Of a DNA stretch of 35,776 nucleotides, positions 1 through 35,776 are shown piece after piece. The position numbers were made by a program, and so were the translations under genes. Where the stretch lies: positions 1 through 35,776 of IMG/VR virus record IMGVR_UViG_3300025669_000117; one strand, written 5' to 3'. Source of the DNA: a virus. The notes under the pieces were generated by a model that was not told the DNA's origin, did no database searches, and saw only the letters and a list, made by a program, of their open reading frames with translations. Positions within the stretch are counted from its first letter, which is position 1. Every line of letters starts with the position of its first letter.

Positions 1-1227
1 TGGATTAAAGACAGTGTGGCAGAAGGAGGATATATTAAAGATAATATCCCAAGAGGACATAATCAAATTATTTTAATATGGAATGGTAGTTATTATGACT
101 GTTGGTTAAACGGGACACAGGTTACAACATATAATAATGGAAGTGATAGATTTGGTACTGATGATGTCTATGTCGGAAAAAGAGAAACAGCAGCACAATA
201 TTTCACTGGAAAGATTACCAATGTAGTATTAGCAGACCATTCATATACTAATGTAGAAATAGCACAAGCTAAAAGAAAGTTTGATTTAGGAGCATGGGTA
301 GCTCCTCCTGTAAGAGGAAGAGTTAATTATAACTTAGGTAATTATTGTTTTAATGCAAGTGGAGGTGATTACATTGAAGATAATAATGGATTAGACGTAT
401 ATTCTTTTATCCAAAACACAAATATATTTACAATTTCTGTTTGGATAAAAATTGATAATTTAGCTAATAGACAAACAATTGCAAGTAATAGTATAAGTAC
501 AATTGGAAAAGGATTTTTTCTTATATGGGAAACCGCAGGAGGCGGATACGGAGATGAGGCAATTAGACTTAGTATGACTAAAGGTGCAGGAGGTCCAGTA
601 GTAGATTGCCATTCTGATAATGGAGCTACAATAACAGATAATAATTGGCATCATATATTAGTAACATCTAATGCAGCAGGAGATAATATAAAATTTTATG
701 TTGATAAGGGACTTTTAACCACAACATATAAGAAAAACTTTACTGTATTATCGACAGGAAATTGTACAGATAATTTATTTATAGGTGTAGCAAATAATTC
801 TGGAGCTCTAATATTGCATTTTTCAGGAAGCATGCACAATATAGCAATAAAAGATTATAGTGTAAATCAGGCAGGAGTAGACAGTTTGTATGATTTTAAT
901 TACAATGCTTCAAATGTTAGTCTTTTTCCTTGTGTAAATGGATTCAATGACACGGTCTATGATGTAAGTGGTAATAATCATCATTCAGTAATACATGGTG
1001 CTGATTATTGGAATACAGATAATACTAATACTTATTGTGAAGATTACGGAATGACATACGTAAAATATGGCAGTCAAAAAGTTTTAGTACCTTATTTATT
1101 AAATGGAAATTCTCAATATTCAGCTGTTGCACCAGTAATTAACGCAGGTGAAGTTACGAGAGAATTTCCTGCTACTTGGTGGGATTCTGAAAAGATTGTA
1201 ACAAATAATAACAAAGTAGTAAAATGA
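1..1227 (+). CDS. LamG/concanavalin-like domain protein, 5' end outside window (tail fibre or receptor-binding protein)
   Basis: The frame is open from base 1 to the stop at 1225-1227, so the true start lies upstream; the GTG at 16 is probably internal. Two laminin-G-like beta-sandwich domains can be read. The first is cut by the window edge and ends near residue 95 (YDCWLNGTQV, YFTGKITNVVLADHSYT). The second spans about residues 125-300, with the family hallmarks IFTISVWIKIDN, NNWHHILVTSNAAG, KFYVDKG and LHFSGSMHNIAIKDYS. Such domains bind carbohydrate or protein ligands and in phages sit on tail fibres or virion surface proteins. The position just before the lysis genes fits a distal tail protein. 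The ligand cannot be predicted. The domain call is strong; the exact virion role is inferred. Confidence 0.75.
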   Translation, partial: WIKDSVAEGGYIKDNIPRGHNQIILIWNGSYYDCWLNGTQVTTYNNGSDRFGTDDVYVGKRETAAQYFTGKITNVVLADHSYTNVEIAQAKRKFDLGAWVAPPVRGRVNYNLGNYCFNASGGDYIEDNNGLDVYSFIQNTNIFTISVWIKIDNLANRQTIASNSISTIGKGFFLIWETAGGGYGDEAIRLSMTKGAGGPVVDCHSDNGATITDNNWHHILVTSNAAGDNIKFYVDKGLLTTTYKKNFTVLSTGNCTDNLFIGVANNSGALILHFSGSMHNIAIKDYSVNQAGVDSLYDFNYNASNVSLFPCVNGFNDTVYDVSGNNHHSVIHGADYWNTDNTNTYCEDYGMTYVKYGSQKVLVPYLLNGNSQYSAVAPVINAGEVTREFPATWWDSEKIVTNNNKVVK

Positions 1228-1373
1228 AAACAGCTTTAATCATATTATCAATTTTATTTATAATTACCACAATTACAGGACTTATAAGAAATGATAATAG
1301 TTGGTATATTTTTGATGTAGTTTTAATCATAATTGCAATTTGTATTTTAATTTATAACATTTACTTTAAATGA
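1224..1373 (+). CDS. Small two-helix membrane protein (49 aa)
   Basis: The ATG at 1224 overlaps the previous stop in an ATGA junction, and its own stop overlaps the next ATG at 1370 in the same way, so translation is probably coupled. The protein is almost entirely two hydrophobic helices (about residues 3-20 and 28-47) joined by a short polar loop, RNDNSW. No family is recognised. It lies in a run of small membrane proteins between the fibre gene and the holin/endolysin pair, so an accessory role in lysis or the envelope is possible but unproven. Confidence 0.6.
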   Translation: MKTALIILSILFIITTITGLIRNDNSWYIFDVVLIIIAICILIYNIYFK

Positions 1374-1723
1374 TTTGGATTCTATACATATTATTACATT
1401 CAATTGCACACGCATATTTCAATTTCTGTTTTATAACCGATATTGATTTTCACACAGCACAAGTTATAGCTTTAGGAATTGACCTTTTGGCTGTATTCTA
1501 TTTTAAAAGAATAAGTTTTAAAAAAGCATTGATATATTTATTTATATTTTGTTCTGTTCGGTGGATAGTTTACGATATATCACTTAATTTAATGTTAGGC
1601 AAAGGAGTGTTTTATGTAGGTGGTGGATGGTTAGATCAGATTTTCGGATTCACTCAATACGGTTTTAAATTATTATTTTTAGTTTTATCAAGTTATTTAC
1701 TGTTTATAGAAAAAATTAAATGA
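1370..1723 (+). CDS. Integral membrane protein, about four helices (117 aa)
   Basis: The gene is joined by ATGA overlaps to its neighbours on both sides. Hydrophobic stretches near residues 2-22, 29-45, 51-70 and 92-112 suggest four membrane helices, with a Gly-rich VGGGWLDQ segment in the third loop. There is no recognised family. Position in the late cluster just before the lysis genes suggests an inner-membrane function such as a lysis accessory, but no residue supports a specific activity. Confidence 0.65.
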   Translation: MIWILYILLHSIAHAYFNFCFITDIDFHTAQVIALGIDLLAVFYFKRISFKKALIYLFIFCSVRWIVYDISLNLMLGKGVFYVGGGWLDQIFGFTQYGFKLLFLVLSSYLLFIEKIK

Positions 1724-2040
1724 AATACATCATAAACATAGCAATATCTTTGACTGTATTAATAATTGCAGGTAGTTTTTATTGGTATGTTGATTCAGGA
1801 AAGAACGAAGTCAAACAAGATTCAGAAATTAAACGAATTGATGAAAAATGCACAAATGTTGGAAGCATGACCAAAAGCAATGATGAATCTTTAGACTTAG
1901 TTATTACAGATGTTGCAGTAATCAAAGCCACAATGGTAACCAAAGACGATTTAAGCAAAAGCCATGACAAGTTAAAAAAGGACATTACAAGAGAATTTGA
2001 AAAAATATTTGATAGAAAGTTGACAGTTGATAATAATTAG
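1720..2040 (+). CDS. Single-pass membrane protein with charged, helical C-terminus (106 aa)
   Basis: The start overlaps the previous stop (ATGA). The N-terminal helix at about residues 4-24 is a signal anchor, followed by a hydrophilic region rich in Lys, Asp and Glu that is probably helical or coiled coil (residues 28-105). This is the general shape of i-spanins and of some tail or lysis accessories. With a holin and endolysin 1 kb downstream, a spanin-like role is conceivable. No sequence motif confirms it, so I leave the function open. Confidence 0.6.
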   Translation: MKYIINIAISLTVLIIAGSFYWYVDSGKNEVKQDSEIKRIDEKCTNVGSMTKSNDESLDLVITDVAVIKATMVTKDDLSKSHDKLKKDITREFEKIFDRKLTVDNN

Positions 2041-2050
2041 TTTATCTTTG
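2020..2050 (+). promoter_or_regulatory. Bacteroidota-type promoter
   Basis: TTG at 2020-2022, 20 bp, then TATCTTTG at 2043-2050, matching the Bacteroidota consensus (TTG near -33, TAnnTTTG near -7). It starts within the end of the preceding gene and lies 22 bp before the small gene at 2073. Confidence 0.6.
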
Positions 2051-2072
2051 TGAAAAATTAAAAATTAAAGTT

Positions 2073-2171
2073 ATGGCAAAAAATACACCTAAAAGAGATG
2101 GCTCGGGCAAAGGCACTCGACAAAATGCAGGTCGTGGAGGTTGTGCAAAACCTCGAAAAACAGGCAAATAA
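2073..2171 (+). CDS. Tiny Gly/Arg/Lys-rich basic protein (32 aa)
   Basis: ATG at 2073 with an A-rich leader, stop at 2169-2171. The product is strongly basic, with the pattern KRDGSGKGTRQNAGRGGCAK and a single Cys. It resembles short Gly/Arg-rich peptides often found in Bacteroidota phages, whose function I do not know; binding nucleic acid is a reasonable inference from charge. It has its own well-formed promoter at 2020-2050, unusual for such a small gene. Confidence 0.55.
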   Translation: MAKNTPKRDGSGKGTRQNAGRGGCAKPRKTGK

Positions 2172-2182
2172 AATAATTTGAT

Positions 2183-2190
2183 TATCTTTG
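2183..2190 (+). promoter_or_regulatory. Possible -7 promoter box (TATCTTTG)
   Basis: An exact TAnnTTTG box ends only 4 bases before the ATG at 2195. No TTG lies at the expected upstream distance, so it is weaker than the promoter at 2020. If used, the transcript would be essentially leaderless. Confidence 0.3.
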
Positions 2191-2194
2191 CAGA

Positions 2195-2449
2195 ATGAAA
2201 ATAAAAGATATAATAACATCAATATCAATATTTGCTTTAGGGTGTGTCTTCATGGCAGGAACTTTATATTTTACAACAATTAATCCTCAAAACAAAACAA
2301 TCCGAGAGCATAAAACAACATCAATTGTAAACGAATATAATGGTAAGATTAAGACTCGTAAAGGTGGAGAGGTTTTATTGGATGTAAATTCGACAATAAA
2401 CGATACGATAAAGGCAAAAACTAAATGGTGGAAATTTGAAAAGAAATGA
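2195..2449 (+). CDS. Signal-anchored small protein (84 aa)
   Basis: N-terminal hydrophobic segment (about residues 5-27) containing a Cys (ALGCVFMAG) that gives only a weak lipobox match, then a polar tail with many Lys and Thr (IREHKTTSIVNEYNGKIK). It could be a type II membrane protein or, less likely, a lipoprotein such as an o-spanin. The stop overlaps the next start (ATGA at 2446), so it is probably co-translated with the zinc-binding protein downstream. No family recognised. Confidence 0.6.
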   Translation: MKIKDIITSISIFALGCVFMAGTLYFTTINPQNKTIREHKTTSIVNEYNGKIKTRKGGEVLLDVNSTINDTIKAKTKWWKFEKK

Positions 2450-2694
2450 AAATATTTACAGAATCAGGTATAAAATGGGATAAGCCTAATTGTGTTGAGT
2501 GTGGACGTGAAATGAAACTCAAAAAACACAAAGGTAAAAAGATTAAATACTATGATGAAAAACTTGGAATGTATTTTACGAAAAGGTATTTTGATAAATG
2601 GATTTGCGAGTGTGGATGTACTCAAGTTGTAGAAACGCATTTTGATGAAGTTGTAAGGGAAGGATTAAAAGATGCAGAAATAGGTATAAATTAA
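2446..2694 (+). CDS. Small zinc-ribbon-like protein (82 aa)
   Basis: Two Cys clusters, CVECG near residues 16-20 and CECGC near residues 54-58, are separated by a basic stretch (KLKKHKGKK). This spacing is typical of a zinc ribbon. The C-terminus is acidic (HFDEVVREGLKDAE). Its start overlaps the previous stop. A structural zinc site is well supported; binding nucleic acid or protein is inference only. Confidence 0.6.
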   Translation: MKIFTESGIKWDKPNCVECGREMKLKKHKGKKIKYYDEKLGMYFTKRYFDKWICECGCTQVVETHFDEVVREGLKDAEIGIN

Positions 2695-2699
2695 ATAGT

Positions 2700-2924
2700 A
2701 TGACAAATTTAACAGCAAATAAGCCAAAAGTAATAAAAACGGTCTTACAGGACCCCAATGGGAATACTCAAACATTGGAAGGAATTTTATATGAGCCAAA
2801 AGATGTTATTCAATGTCATTTTGGAACATTTGATAAATTCAAAGTAGTGGATGCAATTTCTTCATCAAGTGGAAAAATAAGAAGATGGATATTTTTAGAA
2901 AACAAAATAGAACCTATTATTTAA
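2700..2924 (+). CDS. Hypothetical protein (74 aa)
   Basis: Starts 6 bases after the previous stop. The sequence looks mostly beta (VLQDPNGNTQTLEGILYEP, KFKVVDAISSSSGKIRRWIF), suggesting a small globular domain. No motif or family is recognised. It belongs to the same compact run as the neighbouring late small genes. Confidence 0.6.
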   Translation: MTNLTANKPKVIKTVLQDPNGNTQTLEGILYEPKDVIQCHFGTFDKFKVVDAISSSSGKIRRWIFLENKIEPII

Positions 2925-2925
2925 A

Positions 2926-3039
2926 ATGAAAGACTGTATCCATTATAAGAAAGGGAAATGTAAATGCAAGAAATTAAAGTACAAATATTGTCCGTATCGT
3001 GAGGAAAAAAGTTGTACGGAATATGAAACAAATGAGTGA
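2926..3039 (+). CDS. Small Cys-rich protein (37 aa)
   Basis: ATG immediately after the previous stop. Five Cys in 37 residues (CIHYKKGKCKCKK, YCPYREEKSC) and many Lys indicate a metal-binding mini-domain. Its stop region overlaps the ATG of the next gene (3032), whose first 30 residues are also Cys-rich (CIHDKNYICT), so the two may be related or act as a pair. Confidence 0.55.
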   Translation: MKDCIHYKKGKCKCKKLKYKYCPYREEKSCTEYETNE

Positions 3040-3361
3040 AAATTGCATACATGATAAAAACTATATTTGCACAGTAACCGAAACGGATCTATTATGCGAA
3101 AATATTGAAAATTGTAAATTTAAAATTAAAAAGATGAAAAGTAAAATTGGAGAATTAAATTGGAAAGATGGCTTAAAGGCGTTACTTTTGGCAGTTATAA
3201 CAAGTGTAATTACTGTAATCTTGGCTACTTTAGAAGCAGGAAGCCTACATTTTGATTGGAAAAATATCGGAATTGTAGCATTAACAACAGCTTTGGCTTA
3301 CATTTTAAAGAACTGGCTAACAAATTCACAGGATAAAATATTGAAAAAAGAAATTAAATGA
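3032..3361 (+). CDS. Holin-like membrane protein with Cys-rich N-terminus (109 aa)
   Basis: I prefer the ATG at 3032 over the in-frame GTG at 2999, because the latter lies deep inside the preceding 37-aa gene. Residues about 1-30 carry four Cys in a possible metal site. The C-terminal two thirds, starting at LNWKDGLKALLLAVITSVIT, has two membrane helices (about residues 50-68 and 75-95) and ends in a Lys-rich tail, the layout of small class II holins in Bacteroidota phages. It overlaps the endolysin start by 4 bases. Holin-endolysin adjacency strongly supports a role in forming the lysis pore. The N-terminal Cys module is an odd addition to a holin. Confidence 0.65.
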   Translation: MSENCIHDKNYICTVTETDLLCENIENCKFKIKKMKSKIGELNWKDGLKALLLAVITSVITVILATLEAGSLHFDWKNIGIVALTTALAYILKNWLTNSQDKILKKEIK

Positions 3362-3897
3362 CATTAGAGGAAGCCAAACAAACATTAGACATAGTTATTC
3401 CGGCAACTTGGGATAAATGGACAAACAAACGCATTTTAACGCTACATCCGTTAATTAGATACGCTTTTGCTTGCGCTGTTATAGATTGTGAAAAAAGGCT
3501 CGCAGAACGCATAAGATTAACTTGTGGAGGTAGGTCTTTTGATGACCAAGATAGATTGTATGGATTTTCCCGAACCGAGCAAATGTTAGAAACAAGGGGT
3601 GTCAATCCAAAATATGCCAAACCAAATGAGAAATGGCGTACCAATGCCAAAGGCGGAGAGTCGTATCACAATTATTTCTTAGCAGGGGACATTTGTATAA
3701 TTTCAGAAGATGGTAAAAGTGCAGATTTTAACATTACGCCGGAAATTGCAAGAGTATTCAAAAAGTATGGATTTGAATGGCTATATGATAGGATGGGCAA
3801 AGATAAGCCTCACTTTCAGATAACATTCGGATATAATTATTCACAATTAAAAGCATTACAAACCGATGTAAACGGTTTCAAGATATTTCAACAGTAG
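3358..3897 (+). CDS. Endolysin, peptidase M15 family
   Basis: 179 residues. The M15 (VanY / D-Ala-D-Ala peptidase) zinc site is visible: S102-x-H104, A109 and D111 match SxHxxGxAxD with Phe in place of the Gly, and the third ligand is H152 in GKDKPHFQ. These enzymes cut peptide bonds in peptidoglycan and are common phage endolysins. No signal peptide is present, so release should depend on the holin encoded just upstream (ATGA overlap at 3358). A strong terminator follows at 3923-3947, closing the late transcript. Confidence 0.85.
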   Translation: MTLEEAKQTLDIVIPATWDKWTNKRILTLHPLIRYAFACAVIDCEKRLAERIRLTCGGRSFDDQDRLYGFSRTEQMLETRGVNPKYAKPNEKWRTNAKGGESYHNYFLAGDICIISEDGKSADFNITPEIARVFKKYGFEWLYDRMGKDKPHFQITFGYNYSQLKALQTDVNGFKIFQQ

Positions 3898-3922
3898 TGA
3901 TTTTCATAAGTTTTAAGTTTGA

Positions 3923-3947
3923 GGGAGTAGAGATACTCCCTTTTTTT
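3923..3947 (+). terminator. Rho-independent terminator after the lysis genes
   Basis: Perfect 7-bp stem GGGAGTA (3923-3929) / TACTCCC (3934-3940), tetraloop GAGA, followed by seven T (3941-3947). Confidence 0.9.
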
Positions 3948-4052
3948 GTTTCCGCTCCAAAAAATGCGTTTTATCCTATGTTATATAACACATTTACGAA
4001 CCCAAAACCCGTAACCCTTTAACACTCAACTGTAAAAAATATACGATTTTAC

Positions 4053-4083
4053 TTGTATGTATTAATTACAATTAATATATTTG
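4053..4083 (+). promoter_or_regulatory. Bacteroidota-type promoter for the early region
   Basis: TTG at 4053-4055, 20 bp, TATATTTG at 4076-4083. It lies between the late terminator and the gene at 4115 in an AT-rich gap (3948-4114) with no gene, and starts a new transcription unit. Confidence 0.7.
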
Positions 4084-4114
4084 TACTATAATTATTAATT
4101 AAAAATTTAGCAAA

Positions 4115-4378
4115 ATGAAAACAATTAAAGAATTTATTCAAAGCAACAAATTAATCTTAAACATTGTAAAAAGAGAGATTAATCACGAAATGCCAGTTTA
4201 TTTATTACAAAATAACAGAACTGGAAACACATTATTAACTTCACAACCTTATTTATTTGGTGGCGAAATAGTAAAAGAATCGATGGGAATCCTTTGCGGA
4301 AATGAAAATGGCATGGGAGATGATACCTATTCACAACCAATTGATACTATTAATGATGTTAGTGAGTTATCTTTATAA
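4115..4378 (+). CDS. Hypothetical protein, first gene after the early promoter (87 aa)
   Basis: A-rich leader (TTTAGCAAAATG) with no Shine-Dalgarno motif, typical of Bacteroidota. The N-terminus reads MKTIKEFIQSNKLILNIVKR, amphipathic and helical; the rest is polar with several Gly. No family recognised. As the promoter-proximal gene it may be expressed early and could act on the host, but nothing in the sequence defines an activity. Confidence 0.6.
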   Translation: MKTIKEFIQSNKLILNIVKREINHEMPVYLLQNNRTGNTLLTSQPYLFGGEIVKESMGILCGNENGMGDDTYSQPIDTINDVSELSL

Positions 4379-4383
4379 ATAAA

Positions 4384-5019
4384 ATGATAGAACTAAAGCA
4401 TATAGATTGCATGGAATACATGAATACATGCAAAGATAATCAATTCGACTTAGCTATTGTAGACCCACCTTATGGAATTAATATTTGCTATTCACCTGAC
4501 AAAAAACATATAGTTACTGATAGGAAAACTACAGATGGGAAATATTCCTCTTTAGCTAAAGAAAAATGGGATGTCAGACCAAAAAAAGAATACTTTGATG
4601 AACTATTTAGGATTTCTAAAAATCAAATTATTTGGGGAGGTAATTTTTTTGTAGAATATTTGCCACCTAAGCAATGCTGGGTTATATGGGATAAAATGAA
4701 TGGGAATAGCTCTTTTTCTGACTGTGAAATAGCCTTTACGTCATTTGATGTTGGTTTAAGAATTTTTAGAAAAACAATTGAAACTAAAAACAAGATACAT
4801 ATAACACAAAAACCAGTACTTCTATACGAATGGCTGTTATTACGATTTGCAAAAATTGGAGATAAAATTATTGACACACACCTCGGTAGTGGAAGTATTG
4901 CAATAGCTTGTCATAATAATATTTTTGATTTAATTGGATGCGAAATTAATAAAAAATATTATGACGATGCGTTAAAAAGATTTAATAACCATATTGCCCA
5001 AAAAAAAATTATCTTTTAA
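4384..5019 (+). CDS. DNA adenine/N4-cytosine methyltransferase, N6_N4_Mtase (PF01555) type
   Basis: 211 residues with the catalytic DPPY at 27-30, TQKP at 141-144 and a C-terminal SAM-binding motif DTHLGSGS at 164-171. The order catalytic motif then SAM motif is that of beta-class methyltransferases. DPPY fits N6-adenine methylation best, but N4-cytosine is not excluded. It is short for the family, with a small target-recognition region, so specificity may be relaxed or for a short site. No cognate restriction gene is nearby; self-protection against host restriction is the likely use. It is one of three methyltransferases in the window. Confidence 0.85.
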   Translation: MIELKHIDCMEYMNTCKDNQFDLAIVDPPYGINICYSPDKKHIVTDRKTTDGKYSSLAKEKWDVRPKKEYFDELFRISKNQIIWGGNFFVEYLPPKQCWVIWDKMNGNSSFSDCEIAFTSFDVGLRIFRKTIETKNKIHITQKPVLLYEWLLLRFAKIGDKIIDTHLGSGSIAIACHNNIFDLIGCEINKKYYDDALKRFNNHIAQKKIIF

Positions 5020-5020
5020 C

Positions 5021-5085
5021 CCGCAGTTCCGCTAAATTCTGCGGACAAACCAAACCTCGCCTCGTTTACGTTGCGGGGATTTGGT
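5021..5085 (+). other. Two consecutive RNA hairpins after the methyltransferase
   Basis: Hairpin 1: CCGCAG (5021-5026) / CTGCGG (5039-5044). Hairpin 2: 5049-5060 pairs with 5073-5085 through about 12 bp with one bulged A. Both are much more GC-rich than their surroundings. No T-run follows, so they are not classic terminators; mRNA processing or stability elements are possible. Confidence 0.4.
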
Positions 5086-5114
5086 GGTATAATTATTCAT
5101 TAAAACTTTGTATT

Positions 5115-5288
5115 ATGAAAAAGAAAAACAAAATTAAAGAACACAATGACGAAAGAGCCGCTATTCTAAAAAGGGGCAGATTATTAAAAAAAGAAAAACA
5201 AGATAAGATTGATAAACAAAAAGCGATTCGGTCAGCTAAAGACAAAGCTAAATATTTAAAAAGTAAGCGAGCAAAAAATAGCCTGTAA
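5115..5288 (+). CDS. Small, highly basic protein (57 aa)
   Basis: ATG at 5115 with leader TTTGTATT. About 40% Lys/Arg with many Ala and Gln (GRLLKKEKQDKIDKQKAIRS), predicted to be one long helix. It sits between paired hairpins and a terminator, so it may form a short transcript unit. A nucleic-acid-binding role is inferred from composition only; spurious coding is possible in such Lys-rich sequence. Confidence 0.45.
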   Translation: MKKKNKIKEHNDERAAILKRGRLLKKEKQDKIDKQKAIRSAKDKAKYLKSKRAKNSL

Positions 5289-5311
5289 GTTTACAAAGTC
5301 TTACGGCTTTG

Positions 5312-5339
5312 CCCTGCAATCTTCGGATTGTGGGGTTTT
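5312..5339 (+). terminator. Terminator-like hairpin with TTCG tetraloop
   Basis: Ten-base-pair stem (5312-5321 with 5326-5335, including two G-T pairs) closed by TTCG and followed by four T. A weaker GTAAG/CTTAC hairpin precedes it at 5285-5304. Confidence 0.6.
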
Positions 5340-5362
5340 ACAGAAAAATAATGGAAAATAAT

Positions 5363-5392
5363 TTGGTATTAATAAAATAAGTATTATCTTTG
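5363..5392 (+). promoter_or_regulatory. Bacteroidota-type promoter before the HNH gene
   Basis: TTG at 5363-5365, 19 bp, TATCTTTG at 5385-5392. The box ends two bases before an ATG at 5395, so that ATG would be at or before the transcript start; a downstream start (5521) is more likely. Confidence 0.65.
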
Positions 5393-5435
5393 TAATGTTC
5401 AAACAAAAATGTCATATTAAAAACATTAAAAAAGT

Positions 5436-5520
5436 CTCGGATAAGATTATTATGCACGAAAGCAGTAATACGGACTCTTATGACATTCCGTTGAACAAAT
5501 CTAAGTCCGAGCATTTTTTT
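5436..5520 (+). promoter_or_regulatory. Structured leader with terminator-like stem before HNH
   Basis: CTCGGA (5436-5441) pairs with TCCGAG (5506-5511) and AGATT (5444-5448) with AATCT (5498-5502), around an inner hairpin ACGGA (5470-5474) / TCCGT (5487-5491). Seven T (5514-5520) follow and end directly at the ATG at 5521. ATAAGA (5441-5446) can alternatively pair with TCTTAT (5476-5481). This fits an attenuator, unless translation really starts at 5395 and the region is coding. Confidence 0.45.
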
Positions 5521-6036
5521 ATGGAGCATTACAAAAATTTATCATTAGAAAACATTGAAGGCGAAATTTGGAAAGAGGTAAAGGGATTTGAAGGACTTTA
5601 CAAAGTGTCAAATTTCTGCAGAATTAAAAGTTGTAAGAATGGCAGAAAACCTAAAATGCTAAAAATACGCATTACTTATCATGGATATTTGCAAACATCA
5701 TTAAGTAAAGACAATAAGTTAAGAACATACATTATGTCAAAATTAATGGGATTACATTTTATTAATAATCCGGAAAATAAGCCGTGTATAAATCATATAG
5801 ATGGGAACAAAGCAAATAACGAATTGTTAAATTTAGAATGGTGTACCCATGCAGAAAATATGCAACACGCATACAGAACAGGGTTACATAAAAGTAAATT
5901 GACAGAAAAACAAGTTATTTCAATAAGGAGCCATTTTGATGAAATTAATTACAATGAAATAGCTAATATGTTCGGGGTAGCAAGAAGAACAATATACGAC
6001 ATATTGCATAATATAACATGGAAACATTTATTATAA
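5521..6036 (+). CDS. NUMOD4/HNH homing endonuclease with C-terminal HTH
   Basis: Order of domains: NUMOD4-like EIWKEVKGFEGLYKVSNFCR, then an HNH_3-type nuclease (INHIDGNKANNELLNLEW, CTHAENMQHAYRTGL), then a helix-turn-helix (LTEKQVISIRSHFDE, MFGVARRTIYDILHN) for DNA recognition. The frame is open back to an ATG at 5395, adding 42 residues, but that ATG nearly abuts the -7 box of the promoter and the intervening DNA folds into a terminator-like leader. I therefore choose 5521; 5452 is another option. These are free-standing homing endonucleases that cut cognate sites and spread themselves. The closest relative in the window is the HNH inside the split terminase (22601). Confidence 0.8.
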   Translation: MEHYKNLSLENIEGEIWKEVKGFEGLYKVSNFCRIKSCKNGRKPKMLKIRITYHGYLQTSLSKDNKLRTYIMSKLMGLHFINNPENKPCINHIDGNKANNELLNLEWCTHAENMQHAYRTGLHKSKLTEKQVISIRSHFDEINYNEIANMFGVARRTIYDILHNITWKHLL

Positions 6037-6056
6037 ACCTTTAAAACTTTGAAAAA

Positions 6057-6368
6057 ATGGTAGAATCAATCACAAAAAAAGTACATATCACAGATGAGAT
6101 ATTTGCTTTAATCGAGCAAGAGCCAAAATCTGATAGATTTGAAATCGATCTAACAATAGGTAACACTCATTACAATCTTGAATTTGATGTTGAAATAATC
6201 GACACAAGAGAATGGGAGCAAGATAGAGACTCCGGTCAATGTCATTGCAAACGTGGTTCAATTTCCTGCGATATTCACAACCTTATGTTATACGATATTG
6301 ACGGCAACGAAATCAGAAATACCGACTGGCTAATTATAGACATTGAAAAAATTAATCGAAATCTTTAA
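6057..6368 (+). CDS. Hypothetical protein with Cys/His cluster (103 aa)
   Basis: Starts 20 bases after the HNH stop with an A-rich leader. Mostly acidic, with a beta-type core (FEIDLTIGNTHYNLEFDVEI) and a cluster CHCKRGSISCDIH near residues 61-73 that could bind a metal. No family recognised; likely an early accessory protein. Confidence 0.6.
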   Translation: MVESITKKVHITDEIFALIEQEPKSDRFEIDLTIGNTHYNLEFDVEIIDTREWEQDRDSGQCHCKRGSISCDIHNLMLYDIDGNEIRNTDWLIIDIEKINRNL

Positions 6369-6372
6369 AACT

Positions 6373-6636
6373 ATGGCAAAATTCGAGAAAGGACAAAGTG
6401 GAAACCCGAAAGGGAAACGAAAAGGCAAAAAGAATAAAACATCGGCATATTTTAATACATTTTGCAGTTATATTATTGATGGAGGAGGCGAAAAATTTAA
6501 GACTGAATTTAATAAGCTTGAGGGCAAAGAATATGTAAGTGTATTTATTAAGTTATCAAAATTTGTTACAGACGAACAAAATACTATTGTAGCAAATGAA
6601 TATATTTTATCCACATTAACAGGTAAAACAAAATGA
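6373..6636 (+). CDS. Small basic phage protein, DUF5681-like N-terminus (87 aa)
   Basis: The frame is open from 6343, but I choose the ATG at 6373, which yields the typical N-terminus MAKFEKGQSGNPKGKRKGKK and leaves the preceding gene intact. The KGQSGNPxGxxKG pattern is the conserved start of DUF5681-type phage proteins, whose function is not established. The rest (FNTFCSYIIDGGGEKFKTEF, LEGKEYVSVFIKLSKF) aligns by eye with the next gene, so the two are tandem paralogues. Confidence 0.65.
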   Translation: MAKFEKGQSGNPKGKRKGKKNKTSAYFNTFCSYIIDGGGEKFKTEFNKLEGKEYVSVFIKLSKFVTDEQNTIVANEYILSTLTGKTK

Positions 6637-6932
6637 AAGGAGTAGGAAAAGGAAACACGAATAATCCAAATGGCAGACCTAAAGGAGTGCCAAATAAAAA
6701 AACTGGTTTTGTGATTAAATTTTGTGAATATATTTTTGAAGATGGGTTAAGCAAAATGAAGTCAGAATTAAATAAACTTAGTGGTAAAGAATATGTTGAT
6801 GTGATGATTAGGTTGGCTCAAATATCTGCAAAAACTAAATATATTGACATAGTGGCTAATGAAGAATTAATAAAATTATATAATTTAAAACTTAAAACAA
6901 ATGGGACTAATAAGCAAGAAACAAGCAAGTAG
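6633..6932 (+). CDS. Paralogue of the preceding DUF5681-like protein (99 aa)
   Basis: Starts in an ATGA overlap with the preceding gene. N-terminus GKGNTNNPNGRPKGVPNKK is the same GNPxGRPKG motif. The body shares FCxYIxxxGxxKxKxExNKL and GKEYVxVxIxL with the upstream copy, indicating tandem duplication and divergence. The conserved motif is basic and may contact nucleic acid, but the role is unknown. The next gene starts inside its last codons (6901). Confidence 0.65.
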   Translation: MKGVGKGNTNNPNGRPKGVPNKKTGFVIKFCEYIFEDGLSKMKSELNKLSGKEYVDVMIRLAQISAKTKYIDIVANEELIKLYNLKLKTNGTNKQETSK

Positions 6933-7125
6933 TAAATCAATATTTATTCATTTATGCGACCAAATGGATAAATTAAATTCTAATGTCATAACTGTTGATG
7001 AAGCAAAGGCTCAGGGGAACTTGGCAAAACAGGCTAATAATATTTTAAGATATGAATTAGATAGGGCTGTGGCTAAGGCGAAATTTGGTGAGGATTTGAA
7101 ATTGGAAAATATTGAAAACTGTTAA
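6901..7125 (+). CDS. Conserved Bacteroidota-phage hypothetical (74 aa)
   Basis: Overlaps the preceding gene by 32 bases in another frame. The core, FIHLCDQMDKLNSNVITVDE followed by AKAQGNLAKQANNILRYEL, matches a short all-helical protein I associate with many Bacteroidota phages and prophages; its function is unknown. The cassette-like spacer at 7151-7212 begins shortly after its stop, so this gene marks the left border of the inserted methyltransferase block. Confidence 0.6.
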   Translation: MGLISKKQASSKSIFIHLCDQMDKLNSNVITVDEAKAQGNLAKQANNILRYELDRAVAKAKFGEDLKLENIENC

Positions 7126-7150
7126 TAAGTAAATAATAGAAATTTATAAT

Positions 7151-7212
7151 TTATAACGAAATGTATATGATTTCGGTTGTTTTTCACAACTGAATTATAT
7201 ACGGTGTTACCT
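7151..7212 (+). repeat. attC-like imperfect palindrome (site 1)
   Basis: TTATAAC (7151-7157) at the left and GTTACCT (7206-7212) at the right enclose two long arms, 7163-7180 and 7186-7202, that pair with one extrahelical base and a TTTTC loop. The outer TAAC/GTTA ends are complementary. It shares GTATATGATTTCG and TGAATTATATA with site 3 (17021-17148). Confidence 0.55.
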
Positions 7213-7311
7213 ACTGGTGCGAATTTAAACGCTAAAACTCAACTAATAGAACTGAACCTTTTTCTTTTCTTTTTTGAGCGATGGCAAAATTAATTTGAAA
7301 AATTAAAATAT

Positions 7312-7980
7312 ATGAGAATACTAAATTTATACGCTGGAATCGGTGGTAATAGAATGTTATGGGGAAATGAACACGAAATAACAGCAATAGAATATAATGA
7401 TAATATTGCTAAAGTTTACAAAGAGCAATACCCAAATGATACAGTAATAGTTACAGACGCACATCAATACTTACTTGACCATTACAAAGAATACGATTTT
7501 ATTTGGAGTTCGCCACCTTGTCCGACACATAGTAGAATGTGTTTTGCTAAAAAGGAAAAGCAATACATTGATTTTAAATTATACCAAGAAATTATATTAT
7601 TGAATAGTTGGTTTAAAGGTAAATATGTGGTTGAAAATGTAGTGCCTTATTATGGTTATTTAATTGAACCAAGTGTTATTTTAGGAAGGCATCCATTTTG
7701 GACAAACTTTAAAATTAAAGAAAAAGAGTTTACAAATATTGATATAAGCAGGTCTAAAAAAGAAGATTTATTAAAAGAACGAATGATTGACTGGTCTATT
7801 TTTGATTGCATAAAAGATGTCCCAGAAAATAGAAGTAAAGATAAAAGGTTTGAAAGAGGACAATTAGTTAGAAATATGGTAAACCCAAAGATTGGTGAGT
7901 ATGTTTTTGAAAAAGCGCGGGAAGAAAAAAGAAAAGAAAAAGAGATTGAAGCACCAACTTTGTTTAATGAACAGAATTAA
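7312..7980 (+). CDS. C5-cytosine DNA methyltransferase (DNA_methylase, PF00145)
   Basis: 222 residues. SAM-binding motif I is LYAGIGG (6-12); the catalytic Cys is C70 in SSPPCPTHSR; motif VI is ENV (108-110); a C-terminal region with RGQLVRNMVNP matches the RQVGNAVP-type motif X. At 222 residues it is shorter than typical Dcm enzymes, with a compact recognition domain, as in many phage enzymes. It methylates cytosine C5, presumably to evade host restriction. It lies alone between an attC-like site and a 53-bp hairpin element, so it looks like a one-gene cassette. A tail of Lys/Glu repeats ends the protein. Confidence 0.85.
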   Translation: MRILNLYAGIGGNRMLWGNEHEITAIEYNDNIAKVYKEQYPNDTVIVTDAHQYLLDHYKEYDFIWSSPPCPTHSRMCFAKKEKQYIDFKLYQEIILLNSWFKGKYVVENVVPYYGYLIEPSVILGRHPFWTNFKIKEKEFTNIDISRSKKEDLLKERMIDWSIFDCIKDVPENRSKDKRFERGQLVRNMVNPKIGEYVFEKAREEKRKEKEIEAPTLFNEQN

Positions 7981-7992
7981 GCACTTGTAGGT

Positions 7993-8045
7993 AACACTAA
8001 AATAAAAGCCGTTTCAATGGCTTTTATTAACTGTTATAAATTGTT
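7993..8045 (+). repeat. 53-bp boundary element, copy 1 (hairpin)
   Basis: Contains AATAAAAGCC (8001-8010) / GGCTTTTATT (8019-8028), a perfect 10-bp stem, then GTTATAA. It matches 18441-18493 at 51 of 53 positions. It could act as a terminator for the methyltransferase and as a compact attC-like end. Confidence 0.7.
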
Positions 8046-8065
8046 AATAACTTTACAAACGTTCT

Positions 8066-8095
8066 TTGTTGTATTGAAATAAATGTTGTATATTG
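8066..8095 (+). promoter_or_regulatory. Possible promoter for the structured RNA
   Basis: TTG at 8066-8068, 20 bp, then TATATTG at 8089-8095 (one T short of TAnnTTTG). It would start a transcript near 8100, just before the first pseudoknot arm. Confidence 0.4.
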
Positions 8096-8100
8096 CGCCT

Positions 8101-8523
8101 TGAATCTTAGACAGGTTTTTATGTGTAAATATCAACAAAAATATAAGTTATGTGATGTGAGTAGTTTCACTTCGCCTCGCGCATTGAATCTGTCTAAGGC
8201 TCACATCACATAACTGTTCTTAAACTCAAAACAGTAGGACTTGATTATATCGAAGTCGAAACAAAAATTGAGTATAAAAGTTGCGAACTCAACGGTGCGG
8301 AAATAAAAGTTTAGTGTATGCTCTGTGATTAACCACAACATACGACCTAAAGTAAATAACGCAGATGAGCCAAAAGTTATGTTTTTACTCTTTAGCATAG
8401 CACCTCTTAGTGGGTAGGGATGGGAATTGTGATAGCAACAGCTTACTTTTTAAAGTTTATACTTAATAAGGTAATGAAATACTAAAGCTAACACTTTAGG
8501 GATACAAGATTTCTTATAAGAAA
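8101..8523 (+). ncRNA. Candidate structured non-coding RNA with pseudoknot
   Basis: The 574 bases between genes (7981-8554) hold no convincing ORF. CTTAGACAG (8106-8114) pairs with CTGTCTAAG (8190-8198), and a perfect 16-bp pair joins 8146-8161 with 8200-8215. The order A-B-A'-B' with only one base between A' and B' is a pseudoknot that can stack coaxially. Further hairpins: 8213-8218/8230-8235; 8238-8242/8253-8257; 8268-8273/8287-8292; 8316-8320/8339-8343 with an inner TGTG/CACA; 8347-8360/8376-8395, interrupted by bulges; and 8482-8487/8494-8499. The size and ornate fold recall large phage RNAs such as ROOL or GOLLD, but I cannot match a named class. A 21-codon hydrophobic ORF (8420-8485) lies inside. 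The 3' end is uncertain. Confidence 0.5.
8510..8523. promoter_or_regulatory. Perfect palindrome upstream of the gene at 8555
   Basis: TTTCTTATAAGAAA is a 14-bp perfect dyad without a spacer, 31 bases before the ATG at 8555. It could be an operator; no promoter box adjoins it. Confidence 0.35.
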
Positions 8524-8554
8524 ATTGCAAAATATTAACTAAAAAATAAAAAAA

Positions 8555-8785
8555 ATGAGCAGACCAAATTATTTACAATGTATAATGACACCAGAAATAA
8601 TAAGAAGCATTAGGGAAGAACAAGAATTGTACGATAGAAACCCTGAGGCATACGAACAACAACAACAATATGCCCGAGATGAACAATTGAGAGAACAAGA
8701 AGAAATATCACACCAAATGCAACTTGAACAACAACGAGAAGATGAAGAAAGAGAACAAGAACAATGGGGCTGGGATAACCCCTAA
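8555..8785 (+). CDS. Gln/Glu-rich coiled-coil protein (76 aa)
   Basis: ATG after an A-tract leader. About half of the residues are Gln, Glu, Arg or Asp (EEQELYDRNPEAYEQQQQYA, EQLREQEEISHQMQLEQQRE), giving one long charged helix and an aromatic end (WGWDNP). It is a plausible scaffold or anti-host factor, but composition alone says little. It is the first gene after the ncRNA candidate. Confidence 0.55.
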   Translation: MSRPNYLQCIMTPEIIRSIREEQELYDRNPEAYEQQQQYARDEQLREQEEISHQMQLEQQREDEEREQEQWGWDNP

Positions 8786-8852
8786 TAAACAATAGTCATT
8801 TTTACAATGATATACATACAAAATTAATTAAACACGCTTAAAAACTAAGAAA

Positions 8853-9164
8853 ATGGAAAAAATAAAAGTAATACAAAAACCGATTAGATTTGAAATCTAC
8901 AAAGAATTATTGAATGTTTATGAGAATGGAATATATGACAGGGATTTTGATAAATATGATAGATGTTCTAACCCTATAAATGGAATGTGTTACAACGCAT
9001 CGTACTTATTAGAAAAAAAGGGGTTGCTTCCGGGCAGAATATCTGTATATAGATATTTATCAGAGTTATTCCCGGAATTAAAAAAATACAACAAAGGCAC
9101 AGGGGGGGACTGGTTTGATAATAACGATGAACGAATAACAGTATTAAAAACCATCTTAAAATGA
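8853..9164 (+). CDS. Hypothetical protein (103 aa)
   Basis: A leader with ACTAAGAAAATG, no Shine-Dalgarno motif. Globular, Tyr-rich, with Cys at about residues 39 and 48 (YDRCSNPINGMCYNASYLLE) and KGTGGDWFDNNDERI near the C-terminus. It looks like a small conserved phage domain; I do not recognise the family. Its stop overlaps the start of the membrane protein at 9161. Confidence 0.6.
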   Translation: MEKIKVIQKPIRFEIYKELLNVYENGIYDRDFDKYDRCSNPINGMCYNASYLLEKKGLLPGRISVYRYLSELFPELKKYNKGTGGDWFDNNDERITVLKTILK

Positions 9165-9373
9165 AAATAATCATATTAATACTATTTACAACATCATTCA
9201 TTTTGCCGATAATCTACACATTTGTAGAATTTCTATATTATTTAACGGCACGAAAAGAACTCAAAGGCTTGAATATATTTTACTACATTTATATATGGGT
9301 ACTTGGCAATACTGAAAATATACGAGGCATTATTAAAGAATTTGTTATTTATTTTAAATATGAAACTGAATAG
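9161..9373 (+). CDS. Membrane protein, two helices (70 aa)
   Basis: ATGA overlap with the preceding gene. A hydrophobic N-terminal helix (about residues 3-28, IIILILFTTSFILPIIYTFV) and a second aromatic hydrophobic patch (IFYYIYIWVLG) suggest one or two membrane passes. No family recognised. It ends the early run before the regulator promoter at 9409. Confidence 0.55.
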   Translation: MKIIILILFTTSFILPIIYTFVEFLYYLTARKELKGLNIFYYIYIWVLGNTENIRGIIKEFVIYFKYETE

Positions 9374-9408
9374 ATTGTGAATTATTTTGAAAATAAACGT
9401 TAAAATAT

Positions 9409-9439
9409 TTGCACGTTACATTAATTATAATTAATATTG
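9409..9439 (+). promoter_or_regulatory. Promoter before the HTH regulator
   Basis: TTG at 9409-9411, 20 bp, TAATATTG at 9432-9439 (one mismatch to TAnnTTTG), ending 4 bases before the ATG at 9444; the transcript would be nearly leaderless. Confidence 0.5.
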
Positions 9440-9443
9440 TACT

Positions 9444-9842
9444 ATGAAAATAAAACAAAAAACATTAAACATTACATTATTTGAACGAGGCAATAATTAT
9501 TGTCTGTTAATCAAAAATACAGATACTCATACTCAAAAGACAAGTTGGGTAATAATCTTAAATGGTCATTTCTGTTATGAAGTTACCAAAAAAGCTGAAG
9601 CAATCAAAGACATCGAGGCTATTTTAAACACGCTTTTGCCCGAAAACGAAACCTTAACGATCGGACAAAAAGTCAAGATTATGCGTGAACATAAAGGACT
9701 TTCACAGCTTCAATTAGGGTTACTTTTAGCACATCAAAAAACTCAATCTGAAATTAGCAGACTTGAGTTAGGATATATGCAACCGAATATCAGATTTATA
9801 CAGGATATTCAGGAAATACTTGAATGTAAATTTTACTTATAA
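9444..9842 (+). CDS. XRE-family HTH transcriptional regulator
   Basis: 132 residues. The C-terminal half (about 70-130) is a Cro/C1-type HTH: IGQKVKIMREHKGLSQLQLG then QSEISRLELGYMQPNIRF. The N-terminal half is predicted mostly beta and has no obvious match. It sits at the head of the recombination/replication block with its own promoter, so it may control that block or itself. HTH location at the C-terminus rather than the N-terminus is somewhat unusual for a phage repressor. No integrase is in view, so lysogeny is not implied. Confidence 0.75.
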   Translation: MKIKQKTLNITLFERGNNYCLLIKNTDTHTQKTSWVIILNGHFCYEVTKKAEAIKDIEAILNTLLPENETLTIGQKVKIMREHKGLSQLQLGLLLAHQKTQSEISRLELGYMQPNIRFIQDIQEILECKFYL

Positions 9843-9853
9843 ACTTAAAACTT

Positions 9854-10411
9854 ATGAAAATTTATCAAAAAATTGCGAAAGCAAAAGAGGAAATAAAAGC
9901 CTCTAAAATCAAAAAAGGTGGTCGAAATGACTTTAGTAAATATGATTATTTCACTCCCGAACAGGTCGAAACAATGGTATTTGATGCCTGTAAAAACAAC
10001 GGATTAATAACTAAATTTGATTTAAAAAGAAACGAATTTGGCGAAACGGCTTATTTAACCATTACAGATATTGACACAGCCGAAAAAGAAGTTTACGAAA
10101 TGTCAACAGCCATTCCATCAATTACAGCTACGAACATAGCACAACAACTTGGTGGGTGTGTTACTTATTCTGAAAGGTATTTGAAAATGTCAGCTTTTGG
10201 AATAGTTGAAAATGCTTTGGATTTTGATGATAAAAATAATTCCAAACCATCAAAAGTAAAAGATGATAAACCTTGGCTTAATCCAAAAACAGAACAATGG
10301 GAAAAAGCTGTAAAATACTTAAAAGACGGCAATGGAACAATAAAAGAAATTGAGAAAAAATACAAAATAGGCAAAGAAAATAAAGAATTATTAATTGACG
10401 AAGCGATATGA
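9854..10411 (+). CDS. ERF-family single-strand annealing protein
   Basis: 185 residues. The N-terminal 110 residues carry ERF features: FSKYDYFTPEQVETMVFDAC then NNGLITKFDLKRNEFGETAY, and the signature ATNIAQQLGGCVTYSERYLK followed by MSAFGI and the acidic LDFDDKN. ERF proteins anneal complementary single strands during phage recombination and genome circularisation. The C-terminus is Lys-rich and may bind partners. An ATGA overlap couples it to the YqaJ nuclease, giving a complete two-component recombinase like Red or RecET. Confidence 0.8.
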   Translation: MKIYQKIAKAKEEIKASKIKKGGRNDFSKYDYFTPEQVETMVFDACKNNGLITKFDLKRNEFGETAYLTITDIDTAEKEVYEMSTAIPSITATNIAQQLGGCVTYSERYLKMSAFGIVENALDFDDKNNSKPSKVKDDKPWLNPKTEQWEKAVKYLKDGNGTIKEIEKKYKIGKENKELLIDEAI

Positions 10412-10995
10412 AAATTCACGAAATCGAGCAAGGAACTCCTGAATGGTTAGAACTGAAAGCAGGGAAGTTTTCAGCTTCAACACATAAAGATTTGCACGCT
10501 AAAGAAACAACCGCAGCCTACGAAAAGGCAATCTATAAAATAGTATTTGAACGTCTAACAGGCAAAAGTCCTGAAACGTTTAAAAATGACTATATGGAAC
10601 GAGGCAACGAACTTGAAGCTGAAGCCCGAAAAGATTATGAATTGACAAAATTTGTCAAAGTCCGGGAAGTTGGTTTTGTGGAATTAAACGAATGGGTTGG
10701 CTGCAGTCCTGACGGTTTTATTGGAAATGATGGACTTTTGGAAATCAAATGTCCGAGTTTTAACGTCATGATTAATTACCTATTAAAGCAAACTTTACCA
10801 TCAATTTACAAATGGCAAGTTCATTTTCAAATGTATGTAACTGGGCGTAAATGGGTAGATTTTTACGCTTATCATCCTGACCTTAAATCTGTCATTGTTC
10901 GTGTTGAACGTGATGAGATTATTATTAAAGAAATTGACCAAAAACTTAAAGAGTCAATCGCAAAAGTTAAACAAATTTTAAAATTAGTAAAATAA
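10408..10995 (+). CDS. YqaJ-family viral exonuclease
   Basis: 195 residues. Motifs in order: EQGTPEWLELKAGKFSAS (7-24), MERGNELEAEAR (63-74), the PD-(D/E)xK core with D102 in CSPDGF and E112-x-K114 in LEIKCP, and WQVHFQMY (136-143). These match lambda-exonuclease-like YqaJ enzymes, which degrade 5' strands to give 3' overhangs for annealing by ERF. Start overlaps ERF, stop overlaps the next start (TAATG at 10995). Confidence 0.85.
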   Translation: MKIHEIEQGTPEWLELKAGKFSASTHKDLHAKETTAAYEKAIYKIVFERLTGKSPETFKNDYMERGNELEAEARKDYELTKFVKVREVGFVELNEWVGCSPDGFIGNDGLLEIKCPSFNVMINYLLKQTLPSIYKWQVHFQMYVTGRKWVDFYAYHPDLKSVIVRVERDEIIIKEIDQKLKESIAKVKQILKLVK

Positions 10996-11405
10996 TGGCA
11001 CACGAAAACTCAATACACGCTTATTATCAATTTAAGCACAAAATTAAAGGACTTCATCTAAGAATTGTTGAAGCCTTGAACGAACACGGGAAAATGTCCC
11101 AAAGTGAACTATCTGCGATTACAGGCATAAAACGCCATATACTTTCAGCCAGGGTTAATGAGCTTCTTTTTGATAGGCAATTTATCAAAGTAATCGGAAC
11201 CGAAGTTGAAAATAATAACCCTGTAAACGTCTACGATTTGCGAACAATCCATGATAAATGGAACTCCAAAGTAAACACCAAAGATGATGAAATTGAATCT
11301 TTGAAACTCAGGATAAAACAACTTGAAAATATTATTGCGAAATTTGGTGGGGTTAATCAGATCAAACCGAAAGTTGTGGAAAAAACATTAAAATTTGAAT
11401 TATGA
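10995..11405 (+). CDS. Winged-helix DNA-binding protein with coiled-coil tail (136 aa)
   Basis: Residues about 20-75 form a winged HTH (GLHLRIVEALNEHGKMSQSE, ITGIKRHILSARVNELLFDR), followed by an NNNPVNVYDLR wing and a coiled coil (about 85-120, KDDEIESLKLRIKQLENIIA). It begins on the last base of the YqaJ stop and ends in an ATGA overlap with a tiny membrane ORF. It could regulate the block or help the recombination proteins load. Confidence 0.65.
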   Translation: MAHENSIHAYYQFKHKIKGLHLRIVEALNEHGKMSQSELSAITGIKRHILSARVNELLFDRQFIKVIGTEVENNNPVNVYDLRTIHDKWNSKVNTKDDEIESLKLRIKQLENIIAKFGGVNQIKPKVVEKTLKFEL

Positions 11406-11509
11406 AACTAACAAAAACCGAATTAAAAGAATACTGGGACAGTTTGAAATTAATGTCAATTGTCGGATTAATGATAATAATTATAACTATTTTGAGCGAA
11501 ATTGTATGA
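11402..11509 (+). CDS. Tiny membrane protein (35 aa)
   Basis: ATGA overlap with the preceding gene. A charged N-terminus (KLTKTELKEYWDSLK) is followed by one hydrophobic helix (LMSIVGLMIIIITILSEIV). Small single-pass phage proteins of this kind often target host membrane functions, but no specific match is seen. Confidence 0.5.
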   Translation: MKLTKTELKEYWDSLKLMSIVGLMIIIITILSEIV

Positions 11510-11557
11510 ATTAAATAAAAAAAGTGCTTAAAAGTTTTTTTATTCGGAAATTAATAT

Positions 11558-11565
11558 TAATTTTG
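11558..11565 (+). promoter_or_regulatory. Promoter -7 box of the replication operon
   Basis: TAATTTTG is an exact TAnnTTTG. The upstream -33 region is only a T-run (11534-11541), so it is weak or factor-dependent. A transcript would begin about 11572, just ahead of the structured leader. Confidence 0.45.
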
Positions 11566-11576
11566 TGATTATAATA

Positions 11577-11695
11577 GTGTAGTGTTATGTTAAACAAGAA
11601 AAATCAATTAAAAATATAAGAGAATTTAAGAGGGGATCAACTGCTTAGTTGGTCACTACACCCCTCTTTTTTTCTCTTTTAACATAAGTGTAGTT
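11577..11695 (+). promoter_or_regulatory. Structured leader: pseudoknot, terminator and start-sequestering repeat
   Basis: AAGAGGGG (11628-11635) pairs with CCCCTCTT (11661-11668), running into seven T (11667-11673): a terminator. Inside, ATCAACT/AGTTGGT (11636-11642/11647-11653) closes on GCTT. TGTAGTG (11578-11584) pairs with CACTACA (11654-11660), directly adjacent to the terminator arm, forming a pseudoknot. TTATGTTAAA (11585-11594) also pairs with TTTAACATAA (11678-11687). A second GTGTAGT (11688-11694), next to the HNH start codon, can pair with ACTACAC (11655-11661) instead. Mutually exclusive pairings suggest an attenuator or riboswitch-like control of the replication operon. Ligand or partner unknown. 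Confidence 0.6.
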
Positions 11696-12082
11696 ATGGA
11701 TTATAAAGAACAAATAAAAACCCAAGAATGGAAAGTTAAAAGAACAGAGATTATTGCAAGGGATAAGCTGCAATGTCAATGCTGTTTTGATGAAAAAACA
11801 CAACTCAATGTTCATCACAAAAAGTATATCAAGGGTCTTATGGCTTGGGAGTACGAAGATAAAGACATGATAACATTCTGTAATGATTGTCATAATTTAG
11901 TGCATGAGTTTGAAAATTATACTTGTGTTGATTTTGCCTGTAAAGTTTTAGAGATTACTCCGGCGGACCTGTTTATATTAAAATTCAGATGCGAACGATT
12001 AAAGGTCCAACAAAATGACAGGTGGATAAAAACAGCAATTGAATTATTGACTGCTCAAATAATAACAAAAGATAGTATATAA
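11696..12082 (+). CDS. HNH endonuclease at the head of the replication operon
   Basis: 128 residues. HNH zinc-finger nuclease: CQCCFDE (two Cys near 28-31), the metal site NVHHKKY, W-Y-D (GLMAWEYEDKDMITFC) and CNDCHNLVHE. The C-terminal helical part (about 75-128) is not recognised. It starts 28 bases after the leader terminator and overlaps the next gene in TAATG, so its translation is coupled to the replication genes. It is either a homing endonuclease inserted here or a nuclease used in DNA processing. Confidence 0.8.
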   Translation: MDYKEQIKTQEWKVKRTEIIARDKLQCQCCFDEKTQLNVHHKKYIKGLMAWEYEDKDMITFCNDCHNLVHEFENYTCVDFACKVLEITPADLFILKFRCERLKVQQNDRWIKTAIELLTAQIITKDSI

Positions 12083-12678
12083 TGGCTAAAGATAAAAAAT
12101 CATTTGTATTATATTCTGATTATATGGAAATATTTGAGGAATTATCTAACGAAGATGCCGGAAAACTAATAAAGCATTTATTCAGATACGTGAATGATAA
12201 AAATCCTGAAGCAGAAAATCAATTAATAAAAATATCATTTATTCCTATCAAATTACAATTAAAAAGAGATTTAATACATTGGGAATCAGTAAGAAAAAAG
12301 CGAAGCGAAGCAGGAAAAATAAGTGCAAGTAAAAGGCAACAAGTGTCAACAAGTGTTGAAAGTGTTGAACAAACGCCAACAAATCCAACTGTAACTGTAA
12401 ATGATACTGTAAATGATACTGTAAATAAGAATAAAGAGTTTGATTTATTTTGGGACAAGTATCATAAAATATCAGAATTAACAAAAACAGATAAAGAACT
12501 AACTTTAAAACATTGGAATAAATTAACAGGTCCTGAAAAAACAAAGGCATTTGATAAGATTTCTGATTATTGCAAAAGTATATCTGAAATAAAATATAGA
12601 AAAAAGGCACGAACATATCTATCTGATAAAGCATTTAATGATGAATTTTCATCAGAGAAAAAATTTACATTTAACTAA
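12082..12678 (+). CDS. DUF6291-like phage replication-associated protein
   Basis: 198 residues. N-terminal domain KKSFVLYSDYMEIFEELSNE then AGKLIKHLFRYVNDKNPEAE and FIPIKLQLKRDLIHWESVRK is characteristic of a family found next to phage replication genes in Bacteroidota. A Thr/Val/Asn linker with tandem repeats (about residues 104-116) joins a C-terminal helical domain (FDLFWDKYHKISELTKTDKE). Its position directly before the primase-helicase suggests an origin-binding or helicase-loading role, as for DnaD-like organisers. That is inference. Confidence 0.65.
   Translation: MAKDKKSFVLYSDYMEIFEELSNEDAGKLIKHLFRYVNDKNPEAENQLIKISFIPIKLQLKRDLIHWESVRKKRSEAGKISASKRQQVSTSVESVEQTPTNPTVTVNDTVNDTVNKNKEFDLFWDKYHKISELTKTDKELTLKHWNKLTGPEKTKAFDKISDYCKSISEIKYRKKARTYLSDKAFNDEFSSEKKFTFN
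12394..12426 (+). repeat. 12-bp tandem repeat in the linker of the DUF6291-like gene
   Basis: ACTGTAAATGAT at 12394-12405 and 12406-12417 and a partial copy to 12426; encodes (TVND) repeats. A site prone to length change. Confidence 0.8.
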
Positions 12679-14405
12679 TGAAATATCAAAGTTCAAATAC
12701 TAAACTAATATATGATTTAGATTTTCCTAAAAATGGCAGGTATGTATGTCCCGAATGTGCTAATGGTAGGTCCAAAAAATCACAAAAGGATTTACAATAT
12801 TATGAGAATACAAAAACAGCATTTTGTTTTCATTGCGATGTAACATTATTTGAATACAGACAACACGAAAAAGTTGATTATATTATTCCTGAATGGAAAA
12901 ACATAACTAAATTAAGCGATAAAGCTGTGAAATGGTTTGCAAGTAGAATGATAAACCAAAAGACATTAAACAAATTAAAGGTTTATACAGATAATGAATT
13001 TATGCCTCAATTCAAAAAAGATACTGAAGTGATCTGTTTTCCTTATTTTATAAACGAAAAATTAATCAATATAAAATATAGGGGTGCAAAAAAATCATTT
13101 AAACTTGTTTCAGGGTCCGAACTAATATGGTATAACTTTGACGAAATACTAAACAATAAAGAAATTGTAATATGTGAGGGCGAAATGGATCTACTATCAT
13201 TTATTGAATGCGGAATAAATAATGTCATATCAGTACCAAATGGGGCAAATTTAAAACTTGAATTTTTAGACAGCTCAATACATCATTTTGATAAGATTGA
13301 AAAAATATACATCGCAAGTGATAATGATACAAAAGGTGTTGAATTAAGAGACGAACTAATAAGAAGATTTGGACCTGAAAAATGTTATATTGTAAACTTT
13401 AAACAATATAAAGATGCAAATGCTTATTTAATGAATGAGGGCGGACTTGAATTTCCAAACTTAATTAAAAATGCAAAGCCGGTCCCAATTTCTGGAGCCG
13501 TTAAAATAGATAGTATTTATTCCGAAATTACGGACCTATACGAAAACGGAGTAAAAGAAGGATGTAATATTGATTTTAATGAAATTGATAAATATTGTAC
13601 TTGGGAACTTGGCAGATTATGTATGGTTACAGGTCGCCCAAGTTCCGGGAAATCTGAATTTGTTGATTTTATAATATCAAAATTGAATTTAAAATACGGC
13701 TGGAAAGCCGCATATTTCACGCCTGAAAACTATCCTTTAAAATATCATTATGCAAAACTGCATGAGAAATTTAGTGGAAGTAAGTTCAAAAAGCAATTTG
13801 ATAAAACCAACTTTTTAAGCATTTACGAACATATAAAAAGCAATTTTTATTATATATTAGATGAAGACGATTTAACGCTTGACAGTATTTTAAGGACCGC
13901 AAAAAGCTATATAAAACAAAACGGAATTAAGATATTAGTAATTGATCCGTACAACGTAATGGAACATAATATTAAAAACGGAATAACTGAAACAAGATAC
14001 ATTGGTACATTTTTAGATAAACTGATAAAATTCACAAGATTTAACAATATACTGACTTTCTTAATTGCACACCCGACAAAATTAGATAAAGGGGAAATAC
14101 CAACATTGTATAATATTTCGGGGTCCGCACACTTTTATAACAAAACTGATTATGGATTTACGGTGAACAGACAGCAAAATAGTGATGGTTTAATGTCATC
14201 AGATATTGATATTTACTGGCAGAAAATCAAATTTAAACATTTAGGAGAGCAAGGCAAAAGCGAATTAAGATACAATTATAATAATGGCAGATTTGAAATA
14301 AGAGATACTATTGATACATGGGATAATTCAGACTGGTTAGTATCTGAAAAACTGCAAAAAGTTGAACAGTTTGAAAATAAAGTTAATGAGAATATCCCAT
14401 TTTAA
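12678..14405 (+). CDS. Primase-helicase (Twinkle/gp4-like)
   Basis: 575 residues. N-terminal zinc ribbon with C24, C27, C50 and C53; Toprim primase domain with E168 and D171 (VICEGEMD) and DND at 215-217; RecA/DnaB-type helicase with Walker A TGRPSSGKS (318-326) and Walker B ILVIDP (to 424). AHPTKLDKGEIPTLYNISGS and YGFTVNRQQ cover the later helicase motifs. One protein should unwind the fork and prime the lagging strand. TAATG overlap with the upstream gene shows translational coupling. No separate DNA polymerase gene is in the window, so host polymerase is likely used unless one lies outside it. Confidence 0.85.
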   Translation: MKYQSSNTKLIYDLDFPKNGRYVCPECANGRSKKSQKDLQYYENTKTAFCFHCDVTLFEYRQHEKVDYIIPEWKNITKLSDKAVKWFASRMINQKTLNKLKVYTDNEFMPQFKKDTEVICFPYFINEKLINIKYRGAKKSFKLVSGSELIWYNFDEILNNKEIVICEGEMDLLSFIECGINNVISVPNGANLKLEFLDSSIHHFDKIEKIYIASDNDTKGVELRDELIRRFGPEKCYIVNFKQYKDANAYLMNEGGLEFPNLIKNAKPVPISGAVKIDSIYSEITDLYENGVKEGCNIDFNEIDKYCTWELGRLCMVTGRPSSGKSEFVDFIISKLNLKYGWKAAYFTPENYPLKYHYAKLHEKFSGSKFKKQFDKTNFLSIYEHIKSNFYYILDEDDLTLDSILRTAKSYIKQNGIKILVIDPYNVMEHNIKNGITETRYIGTFLDKLIKFTRFNNILTFLIAHPTKLDKGEIPTLYNISGSAHFYNKTDYGFTVNRQQNSDGLMSSDIDIYWQKIKFKHLGEQGKSELRYNYNNGRFEIRDTIDTWDNSDWLVSEKLQKVEQFENKVNENIPF

Positions 14406-14437
14406 AGGTAAAAGTTTTAGAAATTAATATAAAAATT

Positions 14438-14899
14438 ATGAAAATATCATTTAATTTAAGATTGAGGTATAGTGAATGTGAGGACTGTATTAAAAAAATA
14501 CAAGAACTTGGTGGCGATGGCGGAATTGTTGCTGGCGATGGCGGAATTGTTGCTGGCGGTTCATATTATACAGGCACAGGAGAACAAATTGATAAACTAC
14601 TTACATACATGAGAGAAAAAGATTATAACATGGAAAGTATGTCAATCAATGAAAATCCAAAAGAGGCGACTCAAAGGCGTGTTGATGAATTAAAGAAAAT
14701 TGAAGTTATGAGCAAGAAAGTAACAGGAATGTTAAACGAAAAAGAAAAAGATGAAACAATCAAAGAAGCCCTAAAAGTTACATCTGAAATTTTAATGCGT
14801 ACATTTTTAGTATGTGAATTAAAGGCACATATAGAATGTGATGTAGTTGAAGAAAGGCTTGGGTTAAAGTTTAAATTAAAATTTGAACTACAAGATTAG
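14438..14899 (+). CDS. Hypothetical protein with duplicated Gly-rich heptapeptide (153 aa)
   Basis: N-terminal strand and CxxC (SECEDCIKKIQ), then an exact duplicate of GDGGIVA followed by GGSYYTGTGEQIDKLL, then a charged helical region (KKIEVMSKKVTGMLNEKEKD). The C-terminus is beta/alpha (LKAHIECDVVEERLGLKFKL). No family recognised. The perfect 21-bp DNA duplication (14513-14554) suggests recent slippage. Confidence 0.6.
   Translation: MKISFNLRLRYSECEDCIKKIQELGGDGGIVAGDGGIVAGGSYYTGTGEQIDKLLTYMREKDYNMESMSINENPKEATQRRVDELKKIEVMSKKVTGMLNEKEKDETIKEALKVTSEILMRTFLVCELKAHIECDVVEERLGLKFKLKFELQD
14513..14554 (+). repeat. Perfect 21-bp tandem duplication
   Basis: Units 14513-14533 and 14534-14554 are identical, each beginning GGCGATGGCGG; in-frame, adding seven residues. 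Confidence 0.85.
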
Positions 14900-14901
14900 C
14901 T

Positions 14902-15120
14902 ATGATCCAAACCCTAAAAACACTCGCACAAAAAGGCAACTTCACAAAAATAACTCTCGACAAAGATAGTTACATGGAGTTGAAAAAAGCAGGGCTAATA
15001 ATCAGAAGTCCGATATTGTTCAAAAATACAACGTTAAACGCTTTAACGATTGGAGATAAATCTTATCAAATAATCGTTAAATATTCGTATATTAAGGAAA
15101 TTTTTATTAAATTTGAGTAA
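14902..15120 (+). CDS. Hypothetical protein (72 aa)
   Basis: Starts 3 bases after the preceding stop and ends in a TAATG overlap. Mixed alpha/beta: TLKTLAQKGNFTKITLDKDS, then NTTLNALTIGDKSYQIIVKY. No motif recognised. Confidence 0.6.
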   Translation: MIQTLKTLAQKGNFTKITLDKDSYMELKKAGLIIRSPILFKNTTLNALTIGDKSYQIIVKYSYIKEIFIKFE

Positions 15121-15437
15121 TGGAAGCAAAAATCAAAACATTTAAGAAAAACAACAAATCAAGTTATGTACTTGTACTGTACGAAAACATGGCATTTGTA
15201 AGAATACTTGACGGCAACAAAAATCATATCTTTCGGGAAACTGAACGAGATGCAGAATTAAACGGCAACGATTTGAGTTTTATCACAAAATCCGGTCATA
15301 AAGTAATCTATGAAGATATTAAAACAATGAATTTAGAGCAGTCGGAATATGATAAATTTATTGAGATTTATCCTGAATATGCTGTGAAAATACAGAACTA
15401 TATTAATTGGTTTAAATTACAGAATAATGGAAGCTAA
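15120..15437 (+). CDS. Hypothetical protein (105 aa)
   Basis: TAATG start overlap. A beta-rich body (SYVLVLYENMAFVRILDGNK, NDLSFITKSGHKVIYEDIKT) followed by a helical end. No family recognised. It overlaps the coiled-coil gene by 11 bases. Confidence 0.6.
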   Translation: MEAKIKTFKKNNKSSYVLVLYENMAFVRILDGNKNHIFRETERDAELNGNDLSFITKSGHKVIYEDIKTMNLEQSEYDKFIEIYPEYAVKIQNYINWFKLQNNGS

Positions 15438-15759
15438 CCTAAAAAAACTAATATTAGACAACGAAAGTCAGGAAACTTTAATAAGAGTGTCCGCCGGAAT
15501 CGGATTTGACTACGGATTCACTAAAGGAGTGCAGGAAAAACTATACAAATTAATTCAAGAGAATTTGGAATTAAGGAATAAAATTACTAAATTTGAAAAT
15601 GAAACTGCAAAATTAAGGCGGTCAAATGTTGAATTGGAAGTTGATAAAGACAAAGCAGAGGCATTGAATTATTACTATAAGAAACGAGTTATCACAAATC
15701 GTGAATTTGAAAGGAAAATCAATCAGTTGAAAAATGAAATAAAAAAATTGAGCGAATGA
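15427..15759 (+). CDS. Coiled-coil protein (110 aa)
   Basis: After a short globular start (IRVSAGIGFDYGFTKGVQEK), residues about 40-108 are a Lys/Glu/Asn-rich coiled coil (YKLIQENLELRNKITKFENE, INQLKNEIKKLSE). It is the last gene before the cassette-like block, whose promoter begins 2 bases after its stop. Confidence 0.6.
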   Translation: MEANLKKLILDNESQETLIRVSAGIGFDYGFTKGVQEKLYKLIQENLELRNKITKFENETAKLRRSNVELEVDKDKAEALNYYYKKRVITNREFERKINQLKNEIKKLSE

Positions 15760-15760
15760 A

Positions 15761-15791
15761 TTGGAATTGATAATGATAATTTGTAAATTTG
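15761..15791 (+). promoter_or_regulatory. Promoter at the left end of the cassette-like block
   Basis: TTG at 15761-15763, 20 bp, TAAATTTG at 15784-15791. It precedes the attC-like site at 15804 and would read through the methyltransferase and the downstream small genes, the position held by Pc in integrons. Confidence 0.55.
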
Positions 15792-15803
15792 TAATTAAAT
15801 TGT

Positions 15804-15872
15804 TTACAACGTTAAATGTAAGGTTAAGCGATAGCGACCCCTTTTCGGGGTTAACTTTACATATTGTTAGCT
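15804..15872 (+). repeat. attC-like imperfect palindrome (site 2)
   Basis: TTACAAC (15804-15810); arms ATGTAAGGTTAA (15816-15827) and TTAACTTTACAT (15851-15862); CCCC/GGGG apical stem (15838-15841/15847-15850) with a 10-base one-sided bulge; GTTAGCT (15866-15872). The sequence after it, ACTGGTGCG, is shared with site 1. Confidence 0.55.
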
Positions 15873-15915
15873 GACTGGTGCGGATAATTTAGTACAAACT
15901 TTAATAAATGAACGA

Positions 15916-16944
15916 ATGATAGTAAAAGAAAAAATAGGGAGGGGTTTTTTTGATTTAATAAAAGGAGACACTTTAATTGAAAACGAGCATATAAAAGATG
16001 GTAGTGTTGATTTAATATTGACAGATTTACCTTATGGCAATATGAATACTGACGGAGGGCGAAAGATTGGTATAAATGGATGGGATTTTGCTATTGAGCC
16101 TGAAAAAGTTTATTCGATTGCAAACCGTATTTTAAGGAAAAACGGTAAAATGATATTGTTTAGCCAAGAACCTTACACAAGCCAAATGATAACTAAAGCA
16201 ATACCGAATATACCGTTTAGTTATAGAGTAACTTGGGAAAAGGATAATTTTGCTGTTGCTTTAGGCGCTAATGTAAACATGGTAAGTTTTACAGAGGATG
16301 TTTTAATATTTAGTAAAAGCAGTGAAGCAATAGCTCCACACGATTACGAACTAAAACACCCGCAAAGAGACTACTTTAAAAAAGTATTTGAATTTATTGG
16401 AGGAACTAAGAAGAGTATAATTGAAAAGATAGGACAAAAAGCAGACCATACTTTTAGATTTAATAGTACTCAATACGGCTTATGTACTGAAAAAACATAT
16501 TTAGAAATTATTAAAGTTTTCAATATAAATAAGATGCAAGGCTTTAAAGGCTTTGATGTTTTAAAAATAGAAAATGACAACTTTAAAAAAGGGGAAGAAG
16601 CCGAAAGATTAGATTATTTAGAAAAACACAACCAAAAATACCCAAGCACCTTTAATTTGTGGGAATGTAAGAAGTATAAAAGCAATATATTAAAATACAA
16701 AAAGGATTACACAGGACACCACCCAACACAAAAGCCTGTATTATTATTAGAAGATTTAATAAAGACTTTTAGTAATGAAGGTGATTTAGTTGTTGATTTA
16801 ACTGCTGGCAGTTTTTCAACAGGAGTTGCTTGTGTTCACACTAATAGAAACTTTATAGGTATTGAGCAAGATGATAAATATTATGAAATTGGTCAAACAA
16901 GAATAAACAACGCTAAAAATAATTTGTTTCACAGTGGAAAATAG
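15916..16944 (+). CDS. DNA methyltransferase, beta class (N6-adenine or N4-cytosine)
   Basis: 342 residues. Catalytic DLPY at 37-40, TQKP at 271-274 and SAM motif DLTAGSFS at 294-301; order as in beta-class enzymes. DLPY is seen in N6-adenine and some N4-cytosine enzymes. A large middle region (about 110-260) is presumably the target-recognition domain. It is unrelated in detail to the shorter enzyme at 4384. First gene of the cassette-like block, between site 2 and a promoter for an HNH stub. It probably protects phage DNA from restriction. Confidence 0.85.
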   Translation: MIVKEKIGRGFFDLIKGDTLIENEHIKDGSVDLILTDLPYGNMNTDGGRKIGINGWDFAIEPEKVYSIANRILRKNGKMILFSQEPYTSQMITKAIPNIPFSYRVTWEKDNFAVALGANVNMVSFTEDVLIFSKSSEAIAPHDYELKHPQRDYFKKVFEFIGGTKKSIIEKIGQKADHTFRFNSTQYGLCTEKTYLEIIKVFNINKMQGFKGFDVLKIENDNFKKGEEAERLDYLEKHNQKYPSTFNLWECKKYKSNILKYKKDYTGHHPTQKPVLLLEDLIKTFSNEGDLVVDLTAGSFSTGVACVHTNRNFIGIEQDDKYYEIGQTRINNAKNNLFHSGK

Positions 16945-16954
16945 AGTATATTTG
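16924..16954 (+). promoter_or_regulatory. Bacteroidota-type promoter driving an HNH stub
   Basis: TTG at 16924-16926, 20 bp, TATATTTG at 16947-16954; overlaps the end of the methyltransferase gene. Confidence 0.65.
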
Positions 16955-16956
16955 CA

Positions 16957-16972
16957 GTATAATCAATTATAC
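16957..16972. promoter_or_regulatory. Operator-like palindrome at the transcription start
   Basis: GTATAATCAATTATAC: 7-bp arms with a CA centre, 2 bases downstream of the -7 box. It would cover the start site and could bind a repressor or form a 5' hairpin. Confidence 0.45.
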
Positions 16973-16980
16973 AATAAGTT

Positions 16981-17039
16981 ATGCCAAGATTCTTAGATAG
17001 AACAGGAATGAAATACGGGAGATTAACGGAAAGTATATG
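16981..17039 (+). pseudogene. Truncated HNH/AP2-type endonuclease gene (19-aa stub)
   Basis: The encoded peptide MPRFLDRTGMKYGRLTESI matches the conserved beginning (DLTGxxFGRLTV) of phage HNH/AP2 homing endonucleases, then stops. The GRLT codons coincide with the left end of attC-like site 3 (17021 on), so the gene seems to have been interrupted or replaced by a cassette-type event. The promoter and leader at 16924-16980 are intact. Confidence 0.5.
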
Positions 17040-17148
17040 ATTTCGTGCCGATTTACATCACGAAACTACGATAACAGATAAAGTAAATAAAATAGTATAA
17101 ACTAACAACATAGCACAATAACGGCATGAATTATATATGGTGTTGTGT
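17021..17148 (+). repeat. attC-like imperfect palindrome (site 3)
   Basis: Left end ATTAAC (17022-17027); arms 17033-17050 and 17122-17138 pair with mismatches and an extrahelical base; 71-base loop; right end GTTGTGT (17142-17148). The arms closely match those of site 1, 10 kb away. It is followed by TTTTGAGCGATGG, also present after site 1 (near 7273). Confidence 0.5.
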
Positions 17149-17172
17149 GCTTTTAAAATTAAATTTTGAGCG

Positions 17173-17427
17173 ATGGACAAACAACTATTATTATTAGCAG
17201 CGAATATGCTTGAATTAGCAAGTGAACAATTTAGTAACCACGGATGCAATGATTTGAGCGGGGAAGCGGTGGCATTAGTTACCGATGATAAAAAACTTTG
17301 TGATGATGTTAGAAAATGGAATGGTGATGAAGAATGTGAATGGCCTGAAAAAGCTGATTGGATAGGTGACAGTAGTTTAATGCACTACCTTAGTGATAAG
17401 CTGAAAGAAGAAGCGGGAGGGCTTTAA
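17173..17427 (+). CDS. Small acidic protein, cassette-like (84 aa)
   Basis: Acidic, helical, Trp-containing: LLLLAANMLELASEQFSNHG, then WNGDEECEWPEKADWIGDSS and a helical end (LMHYLSDKLKEE). No family assigned. It lies alone between attC-like sites 3 and 4, and the preceding 13 bases are shared with the sequence after site 1, so the unit looks portable. Small, acidic, soluble proteins of this sort are frequent in mobile cassettes and may interfere with host or rival-phage functions; that is inference. Confidence 0.6.
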   Translation: MDKQLLLLAANMLELASEQFSNHGCNDLSGEAVALVTDDKKLCDDVRKWNGDEECEWPEKADWIGDSSLMHYLSDKLKEEAGGL

Positions 17428-17437
17428 TTTTTATTGC

Positions 17438-17533
17438 TTACAACGGTACTCAGCTATGAATAGTAGCCGTACCACAAATTTTGAAATATAGTATTAATCT
17501 TCATCGGCTATTATTTATGAGCTGATGTTATAA
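17438..17533 (+). repeat. attC-like imperfect palindrome (site 4, best example)
   Basis: TTACAAC (17438-17444) and GTTATAA (17527-17533) are complementary except for one wobble. Arms 17450-17469 and 17505-17525 pair over about 20 bp with an extra unpaired C and two G-T pairs; loop of 35 bases. It is 96 bp long, within the usual attC range. Confidence 0.6.
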
Positions 17534-17545
17534 ACTGAGAAAATT

Positions 17546-17779
17546 ATGAATGAGATTATTAGCTTTTTGAAAAGGAACGGATTCAAACGCATGGATGAAC
17601 CAAAGCATTATGCAAACGATAAATGTAGTGTTGTGATAGAAAATCACGAAGGTGTAACTAACTATTACTATGCAGTTGCAAATAACAATGGTGATGCAAT
17701 GTATAGCGGAGATGCAAATATTTACTGGCTTGCAGGTGTATTGCTTTGGTTTGGTTATATAGACCACTTAGTTAAATAA
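17546..17779 (+). CDS. Small protein, cassette-like (77 aa)
   Basis: Begins MNEIISFLKRNGFKRMDE, with a beta-rich middle (CSVVIENHEGVTNYYYAVAN) and a hydrophobic end (WLAGVLLWFGYIDHLVK). It resembles short phage/cassette proteins of unknown function. Bounded by site 4 and partial site 5, and its stop is followed by the common TTTTTATTG(Y)TTAYAACGG junction. Confidence 0.6.
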   Translation: MNEIISFLKRNGFKRMDEPKHYANDKCSVVIENHEGVTNYYYAVANNNGDAMYSGDANIYWLAGVLLWFGYIDHLVK

Positions 17780-17789
17780 TTTTTATTGT

Positions 17790-17835
17790 TTATAACGGCT
17801 ACGGCTATGTTGTCGTATTTTTACGGATTAACAAC
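17790..17835 (+). repeat. Partial attC-like site (site 5)
   Basis: TTATAACGG (17790-17798) followed by GGCTATG as in sites 4 and 6, then a short hairpin GTTGTCGTA/TACG...ACAAC (17809-17835). A right-hand GTTATAA is missing, so it looks truncated. Confidence 0.4.
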
Positions 17836-17849
17836 TAAAATTTATAAAA

Positions 17850-18152
17850 ATGGATTACGAGGAACAATTAGAAAAATGGTTTGAAAAATACGAAGAAGAA
17901 AACCTAAAATTTGAAGAACTAGAGAACAAACCTAACGAATGCCAACAAGTATCTGCTATTGTGTTTTTAGCCTCAAAACTTAAAGACAAGAAAGAAAGGT
18001 TCTTTTTACACGGTGAACACGACACGCTTTATGTAGGAGCCGGATTTGAAGCGTTTGAAGAGTTTACAGAAGAAGATGTGAAAATGGCTGTGTATCACGA
18101 TTTATTTATTTCTGATACTGATGGAGGCTTTCAAATGTATGCGAGTATGTAA
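17850..18152 (+). CDS. Acidic small protein, cassette-like (100 aa)
   Basis: N-terminal charged helix (MDYEEQLEKWFEKYEEENLK), then CQQVSAIVFLASKLKDKKER and a beta/acidic end (FFLHGEHDTLYVGAGFEAFE, DLFISDTDGGFQMYASM). No family assigned. Net charge is strongly negative, which suggests a protein- or DNA-mimicking role, for example in anti-restriction, but no known fold is recognised. Lies between partial sites 5 and 6. Confidence 0.6.
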   Translation: MDYEEQLEKWFEKYEEENLKFEELENKPNECQQVSAIVFLASKLKDKKERFFLHGEHDTLYVGAGFEAFEEFTEEDVKMAVYHDLFISDTDGGFQMYASM

Positions 18153-18156
18153 TTGC

Positions 18157-18180
18157 ATATAACGGATTGGCTATGAGTAG
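18157..18180 (+). repeat. Partial attC-like left end (site 6)
   Basis: ATATAACGG then TTGGCTATG, the same core as at 17438 and 17790 immediately after the preceding stop codon. No right arm is evident before the next gene. Confidence 0.35.
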
Positions 18181-18217
18181 TGCGAGTAAATAGATATAAA
18201 CTTTAAAATTAGAAACA

Positions 18218-18442
18218 ATGTTTAAAAAATATAACGAACAAGAGGGAAAAGAGCAAAGAGCATTACTTATAGGTGGTGTTATTGCAAGTGCGGAATTTAA
18301 GAAAATAATTACTGAGGCAGTAAAACAAGGTGTTGGTGAGGATTGGGGATATGATGGCGAGGATGAATACCCTTACGACACATTCGATGAAGATGTAGCA
18401 ACTGAAAGCGTGATAGAAGCACTAAAAAAGCATTTGCTATAA
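18218..18442 (+). CDS. Very acidic small protein, last gene of the block (74 aa)
   Basis: Helical N-terminus (EQEGKEQRALLIGGVIASAE, FKKIITEAVKQGVG) and a highly acidic centre (EDWGYDGEDEYPYDTFDEDV). No family assigned; DNA mimicry is possible from charge only. Its stop codon lies inside the TATAAC that begins the terminal 53-bp element, as is usual where cassette genes end in attC. Confidence 0.6.
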   Translation: MFKKYNEQEGKEQRALLIGGVIASAEFKKIITEAVKQGVGEDWGYDGEDEYPYDTFDEDVATESVIEALKKHLL

Positions 18443-18493
18443 CACTAAAATAAAAGCCGTTTCAATGGCATTTATTGACTGTTATAAATTGTT
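18438..18493 (+). repeat. 53-bp boundary element, copy 2 (compact attC-like hairpin)
   Basis: TATAAC (18438-18443) and GTTATA (18481-18486) are perfectly complementary and enclose AATAAAAGCC (18449-18458) / GGCATTTATT (18467-18476), with one mismatch. 18441-18493 is 51/53 identical to 7993-8045. Confidence 0.65.
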
Positions 18494-18532
18494 TTAAATG
18501 AAATGAAAAATTTGTAATTAAATCGAAAAGCT

Positions 18533-18955
18533 ATGATATACAACCTCGAAAATAAAAAAGAACAAAATCCATTTTTAGCAGATGTTGATAGGGTTCTGCT
18601 ATTAAAAAAAACCGTAGAGTTAAAAGATGTTGTATTAACTCGGTCAGAACAGCAAAATAAAGCAAGATGGCTATATTTAACAATGATTGCAGAAATACTA
18701 AACGAAAGAGGCGAAACATTCAATCCAAAAGGCATGACAATAGACGTGCCGTTTACAAAAGATAATCTTTATTGGATATATTGGCAAAGTTTAAGAAATA
18801 ATATGTTTCCTAACAAAAAAGAACAATTAAACACAAAGGAATTTACAAATTTGGTTGAAATGGCACAAATGCTGTTTGCAAAAATATTCAGCATAGATAT
18901 TGAGTTTCCCCACAATGCTTTTAAAGGAATTGAAGATGAAAAAAATATAAAATAG
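18533..18955 (+). CDS. Conserved phage hypothetical (140 aa)
   Basis: Central motif LTRSEQQNKARWLYLTMIAE followed by ILNERGETFNPKGM resembles a phage family that starts with RTxxQNxAxxxxxxxIAExLN; some relatives are near NinB-type recombination genes, but I cannot confirm that here. C-terminus is helical and Met/Phe-rich. First gene after the cassette-like block. Confidence 0.6.
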   Translation: MIYNLENKKEQNPFLADVDRVLLLKKTVELKDVVLTRSEQQNKARWLYLTMIAEILNERGETFNPKGMTIDVPFTKDNLYWIYWQSLRNNMFPNKKEQLNTKEFTNLVEMAQMLFAKIFSIDIEFPHNAFKGIEDEKNIK

Positions 18956-18978
18956 TATTAACGATTAAAAATTGAATT

Positions 18979-19155
18979 ATGAACAAAATATATTTCAGAA
19001 TTGATAATGATGGCATTTGTCGGGACGAATGCAAAGTAAAAAGCTGTATGATAGGTTCTGTAAAATGTCAAGAATGTGAGCATTTGGCTTCACACAATAT
19101 GGATGAAAATTGGGTTAAGTGCAATATGTTCTATGAAGTTAAAGATGATGATTAA
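18979..19155 (+). CDS. Small Cys-rich metal-binding protein (58 aa)
   Basis: Six Cys: C14, C18, C23, C30, C33 and C48 (DGICRDECKVKSC, VKCQECEHL, WVKCNMF), giving at least one zinc-ribbon-like site. Starts after an A/T-rich leader at 18979. No family recognised; similar Cys-rich mini-proteins occur at 2446 and 2926. Confidence 0.6.
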   Translation: MNKIYFRIDNDGICRDECKVKSCMIGSVKCQECEHLASHNMDENWVKCNMFYEVKDDD

Positions 19156-19193
19156 ATGAAAACCCAAAAACTAAAAAATAAACTAATACTGAA

Positions 19194-19493
19194 ATGAACT
19201 ATTATTACACATCAAGCGGAGAAAGACTAAAAAAATCAGTTGTAGATCGTCGTATAAGGTCTGCAAAAAAGCAAAAACTATTCAATCAAATTGAGGAATT
19301 TGGATATAATTTTTGTGAGGTTTGCAAAAAGAGTTCGGGTGTAATACTGGATTGTTCGCATGATATTAGTGTTAAGAAGTGCCAAGAGGAACGAAAAACA
19401 GAACTTGCCTGGAGTGTTGAAAATATTACTATTCGTTGCAGATTGTGTCATCAAAAAAAAGATGGGTTGGATTTAAAATTTAAAAATAATTGA
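19194..19493 (+). CDS. HNH-type nuclease (99 aa)
   Basis: HNH zinc core: CEVCKKSSGVILDCSHDIS near residues 41-59 and CRLCHQKKDGLD near 81-92. The DCSH motif replaces the usual His-His. The basic N-terminus (KKSVVDRRIRSAKKQK) probably binds DNA. This type accompanies phage recombination genes (NinG/Rap-like) more than homing elements, but the length is small. A 13-codon ORF (19156-19197) overlaps its start and may couple translation. Confidence 0.7.
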   Translation: MNYYYTSSGERLKKSVVDRRIRSAKKQKLFNQIEEFGYNFCEVCKKSSGVILDCSHDISVKKCQEERKTELAWSVENITIRCRLCHQKKDGLDLKFKNN

Positions 19494-19501
19494 ATATATT
19501 T

Positions 19502-19530
19502 TTGTAATTAATAAAATTATTGTATCTTTG
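19502..19530 (+). promoter_or_regulatory. Bacteroidota-type promoter
   Basis: TTG at 19502-19504, 18 bp, TATCTTTG at 19523-19530; ends 4 bases before the ATG at 19535, so the mRNA would be leaderless or nearly so. Confidence 0.6.
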
Positions 19531-19534
19531 TGAA

Positions 19535-19747
19535 ATGGCAATTATCAGCAAACACATAAAAGAAAACGTCAAATACAATGATATTATTGAAAAGGAAAAC
19601 CTTTATGCCATGCCAAAAGTTAAGAAATCAACCAAAATTAAACTATTTGGATTGACTATTTGGAAAACAACAATTGACAGCACTGTAAAATCAAAGCATA
19701 TATTTTTTAATCAATCTGAAAAATCAATTGGATTTAGTAGTAAATAA
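19535..19747 (+). CDS. Hypothetical basic protein (70 aa)
   Basis: I use the ATG at 19535; an in-frame TTG at 19520 lies upstream of the -7 box. The protein is Lys-rich (MAIISKHIKENVKYNDIIEK, KVKKSTKIKLFGLTIWKTTI). No family recognised. Its end overlaps the DnaA-like gene by 20 bases. Confidence 0.5.
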   Translation: MAIISKHIKENVKYNDIIEKENLYAMPKVKKSTKIKLFGLTIWKTTIDSTVKSKHIFFNQSEKSIGFSSK

Positions 19748-20240
19748 AATATCTAAACTGACAGGAATTTCAAAGGAGTTGATATTATCAGATAATTTAA
19801 GGCGTGATATAGTTCATGCAAGAAATATCTGTTATTACTTCATGTATGGGTTTCAGAACATTCCGGTAAGTCAAATCAAATCATTATTCAATAAAAATCA
19901 TGTTACAATAATGTATGGGATCCGTGATATTCTGCAAAAACAAGAAAAAAGATTTTATTACCAACCGAGAAACACAAAAAACGACATAAAGAGAATCAGG
20001 CAAGAAATGTCAATCCATCAATGCGTTGGCGAAATAGTAGAATTTAAAACAGGGAATTTTATGTATGGAATTTGCATAAAACAAAAAGGTTTACTATATT
20101 TGTGTCGGTGTTTTGGAAAATTTGAAGATGTAAAGATATTTAGAGAATATTTTTATACAAATAAACGTGAAATAATCAAAATTGACGGCAAGGCTATTGA
20201 TGAAGGATATTTTAAGGGTAGTGAATTTAAGGTAATATAA
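19728..20240 (+). CDS. DnaA domain-IV-like DNA-binding protein
   Basis: 170 residues. The first 70 resemble the C-terminal DNA-binding domain of DnaA (Bac_DnaA_C): VNKISKLTGISKELILSDNL, HARNICYYFMYGFQNIPVSQ and IKSLFNKNHVTIMYGIRDI, where HVTIMYG stands at the place of the DnaA-box reader DHTTV. No AAA+ domain is present. The rest (about 95-170) is beta-rich and unrecognised. It may bind DnaA boxes in the phage or host origin, to start phage replication or block host initiation. The start is a TTG; no ATG exists before the domain. Confidence 0.6.
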   Translation: MDLVVNKISKLTGISKELILSDNLRRDIVHARNICYYFMYGFQNIPVSQIKSLFNKNHVTIMYGIRDILQKQEKRFYYQPRNTKNDIKRIRQEMSIHQCVGEIVEFKTGNFMYGICIKQKGLLYLCRCFGKFEDVKIFREYFYTNKREIIKIDGKAIDEGYFKGSEFKVI

Positions 20241-20241
20241 A

Positions 20242-20436
20242 ATGGAAAAACGGATAAACGAATTAAAATTATCACTGTTAGAATTGACACTTGAATATAT
20301 TAAAAAGCATTCATGGAGAAATAATCAAAAACAAAATAATGCAAGGGAAACAATATTAATGATTTCAAAAGCATTAGAATTATTGACATATCCTATAACG
20401 TGGAGTTATGCCAAAACTAAAAAAAAAGAAAATTAG
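20242..20436 (+). CDS. Hypothetical helical protein (64 aa)
   Basis: Directly follows the DnaA-like gene (1 base). Two helices (MEKRINELKLSLLELTLEYI, ARETILMISKALELL) and a Lys-rich end. No motif. Likely in the same operon. Confidence 0.55.
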   Translation: MEKRINELKLSLLELTLEYIKKHSWRNNQKQNNARETILMISKALELLTYPITWSYAKTKKKEN

Positions 20437-20484
20437 GATATAGAGCTAAATAATGAAAACGAATATTAATCAAAATTAAATAAA

Positions 20485-20694
20485 ATGAATAGTTCAGATT
20501 ATGAGTGGGTATTACCACTTTTGTTAAACGAAGATGAGTCAAAAGACCTTGATAAATTAATTGATAAAGCACAAAAAAGAGAATTAATCGAACATCTCAA
20601 AGCTAAAATGTTACAGAATGAGAAAACAATTGCGTATATTTCTGAAAGTAATATGCTAATAAATGAGCAAATAAAGAAATTGTGCAAAAAGTAA
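20485..20694 (+). CDS. Coiled-coil protein (69 aa)
   Basis: After an acidic start (WVLPLLLNEDESKDLDKLID), residues 25-68 are a charged coiled coil (LKAKMLQNEKTIAYISESNM). No family recognised. The next gene begins at 20696. Confidence 0.55.
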   Translation: MNSSDYEWVLPLLLNEDESKDLDKLIDKAQKRELIEHLKAKMLQNEKTIAYISESNMLINEQIKKLCKK

Positions 20695-20695
20695 A

Positions 20696-20920
20696 ATGGC
20701 AATGGAAAGCGATAAAGCAAGAATAAGCAGAATAATAAAGAATATGAAAAAAGGCAGATATTCTCATATATTTTGGAAGGATAAACAACAGGCTTTAATT
20801 GATACAGGATTGCCAACAGTTCAGTATGTCGGGGACGTAGAACATCATATTGAGCAAATTAAAATCTATGATGAAGTTATTAATGAATTGGAAAATAGAT
20901 GTATAACGAAAAGCAAATAA
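20696..20920 (+). CDS. Hypothetical protein (74 aa)
   Basis: Basic N-terminal helix (ESDKARISRIIKNMKKGRYS) followed by an acidic helical part (GDVEHHIEQIKIYDEVINEL). No family. Overlaps the tiny ORF at 20899 in another frame. Confidence 0.55.
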   Translation: MAMESDKARISRIIKNMKKGRYSHIFWKDKQQALIDTGLPTVQYVGDVEHHIEQIKIYDEVINELENRCITKSK

Positions 20921-20988
20921 GAGAAACGTTTGATAAGATAATTGATAATATTGATGAACTTTTAAAACTTATGTTGAAAAATGAGTAA
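20899..20988 (+). CDS. Tiny helical protein (29 aa)
   Basis: MYNEKQIRETFDKIIDNIDE plus LLKLMLKNE; amphipathic helix. It bridges the two flanking genes with overlaps at each end, which supports coding by coupling, but the length gives little statistical weight. Confidence 0.35.
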   Translation: MYNEKQIRETFDKIIDNIDELLKLMLKNE

Positions 20989-21349
20989 AATATCTAATGC
21001 TATATTAGTAACAGCAATGAACGAAATACATCAAGAGGCTTGTGATGGCAGTGTTTACTTAAATATAGAAAAACAAGGCAAAAGCATTACTATTAATTTA
21101 GAAAATGGTTTCTTTACGGAAGCATCAAAAGTAAAAGATTGGCTTATTTCAGTATTTGAACACGAAAACCCATTAAAAGAAATACCTATAAATTGTAAAG
21201 AACAGCATTCTACTAATGAAAAGAATGGAAATAATATATTATACACATCGGTTGCATCATATGGAGAACAAAAAATATATTGTTTTAAAATAACAACTGA
21301 CTTTAAAAAGAAAACAAAGATATTTGAACTTATTAATTTAAGCAATTAA
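20981..21349 (+). CDS. Hypothetical protein (122 aa)
   Basis: Mixed alpha/beta: AMNEIHQEACDGSVYLNIEK, SITINLENGFFTEASKVKDW, ILYTSVASYGEQKIYCFKIT. No family recognised. Its stop abuts the start of the terminase small-subunit-like gene at 21350. Confidence 0.6.
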   Translation: MSKISNAILVTAMNEIHQEACDGSVYLNIEKQGKSITINLENGFFTEASKVKDWLISVFEHENPLKEIPINCKEQHSTNEKNGNNILYTSVASYGEQKIYCFKITTDFKKKTKIFELINLSN

Positions 21350-21706
21350 ATGAGTAAAAAAGGAAACCCATATAATTTGACTGATAAGCAAGCTAAATTC
21401 TGCAAAGAGTTTATTATTGACTTTAATGGAAAACAGGCAGCCATAAGGGCGGGATATTCAGAAAAAACAGCAAGTATGTTCATGTTAAAAGAAAGTAAAG
21501 TATATAAAAATATTGTCAATATAATATACGAATGCACGATAAATGATTTAGCTAAAATGAATAAGCTTTCTACTATAATTAAAAGAAATATCATAAACGG
21601 GGTTTATAATGATGAAAATGACTACCGGAAATTATATGAACACTTGGAAAATAAAATTAATAATTTAGAAAATAGTATTATTATAAATGCAGAAATTGAA
21701 AAATGA
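21350..21706 (+). CDS. Terminase small subunit, Terminase_2-like
   Basis: 118 residues. LTDKQAKFCKEFIIDFNGKQ followed by AAIRAGYSEKTA is the typical N-terminal HTH of Terminase_2 (PF03592), which recognises the packaging site. The C-terminal region is helical and Asn-rich, where family members form the oligomer. A second, different TerS-like gene follows at 21727, so one of the two may be the actual packaging subunit and the other a paralogue or regulator. Confidence 0.65.
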   Translation: MSKKGNPYNLTDKQAKFCKEFIIDFNGKQAAIRAGYSEKTASMFMLKESKVYKNIVNIIYECTINDLAKMNKLSTIIKRNIINGVYNDENDYRKLYEHLENKINNLENSIIINAEIEK

Positions 21707-21726
21707 AACCCATATAATTTAAAGTA

Positions 21727-22182
21727 ATGGCACGGCCAAATAAATACACAATAAAAGAAATAGCTGAAATTAAATTAAAGATAACAGCCGAGATTTCGGA
21801 GGGTAAAAGCCTAAAGTCAATACTTGACAAAAATAAGGATATGCCTTGCAGAGCGACTGTTTATACTTGGTTGAATGATGAACATAAAGATTATGACAAA
21901 GAGTTTTTAAACAATTACACGCGTAGCAAGGAGGATTCAGGCGATTTGGACGCTGAAAAAATAGAAGAAATTGCTGAAAAAGTCTTAAAGAAAAAATACG
22001 ACCCTGCAAGCGCAAGGGTGGCAATAGACGCTTACAAATGGACGGCAGGCAAAAAGAAGCCAAAGAAATACGGAGATAAGTTAGACGTTACGAGTGGGAA
22101 TGAAAAATTAGAGCAAAACATCACAATAATAACCTCAAATAAAAAAGACAAAGATAATTTAGAGAAATTTGCAGGAGAATAG
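21727..22182 (+). CDS. Second terminase small-subunit-like protein
   Basis: 151 residues. N-terminal HTH with KSLKSILDKNKDMPCRATVY then TWLNDEHKDYDKEFLNNYTR, and the conserved C-terminal SARVAIDAYKWTAGKKKPKK followed by YGDKLDV, a signature of Sf6/phage TerS proteins. It directly precedes TerL, the normal TerS position, so I regard it as the main small subunit. Confidence 0.75.
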   Translation: MARPNKYTIKEIAEIKLKITAEISEGKSLKSILDKNKDMPCRATVYTWLNDEHKDYDKEFLNNYTRSKEDSGDLDAEKIEEIAEKVLKKKYDPASARVAIDAYKWTAGKKKPKKYGDKLDVTSGNEKLEQNITIITSNKKDKDNLEKFAGE

Positions 22183-22244
22183 TTTTGTTTTCGTACTGTA
22201 ACAAGTAGACTAATCATGTGTAAATCAAATACATAAAAATCGTA

Positions 22245-22589
22245 ATGATTACCACTTATTCTAAAACATTTTACAAATTAGTTGCCGAAACTGTAAGAAT
22301 ATCTATCCAACAAGGCGGAACATCTTGTTTTGGTCCTAATCAGTTAATACAAACAATTAATGGAAGTATTGAAATATCAAAGATTAAAACAGGAGAACAG
22401 GTCCAGACGTTCAATGAAGAAACAAAAGAGATAGAAACAAAGGTGGTCCAAGATATATTTAGGTTTGTGAACACTAAAAAAACATATAAGATTACATTGA
22501 AAAATGGCAGTACAATAATATGCACAGAGGACCATGAATTTTATGTCAAGGGGGTTTGGATTTCTCTAAAACATTTACTATCTTTGTAA
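22245..22589 (+). CDS. terL: Terminase large subunit N-terminal fragment fused to split-intein N-half (IntN)
   Basis: 114 residues. Residues 1-27 are the TerL N-extein, ending QQGGTS, the first part of the Walker A loop. Intein residues begin with the nucleophile C28 (CFGPNQLIQTINGSIEISKI), followed by block-B-type GSTIICTEDHEF with the catalytic T-x-x-H. The intein part is 87 residues and stops at TAA, with no C-terminal intein blocks; its length and the segment KTYKITLKNGSTIICTEDH are close to known phage split inteins such as gp41-1. The C-half is encoded separately at 23113. Trans-splicing would join residue S27 to S+1 of the C-half and rebuild GGTSSSKT. The frame differs from both downstream genes, so it is not one ORF with a single frameshift. 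Confidence 0.85.
   Translation: MITTYSKTFYKLVAETVRISIQQGGTSCFGPNQLIQTINGSIEISKIKTGEQVQTFNEETKEIETKVVQDIFRFVNTKKTYKITLKNGSTIICTEDHEFYVKGVWISLKHLLSL
22326..22586 (+). other. IntN coding segment of the split intein
   Basis: Encodes 87 residues from Cys1 to the end of the ORF. Blocks A and B are visible. The promoter of the following HNH gene lies within its last codons. Confidence 0.8.
22556..22586 (+). promoter_or_regulatory. Promoter of the intein-associated HNH gene, inside IntN
   Basis: TTG at 22556-22558, 20 bp, TATCTTTG at 22579-22586, ending at the last sense codon of IntN. Start codon of HNH at 22601 gives a short leader. Confidence 0.65.
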
Positions 22590-22600
22590 GAAAAAAGATT

Positions 22601-23140
22601 ATGGAAAATTGGAAAGCAATACCGAACTTCAGTACTTATGAAGCATCAGATTTAGGAAGGTTACGTTCATTGAATTATAAGCGTAGTAAAACAATAAGAG
22701 TATTAAAGCCTGCCAAGTCAAAAGACGGTTACATGAAAACAATGTTATTAGATGATAACGGTAAATATAGTAGTTGGACCGTACATAAATTTGTAGCATT
22801 AGCATTTTTTGGACCACGCAAGGAAGGACAAGAGATAAATCATATTGATTGTGATAAAACAAATAATAATATAAATAATTTAGAATACACAACTAGAAGT
22901 GAAAATATAAAACATGCTTATAGAAATAGTCTAATAACACCCAAAAGAGGCTCTTTGAATGGAAACTCAAAACTAACCGAACAGGATGTTGAAGAAATAA
23001 GAGAGCATGTTAGAAATTGTGTAAGTAGATATTATGGAAGAAAGAAACTTGCAGAAAAATACAATGTAAGTGAAGCCCATATTAAAGATATTGTAAATAG
23101 TAGACGTGGAATATGGAATTGTGTAAGTCCGACATATTAA
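22601..23140 (+). CDS. NUMOD4/HNH homing endonuclease between split-intein halves
   Basis: 179 residues. The frame opens at 22556, but the ATG at 22601 follows the promoter and gives the proper NUMOD4 start (MENWKAIPNFSTYEASDLGR). HNH_3 core: INHIDCDKTNNNINNLEY and TTRSENIKHAYRNSL; C-terminal HTH: LTEQDVEEIREHVRNC then KKLAEKYNVSEAHIKDIVNS. Same domain order as the HNH at 5521. Lying between the IntN and IntC genes, it should cut intein-less terL alleles and spread the whole insertion. Its 3' end overlaps the IntC gene by 28 bases. Confidence 0.85.
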   Translation: MENWKAIPNFSTYEASDLGRLRSLNYKRSKTIRVLKPAKSKDGYMKTMLLDDNGKYSSWTVHKFVALAFFGPRKEGQEINHIDCDKTNNNINNLEYTTRSENIKHAYRNSLITPKRGSLNGNSKLTEQDVEEIREHVRNCVSRYYGRKKLAEKYNVSEAHIKDIVNSRRGIWNCVSPTY

Positions 23141-23238
23141 AAATAGAGGAGGTGCAAGAGCCTTATGTTTATGATTTGTCAATAAAAGATAATCATAACT
23201 ACTTTATAGATTGTAATGGTCCTATATTGGTCCATAAC
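23113..23238 (+). other. IntC coding segment of the split intein
   Basis: 42 residues ending VHN, next codon Ser. ILKIEE and the final DCNGPILVHN resemble known phage split-intein C-halves. Confidence 0.8.
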
Positions 23239-24300
23239 AGTTCAAAGACTTTCAGCACAATCCAAGGTCTTATAATAATCGCAATTAAACAGCCAAAAGT
23301 ATTAATATCGGTCGTAGCCGAAAGCGTGCCACACTTAAAACGTGGAGTTATCAGGGACTTTTATACAATAATGGGAAATTCATTCAACAATAAGTCATAT
23401 AACAGAACAGATATGATTTATACATTTGATAATGGTTCAAGAATTGAGTTTTTTAGTGCTGATGACCATGCAAAATTAAGAGGCGCAAGGCGTGATTATC
23501 TTTTCATTAATGAGTGTAACAATGTAAACTATGAAGCATTTACACAATTAGAGATTAGAACAAAAAAGAGAATATTTTTAGATTTCAATCCTACTCATGA
23601 ATTTTGGGTCCACACAGAACTATTAAAAAGAGATGATATTTACTTTTTTACTTCAACTTATTTAGACAATGAGTTTTTAGAAGATGAAATTATTAAATCT
23701 ATTGAACACAGGAAAGGAAACACTAATTGGTGGAAAGTTTACGGACTTGGAGAGCTTGGCAATCTTGAGGGATTGGTGTTTCAAATAACTATTCGTGAAT
23801 TACCGGGAGAGGCAAAGTTAATAGGTTACGGTTTAGATTTTGGATATACTAATGATCCGACAGCATTTATCGGAGTCTATAAAATGAACAATGAGTTATA
23901 TTTAAAAGAATATATCTATCAAAGAGGCTTGACAAATCAAGATATTTGCAAAGATTTTGCAGATTTACAGATAAAAAAATATGATAGTATAATAGCAGAT
24001 AGTGCAGAGCCTAAAAGCATTGAAGAAATAAGGCGTAATAATTGGAACATAAAACCAGTAAGCAAAGGCAAAGACTCTATTAATTTCGGAATTGACATAA
24101 TGCTTCAGTATAAATTAAATGTTGATACAAATTCAACAAACTTAATCAAAGAATTTAGGAATTATCAATGGGAGGTAAGTAAGACTGGAGAGAAAACAGG
24201 AAAGCCAATTGATGACTTTAACCATGGCATTGATGCAATACGATATATTTGTATGATGAAATTAACAAATAAACGCAAAAGAGGGCTTGTCTCTTGGTAA
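23113..24300 (+). CDS. terL: Split-intein C-half (IntC) fused to terminase large subunit C-terminal part
   Basis: 395 residues. Residues 1-42 are IntC: DILKIEEVQEPYVYDLSIKD, then NHNYFI and ILVHN with the terminal His-Asn; +1 is Ser (SSKTFSTIQ). The remaining 353 residues are TerL: the second half of Walker A, the Walker B/catalytic carboxylate in YLFINECN, coupling motif RIFLDFNPT, and the RNase-H-like nuclease acids in GYGLDFGYTNDPT, IIADSAEP and DDFNHGIDAIRY. Without splicing this part lacks a complete P-loop and should be inactive. Spliced TerL would be about 380 residues, normal for Terminase_3-type proteins. It drives ATP-dependent DNA packaging into the prohead through the portal. Confidence 0.88.
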   Translation: MELCKSDILKIEEVQEPYVYDLSIKDNHNYFIDCNGPILVHNSSKTFSTIQGLIIIAIKQPKVLISVVAESVPHLKRGVIRDFYTIMGNSFNNKSYNRTDMIYTFDNGSRIEFFSADDHAKLRGARRDYLFINECNNVNYEAFTQLEIRTKKRIFLDFNPTHEFWVHTELLKRDDIYFFTSTYLDNEFLEDEIIKSIEHRKGNTNWWKVYGLGELGNLEGLVFQITIRELPGEAKLIGYGLDFGYTNDPTAFIGVYKMNNELYLKEYIYQRGLTNQDICKDFADLQIKKYDSIIADSAEPKSIEEIRRNNWNIKPVSKGKDSINFGIDIMLQYKLNVDTNSTNLIKEFRNYQWEVSKTGEKTGKPIDDFNHGIDAIRYICMMKLTNKRKRGLVSW

Positions 24301-24315
24301 AAAGTATTATATCTG
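24287..24315 (+). promoter_or_regulatory. Possible promoter after terL
   Basis: TTG at 24287-24289, 18 bp, TATATCTG at 24308-24315 (one mismatch). The gap up to 24374 also holds a broken short ORF starting at 24335, which loses frame in a poly-A run. Confidence 0.35.
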
Positions 24316-24374
24316 TAATCTAAAATAAATAATTATGAAAAAAGAATAATTGAACTATTAAAAGCTAAAAAACA

Positions 24375-24647
24375 ATGAGACTAATAAATTATTTCAAGTA
24401 CCTATTTTCAAACAAGCGAACATCAAAAGAAGTCGTAAAGAAGCTGATTAAGCAAAATGTTCATCATTACACAAATTCAAAGGGCAAAAACATGGGCTTT
24501 GATAAAGTGATAATTTTCTACAAAGATGGAAGCAAAAAGAAATTCAAACTAATATCATGGTTTATTCATCGCAAACACATTAAAAAGAACCTTTACAACA
24601 AGGGATTAATTGAGATTAACTTTTTACTTAAAAATAAGATATTATGA
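24375..24647 (+). CDS. Basic hypothetical protein (90 aa)
   Basis: Strongly basic (KEVVKKLIKQNVHHYTNSKG, FYKDGSKKKFKLISWFIHRK). Globular, no recognised domain. ATGA overlap with the next gene. Lies between packaging and portal genes, so could be a head accessory or a moron. Confidence 0.55.
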   Translation: MRLINYFKYLFSNKRTSKEVVKKLIKQNVHHYTNSKGKNMGFDKVIIFYKDGSKKKFKLISWFIHRKHIKKNLYNKGLIEINFLLKNKIL

Positions 24648-24871
24648 GCAAAGAACAACCAAAGCCATCAATAGCAGATTTCAAAAAGGAAATCAACAAA
24701 ACATATACTGGGATAAGTTATGTTAAAATGCGAAAACTTTTCAAACAGCATTTAGAGATTCAGAAGCATTTAGAAACTCACACTCAATTAACAAGTCTGA
24801 TTGTTCTTGAAAATGCGGAATATGAAACCGCATTAAAACCTTTCAAAAAAGTTGTAATACTTAAACCTTAA
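24644..24871 (+). CDS. Hypothetical helical protein (75 aa)
   Basis: ATGA start overlap. Charged helical protein (PSIADFKKEINKTYTGISYV, FKQHLEIQKHLETHTQLTSL). No motif. Ends before the gap with the -7 box at 24927. Confidence 0.55.
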   Translation: MSKEQPKPSIADFKKEINKTYTGISYVKMRKLFKQHLEIQKHLETHTQLTSLIVLENAEYETALKPFKKVVILKP

Positions 24872-24926
24872 ACATTGCTTACAGAAAATATTTATTAACA
24901 TAACAAATTCTATTATCATTTTGCAT

Positions 24927-24934
24927 TAATTTTG
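24927..24934 (+). promoter_or_regulatory. Possible late-promoter -7 box before the portal
   Basis: TAATTTTG, exact TAnnTTTG, 19 bases before the portal ATG; no good TTG at -33, so it may need a phage activator. Confidence 0.4.
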
Positions 24935-24953
24935 TGTTTTTAACACGAGATGA

Positions 24954-26546
24954 ATGATATTCAAGAACGATACTGAGATATTTGAGTTAATAAAGACTCC
25001 GAAAAACAAAGTAAACATTGATTTAGCACGTAAAAGGCATAGAGAATTAAATATGCACATAAACGGCGTTGATGTCAAAGTTCAGAAAATTGACGGTTAC
25101 GAAGATGATACTCAAAAAAAGCTACGAGATAAACTCACGCGGTCAAATAAATCATTGTATGCAAGATTGCTAAAGCCAAACGACAAGGTATTCTCAGCAA
25201 AAGGCGGCTCACGCTATTATGAATTATCTGATAGGTTAAGAAAGGATTTCACTTCAGCAACATATAAAGGATATACAATACCAAGATGGGTTAAGCAATG
25301 TATTAATAAATTCTATGTCGATCCGAATGGTTTGTTTTTTGTCGAAGTTGGCAAAGACGGAGAGCCATATCCTACATATAAATCAATAAATTCAATACGT
25401 GATTACGGTTTTGACGGTCTGATTTGTCAATATGTAATATTTGAGCCAAAAGAATTACCTGATGGAGTAAAACAATACAGAGTTGTAGATGACCGCAGAG
25501 ATATAATCGTACAAACCAAAGACGGCGAAAACTTCGATATATTAAAAAATGAAACGTACAGGAATATATTGGGCAGAGTTCCTGCAATTAGAATATCACA
25601 AACTCCCGATGACGTTTATAATATAATGGCTTCGCCAGTTGAAACAACACTTGAAACAGCCGAGGAGTATCTACAAAATAATAGCACAAAATCAGTTTAT
25701 AAGTATTTACATTTATATCCTATATTTTGGCGTTATCTTGAAGATTGCTCATATTGTCAAGGAACTGGAGAAATAGAAGGAAAAACTTGCAAATATTGTA
25801 ATGGCTCGGGGTTAAAGAAAACAAAATCAGTATCTGAAGTTATAGGATTACCACAACCAAAAGATGCAGCCGATCCTACTATTGCCCCAAATGTTGCCGG
25901 ATATGTTCAGCCTGACCTTGAAACATTAAGGGAAATGCGTGAGGAGTTTAAGCAGTTAATCAAGGAAATGGAATTTGATTTATGGGGGTCAAACACAAAA
26001 GAAGATTCAAGTAATGAAACGGCAACAGCAGCATTTTTAAACGTTCAGCCTGTTTACGATAAATTAAATGATAGTTCTTTATGGGCAGAATATGTTGATA
26101 AAAGCATTACTGATTTTATCGGCGAAATAAAATACAGGTCAGCATACAAAGGCAGTTCAATTTCTTATGGTCGCAGATATATTTTAGAAACTCCCGATGT
26201 GATATTTGATAAGTATGTAAAATATAAAGCAGCCGGAAGTCCAAAAACAACACTTGATTACTTTTTAACACAATATTATCAATCACAATTTGAAAGTGAT
26301 AGTACTTCAATGTTGATGTATATTAAATTGTTAAAGATTGAGCCATTTGTCCATTCAACAGATGTTGAAATTCAAGGATTAAATGTAAATCAAATAGATT
26401 ATTATAAAAAGATATATTTCAATGAATGGGTTAAGACATTGAAACAAGAAAATATTTTGGTAAAGGATTTTACTGAACTTGATGCAGAGCTTACGGTTTT
26501 TGCACAAACAAAAGTAACGGCGGCGGTTAAGTTGCCAAGTGATTAA
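24954..26546 (+). CDS. Portal protein with embedded DnaJ-like zinc finger
   Basis: 530 residues, in the position and length of a portal, between TerL and scaffold/capsid. The middle carries an internal zinc module: C265, C268, C279 and C282 in two CxxCxGxG repeats (CSYCQGTG, CKYCNGSG), the same repeat type as DnaJ. The C-terminal third (EEFKQLIKEMEFDLWGSNTK, NETATAAFLNVQPVYDKLND) is the helical stem typical of Bacteroidota phage portals. Portals form the dodecameric ring for DNA entry and tail joining. The role call rests mainly on context. Confidence 0.7.
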   Translation: MIFKNDTEIFELIKTPKNKVNIDLARKRHRELNMHINGVDVKVQKIDGYEDDTQKKLRDKLTRSNKSLYARLLKPNDKVFSAKGGSRYYELSDRLRKDFTSATYKGYTIPRWVKQCINKFYVDPNGLFFVEVGKDGEPYPTYKSINSIRDYGFDGLICQYVIFEPKELPDGVKQYRVVDDRRDIIVQTKDGENFDILKNETYRNILGRVPAIRISQTPDDVYNIMASPVETTLETAEEYLQNNSTKSVYKYLHLYPIFWRYLEDCSYCQGTGEIEGKTCKYCNGSGLKKTKSVSEVIGLPQPKDAADPTIAPNVAGYVQPDLETLREMREEFKQLIKEMEFDLWGSNTKEDSSNETATAAFLNVQPVYDKLNDSSLWAEYVDKSITDFIGEIKYRSAYKGSSISYGRRYILETPDVIFDKYVKYKAAGSPKTTLDYFLTQYYQSQFESDSTSMLMYIKLLKIEPFVHSTDVEIQGLNVNQIDYYKKIYFNEWVKTLKQENILVKDFTELDAELTVFAQTKVTAAVKLPSD

Positions 26547-26562
26547 TTTAAAATTAATAAAA

Positions 26563-27072
26563 ATGGATAAAAGACACTTAGAGTTTAAAATACTCGAAAT
26601 GAAAACAGTCGAAGTGGAAGGAAAAGGCGGTAAAACAAAAAAATACCGTAAAATTTCTGAATATCGACCATCCGACAGAGGTCATGTAATGATTTCTGAG
26701 GCTCAGGCGAAAATATTAAACGTCAGACCAACAGAAAAAGGAATGTTCTATGTTTTGGATAAGAAAAACCCCAAAAACACAGGAACTAAACATCCTGAAA
26801 AATGGGAAGTTACAAGAGCGGTTAAAAATGAAACTAATGATGCTATTCCTGATGTTTTTGAGAATGAAACTGACGAGGTAATTGATCCGCCAAAGGATGA
26901 AAAGCCAAATAGCGATGAAGTTCCTGTCGAAAAAGATTTAAAAGACATGACAAAAAGAAGCGAATATGAAGATTATATCATAAAACATAATCTGCCATTA
27001 GTTTCTAAAGATTATAAGAATAAGGATTTATTGCTTGAGGCAATTGAAAAAGAAATTGAAAAGTTAAAATAA
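26563..27072 (+). CDS. Head-region protein with acidic linker and small C-terminal domain (169 aa)
   Basis: I choose the ATG at 26563 rather than an in-frame GTG at 26539 inside the portal end. N-terminal basic domain (EVEGKGGKTKKYRKISEYRP), then a Pro/Asp/Glu linker (about 98-125), then a helical end (RSEYEDYIIKHNLPLVSKDY) with the look of a SAP/HeH-like module. Possibly a head-assembly or capsid accessory. Confidence 0.6.
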   Translation: MDKRHLEFKILEMKTVEVEGKGGKTKKYRKISEYRPSDRGHVMISEAQAKILNVRPTEKGMFYVLDKKNPKNTGTKHPEKWEVTRAVKNETNDAIPDVFENETDEVIDPPKDEKPNSDEVPVEKDLKDMTKRSEYEDYIIKHNLPLVSKDYKNKDLLLEAIEKEIEKLK

Positions 27073-27106
27073 CCATCCGAGTTAACGGATAAGTAAAACA
27101 TATATT

Positions 27107-27955
27107 ATGAATAAAGATTTAATAAAAAAATTAGCAGACACGCTAAAAGTTACAGACCCCGAAGCATTCGGGAAAGCATTATCAGAAGAAAATGGAACTT
27201 TTGAGATACCTAAATTAAAAATCTATACAGATGACGAGCATTCCAAGTTAAAAATCTACACACCTGAAAGCTTTGACACATATACTACTAACACAGAAAA
27301 AGTAGGATATGACAAAGGAAAAGTTGTTGGAGAGGAAATGCAAATGAAAGCTGTACGAGATGAAATGGGAGTTGAAGTTGATGGATATAAAGATAAATCT
27401 ATTTTAGTATCTACATACAAAGATCATATCTTGAAAGAAGCCAAAATCGAACCTGATAAGAAAGTAGAGAAATTAGAAATTGACCTAAAGACTTTACGTG
27501 AAACAAAAACTGAACTTGAACAGGGGTATGAGAAAAAAGAAACTGATTATAAAAGCCAAATTAAAGGCATGAAATCAGAACATTTTTTATTATCTCAATT
27601 TAAGGACAGTAAAGATGGGTTACCAGCCACTCACAAAGTTGCAATTTTTAAAGCCGAGGGATACGGAATTAATTTTAATGATTCAGGTATTGCAGAACCG
27701 ACAAAAAACGGGGAAGTAGTTAAAAATGAAAACAGAGAGGCTAAAAAGTTTTCAGATGTTGCAGATGAATTTTCTGTATTATACAAATGGGATAATGCAG
27801 GGGGCAGAGGTGGAGAAAATGAAAATGGCGAAAATGGCAAATTCAAAGACTTCAATGAATTATTTGCACACATGGAAAAAGAAAACATCGACCCGGACAG
27901 CACAGAGGGGACAGGATTACAAGAAGAATTAAAAAAAACATTAAATAAAAAATAA
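27107..27955 (+). CDS. Putative scaffolding protein
   Basis: 282 residues, highly charged. A central coiled coil (about 120-160, EKLEIDLKTLRETKTELEQG) is followed by a globular stretch and a Gly/Asn/Glu-rich tail (GGRGGENENGENGKFKDFNE). Charge, coiled coil and position directly before the major capsid protein match phage scaffolds, which template prohead assembly and are then removed. No protease gene is visible nearby. Confidence 0.7.
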   Translation: MNKDLIKKLADTLKVTDPEAFGKALSEENGTFEIPKLKIYTDDEHSKLKIYTPESFDTYTTNTEKVGYDKGKVVGEEMQMKAVRDEMGVEVDGYKDKSILVSTYKDHILKEAKIEPDKKVEKLEIDLKTLRETKTELEQGYEKKETDYKSQIKGMKSEHFLLSQFKDSKDGLPATHKVAIFKAEGYGINFNDSGIAEPTKNGEVVKNENREAKKFSDVADEFSVLYKWDNAGGRGGENENGENGKFKDFNELFAHMEKENIDPDSTEGTGLQEELKKTLNKK

Positions 27956-27960
27956 TTAAA

Positions 27961-29001
27961 ATGGCGAATTACGCAGATTCAAGACGAAAAAATATCCAAT
28001 ATCAATGGAGTAAAAACATGGCAAGTCCTGAGTTTAAGATGAAACCATCGGTAACTATTGAAATGTTAAAAAAGAACGTTGATTTAATTTTGCCAGCAAA
28101 AGAAATGGCAAGAATAATGGAAGTTAAAAAAACAGATCAAGATACCGTTGAAATCAACTTATTAAACAAACAGGCGGCTTCATTAGGTTCTGCAAGAGCA
28201 GCGGCTCATACAGGGGATATTAATGATAGTACAATAACTACACAAACATTCACAACTATTAGTGATACGTTTAAAACCTCAATCAAACAGGCGGACAGAG
28301 ATAGTGTTTTTACACTTGCTCAAATGACTTCTGTTCAGATTTATTCTAAAATGCTTAGCATTGTAGAATCATTAGAAACAGCAATGTTGGCAGCTTTAAA
28401 CACCAACAAATCGCAAGTTTCAAACACGCCATCATTAGGAAATTGGAATGATGACTCTGATTATATTTATAAAGTGTCAACAGCCGATAGACTTTTATTT
28501 TTCCAAAGACTCAAAGGATTTATGAATCAAAACTATTATAAAGGTCAATTCGACGTAATAGGCGATGAAGGATTAAAACAATTGTTTGAACATCTAAGCT
28601 GGCAAGGTGGCGGAAATAGTGTAAATTCACAGCCTCAACTTTCAAATATCGAAATGTTTGGTTCTGCTGAATTGGCGAAAGTTTCAGGCGCTGAAGGCTA
28701 CTGTTATATAGCACCAAAAGGAACAATCGGTTTATTGGATTGGATTCCTGAGAAAAACAGAAATGGTTTTGGTCATACGTTCCAAGTTGGTGGATTATAT
28801 TATAGCTTACCTGACCCTTGGGGGCTGGGATTAAACTTTGCAGTACATGAGTACGCAACAGCCGCAGATAATGAATCAGCAGCAGGGGAAACTCAGGATA
28901 TTAATATTCAGGGTGAAATTTCTATTGACCATTCATTCTTAGTGCCAACATTCTCAACAAGTAATTTAAGCGCAATTTATAAAGCATATCTTTTAGGATA
29001 A
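27961..29001 (+). CDS. Major capsid protein
   Basis: 346 residues, following the scaffold by 5 bases. The N-terminal arm and long-helix region (MLKKNVDLILPAKEMARIME), the beta-rich middle and the C-terminal region (GFGHTFQVGGLYYSLPDPWG) are consistent with an HK97-like fold, but I recognise it chiefly by position, size and composition (Gln, Ser and Ala-rich, few Cys). Its stop overlaps the next start by 1 base. Confidence 0.7.
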   Translation: MANYADSRRKNIQYQWSKNMASPEFKMKPSVTIEMLKKNVDLILPAKEMARIMEVKKTDQDTVEINLLNKQAASLGSARAAAHTGDINDSTITTQTFTTISDTFKTSIKQADRDSVFTLAQMTSVQIYSKMLSIVESLETAMLAALNTNKSQVSNTPSLGNWNDDSDYIYKVSTADRLLFFQRLKGFMNQNYYKGQFDVIGDEGLKQLFEHLSWQGGGNSVNSQPQLSNIEMFGSAELAKVSGAEGYCYIAPKGTIGLLDWIPEKNRNGFGHTFQVGGLYYSLPDPWGLGLNFAVHEYATAADNESAAGETQDINIQGEISIDHSFLVPTFSTSNLSAIYKAYLLG

Positions 29002-29408
29002 TGAAAAAACTATTTATAATTTTAGCAATTGTAGTACTGGGTATTGCAAGCTACGGACAAAAAGTTATCGCTTTTACAACTGACACTATTACCAATACTG
29101 AAACCGTTGTTACATTTGAGACAGCTCGAATTTCTCCAACAACTGATGTTGTTGTGGTTATTTTGGCAACAAATCTAACAGGAACGACAGCCGGAACAGC
29201 TGTATTTCAGGGTTCGATAGACGGTACTATCTTTTCAACTATTTCAACAGCCGCAGGCGACACTATGACAATTACGGATGGTGCAACATATACTTGGAAT
29301 ACTGAAGAACTTGCAGGAAACGGTTATAATTTTTACAGAGTTCAATTCCTATCGACTGGTACACATACCACAGGGATGTCAGGCTCATATATGTTTTTTA
29401 AACCGTAA
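29001..29408 (+). CDS. Exported beta-sandwich protein in head module (135 aa)
   Basis: A clear Sec signal peptide: MKKLFIILAIVVLGIASYGQ, probably cut after GQ or nearby. The mature part is Thr/Ser-rich and beta, an Ig-like sandwich (TNTETVVTFETARISPTTDV, GTTAGTAVFQGSIDGTIFST). Located between capsid and connector genes where decoration proteins normally lie. A signal peptide on a head-gene product is unexpected; see also the related-looking gene at 30443. Confidence 0.65.
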   Translation: MKKLFIILAIVVLGIASYGQKVIAFTTDTITNTETVVTFETARISPTTDVVVVILATNLTGTTAGTAVFQGSIDGTIFSTISTAAGDTMTITDGATYTWNTEELAGNGYNFYRVQFLSTGTHTTGMSGSYMFFKP

Positions 29409-30446
29409 ATGTATATAGTTTCACTCATAGAAGCAACAACTGGTTTATATCAGCGCGTGGGTCATAAACAACCCACCGTTGCTGATATGCCAACTTTATC
29501 GGCTGCAAATCTTGTTTCAAATAGTGGTCTTTATTTTGGTGGTGGACTGACTACTATTCAAAATATTTACGACTGTCAAGAAGATTCGGCTATTTCGGAT
29601 GCTAACTTCAACACATTGTTGATTTCAAAGCAAAAGGAAGCAATAAATGCAATGTTACAAAAAGTTTTCAATGAGGATGATTTAATCGAAAACCGATTAT
29701 TATTTCCTTATGAAAATGTAATGACTGACACTATTGCCAACGCAACAAACTTTGTAGGTTATGAAATATCAGTAAGTAAGCGAAAAAACATAACCACAAT
29801 ATTTAACGAGTTGACAGCGACATTTGATGCAATAGATGCAGTTAAACTTTTATTGTTTCATTCAAGTAAGCAGGATGCAATTACAAGCAAAGAAATTACA
29901 ACCGTTGCAAATCAGGATGTTTCAGAAACAGTTACTGATTGGGTATTGGAAAACTCAACATATAAAGGTGGAAAATATTATATAGGATATTTAACAAGCG
30001 GTTTAACGCCAAAGGCAATTAACCGAGAATGGAATGAATCAAATGTCCAAAACACTTTTAATCATGTCGGAATAACTCCAATTAAAGTTAGTGGATGGAA
30101 CGCAGAAACATTGTTTGACGTTGATGATATTGTATATACAGCCGACACTTACGGATTAAACTTCGATATTTCTGTACATAAGGACTTCACAGACCCTATT
30201 TTAAGGAACAAACCAAAGTTTGATAATCTGATTCAACTTCAATTTGAAGCAGATATGCTAAAGCTGATTGCAACCTCGACCCGAACAAATCGGATTGAAA
30301 GGATTTGTGATAAGGCATATTTTGCCCTGTATGGCGACACAGAAAACCATATCACAGGACTTGAAAAAAAATTGGAACGTGAAATTAAAAAACTTAAAGA
30401 AACATTTACACCTAAACAAAAACTAACTTCATACACAGTAAAATGA
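29409..30446 (+). CDS. Structural protein of the head-tail region (345 aa)
   Basis: Starts directly after the preceding TAA. Mixed composition with a helical first half (NFNTLLISKQKEAINAMLQK) and a C-terminal coiled segment (ITGLEKKLEREIKKLKETFT). Position between two signal-peptide proteins and before the neck protein suggests a connector or minor capsid role. Family not recognised. Confidence 0.6.
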   Translation: MYIVSLIEATTGLYQRVGHKQPTVADMPTLSAANLVSNSGLYFGGGLTTIQNIYDCQEDSAISDANFNTLLISKQKEAINAMLQKVFNEDDLIENRLLFPYENVMTDTIANATNFVGYEISVSKRKNITTIFNELTATFDAIDAVKLLLFHSSKQDAITSKEITTVANQDVSETVTDWVLENSTYKGGKYYIGYLTSGLTPKAINREWNESNVQNTFNHVGITPIKVSGWNAETLFDVDDIVYTADTYGLNFDISVHKDFTDPILRNKPKFDNLIQLQFEADMLKLIATSTRTNRIERICDKAYFALYGDTENHITGLEKKLEREIKKLKETFTPKQKLTSYTVK

Positions 30447-30862
30447 AAAATTTATTAATAATATTATTTGTATTTATCGGATTGACAACATTTAGTCAAA
30501 GAATCTATACTGATTCAATAGACGTGTCAACTATCAGTGGGGCAGATACAATGATAACTATTCCATTTAGAAGTGAAAGCGGCTCAAGTATAGAGTTCGA
30601 TTTCACTAATTTTGATGCTGATGATGCAATTTTAGACTTCGGCTATATTAACAACCGATGTTTTTCAAGAGCAGATGACAATAGACTTCCATTAACATTA
30701 AGTACTGCATTATATGATTATACTACTAATTGTAGTGTGTCAAGTGGGACTTATGCCGGGGTAATTTTAACCAACATTAAATGGAACTCTAAGTATATCG
30801 TGTTCAAGTTGACATTAACGAGTGTTACGACTGGAACGTTTATTTATTCATTCATTAGATAA
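30443..30862 (+). CDS. Second exported beta-sandwich protein in head module (139 aa)
   Basis: Signal peptide MKNLLIILFVFIGLTTFSQ ends in FSQ, the usual flavobacterial cleavage context. The mature part (TDSIDVSTISGADTMITIPF, CFSRADDNRLPLTLSTALYD, VTTGTFIYSFIR) is beta-rich with two Cys that could pair. Similar layout to 29001, so the two may be divergent duplicates. ATGA overlap with the upstream gene. Confidence 0.65.
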   Translation: MKNLLIILFVFIGLTTFSQRIYTDSIDVSTISGADTMITIPFRSESGSSIEFDFTNFDADDAILDFGYINNRCFSRADDNRLPLTLSTALYDYTTNCSVSSGTYAGVILTNIKWNSKYIVFKLTLTSVTTGTFIYSFIR

Positions 30863-31387
30863 ATGGCAACTCCAACGATAACAGATCCGCAAGGAATTGA
30901 CGACCCGATACAAAGATTGCAGAATTATTTTACAAGCAAACTTTGGACCGGTAAGATTCCTGATGATAGTCGGGCAATTAGTTATTCAAGCTATGGAAAG
31001 GCTTGTATAATTAATGGTAAACCTTATTATTATGTTTCTGCTATTGATTACAAAGAGTTGTTGATGAATGATAAAATAGACGGACATTCATTTTTTGTTG
31101 TAAATAACAGCGTTGAATTTAATGATTATATGCACCAATCGGATGTTGATTTGTACTTTTTTGTTGATTTAAAAAAGTTAAGTGCAGTTACAACACGAGC
31201 CGAGCAGGAGGTTATTAAGGATGTTATGGAGATTTTAAGATTAGAGCCAAACGGGTTTAAATTGAAAAGTACAACAATGGGTGAAGATGCGTTAAAGGAT
31301 TTTTCAGACGAGTACACGCAAACAATGCAGCCGTTTTTTGTGTTTAAGTTTAGTTTAGAGTTAATATATAAATTTAATTTTTGTTAA
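30863..31387 (+). CDS. Neck / tail-completion-like protein (174 aa)
   Basis: Length and position (after head genes, before the tail tube) fit a tail terminator or neck protein. Sequence: DDPIQRLQNYFTSKLWTGKI, then KPYYYVSAIDYKELLMNDKI and PFFVFKFSLELIYKFNF at the end. No strong motif; call by synteny. Confidence 0.55.
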   Translation: MATPTITDPQGIDDPIQRLQNYFTSKLWTGKIPDDSRAISYSSYGKACIINGKPYYYVSAIDYKELLMNDKIDGHSFFVVNNSVEFNDYMHQSDVDLYFFVDLKKLSAVTTRAEQEVIKDVMEILRLEPNGFKLKSTTMGEDALKDFSDEYTQTMQPFFVFKFSLELIYKFNFC

Positions 31388-31389
31388 AA

Positions 31390-31590
31390 ATGGAAAAAGA
31401 AAAAAAAGTACCAAATATTCTTGAAAGTTTAAACTTTCTTGAAGCTCGAAAAGTCTACAGGGTAGATAATTTCGATGGGTTTTATAAGTTTATAAAATCT
31501 TATAATCAAAAAGTAACCAAAGAGGCGACATTGGAAGTATTTGCAAAAATATATAATATTCCAGTCGATAAAATAAAAGGAGGCAAATAA
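31390..31590 (+). CDS. Small helical protein before the tail tube (66 aa)
   Basis: ATG at 31390; an in-frame TTG at 31381 overlaps the upstream stop and is less likely. Basic/hydrophobic helices (VPNILESLNFLEARKVYRVD, ATLEVFAKIYNIPVDKIKGG). No family. TAATG overlap with the tail protein gene. Confidence 0.55.
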   Translation: MEKEKKVPNILESLNFLEARKVYRVDNFDGFYKFIKSYNQKVTKEATLEVFAKIYNIPVDKIKGGK

Positions 31591-32495
31591 TGGGTTGTAA
31601 TCCAGCTTTATCAAACGGTGGTAGTGGTTCATGTCCTTTGGATATGGGCGAAACTGTCAAATTTGTATTAACATCTTACAAAAAAGAAGATGGTACTACA
31701 AATAAAATATTATTAACTGATGCAGCAGCAATAGCAAACTGGCAAACCTTAATTGATAAATACAATTTCGATGATGATGTATTGGAAAAAATTGTATTTA
31801 CTGATAGAATTTTCGGGGTTAAACAAGTTCCAAGTGAAGATGCTGTATTTAATGAAAATGGTTTTTACAAAAAATTGGCAGACGGAGATATTCAGTTTAC
31901 TGGAACATTTTACGACAAAGTAGCTGATTATATTAAAAAAATCAGTGAAAACTCAGACCTTAAACTTGCGATTTATCTTTTTGATGATAAAAACCAAGCA
32001 GGCGGTCGTAAAGATGCAACTTATCTTGTGCCTTTAGAAGTGCAGTCAATGGCTGTAACTAAATTTTCAATTCCTGACCGTGAAACACCATCAATGGCTA
32101 CGGTAACTTTCCAAATCGCAAATCCAAAGGATATGAATGATTTTTGGTTAGTTGAAGTTGCGGATGGAAATATTTTCGACGAAACAGATTTTTGGAGTTT
32201 AACCGATGCTGATATTACAATTTCAAGTCCAGCAACAACTGGATGTGTTGCAGTAATTGACACTGAGCGTTATGATGATGCGGTTACAGGGGCTGCATAT
32301 ACGGCATTTAATTTTTATGATGCAATTGCTCCAACTATTGCTATTCCAGTAGCGGCTGCGGAGGACTTAGTAGAAAGTCCTGATGGGACATATACTATAA
32401 GCAAAACAGCGCTGTTAACAACAGCACATACTTACACATTGAAAGTAAGCTATTCTAAATATGACGTTGCGACTGGTTCTGTTGTAGTACCTTAA
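31590..32495 (+). CDS. Major tail (tube) protein with C-terminal Ig-like domain
   Basis: 301 residues. The first 190 are beta-rich with the look of a tail-tube protein (MGETVKFVLTSYKKEDGTTN, DATYLVPLEVQSMAVTKFSI, PSMATVTFQIANPKDMNDFW); the last 90 (about 210-301) form a separate Ig-like domain ending TLKVSYSKYDVATGSVVVP, a common surface decoration on tails. Followed by a strong terminator, then by tail-assembly and tape-measure genes, as expected for siphophages. Confidence 0.7.
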   Translation: MGCNPALSNGGSGSCPLDMGETVKFVLTSYKKEDGTTNKILLTDAAAIANWQTLIDKYNFDDDVLEKIVFTDRIFGVKQVPSEDAVFNENGFYKKLADGDIQFTGTFYDKVADYIKKISENSDLKLAIYLFDDKNQAGGRKDATYLVPLEVQSMAVTKFSIPDRETPSMATVTFQIANPKDMNDFWLVEVADGNIFDETDFWSLTDADITISSPATTGCVAVIDTERYDDAVTGAAYTAFNFYDAIAPTIAIPVAAAEDLVESPDGTYTISKTALLTTAHTYTLKVSYSKYDVATGSVVVP

Positions 32496-32501
32496 AAAAT
32501 T

Positions 32502-32521
32502 GGGGCTTTTGCCCCTTTTTT
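32502..32521 (+). terminator. Rho-independent terminator after the tail-tube gene
   Basis: GGGGC (32502-32506) / GCCCC (32511-32515), TTTT loop, six T (32516-32521). The T-run ends exactly at the next ATG (32522). Confidence 0.85.
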
Positions 32522-32959
32522 ATGTTTGTAAGGATATTCCAACAAATAGTAAAGGACAATGAAAAGAAAATTGTTCAACTGCATAGTGATATGTTGGGAA
32601 GGGGTAAGGATAGTAAAGAAAAAGCTATTAAACCCCTATACTCAAATCCTTATAAAAAAGTAAAAAAGAAAAAAGGAAGTAGCCCTTATGGTAAGATTAT
32701 AAATAGGGTTACGCTGTTTTTGTCGGGGGAGTTTCATAGGTCATTTAAAATATTTTTAAAGCCAAATCAAATAATATTAGAACCTGACCAAACAAATGCA
32801 GATTTAGGCGGAGTTTTAATAAACAGATATGGCGACGACATTGAGGGGCTGACCGAAAAAGATGAAGATATGCTTGTTAAAAAATATGAAAAGAATTTTG
32901 AAGCAAGAGTGCAAAAGCAGTTAGATATTGATTTAAACAAGGCATTAAATGGCTTATGA
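32522..32959 (+). CDS. Tail assembly-region protein (145 aa)
   Basis: The ATG at 32522 directly abuts the terminator T-run; an internal Met at 32591 is an alternative start. Basic, Lys-rich (NPYKKVKKKKGSSPYGKIIN), then FLSGEFHRSFKIFLKPNQII and an acidic/helical end. Resembles small minor tail or connector proteins by position only. Confidence 0.55.
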   Translation: MFVRIFQQIVKDNEKKIVQLHSDMLGRGKDSKEKAIKPLYSNPYKKVKKKKGSSPYGKIINRVTLFLSGEFHRSFKIFLKPNQIILEPDQTNADLGGVLINRYGDDIEGLTEKDEDMLVKKYEKNFEARVQKQLDIDLNKALNGL

Positions 32960-33113
32960 TAAGTATAAAGAATTATCGGATCGACTTACAAAGGATAAGA
33001 ATAAAATATATTGTGTCATTCGAGTATGTAGTCAAAGATGTGATATTATGGAGTATTCTATTGCTGAAAAGACTGGAAAAAAAATACTTTATACGTCTGT
33101 ACTCGACGATTGA
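32949..33113 (+). CDS. Probable N-terminal part of a tail-assembly protein, frame 1 (54 aa)
   Basis: MAYDKYKELSDRLTKDKNKI and CVIRVCSQRCDIMEYSIAEK read like a real soluble protein, unlike the overlapping frame. It overlaps the previous gene by 11 bases and ends at TGA followed by C (33111-33114). A shift of +1 near that stop would join the frame ending at 33525. An A-AAA-AAA heptamer lies 20 bases before the stop, but a -1 shift there soon meets TAA. Confidence 0.5.
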   Translation: MAYDKYKELSDRLTKDKNKIYCVIRVCSQRCDIMEYSIAEKTGKKILYTSVLDD

Positions 33114-33525
33114 CAATCTACGTGCATGGAATTACATAATGATAGTCGATAAAGGAACTACTTGTTATTTACGTAAAGGCAGATTTAAAGGCGAATATCC
33201 TGAGGAAATGCAATTAATATCAAACCAATTAATTGATGAGTTTGAAATGTCTGATGAGTATTCCTATTATGTAAACAAAGAACGAAGCAAAAACATAATG
33301 GTCTGTAAGTATTTAGGCGAAGATGACCGCTCAATGATTACTCAAATTAAAATGAAAAACAGGGAATTGGAAAGTTTTAAATTCTCTAAACATGAAAGTT
33401 TGTTTAAGGTTGCCGCAAAAATGTCAACTTTTTACAAATACAGAATAGACACAAAAGCAATCAGTATAAAAGAATTTTTATATATGGTGGAGAATTTTAA
33501 AACAGATATTGAAACAAAAAGATAA
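32956..33525 (+). CDS. Tail-assembly chaperone-like region, frame 2 (189 aa if started at 32956)
   Basis: The downstream part (from about 33114; LRAWNYIMIVDKGTTCYLRK, FKGEYPEEMQLISNQLIDEF) looks genuine. The first 50 residues (Ile/Lys/Arg-rich, YRIDLQRIRIKYIVSFEYVV) look like an out-of-frame translation of the gene at 32949. So either the real protein arises by +1 frameshift from 32949, or translation starts internally at the ATG at 33139, or a base change broke one gene. Position between tail tube and tape measure is where siphophages keep frameshifted chaperone pairs. Confidence 0.55.
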   Translation: MISIKNYRIDLQRIRIKYIVSFEYVVKDVILWSILLLKRLEKKYFIRLYSTIDNLRAWNYIMIVDKGTTCYLRKGRFKGEYPEEMQLISNQLIDEFEMSDEYSYYVNKERSKNIMVCKYLGEDDRSMITQIKMKNRELESFKFSKHESLFKVAAKMSTFYKYRIDTKAISIKEFLYMVENFKTDIETKR

Positions 33526-35776
33526 TGGCAAATATATTCACAAAATATCTAAATACATTAAACGAACTAACAAAAGCGTATAATAAGAATAAGCAAGCCA
33601 TTAAAGAAGTTGGTGTGGAAATGAAAAAAAGTCCAATTACTGATAGTGCTTCATTACAAAAATACAAAGACAATCTAAATAATTTAAGTGGAGCGATTAA
33701 CAAACAAACCTTAATCGAAAAGGAAAAACTCAAAGTTGAAAAGCAATTACAGACTCAAATTGTAAAGTCAATCACTACTGATAAAAAATACACAAAAGCA
33801 TTAACTGAACAAAAACTCGCAAATCAGGAAAACTTAAAATTACAAAAATTACAGATTCAATGGCAAAAAGCAGGAGCCGGAAGCGTTAAGAAACTTGAAC
33901 TTGCAAATAAGCTCTTAATAAAAAGACTAAAAGAAGTAAATCAAACAACAGAACAGGGCAGGAAAAAAGCATTAGCATATCAAAAAGTCATTGACAATAA
34001 TAAAACAAGAATGGGTCAAATGACTGGCGCAACCAAAAAATATAATAGCGGACTGCAAAGATTAAGTGCCTCTTTAAAGAAAGTCGGAATAATGATGTTG
34101 GGAGCATTTGGCGTAAGGGCTGCTTTTCGTGGATTACAAAGAATGTTTGATGTTACTGTTCAGTTTGAAAAAGCACAAAGTAAGTTAGCCTCAATACTTG
34201 GAACTACTAAAGACCAAATAGGAGAGCTTACAGCAAGTTCAAAGAAATATGGAAGTACAACGGCTTTCACGGCTTCGGAAGTTTCGGGATTACAAACAGA
34301 ACTTGCAAAATTAGGATTTATAACAAGTGAGATACTTTATTCTACTGGTGGCATATTGGACTTAGCAGCCGCAACTGGTACGGACTTAGCAAGGGCGGCT
34401 GAGATTTCAGGTTCTGCATTAAGAGCCTTTGGATTGGATGCCTCTGAGATGGGTAGAGTTACTGATGTAATGGCAGCTTCAACTTCGCAAAGTGCTTTAA
34501 CAATGGAAAAACTCGCAACCGCACTTCCAAAGGTTGCCCCGATTGCTAAACAATTTGGATTTTCCATTGAAGAAACAACTGCATTGCTTGGTAAATTATC
34601 AGATTCAGGTTTTGATGCCTCAATGATGGGCACTTCTTTACGTAATATATTATTAAATCTTGCCGACAGTAATGGGAAGTTAGCTAAAAAATTGGGTGGT
34701 TCTGTAAATTCATTTGATGAATTAATACCTGCTTTAGTAAAATTAAGAGGCGAAGGAGTTGACCTAAATACAACCTTACAATTAACGGATAAAAGAAGTG
34801 TTGCTGCATTTGCAACATTTTTAGAGGGTGCAGAGTCCGCAGATGAATTAAAAACATCTTTAGAGGGTGCAGGTGGTGCTGCTAAAAGAATGGCGGAAGA
34901 ACAATTGGATAACGTTGCAGGTTCGACAATTAAATTAAAATCTGCATGGGAGGGGTTAATTCTAAGTATAAGCGATGGCAGCGGAACGATTAAAACAGCA
35001 ACCGATTATTTAACTATTTTAGTAAATGAATTAAACAAAGTAATTGCAGGTGAGGAAAATTTAAGCGAATCATATCGTAAACAGCTTGCTGTTCAGAAAG
35101 CGTCATTATTTGACCTCGAGGACAGTATGAGAAAAAGAATTGATACCGAAAAGGGAATTATGGCATATATGAAAAGGTCATATAAGGCAGGAACTTTATT
35201 AAAAGAACAATATATAAAAGAAAATTTTGATTTAACATTATCAGAAGCCGAAATATATAAACAGGTAATTGCCAAAGGTAATGCACAAATTTTAGTCATA
35301 GAGTCAACAGCACATGATAGGCGAATAAGAGAAACCAAAAAACAAATTGACGAAAACAAGGCATTAATTGAAAAGGCGGACAAAGAGGGTATTGATAAAC
35401 ATATTCAAAAACTCAAAAAATTTAAAAGAGTAGGACAAGTAGATGTTTTTAATTTTGGTGGATATGACCCAGTGGAATCACAAAAAATCGTTGAAGATTA
35501 TAAGCAATGGGGGGCTAATGTTGATGCTTTGGATGCAAAATTAAAAGAATTAACAGATACGCAAGATGAGCTATATACAGGTAGCGGAGTTGACACAATC
35601 GATGAAGATACAGGCGGAGGCGGTGGAAGCAAAGGAAATGATGCAAAACTAAAAGCACAAGCAGCATTTGATTTAAAGATGCGAACTTTTGGAATTGATG
35701 GCAGGGAAAAAGAACTTGAAGATTTGAAAATTTGGTACGAAAAGCAAAAAGCAGATTTTATAAAGTTTGGTGGAGA
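33525..35776 (+). CDS. Tape-measure protein, 3' end outside window
   Basis: ATG at 33525 overlaps the preceding TAA; the frame stays open for 750 codons to the window end. After an N-terminal coiled coil (about 45-150), a TP901-type tape-measure domain (PF10145) is clear: STTAFTASEVSGLQTELAKL, then GILDLAAATGTDLARAAEIS and SIEETTALLGKLSDSGFDAS. A second charged helical region (about 510-620) is followed by a GGGGGS linker. The protein sets tail length and is threaded through the tail tube for DNA ejection. Confidence 0.88.
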   Translation, partial: MANIFTKYLNTLNELTKAYNKNKQAIKEVGVEMKKSPITDSASLQKYKDNLNNLSGAINKQTLIEKEKLKVEKQLQTQIVKSITTDKKYTKALTEQKLANQENLKLQKLQIQWQKAGAGSVKKLELANKLLIKRLKEVNQTTEQGRKKALAYQKVIDNNKTRMGQMTGATKKYNSGLQRLSASLKKVGIMMLGAFGVRAAFRGLQRMFDVTVQFEKAQSKLASILGTTKDQIGELTASSKKYGSTTAFTASEVSGLQTELAKLGFITSEILYSTGGILDLAAATGTDLARAAEISGSALRAFGLDASEMGRVTDVMAASTSQSALTMEKLATALPKVAPIAKQFGFSIEETTALLGKLSDSGFDASMMGTSLRNILLNLADSNGKLAKKLGGSVNSFDELIPALVKLRGEGVDLNTTLQLTDKRSVAAFATFLEGAESADELKTSLEGAGGAAKRMAEEQLDNVAGSTIKLKSAWEGLILSISDGSGTIKTATDYLTILVNELNKVIAGEENLSESYRKQLAVQKASLFDLEDSMRKRIDTEKGIMAYMKRSYKAGTLLKEQYIKENFDLTLSEAEIYKQVIAKGNAQILVIESTAHDRRIRETKKQIDENKALIEKADKEGIDKHIQKLKKFKRVGQVDVFNFGGYDPVESQKIVEDYKQWGANVDALDAKLKELTDTQDELYTGSGVDTIDEDTGGGGGSKGNDAKLKAQAAFDLKMRTFGIDGREKELEDLKIWYEKQKADFIKFGG

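What the first reader, a model, noticed from the sequence alone, without database searches (positions are those of the whole stretch)
22245..24300. Terminase large subunit fractured by a natural split intein with a free-standing HNH gene between the halves
Seen: an ORF ending in an intein N-half (Cys1, TEDH block B) directly after the first half of the TerL P-loop (QQGGTS), a NUMOD4/HNH gene in another frame, and a third-frame ORF starting with an intein C-half (VHN, +1 Ser) followed by the rest of TerL (SSKTFSTIQ). All three reading frames differ, so one frameshift cannot restore a contiguous intein. Known: split inteins in fractured genes with an intervening homing endonuclease exist in phage and metagenomic sequences. 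Inference: this is such a case in an essential packaging ATPase, so packaging depends on protein trans-splicing. I am not aware of this arrangement with a NUMOD4-HNH in TerL.
Basis: partly seen in the sequence, partly recalled or inferred. Interest (0 to 1): 0.92.

Follow-up and report, generated by a model that had tools for sequence, protein, structure and literature searches.

The report
Packaging motor gene split by intein
In this uncultured phage the gene for the DNA-packaging motor is broken in two at its ATP-binding loop, each piece carries half of a self-splicing intein that should stitch the protein back together, and a homing endonuclease gene sits in the break; relatives show the same break in at least ten other lineages, plus unbroken inteins that hide the endonuclease gene in another reading frame, which makes the origin of natural split inteins testable.

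Summary
ORF 22245-22589 is the TerL N-extein (…QQGGTS) plus an intein N-half (Cys1, TxxH). A NUMOD4-HNH gene follows (22601-23140). ORF 23113-24300 is an intein C-half (Asp, VHN, +1 Ser) plus the rest of TerL. Joining the exteins, or the intein halves, raises the family scores. Three other assemblies carry the locus identically. Ten divergent viral lineages carry the same split intein + HNH at the same Walker A site. A contiguous homologue (L356) is predicted to fold as an intein, nearest gp41-1. Cassette and TerL identities are decoupled, which indicates homing. Trans-splicing is inferred, not shown.

The kind is known: fractured genes with split inteins, a PolB split intein with HNH in phage MIJ3, P-loop inteins in TerL. 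New here is the context. Related TerL inteins are contiguous, with the HNH gene nested out of frame in a disordered linker (0 stops where 12-20 are expected). These look like intermediates on the route to a split intein.

Noticed nearby: about 37 distinct 36-44-nt hairpin inserts in TerL Walker A of other phages. They resemble T4 gene 60 ribosomal-bypass elements and are enriched for an adjacent HNH gene (15/44 versus 2/85).

The parts
21727..22182 (+). terminase small subunit (Sf6-like) directly upstream
   Evidence: PF20901 85.9 bits, phrog_1482
22245..22325 (+). TerL N-extein (27 aa), ending in the first part of Walker A, QQGGTS
   Evidence: joined to the C-extein it extends PF04466 and TIGR01547 to their N-termini; uninterrupted relatives read QGGTS|SSKT
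22326..22589 (+). intein N-half (87 aa, Cys1, block B TEDH) and its stop codon
   Evidence: TIGR01445 above cut-off; aligned with seven homologues, C1, F2, T67, H70 invariant
22601..23140 (+). free-standing NUMOD4-HNH homing endonuclease (179 aa), frame +2 relative to IntN
   Evidence: PF07463 and PF13392 above cut-offs; 58-67% identical to HNHs at the TerL P-loop of L103, L104, L105
23113..23238 (+). intein C-half (42 aa; block F Asp, block G VHN); its ATG overlaps the 3' end of the HNH gene by 28 nt
   Evidence: TIGR01443 above cut-off; aligned with seven homologues, D, V, H, N and +1 Ser invariant; junction table
23239..24300 (+). TerL C-extein, from +1 Ser (SSKTFSTIQ) through the RNase H-like nuclease domain
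   Evidence: PF04466, PF17288, TIGR01547

Best explanation
The terminase large subunit gene is fractured at its Walker A loop by a class 1 split intein. Two polypeptides are made from one gene cluster: N-extein-IntN and IntC-C-extein. The HNH gene between them is translated on its own, probably by coupling, because its stop codon overlaps the start of the IntC ORF. IntN and IntC associate into a Hint fold, Cys1 and +1 Ser carry out trans-splicing, and the ligated product (380 aa) regains the QGGTSSSKT P-loop needed for ATP-driven packaging. The HNH nuclease is a homing endonuclease expected to cut intein-less TerL alleles at the P-loop, so that repair copies the intein-HNH cassette. Shown: the gene anatomy, family matches, conservation of all splicing residues, recurrence at one site, and decoupled cassette/TerL histories. 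Inferred: trans-splicing, the HNH target, coupled translation. The most plausible origin is fracture of a contiguous TerL intein that carried the HNH gene nested out of frame in its linker; that order is inferred, because the trees do not resolve it.
For: Intein halves and exteins score higher when joined. All class 1 splicing residues are invariant across split and contiguous relatives. The locus is identical in three other assemblies. The same split intein + HNH occurs at the TerL P-loop in L103, L104, L176, L177, L338, L339, L350, L351, L352 and L355. HNH 3' end and IntC ATG overlap by 8, 16 or 28 nt in 10 of 11 split loci. The contiguous relative L356 (IntN 79.5% identical to split L104) is predicted with pLDDT 92.9 and matches gp41-1 intein best, E 3.9e-8. 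Pairwise dN is 0.12-0.44 with dS high or saturated for both intein halves and HNH. Cassette identity exceeds TerL identity in L176/L177 (0.70-0.72 versus 0.47) and falls below it in L177/L352 (IntN 0.62 versus TerL 0.83), so the histories are decoupled. Dual-coding contiguous relatives L178, L256, L257, L359 have no stop in the intein frame across the HNH gene where 12.6-19.2 are expected.
Against: No direct evidence of splicing or of HNH cleavage. The window's IntN is slightly shorter at its C-end than contiguous homologues. IntC frame relative to IntN in the split loci (0 in 4 of 11) is what chance gives, so frame alone does not prove descent from a dual-coding ancestor. Intein and HNH trees are weakly resolved and mix split and dual-coding forms. 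One mini-intein (L356) lies inside a split clade, so the split state may be reversible.
Confidence: 0.86

Rival explanations
1. The three ORFs are a decayed contiguous intein with an inserted HNH gene; TerL is a pseudogene or a functional copy lies elsewhere.
For: Stops and frame changes are present. The record is a linear 35.8-kb fragment, so a second copy cannot be excluded.
Against: All splicing and TerL residues are intact. Only one TerL place was found in this record. The same open structure persists in ten divergent lineages with low dN and high dS.
Confidence: 0.05
2. Joining happens at the RNA or decoding level (self-splicing intron, ribosomal bypass or frameshift), giving a contiguous intein or TerL without trans-splicing.
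For: Bypass-like hairpin inserts exist at the same P-loop in other phages. HNH genes often sit in group I introns.
Against: No Rfam intron or other RNA family in the window. The IntN stop and HNH start are 11 nt apart and HNH and IntC overlap, leaving no room for an intron core. Complete intein halves would be superfluous.
Confidence: 0.05
3. Assembly or sequencing artefact.
For: Metagenomic origin; no reads available here.
Against: Three other assemblies at 99.98-100% identity over 6.6-9.1 kb, and independent divergent lineages with the same architecture.
Confidence: 0.01
4. The HNH gene entered an already split intein rather than causing the split (a rival on origin only; it leaves the trans-splicing reading intact).
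For: L358 has a split intein at this site with no HNH but a 62-codon CxxC ORF between the halves.
Against: In the dual-coding contiguous inteins the HNH start lies at the same place and in the same +1 frame as in 9 of 11 split loci. The mini-intein/split pair L356/L104 differs by the HNH segment at that place.
Confidence: 0.25

Closest known systems
Fractured genes with split inteins and an intervening endonuclease (Dassa et al. 2009; gp41-1, NrdJ-1, IMPDH-1)
   Same: Typical split after the N-terminal ~88 residues, a free-standing endonuclease between the halves, phage/metagenomic source; gp41-1 is among the nearest solved inteins by sequence (IntN) and the nearest by predicted fold (L356)
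   Different: From memory, the endonuclease there is a Vsr-like family; here it is NUMOD4-HNH, and the host gene is TerL at Walker A. The paper itself is not held
Phage MIJ3 DNA polymerase B split intein with intervening HNH (PMC6892783)
   Same: Split intein halves in two ORFs with an HNH endonuclease ORF between
   Different: Host protein PolB; reported in one phage
AceL-TerL / GOS-TerL split inteins (PMC11766414)
   Same: Natural split inteins in phage terminase large subunits
   Different: Atypical split (IntN 25 or 37 aa) and +1 Cys; here IntN is 87 aa with +1 Ser
Mycobacteriophage TerL1-a/-b P-loop inteins (PMC5050341)
   Same: Inteins in the Walker A motif of TerL
   Different: Not described as split in the passages read
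ShiLan domain, a hidden out-of-frame HNH in a phage methylase (PMC11855218)
   Same: HNH gene in another frame of an uninterrupted insert, as in relatives L178, L256, L257, L359
   Different: ShiLan has no self-splicing domain; here the nested HNH lies inside an intein, and in the window the intein is split

Membership tests
Class 1 intein (Hint superfamily) | Cys/Ser1 nucleophile, block B TxxH, block F Asp, block G His-Asn, +1 Cys/Ser/Thr | tested here: met
   C1, T67, H70, D21 of IntC, H41, N42, S43 invariant in eight sequences
Class 1 intein (Hint superfamily) | curated profile match over both halves | tested here: met
   TIGR01445 and TIGR01443 above cut-offs; joined halves above PF14890 cut-off
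Class 1 intein (Hint superfamily) | Hint fold | tested here: met
   shown for the contiguous homologue L356, not for the window halves themselves
Split intein / fractured gene | N- and C-parts with exteins on separate ORFs, endonuclease between | tested here: met
Split intein / fractured gene | protein trans-splicing activity | not testable with these tools
   needs co-expression
NUMOD4-HNH homing endonuclease | NUMOD4 and HNH_3 domains with the HNH residues | tested here: met
   PF07463, PF13392 above cut-offs; H62, N80, H81, N89, N102 invariant in five homologues
NUMOD4-HNH homing endonuclease | cleaves the intein-less TerL allele and drives homing | not testable with these tools
   only indirect: recurrence at one site and decoupled cassette/TerL identity
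Terminase large subunit (Terminase_3 / PBSX type) | ATPase and nuclease domains in the joined exteins | tested here: met
   PF04466 positions 3-201 and PF17288; TIGR01547 98.9 bits, just below its 105.05 equivalog cut-off
AceL-/GOS-TerL atypical split inteins | split after 25-37 residues and +1 Cys | tested here: not met
   IntN is 87 aa and +1 is Ser

The most novel reading that the evidence does not exclude
Natural split inteins at the TerL P-loop arise through a dual-coding stage. A NUMOD4-HNH gene lies out of frame inside a contiguous intein linker and brings an IntC start codon at its 3' end; stops then accumulate in the linker frame and the intein becomes split. Other phages cope with the same HNH-targeted P-loop by a ribosomal bypass element instead of an intein, so one endonuclease-targeted site has been made tolerable by two unrelated decoding or processing tricks.
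Probability: 0.4. Interest if true: 0.9.

Novelty: new variant of a known kind. Interest (0 to 1): 0.74.

Why it matters
How natural split inteins arise is an open question. Here one insertion site in one protein family shows a contiguous mini-intein, a contiguous intein with the endonuclease gene nested in another frame, a split intein with the endonuclease between the halves, and a split intein without it, so the steps can be rebuilt and tested at the bench. It also puts an essential packaging ATPase under obligatory trans-splicing, and supplies about ten new candidate split-intein pairs with a typical split for protein engineering.

Tried and rejected
Rfam on the whole window: no RNA family at gathering thresholds, so no intron support. 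Phage database tblastn: TerL relatives only up to 44% and no close record with the IntN, so no cultured relative. An in-frame HNH domain split by two frameshifts was considered for the window; rejected because the HNH has its own start and complete C-terminus, and relatives show the HNH out of frame inside one open intein ORF. Intein and HNH trees to order the states: too weakly resolved. IntC frame as proof of descent from dual coding: dropped, since 4 of 11 is the chance rate. Literature on out-of-frame endonucleases inside inteins: none held; one preprint cited by PMC11855218 (doi 10.1101/2025.01.02.630785) may cover it but is not held.

Full report
Observation. The window (an IMG/VR virus record of 35,776 bases, linear) holds three consecutive ORFs in three frames. 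22245-22589 encodes MITTYSKTFYKLVAETVRISIQQGGTS followed by an 87-residue intein N-half beginning CFGPNQ and containing TEDH. 22601-23140 encodes a 179-residue NUMOD4-HNH protein. 23113-24300 encodes a 42-residue intein C-half ending PILVHN, then SSKTFSTIQ and the rest of TerL. Family searches agree: TIGR01445 and TIGR01443 above their cut-offs, NUMOD4 and HNH_3 above theirs, and Terminase_3, Terminase_3C and PBSX TerL.

Are the pieces parts of one intein and one TerL? Joined in a query, the intein halves rise to 52.1 bits on PF14890 (cut-off 35.8), whereas each half alone was below it. The joined exteins extend PF04466 from profile position 66 back to 3, and TIGR01547 from 88.4 to 98.9 bits. 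In one collection scan 78 of the 80 nearest TerLs read straight across the site as QGGTS|SSKT, QGGTS|AGKT or close variants, and L005 reads CGGSS|SSKT, so the insertion site is the Walker A loop.

Not an artefact. Three other IMG/VR assemblies carry the locus at 99.98-100% identity over 6.6-9.1 kb.

Recurrence. Scans with the TerL, the HNH and an IntN alignment, plus one scan of bacterial and archaeal genomes, recovered the same architecture at the same P-loop in L103, L104, L176, L177 (with near-identical contigs L342-L349), L338, L339, L350, L351, L352 and L355. In 10 of 11 split loci, the window included, the 3' end of the HNH gene and the IntC ATG overlap by 8, 16 or 28 nt, which suggests translational coupling. 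Splicing residues are invariant. Pairwise dN is low while dS is high or saturated for IntN, IntC and HNH, and cassette and TerL identities are decoupled in both directions (L176/L177: 0.70-0.72 versus 0.47; L177/L352: IntN 0.62 versus TerL 0.83), as expected for a homing cassette.

Fold. The window halves cannot be folded as one chain with the tool. The contiguous relative L356 (intein 131 aa; IntN 79.5% identical to the split intein L104) was folded with the other halves as alignment rows: mean pLDDT 92.9, best PDB match the gp41-1 split intein (6qaz, E 3.9e-8), then DnaB and NpuDnaE inteins.

A hidden-gene stage. L178, L256, L257 and L359/L360/L361 carry the TerL P-loop intein in one uninterrupted ORF, with the HNH gene nested in the +1 frame of the linker. 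In these loci the intein frame has 0 stops through the HNH gene where synonymous shuffling predicts 12.6-19.2 (no open shuffle in 3,000), and the third frame has 19-24 stops. In the window the intein frame has 21 stops (expected 15.1), so it is no longer kept open. Between these loci the HNH reading is conserved (31-56% identity) while the linker reading is much less so. In the model of the L256 intein both Hint halves have pLDDT above 90 and much of the linker is below 50, with low-confidence helices. Other TerL inteins, in the C-terminal part of TerL (L174, L377, L381, L383/L384, second intein of L360, and L391/L393), also nest a different HNH out of frame (P(open) from below 0.0004 to 0.009). 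L389 is a conventional in-frame case. A split intein without HNH is L358, with a 62-codon CxxC ORF between the halves. The mini-intein/split pair L356/L104 places the HNH between KCWNKR and ESY of the intein, at the usual endonuclease loop. The state order is not resolved by trees; nested-then-split is the easier direction because it only needs stops once IntC has a start codon.

Known background. Contiguous P-loop inteins in TerL (PMC5050341); atypical TerL split inteins with +1 Cys (PMC11766414); a PolB split intein with an HNH between the halves in phage MIJ3 (PMC6892783); an out-of-frame HNH in a non-intein methylase insert (PMC11855218). The window is therefore a new variant of a known kind. 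No held paper that the searches found describes an HNH nested out of frame in an intein as a precursor of a split intein; a preprint that may touch on it is not held.

Passing discovery. Fifteen TerL relatives carry a 39-nt insert with stops in Walker A, QGGTS|…|AGKT. Pattern scans found about 37 distinct inserts of 36, 38, 39, 40, 42, 43 and 44 nt, almost all with a strong C4-5/G4-5 hairpin whose stem covaries, flanked by matched Ser or Ala codons; L018 has a related 36-nt insert between GGA codons. Lengths that are not multiples of three rule out plain stop-codon readthrough. An HNH ORF ends directly at the TerL start in 15 of 44 insert loci versus 2 of 85 uninterrupted ones (Fisher p 1.2e-6); related contigs inflate this somewhat. 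This resembles the T4 gene 60 bypass, whose 50-nt insert lies next to a homing endonuclease; the review read gives T4 gene 60 and Magnusiomyces mitochondria as the examples, with a candidate in the Hau3 terminase (PMC5009743). Bypass itself is inferred.

Verdict. New variant of a known kind, interest 0.74.

Noticed in passing
L026-L029, L031-L035, L037, L038, L040-L042, L046, L018:3950-4010, and L397-L462: About 37 distinct 36-44-nt inserts in the TerL Walker A codons of other phages, with stops or frameshifts, a covarying C/G-rich hairpin and matched take-off/landing codons: candidate T4 gene 60-like ribosomal bypass elements, enriched for an HNH gene directly upstream (15/44 versus 2/85, p 1.2e-6).
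   Followed up: partly
L174, L377, L381, L383/L384, L360:5718-6701, L391/L393: Inteins in the C-terminal part of TerL, in one open ORF with a different HNH gene nested in another frame.
   Followed up: partly
L181:1221-3038: A truncated TerL N-terminus (NQGGSGG) is followed by a NUMOD4-HNH gene and then a complete TerL with its own N-terminus: an HNH insertion that seems to have re-supplied the 5' end of the gene.
   Followed up: partly
L105:2989-4669: HNH 58% identical to the window's lies directly upstream of TerL, whose Walker A carries a 5-nt out-of-frame insert (CGG-CTCGT-AGC) at the intein site, with no intein.
   Followed up: no
L358:3785-3985: Split TerL intein without HNH; a small CxxC ORF occupies the gap.
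   Followed up: no
L256:3750-3812: A second intein start (DAFNHCLVESTLVATSRGDIPIKDV) near the end of the same TerL.
   Followed up: no
window 5395-6036: A second NUMOD4-HNH gene with a 56-residue N-terminal extension.
   Followed up: no
window 21350-22182: Two terminase small-subunit-like genes of different families in tandem (Terminase_2 and Sf6-like).
   Followed up: no
window 4384-5019, 7312-7980, 15916-16944: Three DNA methyltransferases (two N6/N4, one C5) in one 35.8-kb phage record.
   Followed up: no
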